Of a stretch of DNA of 64,000 bases, positions 1 to 64,000 are shown piece by piece. The position numbers were made by a program, and so were the translations under genes. Every line of letters begins with the position of its first letter. Positions within the stretch are counted from its first letter, which is position 1. Source of the stretch: Salmonirosea aquatica (GTDB taxonomy: Bacteria > Bacteroidota > Bacteroidia > Cytophagales > Spirosomataceae); contig NZ_WHLY01000004.1 of the NCBI RefSeq assembly GCF_009296315.1, forward strand, positions 186,001 through 250,000, in the 5' to 3' direction. The notes beneath the pieces are model-generated. The model saw nothing but the letters and a program-made list of their open reading frames with translations. It searched no databases and was not told where the DNA came from.

Positions 1-607
1 TATTGCCCCTGAGGATCACACAAAGGAAAGGAATCTTTGAATTGAGCGTAAACGCGCAATTCTCGGGACGACCATTTAAATGTAGCAGCCCCTTGATTTC
101 CCAACAATGGGTAGCAGCGCTTCTGCTTTATGAGGTAAGCGGAGTGCCAATGTCAACGGACCCGACGGCCCGCAGAACACGGCGGCTATGCACCGCACCC
201 TGCCCAGCAGGCCGTACGGTATAGCGCGGCGATGAAACCAGGACTGTAAAGCGAAACCGACTTGCGGACGGTATTTCGACGTGCCGTCCGAACAAGGCCT
301 GTAGTGCAAAACCTGTCCACGGTCGTGTGGTTGGAAGGGGCGTGTCTTACGGCATGACCGCTAACGTTTGGCTTTCCGTAGTGGGGCGTTACCCAAGCCG
401 CTTCCTGTGCCAGGAAGCCAAACGTGGAACGAAGTTTAAAAAACCTATTGCTCACACCCCACCGTACCCTTATGGATACATGTTGTTAGCCACCTTTGCC
501 CTTCTCCTCGCAACCTGTGGCCGGCCGACGCCTGGTCGTCCTGGTGTCGCGGAATAGGACTGTTGGCCCCACCGCCGACAAAAGCCGCCGATGACTGTTT
601 TACCCCT
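1..607. other. Gap without a recognisable gene
   Basis: No open frame here has a recognisable domain, signal peptide or convincing start. Several short overlapping frames exist on both strands, but none reads like a protein. The only structure I see is the nested inverted-repeat element at 360-490, described separately. The downstream end abuts the stop codon of the permease gene on the minus strand. Confidence 0.5.
360..490. repeat. Nested inverted-repeat element bounded by GCTAAC/GTTAGC
   Basis: The element is bounded by GCTAAC (360-365) and GTTAGC (485-490). Inside, 364-377 pairs almost perfectly with 413-425 (ACGTTTGGCTTTCC against GGAAGCCAAACGT). A second perfect 8-bp hairpin, GCTTCCTG-tgc-CAGGAAGC (400-418), shares bases with the right arm of the first stem, so the two stems exclude each other. 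The outer boundary motifs resemble, but do not exactly match, integron attC core sites (RYYYAAC/GTTRRRY). What it does is unknown; it could be an intergenic repeat family, a folded transcript or a recombination site. Confidence 0.4.
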
Positions 608-2941
608 TCACTCTGCCTTTAAGACTTTCACGGGTTCAATTTGTCCAGCCCGAATGGTTTGGGACAGGACTGCCAGAAGCCCGACGAGGGCAACCGAGCC
701 GAAGCCCACGCTTATGTTTACAAGACCCAAATCAAGAGGGCTGCCCATTTCCTGCCTCAGTAAATCACCCCCAAACAAGCCTGCCGGAACCCCAATGAGA
801 CCGGCAATCAGGATAAGAAGGCCGAAATTCCTGGTAACGGTCCACACCAATGCTGTGTTGGTCGCCCCCAGTACTTTCCGTATTCCCAGTTCTTTGGTGC
901 GCGTTTCTACGCAGTAACTGGCTATGCCTAAAATGCCCAGAGCAGCGATGATCATCACAATCAGGGCAGCTCCCCCAAAAATCTCCATTTCTCCACTGAT
1001 TTCCCCTGAATAGCGGGTTTCTTTTAAGTTATAAAGATTTGCTGTTTTCTCCGGAAAATGGTCTTTCCATACCGACTGAACGGCCTTGGTCGCTTCCGTT
1101 TCGGTATTGGGTTTTAGCTTGATGGTCAGGGTGGTTATTTCATTGGGCAAATACCGGTAAATCAAAGGGATTGTTTGGCCGATAATCTCGTTGGGCATGA
1201 TGCCAATGACTTGCACAGAGGCAGAGTCCAGCAAGAGGTTTTGCCCCACCAGGGCCTCCGATCGGGATGCCAATAATTTTGCGGCAGCTTCATTCACCAA
1301 CACATACTGCTCCGTACGCTGGGGCATGTTTTCAGGGAAATTCTGCCCGGCGATCAAGCGGATGCCTTCGGTTTCAATGGTTCGTGGATCAATACCGACG
1401 TAATTCATTTCCAGGGTTTTACCCTTTAGCGTTACAGAATCCTTACCCATTTTAATGGGCTCAAAGTACCAGTTGGTGGCCAAAGTCGTTTCTACCTGAC
1501 TCAGCTGGTCTATCTCGTTTTGCAGGTTTTGATATTTTTCACCTTTCAAATCCAGGGCCAGAACATGGGATGGCACGGCTGAGCGGATGATGGCATTGTT
1601 TTTTATATCATAATCGGCCACCAGGACAACCAATATCATAAACAGGATGGTCACGGAAAACTGTACGACAATCAAAGCCTTGTAAACAGCGACACCCCGG
1701 AACAGCTTTACATTCTTCAATTTTCGCAAAACCTGTATGGGCTGAAAGGCTGACAACAGCCAGGCCGGAAATGCCCCTGCGACCAGGCCGGTGATCGCTG
1801 CGTAGGCTGACAGGCACAAAACCAGGGTTATGTCCCAGGAAAATGTCACATCATCCATATCGGGTATGTAGTGGGCCAACACCGTGACACAGGGTACGGT
1901 GAACGACATAGCAACCAGGGCGACCAGGGTCGATTCCAGTAGGAATTGACCCACAATTTGTCCTCTTGTTGCGCCTATCGTTTTGCGGACACCTACTTCC
2001 TGCGCCCGGGAGAAAGCACGCGCCAAAGCCAGACTGATATAATTGAAAGCGGCCAGGAGGGTTAGAGATAGAATGATGACCAGCTGGGTTTTTACGTCTT
2101 CCCAACTAACGCCCGCATTGGGGGTATTTTTGATAGCGATTTTTCCAGGGGTGATATCTTCCAGGGGTTGTGCCCAAAATTGGAGATTGCCCTGATCCAC
2201 TTTCCGGGTATAGTTCTGGAGCGTTGCATTGAGCTGTGCCAGATTGTCTCCTGATTTCAAACGGGCGTAAATGGCAGCACTCCTGAAGTCCCCCAAATCT
2301 TGTGATATGGGACTGATTGTTCCTTTTTTTTCAAGCATTTCAGCGGAACCGATTGAAAGCATCGCCTCAATGGGCAGGTGGGTTTCCAAAGGCGGGTCCT
2401 GGATTATGCCTCCCACGGTATAGGAACCCAGGTTCTCAAATTGGACCGTCTGTCCCAGGGCATTGGTGTTGCCAAATATCTTTTCCGCTGTTCTTTCGGT
2501 TAAGAACAGGGAAGTGGGGTTATTGGTAAGGCTTTGGGCATCACCGGATAACAACCTAAAGCCAAAGACATCAAAGAAAGCAGGCTCCGAGAATTTTATG
2601 TCAACAGCCACATCACCTTGGTCGGTTTGCAGGTTATGTTTTCCGGCCAGCCGCACTTTCACCGTCTTTTCAACAGACGAGGCGCTTTCCAATTGGGACG
2701 CCAATGGTAATGGAGCGGTTGCCCATTGGGTTTGTTCCCCCTCGATGGTTTCCTGCGTGAGTATCCGCACGAGTTGATTCAATTCGGGATGGAAATGGTC
2801 AGTATCGTAAGTGGATTTCAGGCCCGTGAAAAGAATGACCCCCACCGCCATACTCAGTGACAGGCTCAGAATATTGACCAATGAGAAAAGTTTGTTTTGC
2901 CAGAGTATCCGTATGGCGATTTTCAGGTTGTTCTTTACCAT
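608..2941 (-). CDS. FtsX-like ABC transporter permease (MacB type)
   Basis: This 777-residue membrane protein follows the usual Bacteroidota layout of a duplicated MacB_PCD/FtsX permease. A first membrane helix lies at about residues 17-41, followed by a periplasmic domain. A first FtsX block at about 288-400 carries the motif AQEVGVRKTIGA. A further helix lies at about 430-450, then a second periplasmic domain and a C-terminal FtsX block with TKELGIRKVLGA. It ends with the typical IEPVKVLKAE tail, so it appears complete. Such permeases pair with a separate ATPase and often act in export or envelope stress rather than nutrient import; the substrate cannot be read here. No ATPase gene lies nearby. 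Two decayed relatives lie just upstream (3164-3325 and 3707-4030), so the locus once held several copies. Confidence 0.85.
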   Translation of the reverse strand: MVKNNLKIAIRILWQNKLFSLVNILSLSLSMAVGVILFTGLKSTYDTDHFHPELNQLVRILTQETIEGEQTQWATAPLPLASQLESASSVEKTVKVRLAGKHNLQTDQGDVAVDIKFSEPAFFDVFGFRLLSGDAQSLTNNPTSLFLTERTAEKIFGNTNALGQTVQFENLGSYTVGGIIQDPPLETHLPIEAMLSIGSAEMLEKKGTISPISQDLGDFRSAAIYARLKSGDNLAQLNATLQNYTRKVDQGNLQFWAQPLEDITPGKIAIKNTPNAGVSWEDVKTQLVIILSLTLLAAFNYISLALARAFSRAQEVGVRKTIGATRGQIVGQFLLESTLVALVAMSFTVPCVTVLAHYIPDMDDVTFSWDITLVLCLSAYAAITGLVAGAFPAWLLSAFQPIQVLRKLKNVKLFRGVAVYKALIVVQFSVTILFMILVVLVADYDIKNNAIIRSAVPSHVLALDLKGEKYQNLQNEIDQLSQVETTLATNWYFEPIKMGKDSVTLKGKTLEMNYVGIDPRTIETEGIRLIAGQNFPENMPQRTEQYVLVNEAAAKLLASRSEALVGQNLLLDSASVQVIGIMPNEIIGQTIPLIYRYLPNEITTLTIKLKPNTETEATKAVQSVWKDHFPEKTANLYNLKETRYSGEISGEMEIFGGAALIVMIIAALGILGIASYCVETRTKELGIRKVLGATNTALVWTVTRNFGLLILIAGLIGVPAGLFGGDLLRQEMGSPLDLGLVNISVGFGSVALVGLLAVLSQTIRAGQIEPVKVLKAE

Positions 2942-3163
2942 GACTCCAAGTGTTGATTTTTAATTAAAAATAGGCCAAATGCTACCGGGGGGTCCCTCTC
3001 GATTCTATGGGTAACGTTGACGTCAAAATGCAACCAATCAATTGTCAATATCTTACACAGATGTCTATCAAAGCCTGTCCGATTCCGGTACACCTGATGG
3101 ATCGATCCGACACAGTCGGGTACATGAATGTCCTACCCACACATGGGACTGCGGCACCTGCTT

Positions 3164-3325
3164 TCAACTCGGTGGGTGTCTGCGGTACGACAGCTCACTT
3201 TGCATGTCCAGCCACGGGAGCCGGGAGCCGGCCATCCCGACCCAAAGCCCCAGGATGTTGAGGGAGGAGAAGGATTTGTTGCGGATCAGGTTCCGCCGGG
3301 CAATCATGAGATAATTCCGATACAT
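3164..3325 (-). pseudogene. N-terminal remnant of an FtsX-like permease
   Basis: Reading from an ATG at 3325 gives MYRNYLMIARRNLIRNKS followed by FSSLNILGL, which is the canonical N terminus of Bacteroidota FtsX-like permeases. The similarity continues to about residue 50, where ELSYRRHP resembles the usual ELSYDRFHP, and then a stop ends the frame. The region that would be the first transmembrane helix is damaged. The rest of the gene is missing, and the next intact permease has its own start at 2941. It is therefore a dead 5' fragment. It is unlikely to be the front of the 3707-4030 remnant, because that piece lies upstream of it on the same strand. Confidence 0.6.
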
Positions 3326-3706
3326 GGGCAAGGCTTTGGGCTGATGATGAAAAGTGCCTACCGCTCCTCACCCATCAATCCCATACCAAGAGGCATTGCG
3401 TCCTGATATCCAGTGCATTATAAAGCAAATGTAAGGTATTATTGTCCGATACCGGACATACCTGTCCGCCGGTGGACATCGGCAGGCGTGCCGAAGGGGT
3501 CAGGCATTGGCATGAGCTAGGGCACCCGTACGCATTCCTCAAGCAAAGGGCGGACCGCAATGGACGCTGCGCGGGTCGGGGAGCTGATCCGAAATTTTCA
3601 AACGGCGTTTTTTCACGTAAGCCATGGTGGGCTTGCAACTATGATCGCCGTATCCTTCAATCACAAGAACTGCGAAATTGTCAACCGGGCCAAGCATCCT
3701 GGATCA

Positions 3707-4030
3707 CTAGGAGGATACATTCAGGTTCTCCACCGGATTGGCATTGGCCGCTTTCAGGGTTTGCGACAAAATGGTCGTCAGGCCCAAACCCATCATGATT
3801 GCCAGACTTACGGCTACTTCCAGCAGTCCAATCTCCATACTGTAATGCTGGGTGTTGCCCAACAAGAGGTTGAACAGGAAGTAAACCACGGGGATGGTAA
3901 TCACATCCAGGATGAATTGCAGGATGATCTGCTTCTTGTGGCCGCCCACCACCTTCCTCATCCCGATCTCCTTCATGCGCTCGAGGGATTGTGAAACGAA
4001 CAGGTTGACGTAACTGGAACAGGCCGGCAC
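3707..4030 (-). pseudogene. Fragment of an FtsX-like permease (FtsX block)
   Basis: About 105 residues match an FtsX block: a short hydrophobic lead-in, then YVNLFVSQSLERMKEIGMRK and VVGGHKKQIILQF, two further hydrophobic segments, and a tail ANPVENL like a permease C terminus. There is no sensible start; upstream the reading shifts into another frame (around 4030-4060). The gene has lost everything N-terminal of this block. Together with the 3164-3325 remnant it shows that this locus has been rearranged and pruned. Confidence 0.6.
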
Positions 4031-4093
4031 CAGTACCGATCAGCCTCATAAGGCGGCTTTGGCAATTGGATGAATCTGGGCCCAGCAAATCCT

Positions 4094-4507
4094 TCAGTTC
4101 TGGACAATAAGCTGTCTTTTGGGCATTTCGTAGAGTGTCTGCGTGGAGAGGTGGATCTCTCGGGTGATTTCCTCGGCTCCGTTCCTCACCACCACCGTGT
4201 AGGTGCCATCCCTGGCTTCTTCGAAATTCAGCAGCCGGGAGTAATTCTGTCGCCTGCGGCCCAGGGCATCCTTATGCAAAACCCGGCCCCGCTCGTCCAG
4301 GAGCTCGACCACTAGGATATCCCCCGGTCTTTTCTCGATCGAAAGGTTCATCGTAAAGGTGTTGACCTTACGGTACATGCCCACCCGGAAGGAGGGCTTC
4401 TGGGCCGAGGTGGGCCGGGTGTCGGTCAGTTGGGCATGGGCGGTGGGGGAGAGGGTAAACAGCAGGCCCAGTACGGCGGCCGTCAGGATGATTCTGGCTC
4501 TTTTCAT
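4094..4507 (-). CDS. Small secreted protein of unknown function
   Basis: About 137 residues if started at the ATG at 4507, which places a clear Sec signal peptide (KRARIILTAAVLGLLFTL, cleavage after AHAQ) at the N terminus; the longer frame from 4555 adds 16 unlikely residues. The mature part is a small beta-rich domain ending with DGTYTVVVRNGAEEITREI, like small Bacteroidota periplasmic or surface proteins that resemble the C-terminal beta-sandwich of sorting domains. I do not recognise a function. It is separated from the two-component genes by a 580-bp gap and is probably a single-gene transcript. Confidence 0.6.
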   Translation of the reverse strand: MKRARIILTAAVLGLLFTLSPTAHAQLTDTRPTSAQKPSFRVGMYRKVNTFTMNLSIEKRPGDILVVELLDERGRVLHKDALGRRRQNYSRLLNFEEARDGTYTVVVRNGAEEITREIHLSTQTLYEMPKRQLIVQN

Positions 4508-4555
4508 GGTTGATATAAGGTTGTTGAATGATAAACTGGGATAAATGAGATGCAA

Positions 4556-5089
4556 TGGATTGGGTACCGGATTTCACGCTGGGGCCGACTGATGTGGGCG
4601 GAACCTGACCGAATCGACAGGTTGTGAGAACTATCCGCTTTTAAGGAAGTCAGATTCAGGTGTTGATTATAACTGGGTGCAAGCTTACGCAGTACCCTCC
4701 ACTCTCTCAATTTAGTGGGATGGAAGGGCAGGAAGTAGGGATGAAACGGCAGGCCTGCGAACGCTCCCCAACGGAAAGGGCAGATCGGATCGGGACAGAA
4801 GATGAAAAACCAGGTCGTTGAAATTTCCTTTTAAAAGCAATTTGCATTTCAATGTGCATTGGTAAAAAAACAGAAAGCCCATTACCGCCATATGCTAGGA
4901 TTCTGCATCCGCCCCATTTTTCCGGGTTTTCGTCCCAGCTATTTCATGGCGTGGGACATGTCGATTAATCTTGTCCCACCGAATCCGGATCACCCGCCAA
5001 TCCGTCCGTCGCGTTGCATCCATTAGCCCAATTGATTTACCGGTTTCCTAACGACCATTTCTTCCCATTGCCTGACCGAACCGTCCATC
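4556..5089. other. Gap between divergent genes
   Basis: There is no plausible coding frame on either strand. The stretch presumably holds the divergent promoters of the secreted-protein gene (minus strand) and the histidine-kinase gene (plus strand). I did not find an exact TTG-N19-TAnnTTTG promoter in it. Confidence 0.4.
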
Positions 5090-6619
5090 ATGATTGAACT
5101 TTTGAAAAGACCGGATACCGTCCGTAAGGCGGAGGTAGGGGTCGCCGCCTTTGTCTACCTGTTCCTTGTTTTCTTCCTGCTCACCGGCGGGCTGGGTGAT
5201 ACCCCCAAGTACCAGTTCGACCAGGTCCGGCTGCCTTTCGGCTACTACGAGAATTACCTCTTTCCCAATCTGGTCCGCTATACCGTCCTTTTCGGGGCTT
5301 TTCTGTTACTCCACCTACGCGTCATTCCCCGGCTGTTAAGGAGGGAGGAGGTTTTCTCCCATGCTGTCTTCACCTTCCTGATTTTCCTGGGTATGGGCCT
5401 GGTGCTGGGCGTGGCGGATACCTACCGCCGGTATTACCTCTACGGCACCCCTCTGGCCGAAGATGCCTCGTATAGCGAAGGGGCCTTTTACGGTATCGTT
5501 TTTCGCGACAGCTTCGTGGATGGCTTTATCCTCATAGTCATGGTTGCCGTCTACAACATTCTCAGGCACCTGGCCCTGCGACTGCTTGCCGAGCCCGACT
5601 CCATTCCGCCCCGATACCGCCCCGTTACCAGGGATGGCCTTGGGGCGCTGGCGGTGTGGTTTGCCAGCCTGGTGCTGCTTCTGCTGGCCCAGGTGCCGGG
5701 CGAGCTGGTCCTGGGGTGGGGGACCATCATTCCTACCGGCACCGCCCTGTACGGCCTGGCGTTCTTCCGGCTCATACCGGCCTCACTCGGGAAGAAAAGG
5801 CCGCCGCTGGCCTACCTGTTGCGGATCGTGCTGACGCTCGTGGCTTCCGTAGTGCCCCTGTTCCTGCTGCTGACCGCGCTATCCAACGACGCCGAAACCG
5901 CCCTGGGCATCACATCGTTTGCCGCCGTTTGCCACCTGGTGATCACGGCGCCGCTGGCCTGGGTACTTTTCGGGCGTTACGCCCGGGGCAACGAGGAATT
6001 GTTCGTGCTCAAGAAGGAACTGGGCCAAACGCACGCGAACGTGGATTTCCTCCGTTCGCAGATCAACCCCCATTTCCTGTTCAACGCCCTGAACACCATT
6101 TACGGGACGGCGATTCAGGAAAAGGCCGAGCGTACCAGTGAGGGGATCGAAAAACTGGGGGATATGATGCGGTTCATGCTCCAGGAGAATATGCAGGAAA
6201 AGATACCCCTGGTCCGGGAGGTGGAGTACCTGACCAATTACGTCAGCCTGCAGAAGCTGCGCACCGACCCCAATCCCAGCATTCGCGTCCAGGTCGAGAT
6301 CCAACCGCCCCTGCATCCGGTCCAGATTGCGCCCATGCTGCTGATCCCCTTCGTGGAGAACGCCTTCAAGCACGGTATCAGTTTTCGGGAGCCTTCCCAT
6401 ATTGTGATTTCACTGGAAGTAAGGGAGGGTACCCTGGATTTTGATGTCCATAACAGCAGGCACACCCGACAGGGGAGCGATCCTGAGAAGGACCACAGCG
6501 GGATAGGGCTACCCAATGTGCGGCAACGGCTGCAGCTGCTGTACCCCGGTCGGCACGAGCTGATGATCCGCGAGACCGCCCGGGAGTTTTTCGTACACCT
6601 GACTCTCCGCTTACAGTAA
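5090..6619 (+). CDS. LytS/YehU-family sensor histidine kinase
   Basis: This 509-residue integral-membrane kinase has an N-terminal half with about seven or eight hydrophobic segments (first at about 18-38) and no recognisable periplasmic sensor domain. A short linker leads to the His_kinase domain: SQINPHFLFNALNTIYG at about 323-339 contains the phosphoacceptor His (about 328). The HATPase part has ENAFKHG near 423 and the glycine-rich GIGLPNVRQRL near 470. Kinases of this class phosphorylate LytTR response regulators, and the next gene (6704-7387) encodes one. The pair is paralogous to the kinase at 9711-10775, with near-identical motif wording around the His box. The signal is unknown. Confidence 0.9.
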   Translation: MIELLKRPDTVRKAEVGVAAFVYLFLVFFLLTGGLGDTPKYQFDQVRLPFGYYENYLFPNLVRYTVLFGAFLLLHLRVIPRLLRREEVFSHAVFTFLIFLGMGLVLGVADTYRRYYLYGTPLAEDASYSEGAFYGIVFRDSFVDGFILIVMVAVYNILRHLALRLLAEPDSIPPRYRPVTRDGLGALAVWFASLVLLLLAQVPGELVLGWGTIIPTGTALYGLAFFRLIPASLGKKRPPLAYLLRIVLTLVASVVPLFLLLTALSNDAETALGITSFAAVCHLVITAPLAWVLFGRYARGNEELFVLKKELGQTHANVDFLRSQINPHFLFNALNTIYGTAIQEKAERTSEGIEKLGDMMRFMLQENMQEKIPLVREVEYLTNYVSLQKLRTDPNPSIRVQVEIQPPLHPVQIAPMLLIPFVENAFKHGISFREPSHIVISLEVREGTLDFDVHNSRHTRQGSDPEKDHSGIGLPNVRQRLQLLYPGRHELMIRETAREFFVHLTLRLQ

Positions 6620-6639
6620 GAGGGTACAGGAAGCCGCTG

Positions 6640-6669
6640 TTGATTCGTAGGGCGTGTGCCGTATCTTTG
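6640..6669 (+). promoter_or_regulatory. Bacteroidota-type promoter for the LytTR regulator
   Basis: TTG at 6640-6642, exactly 19 bp, then TATCTTTG at 6662-6669, matching the Bacteroidota primary sigma consensus TTG-N19-TAnnTTTG. Transcription would begin near 6676. That lies downstream of the first possible ATG (6656) and upstream of the ATG at 6704, so it supports 6704 as the true start. It also lets the regulator be made independently of the kinase. Confidence 0.6.
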
Positions 6670-6703
6670 TCCAAAGCTGATCATCCTGTTTTGTTTGCAA
6701 GTC

Positions 6704-7387
6704 ATGATAAAGTCCATTGCCCTTGATGATGAGCCCATTGCCCTGGAGGTTGTGAAAGCACACGCGTCCAAAGTACCGTTCCTGCGGCTGCAGGCCGAAT
6801 TCACGGACGCTTTCAAGGCCATGGAGTACCTGCAGCACGAGAGCGTGGACCTGATCTTCCTCGACATCAAGATGCCCGATATTTCCGGCATTGAGTTTTT
6901 CCAGAGCCTGAGCCGGAAGCCCCTGCTGATCTTTACCACGGCCTACCCGGAGCATGCCGTGACGGGTTACGAGCTGGATGCGGTGGATTACCTGCTGAAG
7001 CCTTTTTCACTGGCACGCTTCATGAAGGGCTGCAACAAGGCCCTGGAGCTGCACAACCTACGGAACTCACCCGAAGAGCAGAATCACCTGTACGTCAAAA
7101 CGGGCTATGAGCAGCAGCGGGTACTTTTCGAGGATATCCTCTACCTGGAGGCTACGGGCAACTACGTCAACTTTGTGCTGAGGGATAAAACTGTGCTGTC
7201 CCGCACGACTTTCCAGGAAGCCATCCAGCTGCTGCCCGCCGACCGGTTTGTGCGGGTGCATCGTTCCTACGTGGTGGCCCTGGACCACATTGAGAAGGCG
7301 GAACGGCACCAGGTGACGCTGGGACGGCGGACGGTGCCCGTCAGTGAGGCCTACCGGCTGAACCTGATGGCGGTGCTCAACCGGTAG
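6704..7387 (+). CDS. LytTR-family response regulator
   Basis: 227 residues from the ATG at 6704. The receiver domain spans about 1-120, with the acidic pair in ALDDEP near residues 6-10, phospho-acceptor Asp in FLDIKMPD (about residue 53), the conserved Thr-Ala of FTTAYPEHA and the Lys of YLLKPFS. The C-terminal LytTR DNA-binding domain (about 125-225) contains the typical YLEATGNYVNFVL and FVRVHRSYVV strands. It follows the LytS kinase by 84 bp and has its own promoter at 6640-6669. It is a paralogue of the regulator at 7528-8211, which it faces tail to tail. Target genes are not visible. Confidence 0.92.
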   Translation: MIKSIALDDEPIALEVVKAHASKVPFLRLQAEFTDAFKAMEYLQHESVDLIFLDIKMPDISGIEFFQSLSRKPLLIFTTAYPEHAVTGYELDAVDYLLKPFSLARFMKGCNKALELHNLRNSPEEQNHLYVKTGYEQQRVLFEDILYLEATGNYVNFVLRDKTVLSRTTFQEAIQLLPADRFVRVHRSYVVALDHIEKAERHQVTLGRRTVPVSEAYRLNLMAVLNR

Positions 7388-7527
7388 GTGGGGATCGATC
7401 CATGCCCCCGATCAGACTTTTCCTTCCTGCTGATACCCCATAAATGCTAACTGGCCGACGGTGCGTAAAGCCCACGGGACTCCCTTTATTCCAATTTTTC
7501 AAGGGCTGCTTTTGTTGGAATGCGGGC

Positions 7528-8211
7528 TCAGCTGATCCGGCCCACCAGTGGCTGGCGGTAGGGGTTTGACAGTGGTATTTGGATTCCGGCCACCGTCACC
7601 TGGTGCCGCTCGATTTTATCAAGGTGCCTCAGCGAGACGATATAGGATTTGTGGACGCGGATGAACTGGTTTTCCGGGAGCAGGCCCAGGGCTTCGGTGA
7701 GCGTCATCCGGGTGAGGGTGGCTTGCCGGCCCTCAAAAAAGGTCAGGTAGTTGTCGTCAGCCTTCAGGTACAGGAGTTCCGAAAGATCCACCCGCACCCA
7801 GTCGTGGCCAGCCTTAACGAACAAGCCGTTTTCCAGTTCCATCTGCAAAGGCTGCACCCGGTCGCACGCCTGAAAAAAACGCTTCAGGGAAACAGGCTTG
7901 AGCAGGTAGTCGACCGCAGCCAGCTCAAAGCCATCGACCGCGTAATCGGGATAAGCGGTCGTGAAAATGATCCGGCTCTGTGTCCCGATCAGTCGGGCCA
8001 TCTCCAGCCCGGGAAGATCCGGCATTTCTATATCCAGAAACACCAGATCAACGGGCTGCCTACGTAAGTAGTTCATGGCCTCGGTGGTGCTGGTGAAGCA
8101 GGCCCGCAGGTCCAGATAGGGTATTTTGGCGGCGTGTGCTTCAATGATACTCAGGCCAATAGGCTCATCGTCTACGGCAATACAACTGATTTTCTGATGG
8201 TTGCCCGGCAT
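7528..8211 (-). CDS. LytTR-family response regulator
   Basis: 227 residues. The receiver domain has VDDEP at the N terminus, phospho-acceptor Asp in FLDIEMPD, FTTAYPDYA and YLLKPVS, followed by a LytTR DNA-binding domain with YLKADDNYLTFF and FIRVHKSYIV. Its ATG overlaps the stop codon of the upstream thioredoxin-like gene by one base (TAATG), so the two are translationally coupled in an operon that starts with the kinase at 9711-10775. Sequence wording is close to the regulator at 6704-7387, which points to a duplication. The target is unknown. Confidence 0.92.
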   Translation of the reverse strand: MPGNHQKISCIAVDDEPIGLSIIEAHAAKIPYLDLRACFTSTTEAMNYLRRQPVDLVFLDIEMPDLPGLEMARLIGTQSRIIFTTAYPDYAVDGFELAAVDYLLKPVSLKRFFQACDRVQPLQMELENGLFVKAGHDWVRVDLSELLYLKADDNYLTFFEGRQATLTRMTLTEALGLLPENQFIRVHKSYIVSLRHLDKIERHQVTVAGIQIPLSNPYRQPLVGRIS

Positions 8212-9695
8212 TATAATAACTGTTCGATTTGTTCATACAATTTTTCCTGATCCGACGGACGAGGGGCTTGGATTGTGACAATCTTCCCGGCCTTATCCAC
8301 TAAGATATAGGAGGGAAACTGGAAATTCCCAGTTTGGGTGTACATATCCCGCAGCGATTTCTCCAATTCCTTTCCCGCCAGTACGTGATCTCCCGTCAGA
8401 TCATAAAATGCGATGGTGTCACGCCACCGTTTCTCCGCTGCCGGACTATGTTCAACGGCGATGTACACGAAATCGACGGGCAGATCTTTGAACCGGTCCT
8501 TCAATTCCTGAGTATACGCAAATTCAGTACGGCAAGGGCCACACCAGCTGCCCCACATGTCCACGTAAACCACCCGGCCGCGGTGGGCAGCCAGCACGGA
8601 GTCGAGGGAAGGGATTTCTTGCGAGCCGGGGACCAGATGAATACCCGGCTGTTCGTTTTGCGCAAGACTGGTCAGATAGGGCTCCATGGTAGTTTCAACT
8701 TCGGGCCGGTACCGGCTCGTGGGGAATCGCCGGATGAAATCCTCGTACGCCTCCCGCAGGTATTCCAAATCTCCGGTCACGACACCCCGCCGCAGAAAAG
8801 CGGCCAGGGCATGCTCCCGGGCGATCCCCTCAAGCCCATAGTTCAGAGCCGCATACTCCCAGTAACGTTGGCCTTTCTGCTTCACCTCGTTTTTCACTTC
8901 GGCAAAGGGCTTGTGGAAAATTTCTTCTGCCAATCGCATGAACTCCTCTTTGGTAGCTGACCTGTACTCTAGAAAGCGCGGGTAGTAGGCCATGGTGGTT
9001 TGATAATGATAGCTGTCCAGGGCCAGGGTATCCGACAGGTTCAGGTTTTGGTGGGCCTTCACCAGCGCAACCCGCCACGCATCTTTGCTGAAACCAGACT
9101 TGTTTTCCGTGGTCCAGACCCCGTTCTTCCAGGCCAGGTCCCACATCTTGCTGGAAGCAAAGAATTGGATGTCAGCCTTCGTAATCCGCCGGAAGGCCGG
9201 GGACATGGATCCGGCCTTCCCCGACAATTGTTCTGCGGCGGTCACCTGATTTTGGCGAATTATGTCCAGTATCTCTACGGGTGGGGTAAGCGTATCATTC
9301 CAGCTTTGAGGCCCCAGAAGATTGAGACTCAAACCCAGCTGGTGGCGGAGCTGATTTTCCCCGCCCAAAGTTCCTCCAAACCGCAGGCTATCTACCCCAC
9401 TGGATTGAATGCTGACCGACAGGGACGCGTCCGGCTCGGCGTACAGAAAAAGCCGCTGTCCCCGGTAATCCAGGAAAAAGACCTGGGGTTTGTTCACCGG
9501 TAGCACCAGGGAAAACCGCCCCTGCGCATCCGGCTTGATTCGGGTAGAATTGGCAGCGTCATACCAGCAATCATAGGGTACATTCACCACTAGGTCTGAC
9601 TGTAACTCAACCGGGTTAATCCGGCCTGAGAACGTCATTTGCGCCTGCGCAACCGTACTTGCCACCAGGGCGGCACAAAAGAATAGTAATCGCAT
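8211..9695 (-). CDS. TlpA-like thioredoxin-fold protein, secreted
   Basis: 494 residues with a signal peptide (RLLFFCAALVASTVAQAQ). The N-terminal region is a beta-rich domain of the type that precedes TlpA modules in Bacteroidota proteins (about 20-110), then a helical middle section. The C-terminal thioredoxin domain (about 345-490) carries the redox motif WCGPC near residue 383, and the cis-Pro region is FQFPSYILVD. Proteins of this form are periplasmic or lipoprotein thiol-disulfide oxidoreductases of the AhpC/TSA-TlpA type. Unusually, it sits inside a two-component operon, between the kinase (15 bp upstream) and the regulator (1-base overlap). This suggests a role in sensing or in the response, but that is inference. 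Confidence 0.85.
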   Translation of the reverse strand: MRLLFFCAALVASTVAQAQMTFSGRINPVELQSDLVVNVPYDCWYDAANSTRIKPDAQGRFSLVLPVNKPQVFFLDYRGQRLFLYAEPDASLSVSIQSSGVDSLRFGGTLGGENQLRHQLGLSLNLLGPQSWNDTLTPPVEILDIIRQNQVTAAEQLSGKAGSMSPAFRRITKADIQFFASSKMWDLAWKNGVWTTENKSGFSKDAWRVALVKAHQNLNLSDTLALDSYHYQTTMAYYPRFLEYRSATKEEFMRLAEEIFHKPFAEVKNEVKQKGQRYWEYAALNYGLEGIAREHALAAFLRRGVVTGDLEYLREAYEDFIRRFPTSRYRPEVETTMEPYLTSLAQNEQPGIHLVPGSQEIPSLDSVLAAHRGRVVYVDMWGSWCGPCRTEFAYTQELKDRFKDLPVDFVYIAVEHSPAAEKRWRDTIAFYDLTGDHVLAGKELEKSLRDMYTQTGNFQFPSYILVDKAGKIVTIQAPRPSDQEKLYEQIEQLL

Positions 9696-9710
9696 AAAAT
9701 AAACTGTTTA

Positions 9711-10775
9711 TTAGGAATAAAGTTGAATGTGTAGTTCCACTCGGTAATAATCCGGACTCTCGCGCATAACCAGCTGATGGGTGCCTGGATACAGCAGGTC
9801 CAGGCGTTTCTGGACATTGACCAGCCCGATCCCCTGCCCTTTTAGCCTTTCTCTTCCGGGTAACACACTGTTTTCCAGCACAAAGGTCAGCTCCCTATTC
9901 TCTACGGTCAGGCGGAGAGACAAAAAACAGGAGTGATCCATGCTGATGCCGTACCTGAAGGCATTTTCGACGAACGGAATCAACAGCAACGGGGCTATGC
10001 GGGCAGGTTGTCCATCGTAATGAGTTTGGGTATCGATCCGAATCGTTTCTTTAACGGGCAGCCGTACCCGCTGCAGCTGCAGGTAGTCCCTGATGAAATC
10101 CATCTCTTCCTGGACCGGCACATGTTTCTGCTGCGCCTGCCGCATCGTGTAGCGCATCAGGCCCGACAATTGTTCTATGCTTTCGGCCGTGCGTTCGGCC
10201 TGTTCGTCAAGGGCTGTGCCATAGATGTTGTTTAGGGCATTGAAAAAGAAATGGGGATTGATCTGGGCTTTCAGGGCATTGACTTCTGCCTCCGATTGAT
10301 GCACCCTCTGCTCGGACCGGTCCAGGCGCTGCTGCACAAAGTTCCGAAGCAGGGCGTGAAAGCAGGCATACAGTATGAAGGCGAGAAACGGGCCGAAGGT
10401 GAGTGCGGGCTGTACCCCCAGCTTCCATCGATTGAACAGGAAAAGGAACGCCTGAAAGACAACGCCCGCCAGCAGCGTGCTACCCAGGAAAAACCTGAGC
10501 GTGCGCCTCCGGAAGGACAGGTGGTAGTTGGCCTCGATGAACCCCGTCCCCACCAGGATCACTACCCAAACGCTCTGATTGTAGTTGTGATTGGCGAACC
10601 GGTCCCACTGGGAGTAGGGGCTTCCGTCTGGATTAAAGATGTAGGGACCATTTCTTTGGATTTCCAACCAGTAGGATACGGAATCATTCAGATTCAGCAG
10701 AAACCACGCGATCAAGGCGTGGAATAGCCATTGGTACCCTAAGGAATACGGATGAATGTCTGTCTTGAAACGCAT
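9711..10775 (-). CDS. LytS/YehU-family sensor histidine kinase
   Basis: 354 residues. Four hydrophobic segments in the first 140 residues form a short membrane module, followed by a coiled-coil linker (QRLDRSEQRVHQSEAEVNA). The His_kinase motif is AQINPHFFFNALNNIYGTA; note FFF where the paralogue has FLF. The ATPase part has ENAFRYG and GQGIGLVNVQKRL. It is the first gene of the operon kinase, thioredoxin-like, LytTR regulator. It is shorter than its paralogue at 5090-6619, mainly in the membrane module, so the two systems probably respond to different signals. Upstream, TTACTTTG near 10792-10799 is one base off the -7 consensus. Confidence 0.9.
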   Translation of the reverse strand: MRFKTDIHPYSLGYQWLFHALIAWFLLNLNDSVSYWLEIQRNGPYIFNPDGSPYSQWDRFANHNYNQSVWVVILVGTGFIEANYHLSFRRRTLRFFLGSTLLAGVVFQAFLFLFNRWKLGVQPALTFGPFLAFILYACFHALLRNFVQQRLDRSEQRVHQSEAEVNALKAQINPHFFFNALNNIYGTALDEQAERTAESIEQLSGLMRYTMRQAQQKHVPVQEEMDFIRDYLQLQRVRLPVKETIRIDTQTHYDGQPARIAPLLLIPFVENAFRYGISMDHSCFLSLRLTVENRELTFVLENSVLPGRERLKGQGIGLVNVQKRLDLLYPGTHQLVMRESPDYYRVELHIQLYS

Positions 10776-11162
10776 AGCTGATTATTTGTTCCAAAGTAAC
10801 CCTGCCGTCATGAGACCTGAAAATAAAAGGGGTGAAGGCCATCAACTTTGGGGTGTAAGAAAGCTTGCCGGGGACCCTACGCGCCTTATTTGATCTTCCT
10901 GTTCCGCTTTACCTGCCGTTGTGTAGCTGTCAAGGCAATGTAACAGTGATGTTACCTATTCCGAAGTAGTGGGCGCCCTGATCATTCGGGGCCATTTGAG
11001 CCTGTCAAATATCACTGGTTTACATTTTTCCTCACACGGGGCCACATTTCCGGGAACGATTGACATTAGGCCGTTAGTCGATTTGCAGACGCCTTTCGTC
11101 GGTGCCCGTGCGCCCTCAAACGATTACGACTAGTGCGTTTCGGGTAGCTCACCGTCTTATTT
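10776..11162. other. Gap between divergent transcripts
   Basis: I see no coding frame with support. The stretch presumably holds the promoter of the kinase operon on the minus strand. No repeats or hairpins stand out. Confidence 0.4.
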
Positions 11163-11201
11163 ATGCGCGCACACTCCCACCCTCTACGTGAAGATATAGC
11201 C

Positions 11202-11438
11202 ATGGCCCTGTTGAAAAGTAAATTCAGTATCGGACTGCACAACCTGTCGGTTGAAGACTCCGAAGTTGCCACCATCAGACTCAGTCCGCCCTACCCTGCC
11301 AAACCCAACGTGTGGGTACTCTATTTTTGTGGGACAGACGGCCAGGTGGTGCGTACCTGGTACTACGATAGCGAGCAAAAGCGGAAGCTGGACCTCGATC
11401 AGGTGCTGAAACACTGCCCACGCCTGAAAGTGGAGTAG
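11202..11438 (+). CDS. Small hypothetical protein
   Basis: 78 residues from the ATG at 11202 (91 residues if the ATG at 11163 is used). The composition is protein-like: LSPPYPAKPNVWVLYFCG, then VVRTWYYDSEQKRKLDLDQV and a basic end. No signal peptide or membrane helix. I do not recognise a family. The presence of a very strong hairpin terminator shortly after its stop (11500-11532) supports it as a transcribed gene. It is convergent with the GAF-PAS protein gene. Confidence 0.45.
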   Translation: MALLKSKFSIGLHNLSVEDSEVATIRLSPPYPAKPNVWVLYFCGTDGQVVRTWYYDSEQKRKLDLDQVLKHCPRLKVE

Positions 11439-11499
11439 GTTTACTCTATGATCGGATAGCCAGGATTCGAAAGAATGTGTTTATTTGATTTAGTAATCG

Positions 11500-11532
11500 A
11501 CAAAGAGGGGAGCCATAGGCTCCCCTCTTTGT
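11500..11532. terminator. Bidirectional hairpin terminator
   Basis: Perfect 15-bp stem with a 3-nt loop: ACAAAGAGGGGAGCC, ata, GGCTCCCCTCTTTGT. The ends give A-rich and T-rich flanks on the respective strands. It lies between the convergent genes ending at 11438 (plus) and 11570 (minus) and would serve both. Confidence 0.8.
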
Positions 11533-11569
11533 GCCTGGACACGCCCGCCGTACCCAGGGGCGGACGCAT

Positions 11570-12667
11570 TCATTCCTCCAACAGCACCCCGGAAAGATCC
11601 CGGGTGACTTTGGTGAAGCCAATTACTTCGCCGTTGTAGCCATGCATGGCCGTAATGACGGTACTGCCCCAGAACCGGGTACCATCCTTACGGACCCGCC
11701 ACCCCGTATCCCGGGCCCTTCCCTCTCTAATTGCCCCTTTTATCAACTCCTGGGGGCGATGGCTCCGTTTGTCCTCCTCGGTATAAAATATGCTAAAATT
11801 TCGGCCGATGATTTCCTTCGCCTTGTACCCTTTGAGGACTTCGGCCCCTTTGTTCCAGTTTTCGACATTTCCCTTCTCGTCAAGAATAAGAATGGCATAG
11901 TCTTCGATCTCCTCGACCATCTTTTGATTGCGCAAATACCTGAAATCATTGATTCCGAGGGAATCCGTGACGACTTCGTTTATTTTGCCATCCAGGATAT
12001 GGGCTTCATCGACCAGCATATCGATCCATTCATCGTCTACACCCAACTGGCCTTCCTTCACCAGGTCCACCAGACCGAGGATATTGGTGAGCGGGTGCCT
12101 GATCTCGTGCGACTGCATGAAGGAGATTTTCCTGAGCAGCTCGTTCTTGACCAATGTTTCGGCCACCTGCTGCTCGAGAAGGGTCTGGCTCATCTGCAGT
12201 TCGAGCACCAGGGTGGCCTGCTTGGAAAGAACCAATAATCCTTTGGCTTGTAAGGGAGTCAGACTGCCTGGTTTTTGATCAAGCACGCATAGGGTTCCCA
12301 ATTTCAGGCCGTTCTGCAACACCAGGGGCACCCCCGCATAGAACTGTACGCCCTGATCGCTAACAACGTAGGGGTTATCCTGGAAACGGGAGTCCCGGGT
12401 GGCATCGGAGACGACCATCACCTCATCCTGCTCAATGGTGTACCGGCAGAATGATGTAGCACGGGGCACAGCTTCAACCTTGATACCGGCGGCTACTTGC
12501 AACCAGTTGGTCTGCTCGTCCAGCATCGTCAGGAAGGCCAACGGTTTTTCGCAAAGTTCAGCCGCGAGGCCGACGATCTCCTGTAGTTCGGGGTGCGCCA
12601 TCAAATCAAGGCCCATGAATCTTCTGACCTCCTGCAACCTCAATCCCTCGTTATTTGATATCTCCAT
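11570..12667 (-). CDS. GAF-HisKA-PAS signalling protein lacking an ATPase domain
   Basis: 365 residues. GAF domain at about 20-155 (CEKPLAFLTMLDEQTNWLQ, FCRYTIEQ, FYAGVPL, GTLCVLD). A HisKA-like helix pair follows at about 175-235 with SHEIRHPLTNILGLVDL, retaining the phosphoacceptor His-Glu. A PAS domain at about 250-360 follows (AILILDEKGNVENWNKGAE, GRNFSIFYTEED, the TGWRVRKDGTRFWGS core). The protein ends right after the PAS domain, so the HATPase_c domain expected of a histidine kinase is absent. It may be a phosphotransfer or dimerisation partner, or a truncated kinase. A single-domain response regulator is encoded 91 bp upstream on the same strand. Confidence 0.8.
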   Translation of the reverse strand: MEISNNEGLRLQEVRRFMGLDLMAHPELQEIVGLAAELCEKPLAFLTMLDEQTNWLQVAAGIKVEAVPRATSFCRYTIEQDEVMVVSDATRDSRFQDNPYVVSDQGVQFYAGVPLVLQNGLKLGTLCVLDQKPGSLTPLQAKGLLVLSKQATLVLELQMSQTLLEQQVAETLVKNELLRKISFMQSHEIRHPLTNILGLVDLVKEGQLGVDDEWIDMLVDEAHILDGKINEVVTDSLGINDFRYLRNQKMVEEIEDYAILILDEKGNVENWNKGAEVLKGYKAKEIIGRNFSIFYTEEDKRSHRPQELIKGAIREGRARDTGWRVRKDGTRFWGSTVITAMHGYNGEVIGFTKVTRDLSGVLLEE

Positions 12668-12758
12668 ACAGTATCGGGTTTAACTTACACTGGGTATCAT
12701 ACAATTGAATTCTGGAAAAATAGGGTAAAAACACCAGCTCTGCGAGCCTAATGCTTGG

Positions 12759-13154
12759 TCAGAGTTCCGCCAGGAGGCCTTCGATAACGGTCATCTGTAA
12801 AGGCTTGGTCAGGTATCCCTTGATTTCGGGGTAGGTGGCGGCCGCATCGATATCTTCCGGGGAATTGGAAGAGCTTACGATATAGATGGTGGGGCGGTAG
12901 GTGGCAATCCTGATCTTTCTCAGCTCATCGAGGAACTGCCAGCCGTTGAGATTGGGCATGTTGATGTCCAGCAATATGAGCCCAGGCAGTTCTGAAGGTT
13001 GATCCCGCCTAGGCAGCATGAAATCGATGGCCTGCTGACCATCGTGTAGTTCAATCAGCGTAGCCCAGGGAGCGGCCCTTTGAATCAGTTTTTTGGCGAT
13101 GAACCGGTAAACCTGGTTGTCATCGATGATGGCTACTCTCATGGGTGGTTTCAT
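12759..13154 (-). CDS. Single-domain response regulator
   Basis: About 131 residues from the ATG at 13154 (alternatives at 13142 and 13172). A stand-alone receiver domain: acidic pair IIDDNQ, phospho-acceptor in LLDINMPNLNG, SSSNSPED and the Lys of GYLTKPLQ. There is no output domain, as in Rcp1- or CheY-like regulators that often pair with GAF/PAS or phytochrome-type kinases. It precedes the GAF-HisKA-PAS gene on the same strand by 91 bp, and the two are probably co-transcribed. The long frame upstream to 13319 is not protein-like and I left it out. Confidence 0.85.
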   Translation of the reverse strand: MKPPMRVAIIDDNQVYRFIAKKLIQRAAPWATLIELHDGQQAIDFMLPRRDQPSELPGLILLDINMPNLNGWQFLDELRKIRIATYRPTIYIVSSSNSPEDIDAAATYPEIKGYLTKPLQMTVIEGLLAEL

Positions 13155-13319
13155 CGTAGTAAAAATTGTCATGGAAGTACGGGCTTCCAAGGATTGGGAT
13201 GGACTGTCGGGTACGGGTCCTTTTTGACCAATCAACAGAACCGGCTTACAACTTAGTCCTAGGTCACAGGCGAAAGCCCGGTTCGAGTTGCCCAGGCTGG
13301 GAAATTGAGTGCCTTTCAA

Positions 13320-14021
13320 CAGGCCTTTACGAATTGATCAGGAAAACACACGAAGTTACAACAAATAGCATGCCCTTTGTTCTTAAAACTAAGATGGGCG
13401 CATAAATATATCCCAGAATCGACCCCTACTGCTTTGTTTTCTGCCCTCAGAAGCTCCATTTACCCGATGTCAGTATTTTTTTGTATTCACCTACCTTTGC
13501 TACAAGGCATAAATGGCACTGTATGGTTACCGTTTTTTTATCATAGATACAAAAATAACTCTTTGTTTTAAAAAAAATCGGAAGCAGCTCGGGCCTCGGC
13601 TTGATTTCCGCTCTGACGGGGGATGGAGTCTGGGATGTCTTGTCCTGGGTTACCTTGGGAGTACCCGTGGGTACGGTATTCTGCTTTTTGAATAAAACCG
13701 GAGAACCGGAAAAAAAGCAGCCTGACAGAGCATAGAGTCAGCGTGTTTTCCTAAATCAAACAAGCAGTAACAGCGGTTGGCATAAAAAGGTCTTGAACCT
13801 AACGATGGAAGAATAACACCTTCGAATATCGGTTTGGTTATTATGATCGTTGGTTCTCAATCCAAAATCGCCCAGCCGTGTGATCTGTGGGATAGCCAGA
13901 AACTGATCACCTTCTGTGTAGTCGATTCCATACTAAATCAACAAAGCGATTGAGAGTTCCTTTTGGGGAATCACTAAAATTACCTACATAGATGAAACAA
14001 ACATCTGCATTTACCACTTGG
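13320..14021. other. Gap of 700 bp without a gene
   Basis: No frame with recognisable content. TACCTTTG at 13492-13499 matches the -7 box of a Bacteroidota promoter, but no TTG lies at the right distance. Short frames at 13377-13695 have no family resemblance. Confidence 0.4.
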
Positions 14022-14753
14022 CTATAGCACCTGTTCAATCCGCTCTGTAGCTTGCTTCAAGTGTGTAATTACCTCAAGTGCTTTCTCCGAGGTGTGGCGG
14101 TAAGTTGGCAGATAAACACTCAGGCTACTAACCACTTCCTCTTCCCTGCGAATGGCCATCGCATAGCCCACTACTTGCCGACTGGTTTCCTGAAAGGCAT
14201 ATCCCTGTTTTCTTATGAGTTGCATCTGGCTATAAAAACCAGGTTCAGTGATGGCTTCTGGCCACACGTCTTCGGTCGGCAGGCCATACCGGGATTTAAA
14301 CTTGACCAGATCTGTATCGTTCATCATGCCCACCAACAATCGGCCCGATGCCGAATCGTACACGTGCTTTTCGTCGGAAGTATGTACCTGCAATGAATGG
14401 TCACAGAGTTCCCGATGAATAATCAACCGCTTATTGCCATTTAGCACAGCCAGCACACAACTCTCGTTGAGCTGCTTCATTAAATCAACCATCGCCGGAC
14501 GGGCGGCTTCTAGAATATCTTTCCTATAAGCGCTATTACCCGTTAACAGATAGGCTCTGGCTCCCAAAGTGTACCCCTTTTTTACTCCCACCTGATCCAG
14601 ATATCGCCGGCTGACCATTGTTTTCATGATGTTGGCACATGTGCCTAAATTCAGGTTCACGGCCTCGGCTACTTCGGAAAGTAACTTAGGGCGGGTAGGC
14701 TCTACGGATACATATTCCAGAATATCAAAGGCCCGGTTGAGTACTTGTATCAT
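14022..14753 (-). CDS. IclR-family transcriptional regulator
   Basis: 243 residues. N-terminal winged helix-turn-helix (about 1-65, starting MIQVLNRAFDILEYVS, with LLSEVAEAVNLNLGTCANIMKTM). C-terminal effector-binding domain (about 75-243) with the typical RLIIHREL, SASGRLLVGMM and GYAFQETSRQVVGYAMAIRRE segments. IclR regulators bind small organic acids or sugar acids and often control sugar-acid catabolism, which fits the dehydratase, SDR and aldolase genes in the adjacent divergent cluster. The gene is divergent from susC across a very AT-rich 240-bp spacer containing a candidate operator. Confidence 0.92.
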   Translation of the reverse strand: MIQVLNRAFDILEYVSVEPTRPKLLSEVAEAVNLNLGTCANIMKTMVSRRYLDQVGVKKGYTLGARAYLLTGNSAYRKDILEAARPAMVDLMKQLNESCVLAVLNGNKRLIIHRELCDHSLQVHTSDEKHVYDSASGRLLVGMMNDTDLVKFKSRYGLPTEDVWPEAITEPGFYSQMQLIRKQGYAFQETSRQVVGYAMAIRREEEVVSSLSVYLPTYRHTSEKALEVITHLKQATERIEQVL

Positions 14754-14993
14754 ATTATTATTTTTATATTGTAAAGTTATATTTTCTATTGTTATAAAAA
14801 CAATTTATATGGTTTAATTTTTTTTCAATATATAATAGATTGATTTACAAAGATTTATTATATATAATTTTAATATTTATAACTATTTAAAGTAAAAATT
14901 ACAGTATTAGTTTGGAATATTCATTTATATAAATCAATATTCAATCATTATTATAATCAATTTTATATAATTGAATTTAATCATTCTCATCTT
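14754..14993. promoter_or_regulatory. AT-rich divergent regulatory spacer with candidate IclR operator
   Basis: This spacer between iclR and susC is extremely AT-rich. It contains a perfect dyad ATTGTT-ATAAA-AACAAT at 14788-14804, a size and symmetry suitable for an IclR dimer. It is 35 bp from the regulator start, consistent with autorepression. The assignment as an operator is inference. I did not find an exact TTG-N19-TAnnTTTG promoter for susC. Confidence 0.4.
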
Positions 14994-17989
14994 ATGCAGA
15001 AAGCACTTTACAGAATGATGGGCAGTTTTTATGTCATGCTCTGGTTCACTAGCCTCTCCACTGGACAGGGGCTAGCCATCGTCGGTCGCGTTTTTATGGC
15101 AGAAAACCAACAGCCACTACCAGGCGTGAATGTTTTGGTGGAGGGTACTACAACTGGCACTACAACGGATGCCGAGGGTCGTTACGTGCTTGCATTGCCT
15201 TCGGCCAATGCAGCTATTGTTTTTTCCTATATCGGCTACGTTTCACAGCGTATTGACGTGAATGGCCGGACTCAATTGGATGTCTTCCTCGAAGAGGATA
15301 ACAAATCGCTTAATGAAATAGTCGTGGTGGGTTACGGAACGGTCAGGAAATCGGACTTAACGGGTTCCTTAGCCTCCGTCAAAGCCAAGGAAATTAATGC
15401 TTTTCCGGCTACGAATGTATTGCAGGCACTTTCAGGACGTGCTCCCGGTGTACAGGTGACGCAGAACACTGGCGCGCCGGGTGCCTCCGTCAGCGTCCGA
15501 ATCCGGGGAACCAACTCGGTGCAGGGCAGTAACGAACCGCTGTACGTAATTGATGGCTTTCCGACTTCGGGTAGCAACCCCACTGTACTTAACAATTCTG
15601 ACATTGAGAGTATTGAGATTCTGAAAGATGCTTCTGCTACGGCTATTTACGGGTCGCGGGGTGCAAACGGTGTAGTATTGATCACAACCAAACGCGGCAC
15701 TGCGGGTAAAATGCAAGTGGATTATGAGGGTAGTTACAGTACCCAGTCCCTTCGTAGGAAACTTGACCTCATGAACGCCAAAGAGTACGCTCAATTTTAT
15801 AACGAACAGGCCGCCAACGATAATGTGAACCCCTACTTTACTCAGCAACAGATTGACAGCTTCGGAGAAGGCTTTGACTGGCAGGATCTTGTATTTCGCA
15901 AGGCACCCATGCAAACCCACAATCTGACCGTGAGCGGTGGCAACGAAAAGACCCGTTTCTCATTGGGAGGCAGTATTTTCAATCAGGAGGGTATCATTAA
16001 AGGCAGCGATTATAACCGCTATTCACTGCGGGCTAATGTCAACACCGACATCAGCAAACTATTCAGCGTTTCGTATGGAGCTACCCTGACCAACGTCAAA
16101 ACCAGTCAACGAAATAGCGCAGGGGGAAACCGCGGCGGTACTATGATTGCCGCCGCCATTTCGGCGCCACCCACGCTCACACCCTATAATGAGGACGGTT
16201 CGTACCGGGTACTAGCCACGGCCTATCCGTTTATCTCCAATGTATTAACCAATCCGCTGAATCACATCAATGAACAGTCTAACGATGTGAATTCCAACAA
16301 GGTGCTGGCTAATGTAGCGCTAACGTTTAAGCCTTTCGACGGCCTGGCCATTAAAGTGGCAGGGGGAATTGAAAACACGGACGACCGCACTGACGGCTAC
16401 ACAACCACCAACTTCATCAATTCGCAGGGATCAGCCAGTGTATCCACTTCACAGTTCAGAAGCCTGCTGAGCGAGAACACGATTAGCTACACCAAAACCC
16501 TGGGCGATAAGCATAATATCTCAGCGGTGGCTGGTTTTACTTACCAGGATTTCGTGAGTACGTCATTGAGTGCTTCGGGTGTTGGGTTTTTAAGTGACAT
16601 AACCGAAACTGCCAATCTGGAGGGAGCCACTACGCCGGGCATTCCTAACTCGGGCTACTCTAAAAGTGTACTGCTCTCGTATCTGGGCCGGATTAATTAT
16701 AGTTACAACAGCAAGTACCTGGCTACCGTCAGCTTCCGGGCCGATGGTTCTTCTAAATACAGCGAGGGGGGAAGTGGGGGTATTTCCCTTCGGCAGCCCT
16801 GGCGTGGCGGGTTTCGGAAGAAGAGTTTTTGAAAAGTAACTCCCTGATTTCTGATCTGAAAGTACGTAGTAGTTGGGGGCTGACCGGTAGCCAGGCTATC
16901 GGGGCTTATGCTACGCTCAACAACCTTAATGGCAGTAAAACTGTCTTTGACGACGCGCTCTACAATACCTTCGCCCCCGGCACCCGCCTGCCGGGCAACC
17001 TGAAATGGGAAACCACTGAGCAAACCGACTTCGGCATCGACGCGGCCTTCTTCAACAATCGCTACCGGCTGACACTCGACTATTATATCAAGAACACGCG
17101 CGATTTGCTCAACACCGTGCAATTGCCGATAGGTTTCGGCTTCACCAGCACCATTCAGAATGTGGGCCAGATTCAGAACAAAGGGGTTGAGGTCGCTCTG
17201 GATGCCAGAATTATCGATAAAGCCTTCAAATGGGATTTGGGGGGCAATATTTCCTTTAACCGCAACAAAGTAGTCAAGCTGTACAATGGGGACGATATTC
17301 TGGGAGGAAATATTGGGGTAACTCTGATTAACGACGCGGCCAATCTGTTGCGCGAAGGAGAACCCATGAGTGTGTTCTACGGCTATATCCGGGATGGGTA
17401 TACAGATTTGGGCAAAGAGAAATACATAGACCTGAACGGCGATGGAGTCATTAACCAGTTTGACAAAGCCATTATCGGAAACCCCAACCCTAATTTCATC
17501 TACGGTATTAATTCGGCTATGTCATACAAAGGCCTGGAACTGACTTTATTCATTCAGGGGACGCAGGGTAATGATATCCTGAATGTCAGTTCGGTAAATA
17601 ATACACTCGATTATGGTTTTGGGTTGAACATGCCGCGCGAGGTATTCTATGACCATTGGACACCCACCAATACCAACGCCAAGTATCCGGTCATTTCCCG
17701 GTCTAACTCTTACAACTACTCCGACCGACTTGTTGAAGATGGATCGTATTTACGGCTACGGACTATCCAATTGGCATATAACCTGCCTCTGCAGCAATGG
17801 GGAGTAGGTTGGTTACGATCGGCCCAAGTGTATGCCAGTGGCCAGAATCTGCTGACCCTCACAAAATACTCTTGGTGGGATCCCGAAACCAACTCGCAGG
17901 GTGGGGCCAATTCCATTGGTCAGGGTATCGACCATTACAGCTACCCCACGTCCAAAGCCGTTACGTTTGGCGTGCGGCTGGGCTTCTAA
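14994..17989 (+). pseudogene. SusC/RagA TonB-dependent outer-membrane transporter, frameshifted
   Basis: Two overlapping frames together give one SusC protein of about 998 residues. The first (14994-16832) holds a signal peptide, the CarboxypepD_reg domain (GVNVLVEGTTTGTTTDAEG), the TonB-box-like NEIVVVGYG, the plug (YVIDGFPTSG, IYGSRGANGVVLITTK) and the first part of the barrel. The second (16829-17989) holds the rest, ending in a typical aromatic-terminal strand (TFGVRLGF). The break lies at 16766-16774, in GGGGGGAAG; one additional base restores the expected SEGGKWGYFPSAALAWRVS wording. No STN domain is present, unlike the second SusC in the window. It may be an inactivating mutation or an assembly error in the G run. 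It would import oligosaccharides together with the SusD that follows. Confidence 0.85.
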
Positions 17990-18041
17990 ATACTTACTCA
18001 AAAAAGTAAGGCAGTAAACCATCTTTAAGCGTAAAAAAACG

Positions 18042-19511
18042 ATGAAAAATATACAAAAGAAATTAGTCTTTATTATCCTAACACTCTTGGGGCTGGTAGG
18101 TGTTTCCTGCCAGGATTTGCTGGTCGAAGCTCCCAAATCCATAGCAGTTGAGACCTTTTACAATACGGCTTCCGAAGTAGAATCTGCGGTCAATGCAGTC
18201 TACGAACCTTTACGGGCTACCAACAACATCAGCGGTCAGTTGGGTGCACAACTTGAAGCCTATACCGATTACAGTTACGGGCGAGGTAGCTATGGCGTTC
18301 TGAGCGATTTTCAGGGGTTGAACAGTACCAACATTCCCCGTACCGACGAAGGCTGGCGGTTATTTTACCTTAGCATTCGCAACGCAAACTTAGTTATTCA
18401 GAATGCTCCCAATGGCTCATCCATCAGTTCTGCTGATATAAAGAAATACGTAGCCGAAGCAAAATTCCTGCGGGCCTTTAATTACTTCTGGCTCGTCAGG
18501 AACTGGGGAGGAGTCCCTATCCGTACCGAGGCAACGCTGAACGAACCCAACATCAAGCGCAACTCAGTGGAGGAAGTCTACACGCTTATAGTGAATGACC
18601 TCAAAGAAGCAGAAGCCAATTTGCCCGACAAGCCTGCGCAGATTGGCCGCGTGACAAAATGGGCTGCTAAGGCGGCACTGGCTGAGGTGTATTTTACCCG
18701 AAATCAATATGCCGAAGCCCGCGACAAGGCCGATGAGATAATCAAGTCAGGGCAATTTTCGCTTGTTCCCGTAACCGTGGCTTCTGATTTTGAAAAGGTT
18801 TTTGGCCCGACGGTCATCAATACGCCCGAGGAAATTTGGTATTTGAAAATGACCCGTCAAAACGCGCAAGGTATGTACCTCGCTATGTTTGCCCATCACC
18901 CTGGCTCCAGACTTCACGGGGCTGGCGGATTCTACGCCCACTATTCAGATTCGCAAGCAAACTTGGTGCAAAAGAACTGGGAAAGCGGCGACCTCCGCAA
19001 AAGTGCCTTTTGGTATGCGTGGAACATCGGTCTAGGAGCCAACAGCGTCCTCTGCAAAAAATTCTCTGACCCGTTAGCACCTACGAGTACCGGGGCTGGA
19101 AATGATTTTCCGATCTACCGTTATGCTGATATTCTGCTGCTTTACGCCGAAGCGGCTTCCCGCGCCGGGAACGGCCCAACCCCAGCAGCGCTTGAAGCGC
19201 TCAATCAGGTTCATCGCCGGGCTTACGGCCAACCAGCAACAACGGCTTCCCCGGTAGATTTCAAACTGACCGACTTCACGGCATCAACCTTTAACGACCA
19301 GGTTATCAAAGAGCGCGGCTACGAAACGCAGTATGAAGCCAAACGCTGGCTGGACCTTAAGCGACTCGGCATTCCTGAGCTCAAACGCCGGATAAAAGAA
19401 GCGACGGGTAAGGATGTGGCCGATAAACACCTGTTCTGGCCTATTCCCAATGGCGAACTAAATTTCAATACAGCCCTGGATGCCAGCAAGGATCAGAATC
19501 CGGGGTATTAA
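18042..19511 (+). CDS. SusD/RagB-family surface glycan-binding lipoprotein
   Basis: 489 residues. Lipoprotein signal peptide ending in LVGVSCQDLL, so Cys23 or so would be lipidated. The SusD helical core includes ETFYNTASEVESAVNAVY, then KYVAEAKFLRAFNYFWLVRNWGGVPI and the C-terminal YEAKRWLDLKRL and LFWPIPNGELNFN segments. It lies 52 bp after susC and binds glycan at the cell surface as the lid of the SusC pore. It appears intact even though the preceding susC carries a frameshift. Confidence 0.95.
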   Translation: MKNIQKKLVFIILTLLGLVGVSCQDLLVEAPKSIAVETFYNTASEVESAVNAVYEPLRATNNISGQLGAQLEAYTDYSYGRGSYGVLSDFQGLNSTNIPRTDEGWRLFYLSIRNANLVIQNAPNGSSISSADIKKYVAEAKFLRAFNYFWLVRNWGGVPIRTEATLNEPNIKRNSVEEVYTLIVNDLKEAEANLPDKPAQIGRVTKWAAKAALAEVYFTRNQYAEARDKADEIIKSGQFSLVPVTVASDFEKVFGPTVINTPEEIWYLKMTRQNAQGMYLAMFAHHPGSRLHGAGGFYAHYSDSQANLVQKNWESGDLRKSAFWYAWNIGLGANSVLCKKFSDPLAPTSTGAGNDFPIYRYADILLLYAEAASRAGNGPTPAALEALNQVHRRAYGQPATTASPVDFKLTDFTASTFNDQVIKERGYETQYEAKRWLDLKRLGIPELKRRIKEATGKDVADKHLFWPIPNGELNFNTALDASKDQNPGY

Positions 19512-19623
19512 TAAAGTGAATTAGGGAGGAGCGATAGGTACCAGCTCCTACTCCTCCTTTTACACGCTTCACATGATGTATAAACAAGGAGGTTTGTTAG
19601 CGAATCAGTAGCTTTTTTTAAGA

Positions 19624-21531
19624 ATGAGAACAACATTCACATATTTAATAATCTGTTTCTTTTTTGCCTTCTGGGCAAAAGCAGATGCTTTTACTCATTT
19701 CATCACAAGGGACGGCGATCAGCTGAAGGATGGAGAAAAAGTATTCAGATTTATTTCGGTAAACACGCCCAATATTAACGGTCATTACGATGGTTATAAA
19801 AACACGAATCCCGCGAGTGGCTACGTGTATGACCCTATTGAACTTTCCTACGAAATGGAAGCCCATTTTAAGGATATGACTCAAATGGGCGTCACCGTAA
19901 TCAGAACGTGGGGAATTACGGTTGCTGATGGCTCGGGCGAATTTGAAGCTTTGGTTACTGGCCCTGACTCATACAATGAAACTGCATTCAGGCGCATCGA
20001 TAAGATGCTGGAATTATGTAACAAGTACCAGATCAGGGTAATCCTCTGCCTGGTAAAAGAAAATAAATATTGGGGGTCCACTGCCTCTTTTAGCAAACTC
20101 TACGGAGGTGGGGACTACTATGCTTCACCAGCCGTTAAAGACGGTTTTAAGGATTTGTTACGGGTATTTACAAATCGAAAAAATCACTTTACGGGAGTAA
20201 GCTATAAAAACGATAAGGCAATCCTTGCCTGGGAATTCGGCAATGAAGTTCCCAACTCAAAAGGAGCTTGGATCGCTGAAATGGCCGACTTCCTAAAAGG
20301 CATCGACCCAAAACATCTGATAGCCGATCCCCGCCGGGCAAACGGCGTGCAGCAGATGCAGGAAATTGTGAACGATGTGCTAGTCCGTAGCGATAAAATA
20401 GATATTGTAAAAACCCGACAGTACCCCAACTACCGAAATACCGTGACCGAACTATGGAATGAATGCAAAGGGAAACGGCCCATGATAATCGACGAGTTCC
20501 AACGATTGGACGGATTTGAAGAGGTACTTCAGCAGGTCTGCAACACGGGTACGAGCGGGGCGTTGCTTTGGAGCCTGATGAAACCGCAGTATAACGGAGG
20601 CATAGGTAGTCATGCCCTTTTTCATGCCTATTCCTGGGGAGGCAGCCGCTGGCCCGGATTCGACAGCGGAGATTATTTCAGGGAAAGAGAAAACCTGATG
20701 CTTATCAGATCATATGGCTATAAAATCAGAGGGGAGCATGTCCCGCCATTGCCTGCCCCGACCGATGTGCCCTATCTGTACCCGAGCGTACGAAGTGACG
20801 CAGTGGCGTTAAAATGGCGGTGTTCTCCCGGAGCCAGATACTATTACGTAGAAAGGTCCGCTTCCTTAAAAGGTCCCTGGCAGAACATCAGCGGGGATTT
20901 GGACATTAGCTATCACCTGTACTTTTATCCGCTGTTTACGGATACCAGCGCGGTTCAGGGCAAATCTTATTATTACAGGATAAAAGGGAAAAATGAATCG
21001 GGTGTTTCTCCTGCGTCCAATGTACTTGGTCCTGTAACACCAATAACCAGGATGGTGATGGATAACCTGAAAGACTACTCATTGAGCTACTCCCATTCCG
21101 AAAACCTTCGGATCAGCGCCGAAACATGGCCTAGGCTTAGACAAACGGAAGAAGATTTTTTCCAGGCAGAAAGAGTTGCCGGAAGTGGTTCAGGAGAACT
21201 GGTGTATAGGGCAGACGCTGTAAAATGGGTTGAAGTTTTCGCTTTTAGCGATAAAGTAGATAGTGTTGGTCTAATGTACTCAACGGATGGATCCACTTGG
21301 AAAGTGCTGCCTGAAGGAGTATTGGTCAAAAGCCACCGCATGGCCTATCCAAGCCAGATTTCCGGGAATAAGGACAACCCAATCGATAAATATACTTACA
21401 TGGTCCCGGTGCTGCCGCATGGAACTGTTGCGGTTAAGATCGTGACGGGTAATGCTCAGGCCGAGAACACCTATCCCTGGATCGCGCGGGTTCATATAGG
21501 GTTCAATGGATCATTTAATACAAGCAAATAA
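19624..21531 (+). CDS. GH5-like secreted glycoside hydrolase (mannanase/cellulase type)
   Basis: 635 residues with a signal peptide (FLIICF-type hydrophobic stretch, cleavage near KADA). Residues about 25-360 form a clan GH-A (beta/alpha)8 barrel: VTVIRTWG on strand 3, ILAWEFGNEV with the likely acid/base Glu208, and MIIDEFQ with the likely nucleophile Glu291. The extended HYDGYKN and WGSTASFSKLYGG loops resemble GH5 beta-mannanases. The C-terminal 270 residues contain a fibronectin-III-like module (about 385-465) and a further beta-rich domain that may bind carbohydrate. It follows susD by 112 bp and probably cleaves the polymer at the surface. The family assignment (GH5 subfamily) is from motif only. 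Confidence 0.75.
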   Translation: MRTTFTYLIICFFFAFWAKADAFTHFITRDGDQLKDGEKVFRFISVNTPNINGHYDGYKNTNPASGYVYDPIELSYEMEAHFKDMTQMGVTVIRTWGITVADGSGEFEALVTGPDSYNETAFRRIDKMLELCNKYQIRVILCLVKENKYWGSTASFSKLYGGGDYYASPAVKDGFKDLLRVFTNRKNHFTGVSYKNDKAILAWEFGNEVPNSKGAWIAEMADFLKGIDPKHLIADPRRANGVQQMQEIVNDVLVRSDKIDIVKTRQYPNYRNTVTELWNECKGKRPMIIDEFQRLDGFEEVLQQVCNTGTSGALLWSLMKPQYNGGIGSHALFHAYSWGGSRWPGFDSGDYFRERENLMLIRSYGYKIRGEHVPPLPAPTDVPYLYPSVRSDAVALKWRCSPGARYYYVERSASLKGPWQNISGDLDISYHLYFYPLFTDTSAVQGKSYYYRIKGKNESGVSPASNVLGPVTPITRMVMDNLKDYSLSYSHSENLRISAETWPRLRQTEEDFFQAERVAGSGSGELVYRADAVKWVEVFAFSDKVDSVGLMYSTDGSTWKVLPEGVLVKSHRMAYPSQISGNKDNPIDKYTYMVPVLPHGTVAVKIVTGNAQAENTYPWIARVHIGFNGSFNTSK

Positions 21532-21603
21532 GCTAAACCGAAAAAATCAGAATTTTCCTTAGACCTTCTAACCTGTCGATTTCTGACCGACTGACATTTC
21601 ACA

Positions 21604-22980
21604 ATGAAAAAAGTTATCACTGCCACGTTACTGGCGTTATCTACCCTGCAAGTATCAGCCCAGCTTTCCGACGATTATAAAAATCAGTGGAACGACCCCA
21701 CTGTACAACAACGTATTGATGATGGTATCCGCCAGAATCGAATGGGTGACTTTACGGTTCGATTTACCGATAAGGAGGACAATCCGGTTTCACCCGGGGA
21801 TGTTACGCTTACCCAAACCCGCCACGATTTTTATTTTGGGGCAAATGGATTCATGGTCAAAGGGTTTAAAAACCCGAAAGAGGACGCGCTGTATGAAGAG
21901 CATTTTGCAAAGCTGTTCAATTTCGTCACCATACCCTTTTACTGGCCCGAACTGGAGCCGGAACCAGGACAACTACGTTTTGGGAAAGACAGCCCCTACA
22001 GCTACCGCCGGCCCGCTCCTGACGTCGTGATGGAGTTTGCTCGTAAATACAACCTCACTCCCAAAGGCCATACGTTGGTATGGGACAATCCGCGCTGGTC
22101 CCTTCCTACCTGGCTTCCAAAGGATGAAAAAATAATGGAGCAGAAAATCAGCAAACGTATCGAGCAGATCGCTCAGCGATATGGTCATGACATTCAGATC
22201 TGGGATGTGGTCAATGAAGTGACCGACCGACACTCCGATGTGCTAATGCCTAAGGATTTTGCCTTCAAAACATTCAAGGAGAGTGAACGGCTCTTTCCAA
22301 ATAGCAATGTGTTCACACTCAATTTTACCACCGGGATCTGGGGACGCAGCAATAAGCGGGAATATAGTGCCGATTATCTGTTGACTGAAAATCTGCTGCT
22401 GCGAGATTCTAAAATCAATGCCATCGGAATGCAATTTCATAACTTCAATGAAGCAGAATATGACCGGATTATTGAAGGAAAAGCGATGACCCCGACCACC
22501 TTATTTAATACGCTGGATTTGTATGCCGATTTTGATCTGCCTATTCACATTACCGAAATTACCGTTGCGGCTCTGTCAGACAAGGGGCCAGATTACCAGG
22601 CTGTAATGACTGAGAATTATTATAAACTCTGGTTTAGCCACCCAAAGGTAGAAGGCATTATCTGGTGGAATCTTGTGGACGGGACAGCCGCCCCCGCCCG
22701 TATCAGGCCAGACGGAACTGTGGTACCCGGCGAAGACAAATGGAAAGGCGGGTTATTAAACCGCGATTTTAGCAAAAAGCCGGCATTCGATGTACTCGAC
22801 AGGCTAATTAATAAGGAATGGCGAACAAACGTAACGGTTTCTCCCAAAAATAATGCGGTGAGCTATCGTGGTTTTTACGGCACGTATAAACTCGTCACCC
22901 AGCGAAACGGAAAAAAGTACGAAAAGGAGGTTCATTTCCCCAAAAGCGGTACGCGCGAATTGGTAGTGGTTCTGGATTAA
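21604..22980 (+). CDS. GH10 endo-1,4-beta-xylanase-like hydrolase
   Basis: 458 residues with a signal peptide (KKVITATLLALSTLQVSAQ). The barrel has the GH10 signature order: FYWPELEPEPGQL, KGHTLVWDNP, IWDVVNEV with acid/base Glu205, IGMQFHN, and HITEITV with nucleophile Glu318, then GIIWWNLVDG. A short beta-rich N-terminal section precedes the barrel, and a roughly 60-residue C-terminal beta segment follows. GH10 enzymes hydrolyse internal beta-1,4 links of xylan, and some act on mixed or substituted glycans. It lies in the same operon as the two GH5-like enzymes, so the cluster attacks a beta-1,4-linked plant polymer. The exact substrate is not determined. Confidence 0.9.
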   Translation: MKKVITATLLALSTLQVSAQLSDDYKNQWNDPTVQQRIDDGIRQNRMGDFTVRFTDKEDNPVSPGDVTLTQTRHDFYFGANGFMVKGFKNPKEDALYEEHFAKLFNFVTIPFYWPELEPEPGQLRFGKDSPYSYRRPAPDVVMEFARKYNLTPKGHTLVWDNPRWSLPTWLPKDEKIMEQKISKRIEQIAQRYGHDIQIWDVVNEVTDRHSDVLMPKDFAFKTFKESERLFPNSNVFTLNFTTGIWGRSNKREYSADYLLTENLLLRDSKINAIGMQFHNFNEAEYDRIIEGKAMTPTTLFNTLDLYADFDLPIHITEITVAALSDKGPDYQAVMTENYYKLWFSHPKVEGIIWWNLVDGTAAPARIRPDGTVVPGEDKWKGGLLNRDFSKKPAFDVLDRLINKEWRTNVTVSPKNNAVSYRGFYGTYKLVTQRNGKKYEKEVHFPKSGTRELVVVLD

Positions 22981-23058
22981 AAAAGTTTAAACGCCGACTG
23001 TCCGAATGGTTCAGGCCTTCGGAAAATTAATAAATTCGTATTCATCAGAGGTTTAATT

Positions 23059-24264
23059 ATGAAAATTATTGACATCCGCACCCGCTGCGTGGCCATTCCA
23101 CTCAATGCCCAACTTCGCCATAATACCGGTGTCCACCCCGGCTACTTCCTGCGTACTATCCTTGAAGTCATCACCGACGAAGGAATTGTTGGCCTGGGCG
23201 AAGTTGGCGGGGGTGACCAACGGGGCGCTTTGCAGAAATTGAAGCCACGCATTGTAGGTGAAGATCCCTTTCATCTCGAGAAAATCAAATTGAAGGTGCT
23301 GCGGAGTATTTACTACATGTCGAATGCCCGACTTTATGCAGCCATAGAAATGGCTTGCCTTGATATTCAGGGCAAAGTGTTAAACCGCCCCATGAGTGAC
23401 TTACTGGGCGGGCGCGTGCGTGACGAAGTGCCGTTTATTGCCTATTTGTTCTGGCGCTATGACCGCCCCGGTGGAGGTGGTACGACATCCCGGCACGATG
23501 AAACAGCGGAAGATTTGGCTGATTTCTGCGTAGAACTGCACGAAACGCTGGGGGTAAAGTCCATGAAACTAAAAGCTGGTGTGAAGGCACCGAGAGAAGA
23601 AGTGCGCGTTTTGGAACTTTGCCGCGAGAAACTGGGCGAAGATTTTGGCCTGCGTATCGACCCGAACGGGCTTTGGTCGGTACAGACTGCCGTGCAAATG
23701 GGCCATCGGCTGGAACACCTCAATCTCGAATATTTTGAAGACCCCTCTTGGGGGCTGGAAGGAAACGCCGCCGTCCGTAAACAGATACGGATTCCGGTTG
23801 CCACGAATATGTACCCCGCCAGATTTGACGACCTGGCTCCAGCCATTCGGATGGGATCGGTGGATATTGTGCTGACCGACCTTCACTACTGGGAAGGGCC
23901 GCGTGGGGTGAAAGACCTGGCAGCCGTTTGCAATACCTTCAATCTGGGGGTAGCCATGCATTCCGGAGCCGAATTTGGTATTGAATTAGCTGCTATGATT
24001 CATACCGCGTCAACAATTCCACAAATGAATTTTGCGGGCGATGCGCACTACCATTACCTGACCGACGACATCATACAAGGTGGTCTGATGAAGTACGAAA
24101 ACGGCTGTATCAAAGTCCCCTTGGGACCTGGTTTAGGGGTCTCGCTGGATGAAGACAAGATGAAGCACTACGAAAAATACTACGAAGAAAAAGGGGATTA
24201 CTACGCCCGTTTTCACCAGGACCCCTACCGGCCAGACTGGTATCCGACGGTAGGGGGGATGTAA
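23059..24264 (+). CDS. Enolase-superfamily sugar-acid dehydratase (glucarate-dehydratase-like)
   Basis: 401 residues, cytoplasmic. The N-terminal capping domain (about 1-120) is followed by the barrel with the acid-sugar dehydratase residue pattern: Lys170-x-Lys172 (SMKLKAG), Asp201 (RIDPNG), Glu227 (YFEDP), Asn250 (ATNMYP), Asp274 (TDLHY) and His301 (AMHSG). The KxK plus EDP plus N arrangement is that of the glucarate dehydratase subgroup rather than the muconate or mandelate enzymes. It would dehydrate an aldonic or aldaric acid to a 2-keto-3-deoxy acid. Neighbouring SDR and RraA-type genes would provide the oxidation and aldol cleavage steps. The precise acid cannot be told from sequence. 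Confidence 0.8.
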   Translation: MKIIDIRTRCVAIPLNAQLRHNTGVHPGYFLRTILEVITDEGIVGLGEVGGGDQRGALQKLKPRIVGEDPFHLEKIKLKVLRSIYYMSNARLYAAIEMACLDIQGKVLNRPMSDLLGGRVRDEVPFIAYLFWRYDRPGGGGTTSRHDETAEDLADFCVELHETLGVKSMKLKAGVKAPREEVRVLELCREKLGEDFGLRIDPNGLWSVQTAVQMGHRLEHLNLEYFEDPSWGLEGNAAVRKQIRIPVATNMYPARFDDLAPAIRMGSVDIVLTDLHYWEGPRGVKDLAAVCNTFNLGVAMHSGAEFGIELAAMIHTASTIPQMNFAGDAHYHYLTDDIIQGGLMKYENGCIKVPLGPGLGVSLDEDKMKHYEKYYEEKGDYYARFHQDPYRPDWYPTVGGM

Positions 24265-24283
24265 AAAAAATTAGCTTCCTATT

Positions 24284-25696
24284 ATGCTGTATTTTCTGAT
24301 TCGCTGCGTATGGGTACTGTTAATATTCGACAGTATGGGCTGTGCGGCCCAGACAGACGGATTTGTACGGGTAAGTAAGACCAACCCAAGGTACCTGGAG
24401 CTTTCCGGCAAAACTTTTATTCCGGTAGGGCCCAATATTTGCTTCGCCCGATCGGTCACTGATGCTGACAGTCTGCTGAGCTATTACGACCATTATTTCG
24501 GCCGGCTTGCAGAGAATGGTGGGAATTTTACGCGTATCTGGTTAAGTACCCCGATTCTCGAAATCGAAAAACAGCAACCCGGCAGGTTCGATCAAAAAAC
24601 CGAAGCGTTGGTTGATGGACTGGTAAAACTGGCGGAAAAACATGGCATACGTATCAAATTTTGTCTGGAACATTTTCGAAAAATCACCGGTGCGCCAGCT
24701 CCTTTTCCGTCGTCAGTCCCTTTTGACAAGCCAGTGTATGCCCGTGTGCTTTCTTCAATGGATGAATTTTACCGTACCGAAAAAGGCAGACAACTTTACC
24801 TGAATCGCGTGGCTTTTTTCGCTGAAAAGTACCGCGATAATCCTACCATCTTTGGTTGGGAATTATGGAATGAACAGAATTCGGTAAGTGTCAATGATAA
24901 AACCTTGTTGTTGGACTGGACCACCGGGATGCTCGATAAAGTGAAGCAACAGTTCCCCAACCAATTCGTGATGCAAACGCTAGGGAGCTTCGATTCGCCC
25001 AAACAGCTCGATTTATACCGGAGCTACTCGGCATTGCGTGGTAACGAAATCGCTCAGGCACACCGCTATCTGGATCAAGGCGCAACACTGCCCATCTGCC
25101 AGGCGCCGATGGATGAGTTAACCAGCGATGCAGTCAATACCCTATTGGCCTTTGCTCCGGCAAAACCTGTTCTGTTATCGGAAGTTGGCGCCGTAGAACC
25201 TCATCACGCGGGTCCGTTTAAGCTTTACCCGAATGATACCGAGGGCATTTTACTACATGACCTGTTGTTTGCCCCCTTCTTTTCGGGTGCTGCCGGGCCG
25301 GGCCAAAGCTGGCACTGGGATTTCTACATCGAGAAAAATAATCTCTGGGGGCATTTTGCCCGATTTAATGAAGCCATCAAAGGTTTTGACCCAGTAGCTC
25401 AGAATGCCATTCCACTTCGTAAATCAGAAGAAAACAATTTAAAAATCTATGGTTTACGAGGTGAAAAAACGGTGCTGCTATGGATAAGGGATGGAGCATC
25501 TGACTGGAAGAGCGAACTGGTGGAAAACCGGCCACCTGCTGTCATTTCGGGGCGAATTATAAAACCGGGCCTTCCCCAGCCCAAGCAGCTTTCTTTTTAT
25601 GATCCGTGGAGAGGAGTCTGGACGAAAGGCGCTTCGAACGAGGCCATTTCGCTACCTGCCTTCACCCGATCAATCATCGTAAAAATGGACTACTAA
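24284..25696 (+). CDS. GH5/clan GH-A-like secreted glycoside hydrolase
   Basis: 470 residues with a signal peptide or lipoprotein-like leader (LIFDSMGCAAQTDG; the Cys is in a lipobox-like position). Clan GH-A barrel with TRIWLSTP, IFGWELWNEQNS (likely acid/base Glu197) and VLLSEVGAVE (likely nucleophile Glu300), followed by a small C-terminal beta domain. It resembles cellulase-family proteins of Bacteroidota PULs, but I cannot place it in a defined GH5 subfamily. It starts 19 bp after the dehydratase gene, and its stop overlaps the SDR start by one base, so these genes are one operon. Confidence 0.7.
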   Translation: MLYFLIRCVWVLLIFDSMGCAAQTDGFVRVSKTNPRYLELSGKTFIPVGPNICFARSVTDADSLLSYYDHYFGRLAENGGNFTRIWLSTPILEIEKQQPGRFDQKTEALVDGLVKLAEKHGIRIKFCLEHFRKITGAPAPFPSSVPFDKPVYARVLSSMDEFYRTEKGRQLYLNRVAFFAEKYRDNPTIFGWELWNEQNSVSVNDKTLLLDWTTGMLDKVKQQFPNQFVMQTLGSFDSPKQLDLYRSYSALRGNEIAQAHRYLDQGATLPICQAPMDELTSDAVNTLLAFAPAKPVLLSEVGAVEPHHAGPFKLYPNDTEGILLHDLLFAPFFSGAAGPGQSWHWDFYIEKNNLWGHFARFNEAIKGFDPVAQNAIPLRKSEENNLKIYGLRGEKTVLLWIRDGASDWKSELVENRPPAVISGRIIKPGLPQPKQLSFYDPWRGVWTKGASNEAISLPAFTRSIIVKMDY

Positions 25697-26478
25697 TGGT
25701 GGCAAAAAAAGCATTGGTTACAGGAGCCTCTAGCGGTATCGGGAAAGCCATCGCCTTGCGTCTGGCTGAGGATGGTTATGAGGTAGTGGTGCATTTTCAT
25801 GAGAAACGCGACGAAGCTGAGGCGGTTGCCGAAGCGATTCGCCAAAAAGGTGTGCTGGCTCATCTATTACAGGCTGATCTCTCTGAAACAGCACAAGCCA
25901 TTCGGCTTGGTGAGCAGGCCTGGGATGTAGCGGGTGGGCTTGACGTCTTGGTAAACAACGCGGGCATATCGTTTAAAAAACACTTTCTGAACGTAACAGA
26001 GACTGATTTTGAACAGTTTGCCGGCGTCAACTTCCGAGGCACTACCTTCCTGACTCAGTCCATCGCCCGTAACATGGTAAAACATAAGGTAGCTGGCAGT
26101 ATCTGGACCGTTACGTCGGTAAACGGTATCCGGCCGGGACTTGGGCTGTCGCTTTACGGAGCCACAAAAGGTGCGCTGGAAACGCTCATGAAAGGGGTCG
26201 CCATGGAGTTAGGACCACACAACATTCGGGTCAATACATTGGCGGTGGGGGCTGTTCGGACCGACATCAACCGAGGGGTCTGGGAAAACCCGGTGCTGCT
26301 TCAGGAAGTGAACAATGGTATTCCCGCTGGTCGCCTGGGTATGCCGGAAGAAATCGCCAATGTACTCGTCGATATGATCGCATCAGGAAGCTATATGACC
26401 GGTTCGACCATTACCATAGACGGTGGATTACTGCTGATGCGTGGATATGGGAAATTGAAACCCTACGGGGACTCTTAA
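25696..26478 (+). CDS. Short-chain dehydrogenase/reductase (sugar dehydrogenase-like)
   Basis: 260 residues from the ATG at 25696, which overlaps the previous stop (TAATG); the in-frame ATG at 25606 lies inside the upstream gene and is not used. Classical SDR: NAD(P)-binding TGASSGIG near residues 9-16, LVNNAGIS, catalytic Ser141, Tyr154 and Lys158 (SLYGATKGAL), and the IRVNTLAVGAVRTD segment. SDRs of this type oxidise sugars such as glucose, fucose or galactose to lactones, or reduce keto-deoxy acids. In context it probably supplies or processes the acid handled by the dehydratase at 23059-24264. NAD or NADP preference is not clear. Confidence 0.88.
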   Translation: MVAKKALVTGASSGIGKAIALRLAEDGYEVVVHFHEKRDEAEAVAEAIRQKGVLAHLLQADLSETAQAIRLGEQAWDVAGGLDVLVNNAGISFKKHFLNVTETDFEQFAGVNFRGTTFLTQSIARNMVKHKVAGSIWTVTSVNGIRPGLGLSLYGATKGALETLMKGVAMELGPHNIRVNTLAVGAVRTDINRGVWENPVLLQEVNNGIPAGRLGMPEEIANVLVDMIASGSYMTGSTITIDGGLLLMRGYGKLKPYGDS

Positions 26479-26552
26479 CCGTGATCACTTCATCAGTACA
26501 TGTTCAATAATCCTAATCAAATAGCATTAGTCACAAACCCAGCTTAAATCAC

Positions 26553-29453
26553 TTGTTAGCCTTGACAAAAAGCATAAGAAATACACCAGGTATAGCCGCG
26601 CTTCTCTTATTAGCGAATATAACCTTTGCCCAGACTGACTCGATCATTACAAAACTCTGGCAACCCTACCGCATTACACCCCGGACCGGAATGCAGCATA
26701 TCGACCTGTCGGGCAGCGGGTGGACGCTGGGGCATACCAACCAACCGGTTCAGACAACAAGTGATATTGCCAAAATCGAGGATGTATTCTTAACCAGCAT
26801 TCCCAACTCTGTGCAATGGTCGTATTTCAAGGCAGGGAAGCTACCACATCCTTATTATCATCTTAATTCGCTGCAATACACGTTCACGGACGAAAAGGTA
26901 TGGTATTATCAGAAAGACTTCCCGATGCCGGCCAGGAAATCTTCCGATCTGGTTTTTCTCTGTTTCGATGGCGTGGACTATTTTTCAAAGGTCTGGGTAA
27001 ATGACTCACTCATAGGTGCCCACGAGGGTATGTTTGGCGGACCAATCGTTGAAATTAGTCGGTTTCTCAAAGCTAAAAATAAATTAGTTGTTGAAGTGAA
27101 AGCCGCCAACTGGGGTAACAAAGCCACCTCCCTGGAAGATCTGCCCCGCACGGCTTCGGGCGAGCGGGACTATTCCAAACGCAGAGGGTACAATCCTCGG
27201 GCCAGTGGGCCTATCGTCAAGCCCTGGGTTATTTCGGGAGGGAGTGGAGGCGAGCCTTTTTTCAGCGTGGGGATGTGGCAGGGTGTGCGGCTGGAAGTTG
27301 TTCCGGAATTTCATCTGGAACGCCCCTATCTGACAACCCAAACCGTTGCCGGCAATGAAGCAAAACTTCATTTGTCTTGTGAGGTATTCGCTAAAACGCA
27401 TTCCCTGCAAAAGAGCCTCCACTCCTGGAAAAATACGCAAATCAACCACCCCAGTGCCAAGGGAACCGTGTATAAGCCTGTAGAGGAAAAGCTTACTGTA
27501 CTGGTTGAGATAAGGCCTAAATCCGGGTCTGCGATAACCGCAAGTCTGGCACCTGTACTGATGAAAGAATATCCCCTTAATTTATTTGAGGGGCAAAACT
27601 GGCTCGAACAAGATCTTACGGTACCCAATCCTAAACTTTGGAACCCAAATGGTCTGGGCGAAGCAAATCGGTACGAAATCAAACTGACGTTGAAAAAAGA
27701 TGGGCAATCTATTGACCAGATGGCTTTCGACTACGGTATCCGTACCATTGAGCGGGTACCCACGGCGGGGCCCCGAACCTTCGACCGCTGGGAGGATTGG
27801 CAATTTGTGGTCAACGGACAGAAGATTTTCGTTAAAGGGATGAACTTCATGCCGCAGGATATCTTGCTTGATCTACCTCGCGAACGCTACCGCTGGACGC
27901 TGGAGGCCGCTAAGAAAATGGGTGTACAACTCATTCGCATATGGGGAGGGGGATTGCTAGAAACTGATCATTTTTACGATCTCTGCAATGAACTGGGCAT
28001 CATGGTCTGGCAGGATTTCCCGGTTGGTAATCAGGATACGCCTGACTACCCACAGGATATCTGGGAAGCTGAAGTGGTGCAGAACATCGTCCGCCTCCGC
28101 AATCACCCTTCTCTGGCAGTATGGTGCGGGGGTAACGAATTCAACCCCTATTCAACGGGCAATGCAGCCACTTTGGGCATCCTCGAACGAAACCTCGACA
28201 TTTTCGACAAATCGCGCTTTTACGTTCGAACTACCCCCGACGACGGTTCCATGCACGCCTACCCCGATATGGACCCAACCTGGTATAACCGCAGCTACAA
28301 GTACGAGGCATGGGTCTCGGAAACGGGTATGCACTCTATGCCCGAAGCAAGCGTGTTTCGCGAGACCGTTGATAACAAAGAATTTTTTGATCTGGGAAAG
28401 ATGTGGGAACAGGATTTTTCCCGAACCCACCCGGAATTTATCCACCATTTTACCGAATACGGCCCGGCCCGCGTACCCCGGATGCTGAGCCGTGCGTCGC
28501 ATATTATCGATGTAACAAATCCTGACATCGATGCCATCACTGAAGCCACCCAGGTGGGAGCCGGGGAATTTTATCAGATATTTTCCGAAAAAATGCAGGG
28601 TAACTACCCTGTAACGGCGGGTCTGATGCCCTGGGTATTCAAGCGACACTGGCCCGTTATTGCCATTCAGCTGATGGACTGGTTCGGGCAGGCGGCTGCG
28701 CCTTATTACTTTTTAAAACGGACCTACGAACCCACCCACGTAGCAATTGACCTACCGCGCCTGCTCTGGAAAAAGGGAGAGAAAATTCCCTTGAACCTTA
28801 AAATTACGCACGCCCTGCCGACTAATCTGAACGGTAAGGCGACCGTTTCGGTGTATGATGACGGGTTCAGGAAAGTTTACGAAAAGCAGATTACAGTGAG
28901 CCAGAATGCTACCAGCCGAGCTACTGTGACACCCCTTCTCACTGGGGGCGACTTCCAGATTCCCGTTGATTACGAGAACCGTTTCGTCTTCCTCGTGGCT
29001 GAGTACCGTGATACAGCGGGCAGACTGGTTTCACGTTCCTTTTACTATCCGCGCGTTCTGTCTATGATGGCCGACCCGGTTTTTTACAAAAAATACCTGG
29101 ACGAACCCATCGACTGGGTTACGCTGGAAAAAGGGCCCTTCTTACAACCTACCGTGGCCAAAACTGCGACAGCATTGAGCCTGAAAGTTATTGACAACCA
29201 GCTTATTTCCAATGACCGAAGCCAGATCTCGGTTCGTGTTGTGAATACGGGAAAAGTACCCGCTTTTATGACTCAAATCGACATTACTGGTACGAAACGG
29301 GCTTTTACTGCTAATGACAGCTACACCTGGCTGGCAGCAGGCGAGAGCTGCGATATTATGTTGGATGTACTTTGGCGTGAACCCGAAAACAAGGGTAACG
29401 CCAGGGTTAAAGTCTGGGCATGGAACGCCCCCAATATTGAAACTAAATTGTAA
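26553..29453 (+). CDS. GH2 beta-mannosidase-like glycoside hydrolase
   Basis: 966 residues, secreted (RNTPGIAALLLLANITFAQ). Sandwich domain (about 95-260, with VWYYQKDFPMP), immunoglobulin-like domain, then the barrel with IRIWGGGLLETDHFYDLC, WCGGNEFN (acid/base Glu529) and SETGMH (nucleophile Glu590). This wording is typical of GH2 beta-mannosidases and exo-beta-glucosaminidases rather than beta-galactosidases. There is no ATG in frame between the upstream stop (26514-26516) and the signal peptide, so the start must be TTG at 26553 or 26562. As an exo-enzyme it would trim oligosaccharides released by the GH5 and GH10 enzymes. Confidence 0.85.
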   Translation: MLALTKSIRNTPGIAALLLLANITFAQTDSIITKLWQPYRITPRTGMQHIDLSGSGWTLGHTNQPVQTTSDIAKIEDVFLTSIPNSVQWSYFKAGKLPHPYYHLNSLQYTFTDEKVWYYQKDFPMPARKSSDLVFLCFDGVDYFSKVWVNDSLIGAHEGMFGGPIVEISRFLKAKNKLVVEVKAANWGNKATSLEDLPRTASGERDYSKRRGYNPRASGPIVKPWVISGGSGGEPFFSVGMWQGVRLEVVPEFHLERPYLTTQTVAGNEAKLHLSCEVFAKTHSLQKSLHSWKNTQINHPSAKGTVYKPVEEKLTVLVEIRPKSGSAITASLAPVLMKEYPLNLFEGQNWLEQDLTVPNPKLWNPNGLGEANRYEIKLTLKKDGQSIDQMAFDYGIRTIERVPTAGPRTFDRWEDWQFVVNGQKIFVKGMNFMPQDILLDLPRERYRWTLEAAKKMGVQLIRIWGGGLLETDHFYDLCNELGIMVWQDFPVGNQDTPDYPQDIWEAEVVQNIVRLRNHPSLAVWCGGNEFNPYSTGNAATLGILERNLDIFDKSRFYVRTTPDDGSMHAYPDMDPTWYNRSYKYEAWVSETGMHSMPEASVFRETVDNKEFFDLGKMWEQDFSRTHPEFIHHFTEYGPARVPRMLSRASHIIDVTNPDIDAITEATQVGAGEFYQIFSEKMQGNYPVTAGLMPWVFKRHWPVIAIQLMDWFGQAAAPYYFLKRTYEPTHVAIDLPRLLWKKGEKIPLNLKITHALPTNLNGKATVSVYDDGFRKVYEKQITVSQNATSRATVTPLLTGGDFQIPVDYENRFVFLVAEYRDTAGRLVSRSFYYPRVLSMMADPVFYKKYLDEPIDWVTLEKGPFLQPTVAKTATALSLKVIDNQLISNDRSQISVRVVNTGKVPAFMTQIDITGTKRAFTANDSYTWLAAGESCDIMLDVLWREPENKGNARVKVWAWNAPNIETKL

Positions 29454-29515
29454 TTGAAACTTCGGCACTCCGCACCGATCAGGGAGCCGATATATTCCCT
29501 TAATATAACCAAGGT

Positions 29516-30781
29516 ATGATTGAAACCCCGAAACCTGCTACTATAAATCAGCCCGTAACCCGCTATAAATGGGAGTTGTTGGCCCTGCTCTGGTTGGCTT
29601 TTTTTCTCAACCAGGCCGACCGGCAGATTTTCAGCGTCGTGCTGCCCCTCATCCGCGATGACCTGGGCTTTACCGATGCCCAGCTGGGCCTGATTGCCTC
29701 GGCTTTAATCTGGACCTACGGACTGTTGGTACCTATTGCAGGTTTCATAGGTGACCGATTCTCGCGCCGCAATATTGTCGCTTACTGTCTCTTATTCTGG
29801 TCTGTTGCCACTTTATTCACGGGTCTGTGCAGTACACTGGTACAATTCATTTTGTTGCGAGGCGTGGCCACAGGAGGCGGGGAGGCTTTCTACGCGCCTT
29901 CTGCCAATGCTTTGATTGGCGAAAATTACCCCAAAAACCGGGCCTTTGCGCTTTCCATTCATCAAACTGCCGTGTATTTTGGAATCATCATGAGCGGCCT
30001 GATCGCGGGCTACATCGGTGAGAACTACGGCTGGCAAAACGCTTTCTTTCTCTTCGGAAGCCTGGGCGTGGTGTTGTCAATAGTCGTCTTCCTGCGCATT
30101 CCGAAGGACAATCCACTCCTTCTGACGGCCAAAGAATCGCCCAGCGGCGCGGAACTGTGGGCCACCACGAAAATCATCCTCCGTAAGCCCACGGTAGTAA
30201 TGCTCACGCTGGGTTTCGGATGCATGGTATTTGTCAACGTGGGGTTCCTCACCTGGATGCCTACGTTTCTAGTGGATAAATTCGGGCTGACTTTGACCGA
30301 AGCGGGATTTTCATCGCTTTTCTATCACCATGTCGGCGCTTTCCTCGGAGTCCTGTGGGGCGCCAGGTTGTCGGATCGCTACGCTACCCGGAACCCCAAA
30401 AGCCGATTGGTTGTCCAGAGCCTCGGGCTGCTGATCGGCGCTCCCTTTATTTATTTGATGAGCGTGAGCGCTACGCAGGCCGTGACATATTTTGCCCTGT
30501 TCCTTTTTGGCGTTTTCCGGGGCTGGTACGATTCCAATATTGTCGCCTCGCTCTACGAGGTAGTCTCCCCCAAAATTCGCGCGTCGGCCTATGGCCTGGT
30601 GTTGGCCTGCGCTTTTCTTATTGGAGCGACATCCCCCTACATACTTGGCGTGCTCAAACCCACATTGGGGCTTTCGGCTGGCCTGGCCAGTTTGTCGGTG
30701 ATGTATGTACTCGGTGCGGCATGCATTGGAGCCGGAGCATGGTTTTTCTTCGACCGGGATAAGGAGACCGGTACCGCATGA
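29516..30781 (+). CDS. MFS transporter (hexuronate/ACS type)
   Basis: 421 residues with twelve predicted membrane helices. The signature loop between helices 2 and 3 is GFIGDRFSRRN, and the first helix contains the NQADRQIFSVVLPLI segment common in the anion:cation symporter group (hexuronate, galactonate, glucarate carriers). The start ATG is preceded by AAGG. It fits uptake of a sugar acid or small saccharide into the cytoplasm, feeding the dehydratase, SDR and RraA enzymes encoded around it. The substrate is inferred from context. Confidence 0.85.
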   Translation: MIETPKPATINQPVTRYKWELLALLWLAFFLNQADRQIFSVVLPLIRDDLGFTDAQLGLIASALIWTYGLLVPIAGFIGDRFSRRNIVAYCLLFWSVATLFTGLCSTLVQFILLRGVATGGGEAFYAPSANALIGENYPKNRAFALSIHQTAVYFGIIMSGLIAGYIGENYGWQNAFFLFGSLGVVLSIVVFLRIPKDNPLLLTAKESPSGAELWATTKIILRKPTVVMLTLGFGCMVFVNVGFLTWMPTFLVDKFGLTLTEAGFSSLFYHHVGAFLGVLWGARLSDRYATRNPKSRLVVQSLGLLIGAPFIYLMSVSATQAVTYFALFLFGVFRGWYDSNIVASLYEVVSPKIRASAYGLVLACAFLIGATSPYILGVLKPTLGLSAGLASLSVMYVLGAACIGAGAWFFFDRDKETGTA

Positions 30782-30865
30782 AAGCAAAACTGCTACATGT
30801 AAACAACGGATATAATAGGTATTGATTTATTTAATTGATTATAAACTATTTAAAAAAAGAATAAC

Positions 30866-31609
30866 ATGAGTGTGGATCAGTATAAGAAAGAGGTCGGATT
30901 GATGAATCTGGAGAATTTGATCGAAGAGCGTGAAGGCATTTCCGGCACCACGTTCCCCATCCCCGGCAAAGAATTACTACAGCGTTTTGAACAGCTCTAC
31001 ACCGGAGCCGTCAATGATGTACTGCGTGAATTTTGTCTGCTGAATCAGGCATTGCCTGGTCATATTCTGCCGTTGCGCGAGTACAGGACCGTGGCTGGTT
31101 TTGCCTTTACCGTTAAAAGTGCGTCGAATGCCCTGATTCGGGGCGAAATGGAATTTCGCACCCAGATGCTCGAAGAAATGCACGAAGATGCGTTTGTAGT
31201 TTGGGACACTACCAATGACAGTAAAGCTACGCTCTGGGGTGGCGTAATGACGGCCACCGCCAAAGGCAAGAAAGTGAAAGCAGCATGCATTGACGGGGGC
31301 ATCCGCGATACCCACCAGATTCTGGAGGCTGATTTTCCGTTGTTTTACAAGTATCGTATTTCGAACGGAAGTTTGGGTCGCTGCCTGATTACCCATTTTC
31401 AGGTCACGATTCAGGTGGGCGACGTAACCATTAAGCCTGGCGACGTTGTGTTGGGCGATATTGACGGTGTGCTGGTAGTTCCGCGTGAAATCGCATATGA
31501 TGTATTGATGCGAGCCGAAGAAATTATCGCTAACGAAAAGATTATTTTCGGATGGGTTCAAGACGGGCAATCTATTAAAGAAATCACCGAAAAAGGCGGG
31601 TACTTCTGA
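30866..31609 (+). CDS. RraA-family protein, probable 2-keto-acid aldolase
   Basis: 247 residues. RraA/HMG-aldolase fold with GGVMTATAKGKKVKAACIDGGIRDT (glycine-rich phosphate- or keto-acid-binding loop with Arg and Asp) and the metal-associated GDIDGVLVVP. Class II 4-hydroxy-2-oxo-acid aldolases of this group cleave to pyruvate, while the ribonuclease-inhibitor RraA is a different branch. Given the neighbouring dehydratase and SDR, an aldolase acting on the 2-keto-3-deoxy acid is the likelier role. An N-terminal extension of about 40 residues precedes the core. It appears to be the last gene of the cluster; a 410-bp gap follows. Confidence 0.75.
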   Translation: MSVDQYKKEVGLMNLENLIEEREGISGTTFPIPGKELLQRFEQLYTGAVNDVLREFCLLNQALPGHILPLREYRTVAGFAFTVKSASNALIRGEMEFRTQMLEEMHEDAFVVWDTTNDSKATLWGGVMTATAKGKKVKAACIDGGIRDTHQILEADFPLFYKYRISNGSLGRCLITHFQVTIQVGDVTIKPGDVVLGDIDGVLVVPREIAYDVLMRAEEIIANEKIIFGWVQDGQSIKEITEKGGYF

Positions 31610-32020
31610 TTGCCTTACTCCCACGATATCCGGTTAATTACCGGCACTTTATTTCAGCCTGACTAAGGGTATACCCTGCCTGATGCATTACCTTATTGAG
31701 CTGTATTTCTGTTTATAGGGTGCTTCGTCAGGCAGGGCAATTGCGATTTATATCACCAAAAAATACAATAGCTCGGTCCAACCGGTTGAACCGGAAAAAA
31801 CATCTGATTGACAGGACGGCAGACCGTTTGGGCTGACTCATATTGGCCACAAATATTCCATTCCGGGTCTTGTTCGCATCTATTGTCGGCCAGAGGTCAG
31901 CGCCAGAGAAGATTTATAAAGTGCGTTTTTGAAGTACATGTGCACGAACAGCCGTTTAGCGAAAAGTACTACGTGGTCAGCCAGCTTAATTTGCAACCAT
32001 ATATACAATTTCTTCTTCCA
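31610..32020. other. Gap downstream of the PUL
   Basis: No gene is supported here. The frame that opens at 31808 runs into the next gene, but its first 71 residues are not protein-like and precede the signal peptide. No clear terminator hairpin seen. Confidence 0.35.
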
Positions 32021-33211
32021 ATGGTATCCTCAGAAGTACTTAAAAAAGCTTTATTATTTGTCCTGCTCATTTTCGGTTTTGAGGCGATCGCTCAAAAGGA
32101 TTACACTGGTTTCGTGAGAGCAGTTTATAACGGGAAAGAAAGCACGGCCCTGAGCATTTATGACACTAGCCCAGAAAGTCCTGACGGTAAATACATTTGT
32201 TTCATTAGGTACCCCGCTATTGCACAAGGCGGGCATCTAGCCCCTCCCGTACGGGCAGAAGTAATGCTAAAAAATAGACAAACTGACGTTGTCATAAAGA
32301 TTAAAGATATATCATGCAACAACCATAATGGGGCTAATGCACTTTGGATCAATGACTCTCTTATTGCATTTCAGGAGAGCTACTTTAAGGATTTTGAAAT
32401 ATATGATGTGAATTCCCGCACATCCGTATTCGGAAAAATTGCCGGAGAGTTAGGCCATAAATCGTTCGGAAATGTCCTTTTTTATTCCAAATGTAATGCC
32501 AGACTTTTGATACCCGACCCATCACGTACTCCGTATGATTTGGAGGAGGAAGGTATCTATGTCTTTGATTGCCTTTCGGGAAAAAGTACTCAGATTATTC
32601 AGCAATCAGAAGTTGTCACTGCTTTCATGAAGCAAAATGAAAAGGTCTCGGATTTTGAAACCAAAATCTTACATCTCGAGCCAAACGTTTTGAATGATAA
32701 AATCATGTTTGATTACCGCTATCGGAGTGACTCGAAGGATAGTTGGCATGAGCTCCATGGAATCGTCTCGGCAGATGGGAGCAACCCAACGTGGATCAAG
32801 GTACGACCTATGCACGTGGTCTGGTTTGACACTACCAGTATGTTTGGGGTAGATACTGAAGATCAAGAAAATAGGATATTCCGTTATGATCTGAATGGCA
32901 AAAAAAAGGAATTGCTGGGAGGGACCTCCACCCACGTGGGAGTGTCACCAGACAAAAAATGGTACATTGGGGAAAGTGCTTTTTATAGACCTGAGGCGGA
33001 TGGTTTTACCAGAGTATATTTATACAAACGAGGTGAAACTCGACCTTATGCACTATTGGCGCAATGGAAGAATGCAAAAATAACATGGGAATGGGTAGCG
33101 CATGTAAACCCATCTTTTTCATTTGATGGCAAACGTGCCTATTTCATCAGGGCGATTGATGAAAAGGATAAATTCGAATCCGTTAGCATTCAACTTCCAG
33201 AATTTGAATAA
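32021..33211 (+). CDS. Secreted propeller-like protein of unknown function
   Basis: 396 residues from the ATG at 32021, which puts a signal peptide (VLKKALLFVLLIFGFEAIAQ) at the N terminus. The body contains repeated WD/TolB/PL22-like blade motifs: SPDGKYICFIRYP, DSLIAFQESYFKDFEIYDV, HVGVSPDKKWYIGES, and HVNPSFSFDGKRAYFIR near the end. The overall look is a seven-blade beta-propeller like oligogalacturonate lyases (PL22) or TolB-like proteins, but I cannot assign catalytic residues with confidence. It sits after the PUL but beyond a 410-bp gap, and may be independent. Confidence 0.55.
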   Translation: MVSSEVLKKALLFVLLIFGFEAIAQKDYTGFVRAVYNGKESTALSIYDTSPESPDGKYICFIRYPAIAQGGHLAPPVRAEVMLKNRQTDVVIKIKDISCNNHNGANALWINDSLIAFQESYFKDFEIYDVNSRTSVFGKIAGELGHKSFGNVLFYSKCNARLLIPDPSRTPYDLEEEGIYVFDCLSGKSTQIIQQSEVVTAFMKQNEKVSDFETKILHLEPNVLNDKIMFDYRYRSDSKDSWHELHGIVSADGSNPTWIKVRPMHVVWFDTTSMFGVDTEDQENRIFRYDLNGKKKELLGGTSTHVGVSPDKKWYIGESAFYRPEADGFTRVYLYKRGETRPYALLAQWKNAKITWEWVAHVNPSFSFDGKRAYFIRAIDEKDKFESVSIQLPEFE

Positions 33212-33594
33212 CATATTGGTTGGTGTAATCGAGGTCCTCGTTAAAGTGGATACAGTTAACGAATTCTAATAGAGGCAGAAGAATCAATCGCACAAAAGCG
33301 CTCTAATTCGCCCGGTAGGGTATAATCAAAAAAAGTACAAAATCCGTCGGCATTGGCCGACCGAACGGCTTGGCTGTCAGCTTATCGAGTCGCCTTCGGT
33401 GCGTATAGGTAAGCGCATCAAGGTGTGGTTTCGGTACATGGACACGTTTGGCCCCCGGTCCTCAACAATGAGTTGGCCAAGCAGGCCAAAGGTCTGATTC
33501 TATCGCGATGAGAATTCAATGGATCCTCCGAGTCCAGACGCTTTTCGTATGGACAATTCTCAACGGCCGTATTTAATCCAAATCTTATCAAACA
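33212..33594. other. Gap with unreadable decayed sequence
   Basis: No intact gene. A plus-strand stretch at about 33425-33510 reads protein-like (VSVHGHVWPPVLNNELAKQ), but it is short, has no start and I cannot name it. It sits with the SDR and recombinase fragments that follow and is probably decayed. Confidence 0.3.
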
Positions 33595-33711
33595 CTACAC
33601 ATAGGTAGGTCCAGCGGTACAAACCAGCGCATCATAAGCCCCGACTTCCCTGTACATAATTTCGATGGATTCTGGGGAAGTAATATCTACCAGGACATCG
33701 GGGGGGCGCCC
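33595..33711 (-). pseudogene. Fragment of a short-chain dehydrogenase
   Basis: Minus-strand reading gives APPDVLVDITSPESIEIMY, then REVGAYDALVCTAG and an early stop. This matches the segment between the nucleotide-binding loop and the NAG-like motif of short SDRs (VDITDPASIEAMY...VGxxDALVxTAG). Both the N-terminal GATGxxG region and the catalytic half are missing. It is unrelated in sequence to the intact SDR at 25696-26478. A chromosomal-type gene has been truncated here. Confidence 0.55.
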
Positions 33712-33961
33712 ACATTCGTACCAAATGTTCCATCAGGCATGAATCGTCCATAAAATCAGCATGTTACGAGACTAGTAAAGAAACCGTTCGTTTTCTTTAC
33801 TAAATTAAAGTTTAACAGATTGAATGCTTTTGAATCTTTTTTCTGGGCAATAAACTCGGTCAAACATTCAAAGTAAACCTTCAGCCATTTCAAGTTGGGT
33901 AATTTTACCTGCAGAATTGGCTTGATGGAACATTCCGTACGGATGTTGGCCACTCCCCGTT
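33712..33961. other. Gap between decayed fragments
   Basis: A short minus-strand frame (33756-33953) has no recognisable content. The stretch only links the SDR fragment to the recombinase fragment. Confidence 0.3.
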
Positions 33962-34108
33962 AGCCGGTCGAGCTTGGCGATCAGCAGCACGGCTCCCTCG
34001 GCCTTGCAGCGGGAGATGGCCCGCATCAGCTCGGGACGGTCATTGCGCTTGCCTGACTTGACGTCGGTGTACTCGCTGACGATCTGCCCGTGGCCGGCCC
34101 CTTGGGCA
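33962..34108 (-). pseudogene. Fragment of a serine recombinase (resolvase/invertase)
   Basis: Minus-strand reading gives AQGAGHGQIVSEYTDVKSG, then KRNDRPELMRAISRCKAEG and AVLLIAKLDRL. This is the middle of a serine-recombinase catalytic domain (the RPEL helix and the LLIAKLDRLSR strand). The N-terminal YxRVS catalytic segment and everything after DRL are missing. GC content is visibly higher than in the surrounding sequence. It is a different recombinase from the split one at 47045-51469. Confidence 0.65.
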
Positions 34109-34388
34109 TTTTTTCGAAATATTTTTGAGCATGAACCCAGGCCATTATAAAGCGGATAATCCGCATAAGCTGGGCAGTCTGGCGATCGGAGTACAATCTT
34201 TCAAACAGATAAGAGCTCCCTCCTGATGTGTTCACAAATGAACACAAACTGTCCGATAATGAACAATAGTACCGCCCCCAACGGGCGATTCCAGCATGGA
34301 ATTGCCCGTTGGGTTGATGGCAAAGTATTTTCTATACGGAAATAGAAGAAACCCGAAGACAATCTACTTAACCCTTACCCCTTGACTT
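34109..34388. promoter_or_regulatory. Upstream region of padR
   Basis: No gene. It contains an imperfect GC-rich dyad (AACGGGCGATTCCAGCATGG region, with CAACGGGC near 34278 and GCCCGTTG near 34307), which could be an operator for the PadR protein or a terminator. Confidence 0.3.
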
Positions 34389-34724
34389 ATGCGACGGAGT
34401 GATCTGGGCGAATTTGAAGAAGTAGTTTTACTGGCCGTGGCTGTACGCTCACCGCAGGCTTACTCGGTGGTTATCGCCGAAGAGCTCGAACGGGAGACGG
34501 GACAGACAGTCAGTACCGGGGCGGTACATGCGGCCCTGCAACGGTTAGAAACCAAAGGCTACCTCATCTCCCAGTTGGGGGAGCCCACCCCCGAACGCGG
34601 AGGACGGCGTAAGCGCTTGTTTACCGTCACCGCGCTGGGTGGACGCATCCTGAGCGAGGTGCGGCAGGTCCGTACCCGCCTTTGGGACCGGATTGTGCCA
34701 CAGATCATATTGGAATGGAACTAG
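34389..34724 (+). CDS. PadR-family transcriptional regulator
   Basis: 111 residues. Winged helix-turn-helix of the PadR type: EFEEVVLLAVAV, YSVVIAEELERETG, VSTGAVHAALQRLETKGYL and the wing GGRRKRLFTVTALGG. The C terminus is short (PadR-s1 type). The stop lies 12 bp before the permease start. PadR next to a prefix-domain FtsX-like permease is a common two-gene unit in Cytophagales, so the regulator probably represses the permease gene and itself. Confidence 0.92.
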   Translation: MRRSDLGEFEEVVLLAVAVRSPQAYSVVIAEELERETGQTVSTGAVHAALQRLETKGYLISQLGEPTPERGGRRKRLFTVTALGGRILSEVRQVRTRLWDRIVPQIILEWN

Positions 34725-34736
34725 CTCATATCCCCA

Positions 34737-37394
34737 ATGGCCCCAACCCAACCTGACCGTCCCCAGAGTTCTACTCCCCCACCCTGGCTCGACAAGCTGC
34801 TGATGTGGGTGGTGGCACCCCACCTGCGGGAAGAAGTGCTGGGCGACCTGCACGAACGTTACCATCGCCGCGCCCGGCGGCTGGGTGAGCTTCATGCGCG
34901 GCATACGTACTGGCGTGAGGTAGTGGCTTACCTGCGCCCCGCATTCATCAAACGCAAACCAAGTGAATATCCCCAACCCTTTTTTCTACATCCTGATATG
35001 CTACGCAACTATTTCAAGATCGCCTTACGTAACCTCGCCCGCAACAAGGGCTACTCTTTCATCAACATCAGCGGCCTGGCCGTGGGTATGGCGGTGGCAA
35101 TGCTCATTGGACTTTGGGTCTACGACGAACTGACGTACGACCATTACCATAAAAACCACGATCGCATTGCGCAGGTATGGCAGAGCCGCACTAGCAATGG
35201 CGAAATCAACACGCTCATCACCGTGCCCAGGCCGCTGGAAATGTCGCTGCGCAATGAGTATGCCGACTATTTCCAGCATATCGTAATGAGTAGCTGGACA
35301 CTGCGCGGAGTGGTGGCTTACGGCAATAAGCGCTTGGTGAAAGAAGGCAACTATATGCAACCTGCCGCTCCCGAGATGCTGAGTCTGGAAATTCTGGCGG
35401 GCCTAAAGGAAGGCTTGCAGGAAATCAACTCGATCATGCTGGCGGCTTCCACGGCGAAGGGGCTTTTTGGCGATGAAGATCCGATTGGTAAGATTGTAAG
35501 GTTTGACAACAAGCATGAGCTGAAAGTGACGAGCGTTTTCGCCGATATTCCAGCCAGCGATTCTTTCCACGAAACTACCTTTATCATTCCCTGGGAGCAT
35601 CTGGTGGCCAATACCGACTGGATCAGGAATGCAGTTGACCAATGGGGAAACAATTCGTTTCGGCTATTCGTGCAGCTTGCCGATAATGCGACGATGTCAG
35701 AAGTAAGTGCCAAAATAAAGGATATAAAATTAAAGGCCAACCCCGAGATCGCTGAACAAAACCCGCAGTTCCTCCTGCTGCCGATGAACGACTGGCATCT
35801 GAGATCCACATTCGAGAACGGTGTGCAGGCAGGTGGAGGAATCGAAAACGTCTGGCTGTTTGGCATCATCGGGGCGTTTGTCCTGTTGCTGGCTTGCATC
35901 AATTTTATGAATCTCAACACGGCCCGTTCCGAGAAACGGGCGCGGGAAGTCGGCATCCGCAAGTCGGTGGGGTCAGTGCGTTCGCAGTTGGTGAGCCAGT
36001 TCCTGAGCGAATCCTTCCTGGTGGTCGGACTTGCCTTTATGGTCGCCATGCTGCTGGTACTACTTTTGATTCCCGCTTTCAATACTTTGGCGGACAAACA
36101 AATTACTTTTCCCTGGGAAAATCTTTATTTCTGGGGTATTTCCTTGTTCTTCATTGTTGTCACGGCGATGCTGTCCGGCAGCTACCCGGCTTTGTACCTC
36201 TCCTCTTTCCAGCCCGTTAAAGTCTTGAAGGGTACTTTTAGAGTAGGTCGCTACGCTGCTTTACCCCGCAAGGTACTGGTCGTGCTGCAATTCACGGTGT
36301 CGGTGGCTTTGATTATTGGCACGTTGACGGTTTTCCGGCAAATCCAGTTCACCAAAAACCGTCCCATCGGCTACGACCGCGCCGGACTGGTGCAAATTCC
36401 GCTGACCGAGGGCGCATTCGACGGCAAATATGCTTTCATCCGTAACGAGCTGATTAATTCTGGGGCTGTCATAGAAATGTCCGCCACCAGCAACCCGACG
36501 ACGGAGGTGTACTACGGTCGGGGCGGCTTCAAGTGGGCAGGCATGCCCGAGGATTTTCAGGCCAGTTTCGCCTGGATCTGGGTTTCCCCCGATTATGTAA
36601 AATCGCTTGGTATGAAAATTATCACGGGCCGGGACTTTTCGCCGGATTTCCCATCCGATTCCAGCGCGGTACTTTTGAACAAAACAGCCGTGGAATACAT
36701 GGGCCTGAAAGACCCGGTTGGCACGGTGCTCCGGGATAGTGATGAACAAGACCCCGGCAAAGGGATGAAGGTGATCGGCGTGGTGGACGACATGGTGATG
36801 GACTCTCCCTACGAATCGGTTAAGCCTACCGTGTATGATTTCAACCCGGGACCCGTCCGTTTTTATCACCTCCGGCTAGCCCCTAACCAAAGTGCCAACA
36901 AGAGTATCGCCACCGTCGAAGGAGTTTTTAAGAAAAACTTTCCCGATCTGCCCTTTGAGTACAAGTTTGTAGATGACGAGTACGCCGCTAAGTTTTCGTC
37001 CGAAGAGCGCATCGGTAAGCTCGCCGGCGTCTTCACCGGACTGGCAATTCTGATCAGCTGCCTGGGTTTGTTTGGCCTGGCCTCTTACGTAGCCGAGCAG
37101 CGCACCAAGGAGATCGGCGTCCGAAAGGTACTAGGTGCCAGTGTCGCCAGTTTATGGCGGCTGATGTCAAGGGATTTCGTGCTGCTGGTTCTTATCGCCC
37201 TGCTGATCGCCGTCCCGCTGGCGGTGTATTTCTTGGACGGCTGGCTACAAAATTACACCTATCGTACGGAACTTTCGTGGTGGATTTTCGCGGCGGCAGG
37301 TGCCGGGGCATTGGTATTAACGCTGCTGACCGTCAGCTTCCAGGCAATAAAAGCCGCACTGGTAGACCCGGTGAAGAGTCTGAGAAGCGAGTAA
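34737..37394 (+). CDS. FtsX-like ABC permease with N-terminal prefix domain
   Basis: 885 residues. The first ~85 residues form the permease prefix domain found in PadR-linked permeases (PPWLDKLLMWVVAPHLREEVL, then DLHERYHRRARRLG). A standard permease begins near residue 86 (MLRNYFKIALRNLARNKGYS): first helix, periplasmic domain, FtsX block with KRAREVGIRKSVGSVR, further helices at about 480-520, second periplasmic domain and second FtsX block with TKEIGVRKVLGASV, ending VDPVKSLRSE. Complete. The ATPase partner is not in the window. Probably regulated by the PadR protein encoded 12 bp upstream. Confidence 0.92.
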   Translation: MAPTQPDRPQSSTPPPWLDKLLMWVVAPHLREEVLGDLHERYHRRARRLGELHARHTYWREVVAYLRPAFIKRKPSEYPQPFFLHPDMLRNYFKIALRNLARNKGYSFINISGLAVGMAVAMLIGLWVYDELTYDHYHKNHDRIAQVWQSRTSNGEINTLITVPRPLEMSLRNEYADYFQHIVMSSWTLRGVVAYGNKRLVKEGNYMQPAAPEMLSLEILAGLKEGLQEINSIMLAASTAKGLFGDEDPIGKIVRFDNKHELKVTSVFADIPASDSFHETTFIIPWEHLVANTDWIRNAVDQWGNNSFRLFVQLADNATMSEVSAKIKDIKLKANPEIAEQNPQFLLLPMNDWHLRSTFENGVQAGGGIENVWLFGIIGAFVLLLACINFMNLNTARSEKRAREVGIRKSVGSVRSQLVSQFLSESFLVVGLAFMVAMLLVLLLIPAFNTLADKQITFPWENLYFWGISLFFIVVTAMLSGSYPALYLSSFQPVKVLKGTFRVGRYAALPRKVLVVLQFTVSVALIIGTLTVFRQIQFTKNRPIGYDRAGLVQIPLTEGAFDGKYAFIRNELINSGAVIEMSATSNPTTEVYYGRGGFKWAGMPEDFQASFAWIWVSPDYVKSLGMKIITGRDFSPDFPSDSSAVLLNKTAVEYMGLKDPVGTVLRDSDEQDPGKGMKVIGVVDDMVMDSPYESVKPTVYDFNPGPVRFYHLRLAPNQSANKSIATVEGVFKKNFPDLPFEYKFVDDEYAAKFSSEERIGKLAGVFTGLAILISCLGLFGLASYVAEQRTKEIGVRKVLGASVASLWRLMSRDFVLLVLIALLIAVPLAVYFLDGWLQNYTYRTELSWWIFAAAGAGALVLTLLTVSFQAIKAALVDPVKSLRSE

Positions 37395-37822
37395 GCAGAA
37401 AGCGGTGTCTGCCCCCGGGACCAATACCGGGCTAATATGAACCGCTGGAAATATCTAAGTGGAGCCTGAGAGCTTTTAATGGCTGGCACTCTATTGGAAT
37501 GGTATTCCTATACCCCCCAAGGAAAAGTCCAATACCCCACTGATACTTCAGCCCCCACCCCAACCTATCAACTCCTTTTAGTAGCATAGAGCATGCGCCA
37601 GGAACACCAAATTTCAGTAAATTCCGGCTTGCATAGAGCCGAGTTAACGATTTATATTAAGCCCCATTTACTCCGCTAATGGACTTGGATGATTATTTCA
37701 TTAACTTGCCAGCTCGAAGCGTATGGGTCTCTGAGGCTGTATTATTTGGTTCTTATCCTTCAATATAACCGATTTATCCGCTCATACTTATAAAAAACAG
37801 CTTCAAATACCCAATTGGTCCA
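37395..37822. other. Gap upstream of the ECF sigma gene
   Basis: No gene. The stretch presumably carries the promoter of the sigma/FecR/SusCD transcript. TATTATTTG near 37741 resembles a -7 box but with one extra spacer base. Confidence 0.35.
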
Positions 37823-38440
37823 ATGAATTCAAAACCAATTGATGAAAAACAGCTCTGGCAGGAATTTCAGGCCGGTAGCCATCAGGCTTTTCAGCAATTA
37901 CACCAGTATCACATTCGACACCTGCTCAACTATGGGCTCCGGATACACGGCTCACTATCAGCAGTAGAAGACTGCATTCAGGATGTCTTTGTTCAACTGT
38001 GGCATTATCGACAAGGAATTACCCGACCTACCTCCGTCCGTTTTTATCTGCTTAGAGCTTTGCGTAATCAACTGCGGACGCAATACCGCCGGGATCGGCC
38101 ATTTGTATCCGGATGGGATGATGATGGCGAACAGGCCGGACAAAACCGTATCCCTTTTGATACTGAACCCTCAGCAGAAGATCAACTTATTTCTCTCGAC
38201 ATTGACGCCGAACGGAAAGCACTTATACACCAAACACTTCAGACACTCACGGCCCGGCAGCGCGAAATTATTTATCTGCGCTACTTCAATGATCTGACCT
38301 ATGAAGAAATCTGCGAGGTTATGCAGGTCAATTATCAAACAGCCCGATCCCAGATTTATACCGCGATCAAATTGATCCGTAAAGAACTGAAAGACAGCGA
38401 TATGTTTCAAATACTGATTTTATATTTCTTGTTTCAATAA
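37823..38440 (+). CDS. ECF-family RNA polymerase sigma factor
   Basis: 205 residues. Region 2 (about 25-95: FQQLHQYHIRHLLNYGLRIH, VEDCIQDVFVQLWHYR) and region 4 (about 135-195: LTARQREIIYLRYFNDLTYE, then a helix-turn-helix with ARSQIYTAIKLIRKEL). The type is that of Bacteroidota sigma-70 family proteins which pair with FecR anti-sigma factors. Next comes fecR (70 bp later), then an STN-bearing SusC, the standard cell-surface signalling unit: glycan binding outside releases this factor, which transcribes the susCD operon. Confidence 0.93.
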   Translation: MNSKPIDEKQLWQEFQAGSHQAFQQLHQYHIRHLLNYGLRIHGSLSAVEDCIQDVFVQLWHYRQGITRPTSVRFYLLRALRNQLRTQYRRDRPFVSGWDDDGEQAGQNRIPFDTEPSAEDQLISLDIDAERKALIHQTLQTLTARQREIIYLRYFNDLTYEEICEVMQVNYQTARSQIYTAIKLIRKELKDSDMFQILILYFLFQ

Positions 38441-38509
38441 AAAAAGTTCTCCTTTTCATACTACAAAAAGGGGGATAAGCTTCACTGTAGGGTAGATAAG
38501 CACTACTTT

Positions 38510-39547
38510 ATGAAGCAATACGCCGATTACGCCCCCTTTGGCGCTGACGATTTTCTGACCGATCCCCTCTTTCGAGAATGGGTAGCCCGTCCCACCCCGG
38601 AAATAGATGCCTACTGGCGCGGACTACTAAAAACATGCCCCCACCTGCGCAGCCCGTTTGAGCAGGCCCGCCTGCTGGCGCAAGGAATGCAGTCCACCTG
38701 GACGCCTTTCTCGGATACCTACACCCAAGCGCTCTACCAAAAATTACAGGCGGAGTTGTCTGAGGATAAAACCTCAGTTGCGCCGAAGCGGCTATTTCGG
38801 CTGGTACCAAAGTGGGCTTACGCGTCAGCAGCATCACTGTTGCTGGCGGCGGGTCTTTCTGGCTACTGGTACTTCTTCCGGGAGAGACTTATACAAACCG
38901 GCAATGCCGAACTGACCACGGTGATGCTCTACGACGGTTCGGTGGTGACGCTCAACGCAAATAGTCAACTGCGGTTACCCGGGCGCGCTTCGTGGCGGGG
39001 GCAGCGGCAGGTATGGCTCTCTGGTGAAGCTGCGTTTGCCGTGCGCCGACAGCCCGGTGACCGGACTTCTTCCTTCCGCAAGTTCACTGTCCATACCCAC
39101 CGGGCCGACGTGGTAGTACTGGGAACGCATTTCACGATTTACACCCGTCCCCAGCGTACACAGGTGTTGCTCGAAGAAGGCCGTATTGCGCTGGCCGACC
39201 CCGCCACCCGTGAGATCCAGACCATGCAGCCAGGGCAGTTGGCGGCCTATACGGGGGAAGAAAACGCTCCCCTGGTTGCTCAAATCGCTCCTGACCGCCA
39301 ACGGACGCTGACGGCCTGGCGTGAGAATCGGCTCGTATTCGACAATGCCAGCATGACCGAACTGGCCCGGCGGTTTTCCGAAGTGTACGGATTGAAGTTG
39401 ATCCTGAATGATAAAGCCTTTATCGGCCAGGAGTTCCGGGGCGAGCTTCCGGTCGACAATCTCGATAAGGCTCTGTTGATCGTAGGTGAAACGTTTGCGA
39501 TGAACCCCGTGCGAGCGGATGACCAAGTCTATTTCGTGCCTAAGTAG
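38510..39547 (+). CDS. FecR-family anti-sigma factor
   Basis: 345 residues. Cytoplasmic N-terminal part (about 1-100), a single membrane helix near 104-124 (WAYASAASLLLAAGLSGYWY), then the periplasmic FecR domain (TTVMLYDGSVVTLNANSQLRL, VWLSGEAAFAVRR, VVVLGTHFTIYTRPQRTQVLLEEG) and the C-terminal DUF4974-like STN-partner domain (LVFDNASMTELARRFSEVYGLKL). It would hold the ECF sigma factor encoded just upstream and receive a signal from the STN domain of the SusC at 39618-43067. Confidence 0.93.
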   Translation: MKQYADYAPFGADDFLTDPLFREWVARPTPEIDAYWRGLLKTCPHLRSPFEQARLLAQGMQSTWTPFSDTYTQALYQKLQAELSEDKTSVAPKRLFRLVPKWAYASAASLLLAAGLSGYWYFFRERLIQTGNAELTTVMLYDGSVVTLNANSQLRLPGRASWRGQRQVWLSGEAAFAVRRQPGDRTSSFRKFTVHTHRADVVVLGTHFTIYTRPQRTQVLLEEGRIALADPATREIQTMQPGQLAAYTGEENAPLVAQIAPDRQRTLTAWRENRLVFDNASMTELARRFSEVYGLKLILNDKAFIGQEFRGELPVDNLDKALLIVGETFAMNPVRADDQVYFVPK

Positions 39548-39617
39548 TACCATTTAATAAGCCCCGCTAAGGGCAATCATTCCTAAACTAATTTTTCCGC
39601 CAAAACCCACCTACCCG

Positions 39618-42600
39618 ATGCAAAAATCCTTACTTATCTTTCGTGTAAATCTGCTCACCGCCCTGCTGGTGTTGAGCAAGGTGAGCGATGTGGAAGCCCA
39701 AACGATGGCCTGGGCTAACCAGCAAACGCCCGCTGAACAGTCCGCCACGGCGCACGCCCGGTCTGCCCCAATTGAGCTTCGCCAGCTGCTCAACCAATTA
39801 GAGACCACGTATCAGGTACAGTTTAATTACAAAGCTTCATTGGTGAGCGGAGTGGTGGTCAGCTCGCCAGCTTTAATCGACTATGAAGGCCATATTGCTG
39901 ATCAGCTCAACGCCTCGCTGGGCCCTTCCCGTCTCCGGTGCCGTGCCATTGATGCCCATACTTTCGTTATACAACCCCAGGCCAGCCCTAAAAAAGACGA
40001 TTCGAATACACGTAAATCGACGCCCCTGGGTGGTCAGCCCTTACTCCATGCTGTTGGTACAGAATCCCTCCTTCAAAGCGATCTTGCGCCTGACCGGGTT
40101 CTGTCGGGGCGCGTGACTGACGGCAATAACGGCGAAGTTCTGCCTGGTGTCAGCGTGGTGGTGAAGGGTACTACCAGAGGCACAGTTACAGACGTCAGTG
40201 GACTTTATTCCATTACAGTGCCGGATGATAGCATCGTGCTGGTTTTTTCCTACGTGGGCTTTCTTTCGCAGGAAACAATTGTCGGTAATCGCTCCACAAT
40301 AGATGTACAGCTGCTGCCCGGCAACAATTCGCTCGATGAAGTTGTCGTCATTGGCTACGGGACGCAGAAAAAAGTAAATCTTACCGGAGCCATCTCCACG
40401 GTTGATCTCAGTAAGCAGGAAAACGCCCCGATAACGAATTCGTCCCAATTGCTACAAGGCGTTGATGGGGTTTATGTTAACCAGCCCGGTGGACAACCCG
40501 GCCGCGATGTCGCTACGATTCGGATTCGTGGCGTGGGTACACTGAATAATAGCAACCCATTAGTGCTGGTAAATGGCATTGAGTTTCCTTTGGAGAATGT
40601 AAACCCAGCTGATATTGAGAGTATCTCGGTACTAAAGGACGCGGCCTCAGCTTCCATCTATGGGTCACGGGCAGCAAACGGGGTAGTGCTCATCACTACA
40701 AAAGGGGGCAAAAAAGGCAAGTTCACGGTTGATTACAATTACTACGCAGGTAACCAATACGTAAATTATTTGCCAGATTTTGTGAAAGATCCCGTGGAGT
40801 TCATGCAGTTCCGTAACCTGGCCCAACGGAACGAAGGGCGAACAGCAGTAGACTATTCAGATGCGCTAATCGAAGAATACAAACAGGGCGTTCTGAAAGA
40901 TCCAAATATATACCCGAACAACGATTGGTATAACATCATGTTCAGGCCCGGTAGCATGCAAAATCATGATATTCGCTTTTCAGCCGGTACCGACAAACTC
41001 ACCTATTCCCTATCCCTGCGCTATCTGACGCAGGAAGGCGTGCTACTCGGTACGAGTTCAAAGAATTACTCCCTCAACTACAATACCGTGGCCCAGGTCA
41101 GTGAACGCTTGAAAATTGGTGCGCTGATTAATGCTTCCTACAAAGACATTAAGGAGCCAGTGGCGGGAGTAGCTAACCTGATGGAAATGACCTTTAAAGC
41201 TCAGGCTTTCCATCCCACTTACCTTCCCGATGGTAGTTACGCCAACACCTTTATCCGAACCCCGGGCCACAATGTATTCCGCAATCCGCTGGCACTGGCC
41301 AACGAGGGAAAAAACAATACGACTCTCCAGCAGGTGCTGGTTAATATCTTCGCGGAATATCAGCTTCCCCTCAATATCAACTTTAAAATCAATGGCGCAA
41401 TAAACAAAGCGGACAACCTCACGGCTCAGTTTGTCCCGGAGGTGTATACCTATCAGGTAAAAAACGGCGATCCGCAGCTCATTCCTTTCGATGGGCAGGG
41501 CAACCGGGGTACCCGACAAACCAATTCCGGGGCGCTCAATACCACTCTTTTCAATACGCTTACGTGGGAAGGGCTCATCGGCAGCAAACACAGCCTGAAA
41601 GCCCTGGCGGGTTATAGCCGTGAATCATTTGGCAGTCGTAATTTTTACGCCCGGAATGAAGGGTATCTTGGCAATACGCTTCAGGAACTGAACGCCGGCT
41701 CTGCAAACCCGGCGGTAGGAGGTACCTCTTCCGAGTCTCGCCTTCAATCATTCTTCGGTCGCGTGAACTATATTTTCAACGAAAAATACATTGCGGAAGC
41801 TAATTTCAGGTACGACGGCTCTTCCCGTTTTGCCCCGGGACGACAGTGGGGATTTTTTCCTTCCGTGTCGTTAGGATGGCGGATCAATGAAGAAAATTTT
41901 CTAAAAAACGTCCCCTGGCTTGATGAATTAAAACTGCGGACATCTATTGGCCAGCTGGGCAACCAAAATATTGGCCTTTTCAGGTATGTTAACCTGGTGG
42001 CACTGGGCGAGGATTATCCTTTTGGTAACACCATTTCGTCCGGCGCGGCGGTAAATGCTTACAATGACCCAACTATAACCTGGGAGACCACCACTGTGAG
42101 TAACATAGGGCTTGATGTTGGTCTATTTCGGAACAAGGTTACTTTCACGACAGAATTTTTCAAAAAGCGCACTACAGATATATTGAGCACGGTGCCCATC
42201 CCGGCTCAGGTGGGTTCGCTGGGCGGCCCGATACAAAACATTGGTACCGTCGACAATACGGGTATCGAGTTAAGCGGTGGCTTTACGCAAAATATCAGGG
42301 CATTCAAGGTGAACATGACGGGTGGAATCACCTATGTGAAAAATAAAGTAGTCGATCTGAAAGGCAGCGTGATATATGGTAATCGCACCATAATAACGGA
42401 GGGTTCACCCATCAACTCGTACTATCTCCTCAATGCTATTGGCATATTTCAGAGCCAGGAGGAGATCGATGGCTCTCCGGTGCAGAACTCGAATACCAAA
42501 CCCGGTTATTTGAAATATCAGGACGTAAATGGGGACAATAATATTGCCGAGTCAGACCGCGTTATCCAGGGATCGAACATACCCAAACTGACGTACCAGT

Positions 42601-43067
42601 TCAACGCGAACCTCAGCTACAAACGCTTTTCACTCAGTGCTTTTTTTCAGGGCGTTGGCCGGGTTTACACTTTCACGGAGCGAATCGGCGCCATGCCTTT
42701 CTGGTTTGGCACCTCTGTCACCAGGGAATGGCTTACCAATGCGTGGACACCCGACAATCCCAACGCAACGCTACCAATCATAACGACCTACGAGGGAAGT
42801 ACGGCGGAAAACTACCGTGATTCAAATTTCTGGCTCAAAAATGCTTCCTATCTGCGATTGAAAAACGTTCAGCTCAATTATGACCTGCCCGTCGACTGGG
42901 TGAGCAAAATCGGCATTCAGAAAGTCAAGCTGTTTGTCAACGGCCAGAACCTGCTCACATTTACGCCCCTCAAAGGATTTGATCCCGAGAAAAATCTCAA
43001 CGGAACCAATTTCTATGAGTTCCCAACGGTCAAAACGTTCACCGCTGGTATCAATTTAACGTTTTAA
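39618..43067 (+). CDS. SusC/RagA TonB-dependent transporter with STN signalling domain
   Basis: 1149 residues, intact. Signal peptide (about 1-28), STN domain at about 50-115 (IELRQLLNQLETTYQVQFNY, VVVSSPALIDYEGHI), CarboxypepD_reg at about 160-240 (LPGVSVVVKGTTRGTVTDVSG), TonB-box-like DEVVVIGYGTQKKVN, plug (VDGVYVNQPGG, IYGSRAANGVVLITTKGG) and a long barrel ending FTAGINLTF. The STN domain marks it as a signalling transporter working through the FecR and ECF factors directly upstream. It imports a glycan fragment with the SusD at 43078-44592. Compare with the first SusC (14994-17989), which lacks STN and is IclR-linked. Confidence 0.95.
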   Translation: MQKSLLIFRVNLLTALLVLSKVSDVEAQTMAWANQQTPAEQSATAHARSAPIELRQLLNQLETTYQVQFNYKASLVSGVVVSSPALIDYEGHIADQLNASLGPSRLRCRAIDAHTFVIQPQASPKKDDSNTRKSTPLGGQPLLHAVGTESLLQSDLAPDRVLSGRVTDGNNGEVLPGVSVVVKGTTRGTVTDVSGLYSITVPDDSIVLVFSYVGFLSQETIVGNRSTIDVQLLPGNNSLDEVVVIGYGTQKKVNLTGAISTVDLSKQENAPITNSSQLLQGVDGVYVNQPGGQPGRDVATIRIRGVGTLNNSNPLVLVNGIEFPLENVNPADIESISVLKDAASASIYGSRAANGVVLITTKGGKKGKFTVDYNYYAGNQYVNYLPDFVKDPVEFMQFRNLAQRNEGRTAVDYSDALIEEYKQGVLKDPNIYPNNDWYNIMFRPGSMQNHDIRFSAGTDKLTYSLSLRYLTQEGVLLGTSSKNYSLNYNTVAQVSERLKIGALINASYKDIKEPVAGVANLMEMTFKAQAFHPTYLPDGSYANTFIRTPGHNVFRNPLALANEGKNNTTLQQVLVNIFAEYQLPLNINFKINGAINKADNLTAQFVPEVYTYQVKNGDPQLIPFDGQGNRGTRQTNSGALNTTLFNTLTWEGLIGSKHSLKALAGYSRESFGSRNFYARNEGYLGNTLQELNAGSANPAVGGTSSESRLQSFFGRVNYIFNEKYIAEANFRYDGSSRFAPGRQWGFFPSVSLGWRINEENFLKNVPWLDELKLRTSIGQLGNQNIGLFRYVNLVALGEDYPFGNTISSGAAVNAYNDPTITWETTTVSNIGLDVGLFRNKVTFTTEFFKKRTTDILSTVPIPAQVGSLGGPIQNIGTVDNTGIELSGGFTQNIRAFKVNMTGGITYVKNKVVDLKGSVIYGNRTIITEGSPINSYYLLNAIGIFQSQEEIDGSPVQNSNTKPGYLKYQDVNGDNNIAESDRVIQGSNIPKLTYQFNANLSYKRFSLSAFFQGVGRVYTFTERIGAMPFWFGTSVTREWLTNAWTPDNPNATLPIITTYEGSTAENYRDSNFWLKNASYLRLKNVQLNYDLPVDWVSKIGIQKVKLFVNGQNLLTFTPLKGFDPEKNLNGTNFYEFPTVKTFTAGINLTF

Positions 43068-43077
43068 GCTTACACTC

Positions 43078-44592
43078 ATGAGAAAATTTATTACAGCATT
43101 TTTCGCTATTACACTTCTGATTTCTTTCCAAAGCAGCTGTACGAATGATTTGATTATCAACCCGCAGGATCAGTACAGCGAAGTTACCTTCTGGAACACC
43201 CAGGCCGACGCGCTGGCCGGCCTGACGGGGTGCTACAATACGTTGCTTGACTGCCAGAACTGGTTTTATGAAACAGATCTGATTACCGCAAATGGCCTGG
43301 CCTATAACGAATCCAACGGCACGGATCTTATAGCACGGGGGGTGCACACGCCTATAACCGACCTGATAGCCAGCCGTTGGGTGCAGGCGTATCGAGGCAT
43401 CGGCCGAACGAATACTTTTTTGGCGAAAATTGACGGTATACCCAATATGACTGACGCCCTGAAGAACCGAACCATTGGCGAGGCGAAATTTCTGCGTGCC
43501 TTCTTTTACCAGGGGCTGGTTGATGTTTACGGCGGTGTGCCCCTGATCGTTGATCAGCCCGACTTGGCTACTCAAGCGAATCTGCCCCGCAACTCAAAAG
43601 AGGAGGTATTGGCCCAGATCATTAAAGATCTAGACGAGGCGATTCCCGCTCTTCCGGACAAGTACAGCGCAGCAAACGACCTTGGCCGTGTTACCAAAGG
43701 TGCTGCACTGGCCCTTAAATCGCGGGTTTTACTCTACAATGGCAGATGGGCCGAAGCCGCGACAGCTGCCAAAACCGTAATTGATAGCAAAACGTACACT
43801 TTGTTCCCCAGCTACCGGAATCTCTTTCTGCTTGCGAATGAGCGCAATGTGGAGGTTATATTCAATGTGGAGTATCAGTTGCCGCGCTTTTCGCACAGCC
43901 TGGACTACGTCAGTTACGTACTCAACCGCCCGGCCCCAACCCGCAATCTAGCCGATGTTTATCTGATGACCGACGGAAAACCCAAGGAAGAATCACCTCT
44001 TTACGATCCGCTGAAACCATATGACAATCGTGATCCTCGCCTGCTTCAAACAATGTATCCCGTAGGATATAAGTTCAACGGGCGGATAACGATTCCCAAT
44101 AATGTGCCGACCACCGGCTTCGGCCTGAAAAAATATACGAATCTCACCGACGAAGACGCGCAGCCGGCCCCTGCCCAAAATAGAAATGAGATCAATCTCA
44201 TTCTCATACGCTACGCGGAGGTTCTGCTTACCTACGCGGAAGCCCAAAATGAAGCGGTCGGACCGGATGCCAGCGTATACAGTGCTATCAATACGATCAG
44301 ACGCCGACCATCGGTCAATATGCCGGAACTCCCCGTTGGTCTCACTCAGGCTGAAATGCGTAGCCAGATACGTCGTGAACGACGGGTTGAGCTGGCTTTT
44401 GAGGGCTTATATTACAGCGATACAAAACGCTGGAAGACCATTGAGATCGAAAACAACCAACCCGTTTTAAATTACCTGAACCAATCCATCCGTCAGCGTA
44501 ATTTCGACAAAAACAGGGACTACTTGTGGCCTGTACCCAGTAATCAGATCCAGTTCAATGCAAATCTGAAACAAAACCAAGGCTGGTTTTAA
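43078..44592 (+). CDS. SusD/RagB-family surface glycan-binding lipoprotein
   Basis: 504 residues. Lipoprotein signal (FFAITLLISFQSSCTNDL). SusD core with YSEVTFWNTQADALAGLTGCYN, EAKFLRAFFYQGLVDVYGGVP, ALKSRVLLYNGRWAEAA, and C-terminal RRERRVELAFEGLYYSDTKRW and YLWPVPSNQIQFN. It begins 10 bp after susC, forming the usual pair, and works at the cell surface. The sulfatase gene follows 90 bp later, so the imported ligand is probably a sulfated glycan. Confidence 0.95.
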   Translation: MRKFITAFFAITLLISFQSSCTNDLIINPQDQYSEVTFWNTQADALAGLTGCYNTLLDCQNWFYETDLITANGLAYNESNGTDLIARGVHTPITDLIASRWVQAYRGIGRTNTFLAKIDGIPNMTDALKNRTIGEAKFLRAFFYQGLVDVYGGVPLIVDQPDLATQANLPRNSKEEVLAQIIKDLDEAIPALPDKYSAANDLGRVTKGAALALKSRVLLYNGRWAEAATAAKTVIDSKTYTLFPSYRNLFLLANERNVEVIFNVEYQLPRFSHSLDYVSYVLNRPAPTRNLADVYLMTDGKPKEESPLYDPLKPYDNRDPRLLQTMYPVGYKFNGRITIPNNVPTTGFGLKKYTNLTDEDAQPAPAQNRNEINLILIRYAEVLLTYAEAQNEAVGPDASVYSAINTIRRRPSVNMPELPVGLTQAEMRSQIRRERRVELAFEGLYYSDTKRWKTIEIENNQPVLNYLNQSIRQRNFDKNRDYLWPVPSNQIQFNANLKQNQGWF

Positions 44593-44682
44593 AGAAATGG
44601 TGGCACAAGGATCAAACTAACTCAGCCCGATTGCTTATTCGCCAAGGGAAACTATCCAGAATCTTTTGAAAATCGAAACTAT

Positions 44683-46131
44683 ATGAAATTCAGCATTCCA
44701 CGTTCTTACAAACCATTGCTTGGAGCAGGCATCCTGGTAGGCCTTGGCCTGCTGCTTAGTGCCAGATTTCAGCAACCTGCACCATCCCCTCCCAATGTCG
44801 TCTTGTTTTTCATGGATGATCTGGGCTACGGGGATCTGTCATCGACAGGTGCGTTGGAATACACGACCCCGAACCTCGACCGTATGGCCACGGAAGGATC
44901 GCGGTTCACCAATTTTTTGGTGGCGCAGGCCATTTGCAGCGCGTCTCGGGCGGCGCTGATGACGGGTTGCTACCCCAACCGGGTTGGGATATCCGGTGCG
45001 CTTGGTCCCAATTCACCTATCGGGTTAAACCCCGATGAAGAGACGCTGGCTGAGTTGTTGAAGAGCCGGGGTTATGCGACCGGTATCTTTGGAAAATGGC
45101 ATTTGGGGGACCGAAAGGAATTTTTGCCCCTCCAGCAAGGCTTCGATGAGTACTACGGCGTCCCGTATTCCCACGATATGTGGCCTCTGCATCCGACCGC
45201 CAAATTTCCTCCGCTATATTGGATTGAGGGGAATGAGAAGAAGCAGGAAATCAAGAATCTGGCCGATGCCGGGGAGATCACATCCACAGTTACTGCCAAG
45301 GCTATTTCGTTCATTCGGCGCAATAAAAGCAAGCCTTTCTTTTTGTACGTCCCCCACCCATTGCCCCACGTGCCTCTGGCAACTTCGGCTGCGTTTCGGG
45401 GCAAAAGCAAGCGGGGTATTTTCGGCGATGTGCTCACCGAATTGGACGCATCCATTGGGCAGGTGATGGATGAACTTAAAAAACAAGGTATTGACAGAAA
45501 TACGTTGGTGATTTTTATCAGTGACAACGGTCCCTGGTATAACTACGGCGATCACGCCGGATCAACCGGTGGTTTGAGGGAAGGGAAAGCCACTACGTTT
45601 GAAGGAGGGAACCGGGTACCTTGCATTATCCGCTGGCCCGGCATGGTGCCTGCTGGCAGGGTTAGCAACAAGCTACTCACCACGATGGACATTTTGCCAA
45701 CGGTAGCCCGATTGTGCGGAGCCAAGATGCCAAAAAAACGAATTGATGGAATTGAATGGGTGGACTTACTGAAGGGTGACGATACGCTGACACCGCGCGA
45801 CCATTTCTATTACTATTTTAGAAAAAACAGCCTGGAAGCCATTCGGCAGGGCGACTGGAAACTGGTATTTGCCCATCCGGGTCGAACCTACGAAGGGTTT
45901 CTGCCGGGACAGGATGGTAAACCGGGTGCCACCGATGAAAAACATCAATTTCCAATGGCTCTTTACGACCTGCGACGCGATCCCGGCGAACGGTACAACG
46001 TAATAGAGCAACAACCCGAACTGGTGGCCGCTTTGAAGAAACTGGCCGATGAAGCCCGGTCTGATTTAGGAGATGACTTACAGAGTCTTACAGGAAAAAA
46101 CCGTCGCGAACCCGGACGGAGTAACCAATAA
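44683..46131 (+). CDS. S1-type (formylglycine) sulfatase
   Basis: 482 residues, exported (N-terminal membrane or signal segment at about 10-27). Metal-binding NVVLFFMDDLGYGDLS at the front; formylglycine motif C85-S-A-S-R89 followed by AALMTG, with Ala in place of the more common Pro but within the accepted [CS]-x-[PA]-x-R pattern; GIFGKWHLGD; HPLPHVPL; VIFISDNGPW; and the C-terminal substrate-binding DWKLVFA. It removes sulfate esters from a glycan and needs a maturation enzyme, which is not in the window. It is the only enzyme of this locus; the sequence after its stop is a transposase remnant, so the locus may be truncated. Confidence 0.9.
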   Translation: MKFSIPRSYKPLLGAGILVGLGLLLSARFQQPAPSPPNVVLFFMDDLGYGDLSSTGALEYTTPNLDRMATEGSRFTNFLVAQAICSASRAALMTGCYPNRVGISGALGPNSPIGLNPDEETLAELLKSRGYATGIFGKWHLGDRKEFLPLQQGFDEYYGVPYSHDMWPLHPTAKFPPLYWIEGNEKKQEIKNLADAGEITSTVTAKAISFIRRNKSKPFFLYVPHPLPHVPLATSAAFRGKSKRGIFGDVLTELDASIGQVMDELKKQGIDRNTLVIFISDNGPWYNYGDHAGSTGGLREGKATTFEGGNRVPCIIRWPGMVPAGRVSNKLLTTMDILPTVARLCGAKMPKKRIDGIEWVDLLKGDDTLTPRDHFYYYFRKNSLEAIRQGDWKLVFAHPGRTYEGFLPGQDGKPGATDEKHQFPMALYDLRRDPGERYNVIEQQPELVAALKKLADEARSDLGDDLQSLTGKNRREPGRSNQ

Positions 46132-46145
46132 TTTTTGGATACAAG

Positions 46146-46418
46146 GCTCAATTGGTTGGACTACCTATCACGAGCAACTGATCGCAGAAGGCTGCAAACG
46201 ACTTATTATGAACGCCATCAACTATTGGAACCTGCTGCATCTAACAGACAAAATACAGGCTTGCCCAAAGCTGGCAGCGTACGAGGAACTACTTGTGATG
46301 ATCCTGCGCTCTAACACGCATACCTGGCATCATGTCAATCTACAACAGGGCTGCCTGTGCCACAGAGTACGATTTCTCTGAGGAGAGTCCAATGGCAGTG
46401 CTGTTTGATCTGGAATAG
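46146..46418 (+). pseudogene. C-terminal remnant of a Tn3-family transposase
   Basis: Reading in one frame gives YHEQLIAEGCKRLIMNAINY followed by WNLLHLTDKIQACPKLAAYE and, near 46330, TWHHVNLQ. After a frame shift at about 46340-46360 comes EYDFSEESPMAVLFDLE and a stop. This is the extreme C terminus of a Tn3-type transposase (NAIxxWNxxYL...HINLxGEYDFS). The rest of the gene is missing. It differs clearly from the intact TnpA at 47303-50272, whose last part reads HINRLGRYTF, so it is a trace of a second, older Tn3-family element directly after the sulfatase. Confidence 0.65.
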
Positions 46419-46584
46419 GCATCCCAAAGTGAGAAAAGGTCTTGATTTGGAAATTTGTAATCCTTTTCAGAATGTGCTATATGGTTTCCAGCCCGAGTGA
46501 ATCAGCTACACTTGAGCCGTGACGGTTTCTGTACCTTTTTTTAATTATACCCATTGTTGGGCTAACTAGGAGGATTCTATAAAA

Positions 46585-46968
46585 TCACTTTTCCTGTTCC
46601 AATTTCTTTTTTTTTAGGAGATAATAGACTGTGGAAACGATGGAATCATTACTCGAACTCGTCAGCGTGTAGGCTTGCACAAACTCATAGCCCATGGTGC
46701 TCATGAAGTTAAGAGCGTCAACAGCGGAATTGAACTGAACTGGCCTGTCGTTCTCATCCCTAACTTCGGTGTCTTTTGTGACCAACGCTTTATCTTCCTG
46801 ACCAAAATCGATATCGATTGTCACTTTGGGAGACAGCAAAACAGGAGTGACTGCGATTATGGCGTGTTCTGATTTCAAATTTCTAATTGAAACGCCATTT
46901 ACGCTCTGGGACCGGGCGGACAGATACCCCGTCAGCGCAAGGCATAGGAGGATCAGGGTTTTTCTCAT
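46585..46968 (-). CDS. Small secreted protein of unknown function
   Basis: 127 residues from the ATG at 46968, which puts the signal peptide (RKTLILLCLALTGYLSARS) first; the frame from 47025 adds 19 unlikely residues. The mature part contains LNFMSTMGYEFVQAYTLTSS and YYLLKKKK, the ending seen in many small Spirosoma- and Dyadobacter-type periplasmic proteins that repeat a strained beta-hairpin after a GYEFV motif. Function unknown. It lies between the Tn3 remnant and the split recombinase. Confidence 0.6.
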   Translation of the reverse strand: MRKTLILLCLALTGYLSARSQSVNGVSIRNLKSEHAIIAVTPVLLSPKVTIDIDFGQEDKALVTKDTEVRDENDRPVQFNSAVDALNFMSTMGYEFVQAYTLTSSSNDSIVSTVYYLLKKKKLEQEK

Positions 46969-47044
46969 GGACGATGTGGATGGATGATTTTTAGCGGCTC
47001 TCCGTTTTCGAGTAACATTCGTCAAAAGGACTTAGGGTGAAAAG

Positions 47045-47260
47045 TTATTGTAAAATCGTAACTAGCGCCTTCCGGTAGCGCTTCACGCTGGATTGGCTGA
47101 TGCCAGTCAGGTTGACGATCTCGGCCACCGACAGGCCCTTCTGGGTGGCAGACTTCACCTTCTGGAAATTCTCCTGGTTCACGCCGGCGCGTCGGCCGAT
47201 GTGTTTGCCCTGGGCCTTGGCCAGCAACTGGCCGGCGCGGGTCTTCTCCAGAATCATTTC
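47045..47260 (-). pseudogene. Serine recombinase, C-terminal half (split by transposon)
   Basis: The sequence MILEKTRAGQLLAKAQGKHI, GRRAGVNQENFQKVKSATQ and a helix-turn-helix (GLSVAEIVNLTGISQSSVKRYR) is the hinge helix and DNA-binding domain of a resolvase/invertase. It joins exactly to the N-terminal half at 51111-51469: that half ends AALAEYDRE before the transposon, and this one resumes with MILEKTRAG. The first bases, ATTTC (47256-47260 on the plus strand), are the target duplication. Not functional while split. Confidence 0.88.
47256..47260. repeat. 5-bp target duplication, left copy
   Basis: ATTTC directly outside the left terminal repeat, repeated at 51111-51115 outside the right one. 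Five base pairs is the usual duplication length for Tn3-family insertion. Confidence 0.85.
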
Positions 47261-47299
47261 GGGCTTCTTTTAGTAAATGGACAAAGAATGGCGCTAAGC
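47261..47299. repeat. Tn3 terminal inverted repeat, left
   Basis: Begins GGGCTTCTTTTAGTAAATGG on the plus strand and ends with GCGCTAAGC. It matches the right repeat except at positions 4, 16, 17, 20, 21 and 29. tnpA stops three bases inside it. Confidence 0.9.
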
Positions 47300-47302
47300 A
47301 CT

Positions 47303-50272
47303 TTACGATCTCAATGGGCGTAAGCCATTCTCCTCAAATTGATCGACTTTCTGAAAAGTGTAACGGCCTAACCGGTTAATATGTGCAAACCTGGCCGGAG
47401 ACAGATGCCCAAAATCATTTTCATCCACTGTGTGCCCATCCTCCTGATGCTTTTTGAGGACTTCCTGAGTATACGCCGTGTTCCAAACCACAACCAAATT
47501 AGTCAGAACGTTCAAACAGCCGGCAGTCTCTTGCTGGGCATCCTCCTGTTTCCTCCGGAGATGGCCGTCGCCACCAAACCAAAGCCACGCACGAAGCGCG
47601 TGCAGCTGCTCCCCCTTGTTAAGCTGGGCATGGATGCGGCGGCGCAACGGTTTGCTTTGCAAATATCGCAGAATGAAGGTTGTTTTAACCAGTTTCCCGT
47701 ACTCTTGCAAGAGTGCCGTCAAATGGTGTTGCCGCGGGTACCCCTGTAATTTGCTGATTAGCAGTGAGGATGTTACCCACCCGCTTTTTAGTGTGGCCGC
47801 AACTCGTAGCAGGTCATCCCATCTGGCACGGACGTATTCTGGTCGGAAGTTTGAAGTGAATTTAAGCGAGGGATACCGTAAGTCCATTCCCTTAATCCGG
47901 CAAAGCCGTTGGTTTGCCAGGTCGCGCAGCCTGGGAGAAAAGAGCAGCCCTAACAAATCGAACAAGGCGAAAACAATATCTGTATATCCGCCGGTGTCTG
48001 TTGTGTGCTCTACAATTTCAAGATCTGTCTCGTTACCCAGTATTTCATCCAGCACATAAGTCGCATCCCGGATTGTCGACGGTACAGATCTACTACCATA
48101 CTGGGCATACTGGTCTGAGGTATGGGTAATGAGCGTATACCCCCTGCCGTAACCGTAATAACGCGGAATGGATTGTGCATTACGGATTTTGCCGCTTACC
48201 GGAAAGCGCTGCCCGTCAGAAGAAGACAACACCCCGCTGCCCCAATAGGAGGACAACCAAAGTTCATGTTGATAGTTAACCAGCCGGACCGTAGCCCGTT
48301 TGAGAGTCTCTTCCCTGATGTAATTGGTCGACACCCACCAAAGTGACTGATAGTCAAGACCTGTACTCTGGGCCATTTCGGCCAGGGGAATATTACATGC
48401 TCCCGCAAGAAGTGCTGCATACAACAATGCCTGGTGGTCTTTACTCTTGGATTCATTCTCCAAACCTGTCAGTTCACTGGAAAATCCTGTCCAATTGTCT
48501 ACTTCGACCAGCAAATCAGTTAGCTCAACCCGCGGCAACAACCTGTCGACAGCTGCCCGAAGCGCTTTTAACGAATCAGGTACGTCATCCGCCTTTAACG
48601 GAGTTACTACCAGCTCACCCTCATCATCCAGACGAATATCACCGCCATCGGCCAGTATTCTTTCCATCAGCGGCAAGTGTGATTCCAGTTCCGAAATTTG
48701 CTCATCCAACCGGTAGGGTGTTGCATCCCTGTAGCCTAAATAGGTAAGCAATTCGGTACGATGCGCTTTCCAGTTGGCTTCCGGGATCAAATAAGTATCC
48801 GGACTCGCATATTTCCGGGAGTGATTCACATAGACATCTCCCGACCGGAGCCGGTCCCGCAGCCGGGCCAGAACACTTAACTCATAAGCGGGTCTGTCAA
48901 TTTGCCCCTTTACAGGCTCAACGAAGGATTTCCAGGATGGCAGCATGAATTTCATAGGTATTTCATCAGGACTCTTTCGCTTTCTGCTCGTTTGCCAGTC
49001 GGCTACCAATTGAAGCGCCTGTTCAAAATCATCCCCTGCAAAGACATGCTCGAAGGTCAGGATATCCAAAAAACTGGCAGAAAAGGATTTAATGGATCGG
49101 TAGCGGTTAACAAGAAAGTGGTGAAAAGTCCTTGGCCCTTGTTTGGTCAGCCTTTGCATGATACTGATGGCTTCTACTAACTCGCTTCTGGATACGCTGG
49201 CATATATACTAGCTCTCAATTCGGCAGCCGGAATGTTGATCTCATCCACAATAGGTTCGGCAGCCTTTCCCAAAGTAACAAGTGCGCCATCCCTGGACTT
49301 GACTTGTTTCAGTTGGTACTCGGTCAGCTCCCGCGCTGATTGGCCACAGATATCCTCCCAGTACTCATCAAAAAGCCTCAGGGTATAATCCGTGATTGTA
49401 ATGTATGCTTCCAGGCAAAAAGCAACCAGCATGGGGTAACGTTTTGTGCCGGACATTCGCATCACTGCCTGATTGGTCTTACTCCTGGCCAGGACTGCAA
49501 GCCGCTTTCGACGGTTGGGATGCAGACTGCTGGTATCCCATTGTTCGATACCGAGCTTGGCAAGATATTGCCGTTTATGCAGCATGAGTTTGATTTGGTT
49601 CGCCGTTGGACTAACCGGAGGTTTTGAAAGCCAGTTGTGTGGGGTTATCTTCAAGACTGTGTCAACGGTCAGAAGCTTGTCTAATTCCTCTTTGAAGGAA
49701 TCGGTCAACAGTGTCGAAAGCCGGCGATAGGTTTCCTGATGCGCTAAATCAGCTAGGGAAACCACCAGCCGCTCCAGTTCGATAATGGCTGGCCTTAAAA
49801 TTCCTTCTTTCCTTAGCCAGTCACATGCCAGAGATAATAGCACATGTTCGTTATCATGCTCTAAGGCTCGCTCCAAAAGCCAACGCTCCAGGGGTACCGT
49901 ATCGATTAGGGGTTGCCACCTTCTTCGTTTTAGATACGAAAGGATCATGTATGAATGTTCCGAGATCGTTTTTTCCCGACTTCCATAATTGTTAAGGCAT
50001 CGCGGATCGTCAATGGCCAGTTGTCCCGCAACATAATTGATCAGATTGTCCGGTACCTTCCGGTACCATTCCTGGGGCAAATGGTTCATCAACCTTATAA
50101 CCGTCAACTGGAGGGCAAACCCTAGCCTGTTGTGATCACGCCGCATACCGGCTACCAGCAGATGATCTGTTGGGGATAGAAAACAATACCGGATTAAATC
50201 CTCCTGCGGTAGATCAGATGGAATGCTTTGATAACGTTCGCGTTCTTGATCAGAAAGAAATTCAGCGGGCAT
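47303..50272 (-). CDS. Tn3-family transposase TnpA
   Basis: 989 residues from the ATG at 50272, which gives the standard MPAEFLSDQERERYQS start; an ATG at 50299 adds nine residues. Length and layout are those of Tn3 transposases: N-terminal DNA-binding part, then the catalytic DDE region in the C-terminal third. The end has RRRIHAQLNKGEQLHALRAW and ETAGCLNVLTNLVVVWNT, then FAHINRLGRYTF. It appears complete. It recognises the 39-bp repeats at the ends of this element and moves it replicatively with a cointegrate intermediate, resolved by the divergent TnpR. Confidence 0.95.
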   Translation of the reverse strand: MPAEFLSDQERERYQSIPSDLPQEDLIRYCFLSPTDHLLVAGMRRDHNRLGFALQLTVIRLMNHLPQEWYRKVPDNLINYVAGQLAIDDPRCLNNYGSREKTISEHSYMILSYLKRRRWQPLIDTVPLERWLLERALEHDNEHVLLSLACDWLRKEGILRPAIIELERLVVSLADLAHQETYRRLSTLLTDSFKEELDKLLTVDTVLKITPHNWLSKPPVSPTANQIKLMLHKRQYLAKLGIEQWDTSSLHPNRRKRLAVLARSKTNQAVMRMSGTKRYPMLVAFCLEAYITITDYTLRLFDEYWEDICGQSARELTEYQLKQVKSRDGALVTLGKAAEPIVDEINIPAAELRASIYASVSRSELVEAISIMQRLTKQGPRTFHHFLVNRYRSIKSFSASFLDILTFEHVFAGDDFEQALQLVADWQTSRKRKSPDEIPMKFMLPSWKSFVEPVKGQIDRPAYELSVLARLRDRLRSGDVYVNHSRKYASPDTYLIPEANWKAHRTELLTYLGYRDATPYRLDEQISELESHLPLMERILADGGDIRLDDEGELVVTPLKADDVPDSLKALRAAVDRLLPRVELTDLLVEVDNWTGFSSELTGLENESKSKDHQALLYAALLAGACNIPLAEMAQSTGLDYQSLWWVSTNYIREETLKRATVRLVNYQHELWLSSYWGSGVLSSSDGQRFPVSGKIRNAQSIPRYYGYGRGYTLITHTSDQYAQYGSRSVPSTIRDATYVLDEILGNETDLEIVEHTTDTGGYTDIVFALFDLLGLLFSPRLRDLANQRLCRIKGMDLRYPSLKFTSNFRPEYVRARWDDLLRVAATLKSGWVTSSLLISKLQGYPRQHHLTALLQEYGKLVKTTFILRYLQSKPLRRRIHAQLNKGEQLHALRAWLWFGGDGHLRRKQEDAQQETAGCLNVLTNLVVVWNTAYTQEVLKKHQEDGHTVDENDFGHLSPARFAHINRLGRYTFQKVDQFEENGLRPLRS

Positions 50273-50299
50273 AGTTTTGATCCGGCGGAGTGGTGGCAA

Positions 50300-50443
50300 A
50301 AAAACGTTCGTTTACAGGTACAGCTCCTTACTTCTGGAAAAGAGGCGGAACCTGGTGAAAAAGTTGTATCCAAAACTTATCTACTTTATGAATGTACCGT
50401 ATATTGCGAATTAATGAGTATCAGATACAAACTACAAAAATCA
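50300..50443. promoter_or_regulatory. Putative res site and divergent promoter region of the transposon
   Basis: A short spacer between divergent tnpA and tnpR, where Tn3 elements carry the res site and both promoters. TGTATC (about 50366) and GATACA (about 50423) form an inverted pair, and GTACCGTATATTGCGAATTA begins a stretch with partial dyad symmetry. I cannot define the three subsites with confidence. Confidence 0.4.
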
Positions 50444-51052
50444 ATGCGGGTAGGATACGCACGGGTCAGCACCCAGGAGCAAACATTAGATTCGCAGACC
50501 GATGCTTTACGTCAGGCAGGTTGCGAACGGATTTATGAAGACAGAATATCCGGAACGAAGTCCCGTAAACCGGAATTTGAATTGATGATGGGTTTCTTAC
50601 GTAAGGGGGATACCATCGTAATCTGGAAGCTGGACCGGCTGGGGAGGTCGACACGTGGGCTTATTGAACTCGTTGAAGAACTTGGCAACAAAGGCATCCA
50701 TCTGGTGTCTCTCAATGATCCTATCGATACTACTTCACCCGGAGGCTTGCTAGTGTTCCAAATATTCTGTGCGCTTGCTGAACATGAGCGCAATGTCATT
50801 GTGCAGCGTACCCGTGCCGGACTCGAGTCGGCTCGTGCCAGAGGGAGAAAAGGTGGTCGACCAAAGGGATTAGCTGTAAAATATCAGAAGATGGCTCCTT
50901 CGGTAAGGGATCTTTATGAACTAGGCCAGCAGTCTACAACCCAAATCATGAATTCCTTTCAGATTGGAAGTCGCAGGACATTGTACAAGATACTTCGTCA
51001 CGCCGGGGTTAGCATCAGGCCGGTTGAGCGCTCAATACGTAAGGATGATTGA
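50444..51052 (+). CDS. Tn3-family resolvase TnpR (serine recombinase)
   Basis: 202 residues from the ATG at 50444 (MRVGYARVSTQEQ), where Ser9 is the nucleophile; upstream in-frame ATGs at 50414 and 50228 overlap the spacer and tnpA. Catalytic domain at about 1-120 with SGTKSRKPEFELMM, IVIWKLDRLGRSTRGLIEL, DTTSPGGLLVFQIF and ALAEHERNVIVQRTRAGL. C-terminal helix-turn-helix at about 145-195. It resolves cointegrates at the res site between itself and tnpA. Its sequence differs clearly from the split recombinase that the element interrupts. Confidence 0.93.
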   Translation: MRVGYARVSTQEQTLDSQTDALRQAGCERIYEDRISGTKSRKPEFELMMGFLRKGDTIVIWKLDRLGRSTRGLIELVEELGNKGIHLVSLNDPIDTTSPGGLLVFQIFCALAEHERNVIVQRTRAGLESARARGRKGGRPKGLAVKYQKMAPSVRDLYELGQQSTTQIMNSFQIGSRRTLYKILRHAGVSIRPVERSIRKDD

Positions 51053-51071
51053 AATTCCCGGGCGGCGTTCC

Positions 51072-51110
51072 GCTTAGCGCTATTCTTTGGTCAGATACTA
51101 AAAGAATCCC
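51072..51110. repeat. Tn3 terminal inverted repeat, right
   Basis: On the minus strand it begins GGGATTCTTTTAGTATCTGA and ends GCGCTAAGC. It pairs with the left repeat at 33 of 39 positions. Confidence 0.9.
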
Positions 51111-51115
51111 ATTTC
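51111..51115. repeat. 5-bp target duplication, right copy
   Basis: ATTTC, the direct repeat of 47256-47260, adjoining the right terminal repeat. Confidence 0.85.
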
Positions 51116-51469
51116 GCGGTCGTACTCGGCCAGGGCGGCGAAGATGCCGATCACCAGCTTGCCCGAGGGCGTGGCCGAGTCGATGCCCAGGTCCAGGGCC
51201 TTGAAGACGATGCCGCGCTCGGAGAAGTTGCCGATCAGCTGGATCAGGTGGTCGCGGCTGCGGCCCAGGCGGTTGAAGCGGGAGACGACCACCGTGTCGC
51301 CGGGGCGGAGCAGGGCGAGCATTTCGTCCAGGGCTGGGCGCTGCACCGAAAGGCCGCTGATTTTTTCCTGGAAGATGCGGTCGCAGCCGAACTTCCCGAG
51401 CGCGTCGAGCTGGGTGTCGGTGTTCTGGTCGGCGGTCGAGACACGAGCGTAACCAAAGGTCTGGTTCAT
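51111..51469 (-). pseudogene. Serine recombinase, N-terminal half (split by transposon)
   Basis: From the ATG at 51469: MNQTFGYARVSTADQNTDTQ with nucleophile Ser11, then SVQRPALDEMLALLRPGDTV, VVSRFNRLGRSRDHLIQLIG, SATPSGKLVIGIFAALAEYDRE, after which the transposon begins. The matching C-terminal half is at 47045-47260, and together they give about 190 residues, the normal size of a resolvase/invertase. The GC content is much higher than in neighbouring genes, especially at wobble positions, which suggests that it was acquired from elsewhere before being interrupted. Confidence 0.9.
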
Positions 51470-51493
51470 GGGACAGTCAGGTGAAAGAGCCAT

Positions 51494-51896
51494 TAAGTCG
51501 GGTCCATAAAGGTACTCTTTCTTTTGAGCTGGCCCTACTTTTTGAACCTGGTTTCTGGTCGTGCAGCGATAGCGGCAGGTAGACTCAGCGACCGGTTCAG
51601 AAAGGTATGGATTGTTGAACCCCTGTTAGTCCCAAAGCGCCGCTATGCCGACGATGCCCGAAGGCCGTGGAAGTTTGCGTTGTATTGTGGAACTTCTATT
51701 TAATTAAATAATTTATTCCAACGACCTAACATGCTTACTACATAATTCGGTTGCAATATATATATGGGTGTACTCAATTCTAAGCCTCCTGGATCCGTAG
51801 GTTCTGGGAAAAGGATAAAGAAGCTGTTCATTGCCGAATTTGATTAGTGTCTATTATCATCTGTTTGAGTTAGAGAAGCACCTTGTTAACGCATGC
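51494..51896. other. Gap between recombinase and small decayed gene
   Basis: No supported gene. A 27-codon frame at 51764-51847 (GSGKRIKKLFIAEFD ending) exists, but nothing supports it beyond composition. Confidence 0.35.
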
Positions 51897-52192
51897 CTAT
51901 CCTGCGTAGGACACACGCTGACCATTAAGGTAAAGATCGAATCTGCCAGCCGTGGCCTGCTGCCAAGCCATTTTGTACTCGTCCTCGTCAATCTCCGCAC
52001 ATACTTCCCAGAGGGCGTCATACTACGTCTTGTGGCTCAACAGGTCAGATCCATTTCCATAAAATGAATGCCAGGAATGTCAGTGAGAAAAACAATCATT
52101 TCGTAACAGGGTGTTCGGTTGTCGTCGGACAGTTTGTAGTAATGCCAGGCATATTCTTTATTGTGGCGTTTGAAATAGTGAATCTTGCTCAT
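51897..52192 (-). pseudogene. Small decayed gene, function unknown
   Basis: A minus-strand start at 52192 gives MSKIHYFKRHNKEYAWHYYK and on to HFMEMDLTC, then a stop at 52037. In a neighbouring frame the text continues LWEVCAEIDEDEYKMAWQQA and TAGRFDLYLNGQRVSYAG, ending at 51897. Together they look like one ~95-residue acidic protein broken by small indels and a stop near 52000-52040. I do not recognise the family. Neighbouring plasmid genes suggest a backbone or cargo gene of the replicon. Confidence 0.35.
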
Positions 52193-52643
52193 GATTGCAT
52201 TTAAAAGGAAAATAAAAGTAATGATTCTGCCGTAAATTTCAGCCGGGCCCGCCGTAAGCCTGACCAGCATCAAAAATGTATTAAGTGTGTTGTGGGAAAC
52301 GTTGCACAAGTTTTCATCGCTCCCGTAATACCGTTTGACCCCGTTAAGCCCAGAAGCACTCAAAAAAGCTTCAATAGTCGTGATGCTGTAAAAAGAAGAC
52401 TGCCAATGAAATTGCCACCATTATTGGCCTAGGGCGCAATGCTAACTGGAAGCAATAGGGCAAAAAAAGGGACTTTTAAGCGGTTATTAGTAAGGTAGGT
52501 GAAATCAAATGTTATGTATAAATTCCAATTTACTATATGCAGCAGCGGCTGACTGTCTAAATCGGTAGTTTCAATCTAAGAAGCTAGATAATGATAAATT
52601 AGAAATAATTTCCATTATTAAAACGCAATTATAACAGTATAAA
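52193..52643. other. AT-rich gap upstream of the zinc-finger gene
   Basis: No gene. Low-complexity AT-rich sequence leads up to the promoter of the gene at 52699. Confidence 0.35.
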
Positions 52644-52644
52644 A

Positions 52645-52676
52645 TTGTTTCTGTTCAAATTTAATTAATATCTTTG
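52645..52676 (+). promoter_or_regulatory. Bacteroidota-type promoter for the zinc-finger gene
   Basis: TTG at 52645-52647, 21 bp, then TATCTTTG at 52669-52676. This is an exact TAnnTTTG -7 box with a -33 TTG in the accepted range. Transcription would start near 52684, about 15 bases before the ATG at 52699, so the leader is very short. Confidence 0.6.
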
Positions 52677-52698
52677 ACTTATAAAGCCGTCTAATTTT

Positions 52699-52998
52699 AT
52701 GCCCAAACTAGATAGATCCGAATTCAAGCATAACGCCAAAGTATTCGAAAAGACATGCCTCTGGTGTGGGACTGTTTACTTCGCCAGTCGCTCCACGGCT
52801 AAATACTGTTCCTCCACCTGCCGAGGATACGCCAATCAGGCGAAAAACGGCGAAGAAACGGTACCCTACGAGGAAACCGATAAAATGATTTCGGCGCTTC
52901 TTTCGGAAAACGCCCATTTGAAAGGTTTGCTCCAACGCTATACTATTGAAAATGAAGAACTGCGTAGACTTATTGCTGAGGCACACAACCCTTTGTAG
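52699..52998 (+). CDS. Small zinc-finger/coiled-coil protein next to rep
   Basis: 99 residues. A four-cysteine cluster C20-x2-C23-x13-C37-x3-C41 (TCLWCGTVYF, YCSSTCRGYANQ) reads like a single zinc ribbon of the kind found in small DNA-binding proteins. Residues about 66-95 form a leucine-rich helix (LLSENAHLKGLLQRYTIENE) likely to be a coiled coil for dimerisation. Its own consensus promoter lies directly upstream, and it is convergent with the rep gene, their stops 27 bp apart. A role in copy control or partition of the plasmid is possible from position alone. Function unknown. Confidence 0.65.
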   Translation: MPKLDRSEFKHNAKVFEKTCLWCGTVYFASRSTAKYCSSTCRGYANQAKNGEETVPYEETDKMISALLSENAHLKGLLQRYTIENEELRRLIAEAHNPL

Positions 52999-53025
52999 GG
53001 CCGCAATACTGCCCTGTTCACTACC

Positions 53026-54012
53026 CTACTCCTTCGGAAAATACCGGCGTTCGAACTCGCTGTATGAAAACGCCGCCGGGTTCAGATTCTGATTATCCAA
53101 TAGCGTGATGTTAATATCGTATGCGGTTTTGTAGATTTGATCTGCGGGTACGCGTTGAAGGATGCGGTTAATTTGCAGGCTGGAAAGTTTTAACTTTGCC
53201 AGGATCTCTTTGGGTGGCACCTTTCCCGGTACTTCCACTGCCACGATCTGGGCTGCCGATTCACTCTCCGTTTCCGGAAATAGCTGTTGCTGTCCTGAGT
53301 CTATGTCGGGAGAAGGTTTTAGTGATGCACTCGTGGCAAAATAGAACCTTATTCCTTCTACTTTTCTGCCTTTCTTAACCAGGTCATAAGTAAAGGCCAT
53401 ATCACTGCTTTTCAATTCTTTCTTAGCAGCGTTGATCACTTTCAATTTGAAATCCTGAAATCTTTCGTATTTCTCCCGTAAATTAAGCATTTCCCGGAGT
53501 TCATCAATCTCGATGTAGCGCTGGCCAAAGGCCTGGTGCTGCTTTAGTAGCCAATAGAGCCGATAACTGTAAAAGCTCTTCAATCGGAATAACTGCTTTA
53601 TCTCCGCCTGAGTGAAGTTACCGGCCAGGTTTAACAGGTAGGGTTTCAGTTTATTGTTAAACTGTGCCGTAATTGTTGCCTCCCCCTCCTGGTATGCAAC
53701 CATCGCCATGAGCGGTAGCACGATAAACTTCTTTCGCATTCCCCCACTGTTCCCTTCCACCAAGGATTCGATCTGAATTACTTTCTTGCTCAGGCTGACA
53801 CAGGAATCTTTGATAATTTGGTAAGTTTTACCACCCGAAGCCTTATCCATGAAATCGGTTAAATGGATCTGGCATTCGGAAAATTCGGTGTCGGCTTTGC
53901 TTAGACGCCCTAGTAGTGAAATGAAAAGTCTCATTTCGTAAGTTGACATATCAAACTTCGCATTGACCAGATGATTATGCTGAGTGGCCTTTTTGGTGAT
54001 GTGCTTTTCCAT
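53026..54012 (-). CDS. Rep_3-type plasmid replication initiator
   Basis: 328 residues. Two winged-helix domains as in RepE/Pi/RepB initiators: the first with VNAKFDMSTYEMRLFISLLG, FSECQIHLTDF and YQIIKDSCVSLSKKVIQIES; the second with QLFRLKSFYSYRLYWLLKQH and RYIEIDELREML, then FQDFKLKVINAAKKEL. The C-terminal 90 residues are less conserved. It binds the iterons found just upstream (54120-54324) to open the origin. The region directly before its start contains a partial inverted iteron (54039-54049) overlapping a -7-like TTCTTTTG, which would allow autorepression by dimers. Its presence argues that this is a replicon rather than an integrative element. Confidence 0.88.
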   Translation of the reverse strand: MEKHITKKATQHNHLVNAKFDMSTYEMRLFISLLGRLSKADTEFSECQIHLTDFMDKASGGKTYQIIKDSCVSLSKKVIQIESLVEGNSGGMRKKFIVLPLMAMVAYQEGEATITAQFNNKLKPYLLNLAGNFTQAEIKQLFRLKSFYSYRLYWLLKQHQAFGQRYIEIDELREMLNLREKYERFQDFKLKVINAAKKELKSSDMAFTYDLVKKGRKVEGIRFYFATSASLKPSPDIDSGQQQLFPETESESAAQIVAVEVPGKVPPKEILAKLKLSSLQINRILQRVPADQIYKTAYDINITLLDNQNLNPAAFSYSEFERRYFPKE

Positions 54013-54119
54013 TACGATAAATATTTATTCAATATAGCGACAAAAGAAGTATTTTTTCGTCATATCCTTGCATTAATTTAACCATATTGATATTCTCCGC
54101 AGTTTTAAGGCACCCCTCG

Positions 54120-54324
54120 GTGGACTTTAGTCGTCATATGCCGTTTTTGCCTTCCAACGGTGGACTTTTGTCGCTATATCCGGTTTTTGTCTTCAAGAAG
54201 TGGACTTTTATCGTCATATGGTGGACTTTTGTCGTGTCCAAAGTGGACTATCGTCGTTTTTTTGGTGGACTTTTGTCGTCCTGTAAGTGGACTTTTGTCG
54301 TGTCCAAAGTGGACTTTTGTCGTT
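54120..54324 (+). repeat. Iteron array, eight direct repeats
   Basis: Consensus GTGGACTTTTGTCGTC. Copies start at 54120, 54160, 54200, 54221, 54243, 54265, 54287 and 54309. The last five intervals are 21, 22, 22, 22 and 22 bp, two helical turns, so the initiator would bind on one face of the DNA; the first two intervals are 40 bp. The copy at 54243 is two bases shorter in the T run. All are in the same orientation. Confidence 0.92.
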
Positions 54325-54545
54325 CTTTGTGTTTATAATATGTTATTTATCAGCGATTTACCTTGACTGTAATAGAAAATAAAAAATAAAAAAAAAACGT
54401 AAAGGCGTTCTAAGATTAATAGTTAAAAATTAAGAAGGCAAAATAAACAGTCAGTGCGTCTCCTAGTTGAAAATAGAATATTGCTAATCAGGCCGTTATC
54501 CAATCTATAAATTTTGTTCAAAAATAATAGTTGAAGCTAGGGGCA

Positions 54546-54678
54546 GTGGACTTTTGTCGTCATATACGGTCCTTAGGTCTCTTTGAGTCCATAAAATGAT
54601 ACAATTATCAACCTGACGCCATATAGCAAGGATAATACAACGACAAAAGTCCACCAGGACCAGTGGACTTTTGTCGTC
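54546..54678. repeat. Second iteron group with an inverted pair
   Basis: A direct copy lies at 54546-54561. Copies at 54639-54654 (reverse) and 54663-54678 (forward) face each other across 8 bp, forming a dyad. Such inverted iterons often bind initiator dimers and act as operators or handcuffing sites. The pair is 630-670 bp upstream of rep and beyond the AT-rich block. Confidence 0.75.
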
Positions 54679-54680
54679 AA

Positions 54681-55127
54681 ATGGCCTGTATAAAACAGAA
54701 ACATGGATTTATTGTTATTTCAATCAACCATCATTATCGGTTGAGCAGCACATATTCAATCAACACGCAAATAATCATATTTATCTATGGTACAGGTATT
54801 TCAAAATGCTATCTTAATTGCATTTGGGACATCTGCTTTGACAGTCATTGGATTGCTGGGAAATGATGTCATCAGGTCATTATTCAAGAAACCTTCTTGA
54901 AGCCAACCACGACTATGTTCCCGTAAGAACGATTTTCTCAGCTGCAAGGGTTTCATAGGACCTTGCCGAACTTAAATTACCCTGACGGCTGACAGACCGC
55001 CAGGGCGTGAACACAAACCTCTTAAAATTTGTCATCACTACTCAAATATAGTGAATCAAGTGCTTTCGATCATTGTATTCAAAGTCCGATAAATAGATAT
55101 TGAGATCTTTTCTAAATACTACATAAT
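54681..55127. other. Gap between origin and tra operon
   Basis: No gene is supported. It holds one hairpin (54980-55005) and otherwise nothing I can name. A 67-codon plus-strand frame starting at 54663 begins inside an iteron and is not credible. Confidence 0.4.
54980..55005 (-). terminator. Hairpin after the tra operon
   Basis: CCCTGACGG, an 8-nt loop, CCGCCAGGG: a 9-bp stem with one G-T pair. It lies about 120 bp after the last tra gene on the minus strand and is followed on that strand by TAATTT, so it may end the operon transcript. No long U tract. Confidence 0.45.
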
Positions 55128-56123
55128 TCATAATCTTTTGACTTTTAGCAAAGTATCATTACCCAGCTGAAATTTTAGATGTCTTCCACCTGCTTTCTCA
55201 TAAATCTCGATTTCCATCGTCTTGCCATCAGCCAAGGTACAGTTTGGGATAGCAATTACCTTTTCAAGGTTTTGTAATCCGTTCAGATGCGTAATACTCA
55301 TGGGATAATCCATTAGAACCGAAATCTCATTGTCTTGAGCAGCCATTCTCTTAATATGGTTCTTGTCCCGAACAAAAACCTTGATAAAGTCTATTTGATA
55401 GGGCATCAGGCTCTTGTTTTTCATATTCAATTTCAAATACAGGACATTATTCTCATCCAAGAATATCCCTTTCAAAAGCACATTCATGTCGCTTTTACGC
55501 GCTCCTAACTGCCGGATAAAATCCTTTCTTACTAATACTTCGAGTGATGAGGCAATGAGCGACTGTTCCAAATAGCCTCCTTCCTCCATCAAGTAAGTGT
55601 TTGGAGAATTATTGGAACTCTGTCCAATACCAAGAGAATGGGTTGCTTGGTTGTCGGCAGCTATGTTGTTGGAAATGTTAATGTTGAAAACTTCGGGGTT
55701 ATCATTATACCGAATCAGGAAGCTGAAAAGCCCACCGTCATCTGTGAACACCGTCATATTTGTTTCACCAGAAAAGCCTTTGGCATCAGATTTCACACGA
55801 AGCACATTCAGCAGTTTTTCCGGCACTGTAGCGATCACCACATCACTCCCCGCATCAAAATCCTGTATTTTAGACGGGAAAATGATATGTGTTGTCTTGC
55901 TGTATGAAAGCTCGATGGGATAGCTCCCCCGTACAGATGCCTTGGCAATTGGAAGAATAAAAGGATGCGGTTCAATCTCAATCGTTCTCAAATAGGTTGA
56001 CGACATAGCACTGTTTGAAATAATTGAGTCATTCCCAGCAATCTGTGAAATGCCCCCCTGGCCAAACATTAAAATTGTCCAGAAAAGATTCAACGTCTTC
56101 CACATGACTCTGTTTCGCTTCAT
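55128..56123 (-). CDS. Conjugal transfer protein TraN (DUF4138 type)
   Basis: 331 residues from the ATG at 56123, two bases after the stop of traM (TAG-A-ATG); in-frame ATGs at 56144 and 56156 lie inside traM. N-terminal signal or membrane segment (WKTLNLFWTILMFGQGG). The marker text THIIFPSKIQDFDAGSDVVI and VKSDAKGFSGETNMTVFT is typical of the Bacteroidetes TraN proteins (VirB9 equivalent), followed by a C-terminal beta-rich domain. It belongs to the outer-membrane core complex of the type IV secretion system. It is the last gene of the operon seen here. Confidence 0.82.
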   Translation of the reverse strand: MKRNRVMWKTLNLFWTILMFGQGGISQIAGNDSIISNSAMSSTYLRTIEIEPHPFILPIAKASVRGSYPIELSYSKTTHIIFPSKIQDFDAGSDVVIATVPEKLLNVLRVKSDAKGFSGETNMTVFTDDGGLFSFLIRYNDNPEVFNINISNNIAADNQATHSLGIGQSSNNSPNTYLMEEGGYLEQSLIASSLEVLVRKDFIRQLGARKSDMNVLLKGIFLDENNVLYLKLNMKNKSLMPYQIDFIKVFVRDKNHIKRMAAQDNEISVLMDYPMSITHLNGLQNLEKVIAIPNCTLADGKTMEIEIYEKAGGRHLKFQLGNDTLLKVKRL

Positions 56124-56124
56124 T

Positions 56125-57549
56125 CTAATTAGTTTTATTTTCATCATAAACTTCATCTTCGTTTAAATTTATTTCCGACGTTACCGTCCCGGATCGCAAT
56201 AATATCTGGTAGTTGGGTCTTATTTGGGCTTTCGGTTGTTGGACTTTTTTGGTCAGGATATTCTTTCCGACATTGAGAGCCATTCCAACCCCTTGTGAAG
56301 CCAATTGGCCGCCAACCTGCTGTCCAACGGAACCGCCCACGATATAGCCTGGGCTGGCAAGCTGGGTAGAACCCTGGACAACAGAGTTATTTGTGCGCTG
56401 CTTCAGATTCATATCTGGGACGTACAATCCTTTACGTCCATCAAGGTCATACGCTTCCATTTTAACGTTATATATATAGTTATCCATCCGGATCGAACTA
56501 ACGGTAATATATATACGATCACCATTAATCCTTGATATGCCATAAACAAGCGAGTTCTCAGGAAGAATGAGCGGCTCACCCTCAATCCCTATTACTGACT
56601 CTTCCTTCATTCTTATCGCCACTGAGGAGCCGTTAGTGATAGTAATCTCATTCCCATCACCGTGGACAACTGCACTAATTGACCTACTTGTTTTCGATGG
56701 TCGAGTATTTCTTACCTTTTGACCATTGAGTCCATAAAAGGAGTTGCCACCCTCGCGGCCATTGGTACCGATTATTGCTCCATGGTACGGTTCGACCTTG
56801 TGGATTGCGGTTGTCGTAGTAGAATTAGCACGTCAAGAAACAGGTGTTCTATCCTGGGTCACTAACGTGCCTGTACCCGGTTGCCCTTGCTGTTGTATCT
56901 GTTTGTCAAGAAGATCAAGAAGTTTTTCATTTGCCTGGATTCTCTGCCTTTCCTCGATACCCATTCTATCTTGTCCCGATTGTTCCTCTTGGCTGAGTAA
57001 GGGATTTCGGTATATGGCATCAATTGTAGTATTGACATTTCGATTGAGGCCTCGTTGTTGCGCGTGACTATTTTCCCAAACTCGATTCTTTTTTTGCTGA
57101 CTACTTAGATTGACTTCATAGGATGCGACAGAGCCTCCTCTCTTTGATTTAGCCCCCATTTCTGCCGTAAGGTTATTTACGGCCTTGTCAGTGTTTGAAG
57201 CGATTCCTAAGGAATTGCCCGTCTCTCCATTCAGCATCTTGGAATTGATGTTGGAGTTGTCGTCAAAAGAGATACCCAAGCCATTGACATCGTTCATAGG
57301 AGTTTCCACTGAATAATTCCCGTACTTCTTAACTTTTTCCAAATCCTTCACCTTTGCGTCGGGGACTGTCATGGCCAACCCAAGGTCATCCTTCGTCCCT
57401 TCTTCGGGCTTTCCAATCCATCCTTGGATATTACCCATGATTCCCACCGCAACCAAGATGGGTACAGGAAGTAATAAAACAAAAAGGTGCTTGGAGGGCT
57501 TTGAAAGCTGCTTAGCCTTCTCAGCTTTTATTTGGGTGGTCTTATCCAT
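56125..57549 (-). pseudogene. Conjugal transfer protein TraM, interrupted by an in-frame TGA
   Basis: One reading frame of 474 codons with an internal TGA at 56833-56835. The upstream part (57549-56833) has a cytoplasmic start, one membrane helix at about 24-44 (LFVLLLPVPILVAVGIMG) and a long low-complexity Gln/Asn-rich region ending GTLVTQDRTPVS. After the stop, the same frame continues RANSTTTTAIHKVEPYHGAI and on to the conserved C-terminal domain (VYGISRINGDRIYITVSSIR, GLYVPDMNLKQ). TraM is the VirB10 equivalent bridging both membranes, and losing its C-terminal domain should abolish transfer. A GTG at 56622 could restart the domain without its membrane anchor. Confidence 0.8.
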
Positions 57550-57556
57550 TTTTTAT

Positions 57557-57787
57557 TCAAATGAATGGAAACAATAAATCAACGAAGTAGTAAAAAGCCA
57601 CCAGCCAGATGATGGCGAGCAAAAGAGACATGGTACGCACTCCAATCCTATGCTGAAGGGAATTCAGGGCATTACCAGTAGATCGTGTCTTGGCTTTGAT
57701 CGCCTTCCTAATGCCTGCACCCAATTCATAACCTGAAAGCCTGAATTCGTTTTTTCCTTTTTTCACACGTTGTCTGATAGCTCCCAT
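57557..57787 (-). CDS. Conjugal transfer protein TraL-like (small membrane protein)
   Basis: 76 residues: a basic N-terminal part (RQRVKKGKNEFRLSGYELG) and one C-terminal membrane helix (RTMSLLLAIIWLVAFYYFVD). Size, topology and position between traK and traM match the TraL/DUF3989 genes of Bacteroidetes conjugation operons. It starts 6 bp after the traK stop. The exact function of these small proteins is not known. Confidence 0.65.
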   Translation of the reverse strand: MGAIRQRVKKGKNEFRLSGYELGAGIRKAIKAKTRSTGNALNSLQHRIGVRTMSLLLAIIWLVAFYYFVDLLFPFI

Positions 57788-57792
57788 GGCAA

Positions 57793-58410
57793 TTACCTTA
57801 TGGTTTCCTCTTTAGCATCGCTACGCTGTGTAATCCGAAAATTCCTGAGCAAAAACCCCTGTGGATTTACTTCAGACCGGGTAACATCCACTAAGGACGC
57901 TTCCGAAGCCAATAACCGCGTACTTTTGTTCGTTGCTCGTTCCTGTATTACTTTGAAGACAGTTCGCACCCTATAAGGGTATTTCTTCATATCAAGCTCG
58001 ACGTCTTCCACCACTATTTTTTGGTTGGTATTGGTTTGAATGAGCCTTTGGTAAAAAGAGTCCTCTTTCAGTCGTTCAAAGGTCATTTTCACGGACTCAT
58101 CAGCTAAGAAAGAGGCTTTCACATAGTTCGCTTCAATAGAACGGGCATCAGGCGGGTTAGTAAAAAATAGTTCATGGAAACGAGTCACATGAAATATGGC
58201 TTCGGCCGGTCTGTTCTCCATAACATTAGCGCTGAATGCTTCAAGAGCAACTCCCCGGTTCACGACAAAAATTCTTTTCGAGGCATCGGCGGAATGCCTG
58301 TAGGCCATTATCACTGAAATGATACAAGTGAGCAGACAACCAATCACAACAGTCATGACTAGCACTCTAGCGCGCTGATGGCCTTTTTCCAAATCGAGCA
58401 ATTCCTTCAT
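57793..58410 (-). CDS. Conjugal transfer protein TraK (VirB8-like)
   Basis: 205 residues, the usual family length. N-terminal cytoplasmic segment, membrane helix at about 16-38 (RVLVMTVVIGCLLTCIISVI), then the periplasmic domain beginning KRIFVVNRGVALEAF with the conserved AIFHVTRFHELFFTNPPD and YPYRVRTVFKVIQERAT. It forms the inner-membrane/periplasmic platform of the secretion channel. Its N-terminal ~60 residues have a miniature paralogue encoded directly upstream (58415-58624). Confidence 0.87.
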   Translation of the reverse strand: MKELLDLEKGHQRARVLVMTVVIGCLLTCIISVIMAYRHSADASKRIFVVNRGVALEAFSANVMENRPAEAIFHVTRFHELFFTNPPDARSIEANYVKASFLADESVKMTFERLKEDSFYQRLIQTNTNQKIVVEDVELDMKKYPYRVRTVFKVIQERATNKSTRLLASEASLVDVTRSEVNPQGFLLRNFRITQRSDAKEETIR

Positions 58411-58414
58411 TTAC

Positions 58415-58624
58415 TTATTCTAAAAGGGTCTTTTGATTTTTTGTATCGTCGAATACCTGTAACGTTACCCCATGATTGTGGATGTAAGTCACGCTAGTTT
58501 TTGCGTTGAATTTCTTATAACACCAAACAACACAACCGATTGTCATCATCAATGAAAGTATCGAAATCACGATTGCCTCCAACTGAATTCTCATAAAGCT
58601 CTCGTAAATTGATTTTCTTTCCAT
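58415..58624 (-). CDS. Mini TraK paralogue (N-terminal portion only)
   Basis: 69 residues: a short cytoplasmic start, one membrane helix (AIVISILSLMMTIGCVVWCY), then TYIHNHGVTLQVFDD. This aligns without gaps to the N terminus of the next gene product (AYRHSADASKRIFVVNRGVA against CYKKFNAKTSVTYIHNHGVT), with identities at Y, N, G, V, L and F. It thus looks like the membrane anchor plus first strand of TraK without the rest. Its ATG overlaps the TAA that would end traJ if the G run were one base longer (TAATG). It may be a decayed duplicate or a regulatory or accessory anchor. Not described to my knowledge. Confidence 0.6.
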   Translation of the reverse strand: MERKSIYESFMRIQLEAIVISILSLMMTIGCVVWCYKKFNAKTSVTYIHNHGVTLQVFDDTKNQKTLLE

Positions 58625-59813
58625 TAGTTGCTCTGCTTTGAGTTATTTGAAAAACCACGAGACGGCCCCCTGGCAGCCGAGAAAAATCCCCCGACACGGG
58701 AAGGCCCCCCCCCCCACCACCACCCATTCGGTTAATTGCCGTGTCCTTGATTATAGAACCGATTGGGCCCGAAGTACCTAATACGGAAGTAGCCATTGTT
58801 CCGCTGGAAATACGCTTGCTTCCAAATCTGCCAGCGGAGTTAGTACTTGAAGCAATTTTGCCAGTTAGCCCCTGAATCATTCCTGATGATCCTCCCACTA
58901 CCATAATCATGTTTGTGATGGATGGTATCTGCATGTAAAGCACCAGTAGGATGATCAGGACGCCAGTATATACCAGCCCAAACGCAAAAGGATCCTGAGA
59001 AGGTAAGGTGGTAGACATATCCCCAGAGGCCATCATCTCGTCCAGAAAACCCATGTTAAGCGTTACTGCGATATTCTGGTAAATGCCTGCAACCATTGGA
59101 AGAAGAGCGTAGTTCACGTATTTACCAAACCATTCCAAGACGTTGTTACTCAGACCATCGAAAATAGCGAAGGCAATAGCCAGAGGCGCTACTATTCTGA
59201 GTATTATTCGATAAACCGCCGAAATGAGGTATAGAATAATATAGGCAATGTCACCCAAGAGCGACAGCATGGATTGGGTGAAGTCATACAGGGCAGATTT
59301 GAAATCATCCGACATTTTGCCGACCGCGATGTTAAATGATTTGGTTACAGCCGCAAACATATCGTCACCCGGTTCACCAAACTCCATGGCGTAGGCATCG
59401 TCATTGTCCTCGATTTGCTTCCACTTTTTCTTTACAGCGTCTTCGCGTTTTTTTTGCAGCATGGCCACGCGATTCTTGACTGATTCGTTATCTGCCTGAG
59501 CCGCAACGGCTACCTTTTGAAAGGTCGTATCGATGAGTGTGGTAATCTGAGGAACAAGTCCGATCAGAATCATAAGGGCAAAGGGGCGTAACAGCGGAAT
59601 GAAGTTGATACCTTCGTTTCTGATAATTTGACTGGATATCTTTGAGGCAATGTAAAACAGTCCGGCAATGCCCGCTATAGCCCGGGAAGCGTTCATAAGC
59701 TCGACGCCGATTCCACTATTGTACGTGTTCTCAGCAATTTCCTTGGCGTACATTGCATCGATGACCTTCAAAAGGTCGGTACTACCAAAGGCCAGGATGG
59801 ATAGGATGCTCAT
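58515..59813 (-). CDS. Conjugal transfer protein TraJ (VirB6-like), C terminus shifted
   Basis: 432 residues as read. Polytopic membrane protein: hydrophobic segments at about 45-65, 75-100, 190-245, 255-275 and 290-320, with the marker FALMILIGLVPQITTLIDTT and LAIAFAIFDGLSNNVLEWFG. Its start overlaps the TraI-like stop by four bases. Near the C terminus, an 11-nt G run on the coding strand (plus-strand C run 58705-58715) is followed in this frame by LPVSGDFSRLPGG and a long overlap into the next gene. With one more G the frame would read PSRVGGFFSAARGPSRG and stop at a TAA overlapping the next ATG, the usual coupling in this operon. Confidence 0.83.
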   Translation of the reverse strand: MSILSILAFGSTDLLKVIDAMYAKEIAENTYNSGIGVELMNASRAIAGIAGLFYIASKISSQIIRNEGINFIPLLRPFALMILIGLVPQITTLIDTTFQKVAVAAQADNESVKNRVAMLQKKREDAVKKKWKQIEDNDDAYAMEFGEPGDDMFAAVTKSFNIAVGKMSDDFKSALYDFTQSMLSLLGDIAYIILYLISAVYRIILRIVAPLAIAFAIFDGLSNNVLEWFGKYVNYALLPMVAGIYQNIAVTLNMGFLDEMMASGDMSTTLPSQDPFAFGLVYTGVLIILLVLYMQIPSITNMIMVVGGSSGMIQGLTGKIASSTNSAGRFGSKRISSGTMATSVLGTSGPIGSIIKDTAINRMGGGGGGGLPVSGDFSRLPGGRLVVFQITQSRATNGKKINLRELYENSVGGNRDFDTFIDDDNRLCCLVL

Positions 59814-60994
59814 TGTGGTTTTGGTTTAGTAGTAGATTGACCCTTGTATTTTTCGGCGATGGTGGCGTTGGCAGCATCCAGCTTTTCATTCATTTCTTTG
59901 GTATACTGATTCTTGAGTGGCGTCACCGTTTCCTGGATAATCTTGCTTCTCTGCAAATCAACTCTTTTTTCATAGGCATCCCAGAGAGGACCGCATATCT
60001 CCTCCATTTGGTACTCCCAGTCCTTAAGCGCTTTATCGAAGGCATTCTTGCCTTTGTCCTCATAATGGGTGGTGAAAGTCGCCCCACTTGTAGAATCATA
60101 GTGCATGGTAGTGGCAAAGAATGTATTCTGTGGTGTAAGCTGAGGAATCATAGGACAAGCACCCTCCCTCATTTTGATATTGAAGAATCCCGTTTTTGTT
60201 GTCTTGGGAATCTGTAAGCTGGCTAGGGATTCTGCTTCCAGTTCGGCTATCTGTACCTTTGTGTTGTACTCCTGGTAAAGCTGCTGCTGGATCATGGCGG
60301 ATTCCTGCGCCATTTTCCGCTCAACATCAAAATCTACTTCCTCGTTGTCATATTCATTGCCATAGGTGTAGCCGGGGAATTCGTCCACACCCGAAAAGAT
60401 ACTTCCACCGTTATGGGTAACGTCAGCGGCAATATTGTACAAGCGAGCGGTAGCCGCTTTGTCTTCCACACCGAAAGACCTCCGTAGTGAGATATAGTTT
60501 ATCCGTCCCACGTATCTGCGTATTTCACCGTTCAACCGTTTCAATTTGTCTGAAGCTTCATTGATTCCACGCAGTCGGGAACCGTCGTCCATAGTGGAGT
60601 TTTTCTGTTGCACAACTTCCGCCAGGTCGGTTGTGATGGCGGCTACCTCCTTGCCGAAAGCCACGAAGTCTTTTGATATGACGCTGTACTCGGTGGATAG
60701 AATGTGATTGTCAGCTGCCATGACCCGGCCGTAGTTGTTAATCAATGAAAGCGTGGTGCGGGCTTCTTTGGCAAGATCCATCCCCCTACCCACCTGTCGG
60801 ACGAACTTGGAGATTTGCACCAGTTTTTTTACGTTTCCCACGAGCTGGCCAAAGGATGGTTCCTGGAAAAACTTGATGATGGTGGTTACGGTAGTGTGTA
60901 TAGGATCATAGGTCACCATTTGGGCGAAACCTTTGTAAGCTCCTATCCATGAACAAAAGAGTAGAAAAGCGAGGTTTAGGCGGTATGTTTTCAC
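59810..60994 (-). CDS. Conjugal transfer protein, TraI/DUF4141-like
   Basis: 394 residues with a signal peptide (KTYRLNLAFLLFCSWIGAYK, then GFAQ). The mature part is mostly helical: VTTIIKFFQEPSFGQLVGNV, KEARTTLSLINNYGRV, DLAEVVQQKNST, and a charged C-terminal coiled region rich in Lys and Glu. By position between traG and traJ and by its helical periplasmic character it corresponds to the TraI/DUF4141 (VirB5-like) component of Bacteroidetes systems. It is longer than the ~210 residues of the CTnDOT type. It overlaps traJ by four bases. Confidence 0.6.
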   Translation of the reverse strand: MKTYRLNLAFLLFCSWIGAYKGFAQMVTYDPIHTTVTTIIKFFQEPSFGQLVGNVKKLVQISKFVRQVGRGMDLAKEARTTLSLINNYGRVMAADNHILSTEYSVISKDFVAFGKEVAAITTDLAEVVQQKNSTMDDGSRLRGINEASDKLKRLNGEIRRYVGRINYISLRRSFGVEDKAATARLYNIAADVTHNGGSIFSGVDEFPGYTYGNEYDNEEVDFDVERKMAQESAMIQQQLYQEYNTKVQIAELEAESLASLQIPKTTKTGFFNIKMREGACPMIPQLTPQNTFFATTMHYDSTSGATFTTHYEDKGKNAFDKALKDWEYQMEEICGPLWDAYEKRVDLQRSKIIQETVTPLKNQYTKEMNEKLDAANATIAEKYKGQSTTKPKPQ

Positions 60995-61053
60995 AAAAAA
61001 TGGGCTTTGAAGTTTGACTATATTCTGGTTTTAAATCCGATCGCCTTCGGGCC

Positions 61054-61074
61054 AAAGTGACACTGTGTCACTTT
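61054..61074. promoter_or_regulatory. 21-bp perfect palindrome between traG and traI
   Basis: AAAGTGACAC, a central T, GTGTCACTTT. It occupies the 97-bp spacer between traG and the TraI-like gene, the largest gap inside the operon. With a 1-nt centre it cannot fold well as an RNA hairpin, so an operator bound by a dimeric protein is more likely. No obvious second copy seen. Confidence 0.45.
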
Positions 61075-61091
61075 TGAAATTTGTCGTAGAG

Positions 61092-63611
61092 TTAGTCCAT
61101 CGCAAAATGTTCCGCTCGCTCTCCTCTACTCCACGCCCGGATTGCCTTCTCGGTGTTTCCTTTGTAAGCAGTTTCTGCCAGTTTCTGGATTTGCTCGACC
61201 TCGCTTTTCTTGGTGGTGAAAGCCGCGTAGGCGGTCGGGGAAACTTCGATTCCGTACACCTTGGTCAAATCCTTGAGTATGACACAGGCTTCCCGATAGG
61301 GCGGTCGCTTGTGGTCGAGGGAGCGATTTACGCTCTGGACAATGGCGGATTGCTTGGGACTTAAGCCTAAAAGGCCCTCGATCTCGGAAAACCGATTTTC
61401 GTAATTCTTCTGATCCAGTAGCACCTTTACATCGGAATTATTGATAATGGCGTCTTTCACCACCTCGTTGCCCACCAGGTCGTCAAGTTCCTGGGTCACT
61501 ACGATCAATGCCCCATCGTGTTTTCGGACTGTCTTGGAAGCCCATCTCAGGAAGTTGGCAAACTTCTCCTTTGCAAGCGCTTTCCATGCTTCCTCTATAA
61601 TGAGTGCCTTAATCACACCTTTCACCGTGAATAACTTCCTAACGTAGGTGTTCATAATCATAATGGTCGTGACTGGGAACAGCACCGGGTGATCCTTTAT
61701 GTTATCTAGTTCATAGATGACAAAGGGCAAATCCATGAGGTCTATATTAGCGCGTGAATTCAGGAGAAACCCATATTGCCCATCCCGATAGTAGGGTTTC
61801 AGGCAGTAGAGAAAGTTGGTCAAATCAAACTCCCGTCCCTCCCGTCCCCCGTTTGCAGAAAATATATCCGGGTAGGTTTGTTTTGTGAAATCATAAAAAG
61901 TGTCAAAACAGGGGAACATTCGGTTTGAGTGGTTCCTATTGTTACGGAGGATATGGTAGTAGTTGTGAACAATATCCCGAATCGTCGTAAGCTCGGCATT
62001 TGTCACCGTTTCATTATCCGATTTCCACAGTGACAAAAGGAGCTCGGCCAACGCATCTTCATCCTCTTCCTGAGGGCTTTCGTCTTTAAAGTAAAACGGA
62101 TTAAAACTGATCGGGTTCTCCTTTTCGTAGGTTACGTACCTTCCGCCCATGACATCGCACAGTCTGCGGTAGCTGTGGCCAACATCCACAATGCTTACAT
62201 GCATACCCGCTGTAAGTAGGTAATACACCATGTTATTGGTAAAGAAGGATTTCCCGGATCCCGAGGGCCCAACAATGAAAGTGTTTCGATTGGAGATAGA
62301 TCCTTTTTTCAAGGGCTCATCAAATAGATCGACCATTTTGGGATTGCCAAAACGATCGGTCATTCTGATCCCAGACTTCGAAAAAGGAGCATCATTGTAG
62401 TTGGTCTCGATGGCCAGCAGACAGACAGCTTCCTCGATAAAGGAAGTAAGCAGATTGTCTATGCCCAGTTCTCCAATATTACCGGGAGTACAAGACCAGT
62501 AAAGCGTCGAAACATCGTGTCTGGCCAATCTGGGGACAATTCCGATATTACTAAGGGCAGACGCCGTGCTGGCGCGAAGAGCCTCCGCCGTTTCTCGATC
62601 CCTATCCCAGACCATGATACTGAAATGTGCTTTGACCGCTGTCCTTGCACTTTTTTCCATCTCGAGGAGATATTCGTCCTTGTACCCCATGGAAACCTGA
62701 TTTCCCTTTTCCCATTCTGAAAATGAGGTGTGCCTTTTTATTTCCGAAACCAGTTTCCTTGAAAGGGCGTCCCGGTCTTCAATCAGGATGACCTGGTTAT
62801 AGATATGATTGAAAGAAAGTCCCAATCCCAAAAACGCGCCCGTGCTTACCGGGATGCTGTACCGCTCGGATGAATACGGTTCGTAAATGACAGAATTAGT
62901 CACGACTGGCGGAAAAACGCCCAACTCAGAGATAACGTAAGTGAAGGCGGTTTTGCCACCGATTTGAATGGATCCGTCCACGGCCGTCTCCACCTCATGC
63001 AGACTCCTGTCATCGAAACTTAGACTCGTGTAGTTTTCCAACAAACCCGTTTTGCTGGCATCACCGACAATTTCTTCGATTTCCAATGGCCGTATGCTTG
63101 CTTTCCCGGAACCATTCAACAGATACTCGAACTGTTCACAGGAGTCTAAAAAGACTTCCCATGTCTCGGGTAACAGTACTTCTTTCGGCACCAGGTGCCT
63201 TTTCAGTAAAGAAGAGTGCTTGGAAGAACGAGATTTAATATCGCTACTTGGCCGGGTAATGAATATATAGGCCCTATGCTTAATGCAAGAGCGTTTGGCA
63301 AAATGCAGTTCATTATCAAAGGCTACAAAGTTCCCGTTCCTAATTGTGGGGCTTTTAAGATCTGCTTCGTAGGCCTGGGAAACATACCAATCCTGCTTAT
63401 GCATGATATAGCCTACGGGCAGCGTTTTTATCGCGCTAACGTAGGCCTCCGTCAGAATGTCTATTTCACCGTCAGACGAGGTGAATATTTCAGGATGCAC
63501 TACTTCAAAGGCCATTGTAAGATCGCAGTTGACTGAAATCATTATCCCCGTTTCCTTGTCTATTCTGAAAATGGGGTATATCTCCTCAAACCTTTTTACC
63601 CGATTGTTCAT
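61092..63611 (-). CDS. Conjugation ATPase TraG (VirB4-like)
   Basis: 839 residues. N-terminal VirB4-type domain (FEEIYPIFRIDKETGIMIS, YIMHKQDWYVS), then the motor: Walker A GPSGSGKS near 448-455, FNPFYFKDES, Walker B ALIIEEAWKALA near 665-676, and the arginine-rich VTQELDDLVGNEVVKDAIIN segment. It powers assembly and substrate transport of the mating channel at the inner membrane. Its ATG overlaps the TraF stop by four bases. It appears intact. Confidence 0.93.
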   Translation of the reverse strand: MNNRVKRFEEIYPIFRIDKETGIMISVNCDLTMAFEVVHPEIFTSSDGEIDILTEAYVSAIKTLPVGYIMHKQDWYVSQAYEADLKSPTIRNGNFVAFDNELHFAKRSCIKHRAYIFITRPSSDIKSRSSKHSSLLKRHLVPKEVLLPETWEVFLDSCEQFEYLLNGSGKASIRPLEIEEIVGDASKTGLLENYTSLSFDDRSLHEVETAVDGSIQIGGKTAFTYVISELGVFPPVVTNSVIYEPYSSERYSIPVSTGAFLGLGLSFNHIYNQVILIEDRDALSRKLVSEIKRHTSFSEWEKGNQVSMGYKDEYLLEMEKSARTAVKAHFSIMVWDRDRETAEALRASTASALSNIGIVPRLARHDVSTLYWSCTPGNIGELGIDNLLTSFIEEAVCLLAIETNYNDAPFSKSGIRMTDRFGNPKMVDLFDEPLKKGSISNRNTFIVGPSGSGKSFFTNNMVYYLLTAGMHVSIVDVGHSYRRLCDVMGGRYVTYEKENPISFNPFYFKDESPQEEDEDALAELLLSLWKSDNETVTNAELTTIRDIVHNYYHILRNNRNHSNRMFPCFDTFYDFTKQTYPDIFSANGGREGREFDLTNFLYCLKPYYRDGQYGFLLNSRANIDLMDLPFVIYELDNIKDHPVLFPVTTIMIMNTYVRKLFTVKGVIKALIIEEAWKALAKEKFANFLRWASKTVRKHDGALIVVTQELDDLVGNEVVKDAIINNSDVKVLLDQKNYENRFSEIEGLLGLSPKQSAIVQSVNRSLDHKRPPYREACVILKDLTKVYGIEVSPTAYAAFTTKKSEVEQIQKLAETAYKGNTEKAIRAWSRGERAEHFAMD

Positions 63612-63946
63612 GATTTTCTCCCCTTTATGGTTATCTCCTGTTTGACTATTGATCTGATCAATCTGTACCGCACGATGTGTTTCGGCTGTAGGCTCCGCAC
63701 GGGCAGCTTATCAAATCCCCATCGTCCGTGCGATTTATTGTAGCTCGTTGGGATGAGAAAGGAAGCCAACAAGCCCAAGCCTAGAAATACGATGTTTAAA
63801 AGAACTGGAACACCCAATATGTGAAGCAGCAGTGTAGTCATGATAAATCCTACCGCACCGCCAGCGGCGTAATAAAAATACCGCCCTCGCAATCCTTTGA
63901 ACTCAATCTCATTGTCGATGCCTCGATAAATGGAGTACTTCTTCAT
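63608..63946 (-). CDS. Conjugal transfer protein TraF-like (DUF4133, VirB3-like)
   Basis: 112 residues with the family-typical start KYSIYRGIDNEIEFKGLRGR followed by two membrane helices (about 27-62) and a basic C terminus (RSLQPKHIVRYRLIRSIVKQ). Position directly before traG and overlap of four bases are the standard arrangement (VirB3 next to VirB4). Complete. Confidence 0.85.
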   Translation of the reverse strand: MKKYSIYRGIDNEIEFKGLRGRYFYYAAGGAVGFIMTTLLLHILGVPVLLNIVFLGLGLLASFLIPTSYNKSHGRWGFDKLPVRSLQPKHIVRYRLIRSIVKQEITIKGRKS

Positions 63947-63960
63947 ATCTGACTAAGGTT

Positions 63961-64000
63961 TCAGCCTAAAATTGAATCGATTATCCAGCCCATCATAAAA
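63961..64000 (-). CDS. Partial 3' end of a TraE-like gene (cut by window edge)
   Basis: Minus-strand reading from the window edge gives FMMGWIIDSILG and a stop (TGA at 63961-63963), a short hydrophobic tail, 15 bp before the TraF start. In this operon type the preceding gene is traE (DUF4134, a small two-helix membrane protein). The fragment is too short to confirm. Confidence 0.3.
   Translation of the reverse strand, partial: FMMGWIIDSILG

Follow-up and report, generated by a model that had tools for sequence, protein, structure and literature searches.

Small serine resolvases are known from plasmid backbones, for example Sin in staphylococcal plasmids and Res of pAMbeta1, in each case with an upstream multi-part site that contains a palindromic crossover subsite. 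In known res sites, recombination takes place in site I, and site III adjoins tnpR (PMC7157771). In staphylococcal plasmids, such resolvases have res sites nearby, their genes are frequently truncated, and transposon insertions have been reported at the loci (PMC3276174). Tn3-family transposons, in turn, are represented on bacteroidete plasmids by an element of Hymenobacter sp. BRD67, which carries a full-length transposase and a serine resolvase in divergent genes, terminal repeats of about 38-40 bp, and a 5-bp target duplication. Here, we describe a locus in a 64,000-nucleotide stretch (the window) of a Salmonirosea aquatica plasmid, contig C4, in which a Tn3-family transposon lies inside a second serine-recombinase gene. 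The older gene appears to share with Sin and Res of pAMbeta1 both the backbone setting and the multi-part upstream site with a palindromic crossover subsite, but it differs from them in its site motif, its bacteroidete lineage, and the putative status of its activity; also unlike the staphylococcal loci, the insertion is in the coding region and not in the res site. The best explanation overall, to which we assign a probability of roughly 0.8, is a recent Tn3-family insertion in a plasmid resolvase gene that likely resolved multimers or cointegrates, with resolution probably retained by the plasmid.

The inserted element spans 3,850 bp (47261..51110). It is bounded by 39-bp terminal inverted repeats at 47261..47299 (plus strand) and 51072..51110 (minus strand), which match at 33/39 positions, and it is flanked by ATTTC target-site duplications at 47256..47260 and 51111..51115; the initial annotation had already given the limits of the element, the 39-bp repeats, and the ATTTC duplications. 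The transposase gene tnpA (47303..50299, minus strand) encodes a full-length Tn3-family protein of 998 aa, which matches NCBIfam NF033527 (2.3e-247, covering 3-954/954) and Pfam DDE_Tnp_Tn3 (covering 1-389/389). The transposon's own serine resolvase gene, tnpR (50441..51052, plus strand; about 203 aa; Pfam Resolvase, 1.3e-44), is complete and divergent from tnpA. With a DDE transposase, terminal repeats of about 38 bp, and a 5-bp target duplication, the element belongs to the Tn3 family. The region between tnpA and tnpR is 82% conserved in a related element, but no individual res subsites could be discerned in it. The Hymenobacter sp. BRD67 element encodes the closest TnpA on public plasmids, at 58% identity, and no copy of the transposon above that identity was found among those plasmids; a near-full copy with 81% DNA identity is present in one genome of the same family as S. 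aquatica. In contrast to the Hymenobacter element, the transposon described here carries no cargo genes.

The exact 3,850-bp unit, at 100% identity, is also found on two other plasmids of this genome, C1 and C3. The C1 copy (C1:94680-98529; L011 9681-13530) interrupts an FtsX/MacB-like permease gene and has TTATA duplicated at both flanks, which fits the Tn3-family target consensus TTWTA (PMC8116780). No target duplication accompanies the transposon on C3. Given that not one difference separates the copies, the movement of the transposon must have been recent; replicative transposition with a cointegrate intermediate would be consistent with the finding of identical copies on three plasmids. 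Contig C3 shows the element twice (L012 1504-5351 and C3:16124-19973), both times with no target duplication; these are probably one copy, because the contig represents about 1.9 turns of a 14.6-kb plasmid and the differences are indels only. We considered whether the transposon targets resolvase genes and rejected the idea, since the C1 copy, with its TTATA flanks, lies in the permease gene and indicates no preference for resolvases.

The interrupted gene lies on the minus strand on either side of the element. Its 5' part (51111..51469; Pfam Resolvase, 5.5e-34) encodes the catalytic domain, from MNQTF at codon 1 to about codon 119, and as it stands runs 4 residues into the transposon before a stop (..AEYDREMGFF*). 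Its 3' part (47045..47260, about 70 codons) encodes the rest of the dimerisation helix and a helix-turn-helix DNA-binding domain; this part has only a weak, sub-threshold HTH_7/HTH match in Pfam, and its identity to the corresponding C-terminal regions of close relatives of full length is 71-82%. When the element and one copy of ATTTC are taken out, a single open frame is restored, 189 codons long if read from the ATG at 51469 and 197 if read from an upstream ATG at 51493, with a junction that reads ...AALAEYDRE-MILEKTRAG...; the initial annotation had predicted this in-frame join and a resolvase of about 190 residues. The likely start is the ATG at 51469, because the MN(Q/K) position is where every close relative starts; it is also the end coordinate in the initial annotation. 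An intact Persicitalea jodogahamensis protein aligns with the joined protein through the junction (88% over residues 9-196), a result far beyond chance, and other full-length, intact matches occur in Arundinibacter roseus (82-87%, five copies) and Telluribacter humicola (84%). It also matches, again across the junction, PDB structures of a Gin-type invertase and of the Tn3 and gamma-delta resolvases, the latter two over residues 12-187. The alignment contains the catalytic motifs FGYARVST (YARVS) and NRLGRSR (with the RLGRS arginines). The joined protein combines an N-terminal resolvase domain and a C-terminal HTH in about 190 aa. Thus, the end-to-end alignment proposed as a check of the original reading was obtained, and the halves do not match different families: they share their nearest relatives, in the same clade, with the N-terminal half 93% and the C-terminal half 79% identical to Persicitalea. 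The N-terminal half is the more similar throughout, as expected for a catalytic domain. The mechanism originally proposed is right: a resolvase-carrying transposon split a second recombinase gene, one whose protein is distinct from TnpR (42-44% identity).

In gamma-delta resolvase, the point that corresponds to the AEYDRE/MILEKT cut is the start of a long helix that contributes to the dimer interface and continues toward the DNA-binding domain. Based on this position, we infer loss of function, and the gene was almost certainly killed by the insertion, its product being predicted to be inactive. Neither half shows decay: over the whole gene, dN/dS ranges from 0.05 to 0.17, with 0.17 against Persicitalea and 0.16 against a paralogue on the same plasmid, so purifying selection acted on it up to the insertion or nearly so. 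It belongs to a plasmid-associated resolvase group of Spirosomataceae, and in a phylogenetic tree, the window gene clusters with the same-plasmid paralogue and Persicitalea (97/94). The uninterrupted allele suggested as a further check was found only in a looser sense, as intact relatives in other contexts (82-88%); no public empty allele with the same flanks was found, the genus having no other genome in the collection searched. A literature search by name for insertions in resolvase genes returned none.

Could the apparent insertion be an assembly artefact, with two unrelated contigs falsely linked through a repeat within a resolvase gene? The 3.85-kb element is indeed repeated in the genome, and contig ends were left untrimmed (an overlap of about 10.9 kb on C4 and the 1.9 turns of C3), but a perfect 5-bp duplication and a single frame that continues exactly across the joint are not expected from a false join, and we regard this explanation as exceedingly improbable. 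The ends of C4 (C4:300000-310753 versus the contig start) share a stretch of about 10.9 kb or more that differs by indels only, as in an untrimmed circular plasmid, which is about 297 kb once these ends are merged. What looked like a second copy of the pseudogene, at C4:306691, is accordingly not a third locus; it lies within this overlap, at the end of the circular contig that is less well polished.

Upstream of the split gene, a conserved motif, its spacing, and its position before the start codon mark a candidate res-like site at about 51489..51619 (minus strand). It consists of a partly palindromic, crossover-like subsite I, TTCAACAATCCATACCTTTCTGAA (51596-51619), an accessory half-site, GGTTCAAAAAGTAGG (51534-51548), and a further half-site, TACCTTTATGGACC (51501-51514). 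Toward the start codon, the order is the partly palindromic block, 63-65 bp, GGTTCAAAAAGTAGG, TACCTTTATGGACC, and a final half-site. Both blocks, with the 63-65-bp spacing and in the same position, are present in 21 of the 29 sequences compared, including the window and its two genome-mates. A strict form of this pattern occurs in only three distinct places in the 7.07-Mb genome, each upstream of a member of the split gene's resolvase family (a fourth match, in the overlapping end of contig C4, is not counted as distinct), and a backwards control pattern gives 0 matches in the same 7.07 Mb. The layout agrees with the order of known res sites, with site I far from the gene and the last part beside it. 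This is the probable recombination (res) site of the split resolvase, and it was left intact by the insertion.

What role did the older recombinase play? A gene for a Rep3-type plasmid replication initiator (53026..54012, minus strand; Pfam Rep3_N, 9.5e-29) lies about 1.4 kb from the res-like site, upstream of it. Rep3 genes occur only twice in the genome, on C4 and on C1, and about 0.4 kb downstream of the C1 gene the same res-like site is again present, accompanied by a truncated resolvase. Persicitalea has an intact member of this resolvase clade at a distance of 2.4 kb from a Rep3 gene. The order rep-res-resolvase is thus repeated on C1 and in Persicitalea; both this recurrence and the conserved multi-part site beside the gene support a role in multimer resolution. 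More broadly, of 20 relative genomes scanned for Rep3, 10 carry a resolvase and a Rep3 gene on one contig, though often separated by tens of kb; close proximity to rep is limited to three or four replicons. Among full-length relatives with annotated flanks, the nine closest have no Tn3 transposase within those flanks (up to 5 kb either way), and this, together with the Rep3 linkage, favours a plasmid-maintenance resolvase. The C1 resolvase (L011 4100-4461) is broken after about 60 codons and fused to an apparent transposase remnant, with its res-like site intact. Chromosome C2 (L010 9315-9794) carries an N-terminally truncated resolvase of the same family.

Set against backbone carriage is a decayed, frameshifted C-terminal fragment of a different Tn3-family tnpA at 46148..46400 (plus strand), 0.6 kb beyond the split gene, convergent with it, and directly after a sulfatase gene; it matches a Fibrella plasmid TnpA (52% over 65 aa, 6.9e-19). 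The split gene might then have served as tnpR in an earlier Tn3-family transposon that has since decayed, and not as a multimer resolvase of the plasmid backbone. The fragment belongs to the subgroup of the Fibrella mercury transposon, and in three genomes, Fibrella among them, homologues with about 72% identity lie beside a full tnpA with the res-like site between the two genes. In the mercury Tn3-family transposon of Fibrella sp. ES10-3-2-2 (CP155474.1), TnpR is about 73% identical to the split-gene protein and has the same type of res-like site, but, unlike the split gene, it sits beside an intact tnpA between terminal repeats and belongs to a sister clade. That sister clade does serve Tn3 transposons; however, the tnpA-linked homologues form a clade of their own (95/87), whereas the window gene groups with its paralogue and Persicitalea. 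Moreover, the fragment is convergent and on the 3' side of the gene, whereas Fibrella has its tnpA in divergent orientation at the res end, and a search of the window for Fibrella-type terminal repeats found none. Because of the wrong orientation and side and the missing repeats, we consider the origin from a transposon unlikely. The suggestion in the initial annotation that the older recombinase resolved plasmid multimers has gained a conserved res-like site and a Rep3 adjacency repeated on C1 and in Persicitalea; it is supported but not proven. A small, secreted-looking open reading frame (46585-47025) lies downstream of the split gene, and a similar peptide, noticed by eye, is encoded immediately before a resolvase gene in Arundinibacter.

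The intact paralogue on the same plasmid (C4:9459-10061) is 82% identical to the split resolvase and has its own matching res-like site at C4:9347-9420, of the same type and with the same central AT, in which subsite I is a near-perfect palindrome, TCCAGAAAGCTATACCTTTCTGAA. The paralogue gene is opposite in orientation to the split gene; the two sites are therefore inverted, and deletion of the intervening segment is not expected. A large gene that seemed to be conserved upstream of both the paralogue and an Arundinibacter homologue was rejected, the two genes being unrelated. The paralogue also bears on the initial proposal that loss of the older recombinase could matter for plasmid stability. 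A real fitness cost, in which resolvase loss destabilises the plasmid, would be in keeping with the broken copy being the rep-linked one, as the broken copy on C1 is too; yet the same replicon has an intact paralogue accompanied by a site of this kind, the transposon contributes a complete tnpR of its own, and ParA-type partition ATPases are encoded by both C1 and C4. The proposal is thereby weakened, and we judge such a cost very unlikely. We also speculate, with considerable doubt, on a functional swap in which tnpR and res of the transposon replace the rep-linked resolvase while the paralogue serves the remaining res-like site in trans, a low-cost form of turnover.

In total, we favour a history in which the uninterrupted gene most likely encoded a resolvase for the adjacent upstream res-like site with its three parts and, in the backbone beside the Rep3 origin region, would have resolved plasmid multimers or cointegrates. 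A transposon comprising tnpA, tnpR, and 39-bp ends then entered recently at codon ~119 and duplicated 5 bp of the target, presumably by ordinary replicative transposition. The 5' piece keeps the catalytic domain but has lost the DNA-binding domain and most of the dimerisation helix; the 3' piece consists of a DNA-binding domain alone. With the site intact and a paralogue with a matching site at hand, the plasmid probably still resolves, the paralogue compensating for the loss.

The disruption itself is an ordinary, routine insertion of a known type, because the plasmid also has an intact sister gene and the incoming transposon supplies a recombinase of its own. If the functional swap were true, resolution systems of plasmids would turn over by transposon hits at little cost. 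In any case, a clean and recent Tn3-family insertion is now documented in a Spirosomataceae plasmid, and a probable res site has been delimited by conservation for a widespread, uncharacterised group of bacteroidete resolvases, a site that may be useful for annotating plasmid stability modules in the phylum.
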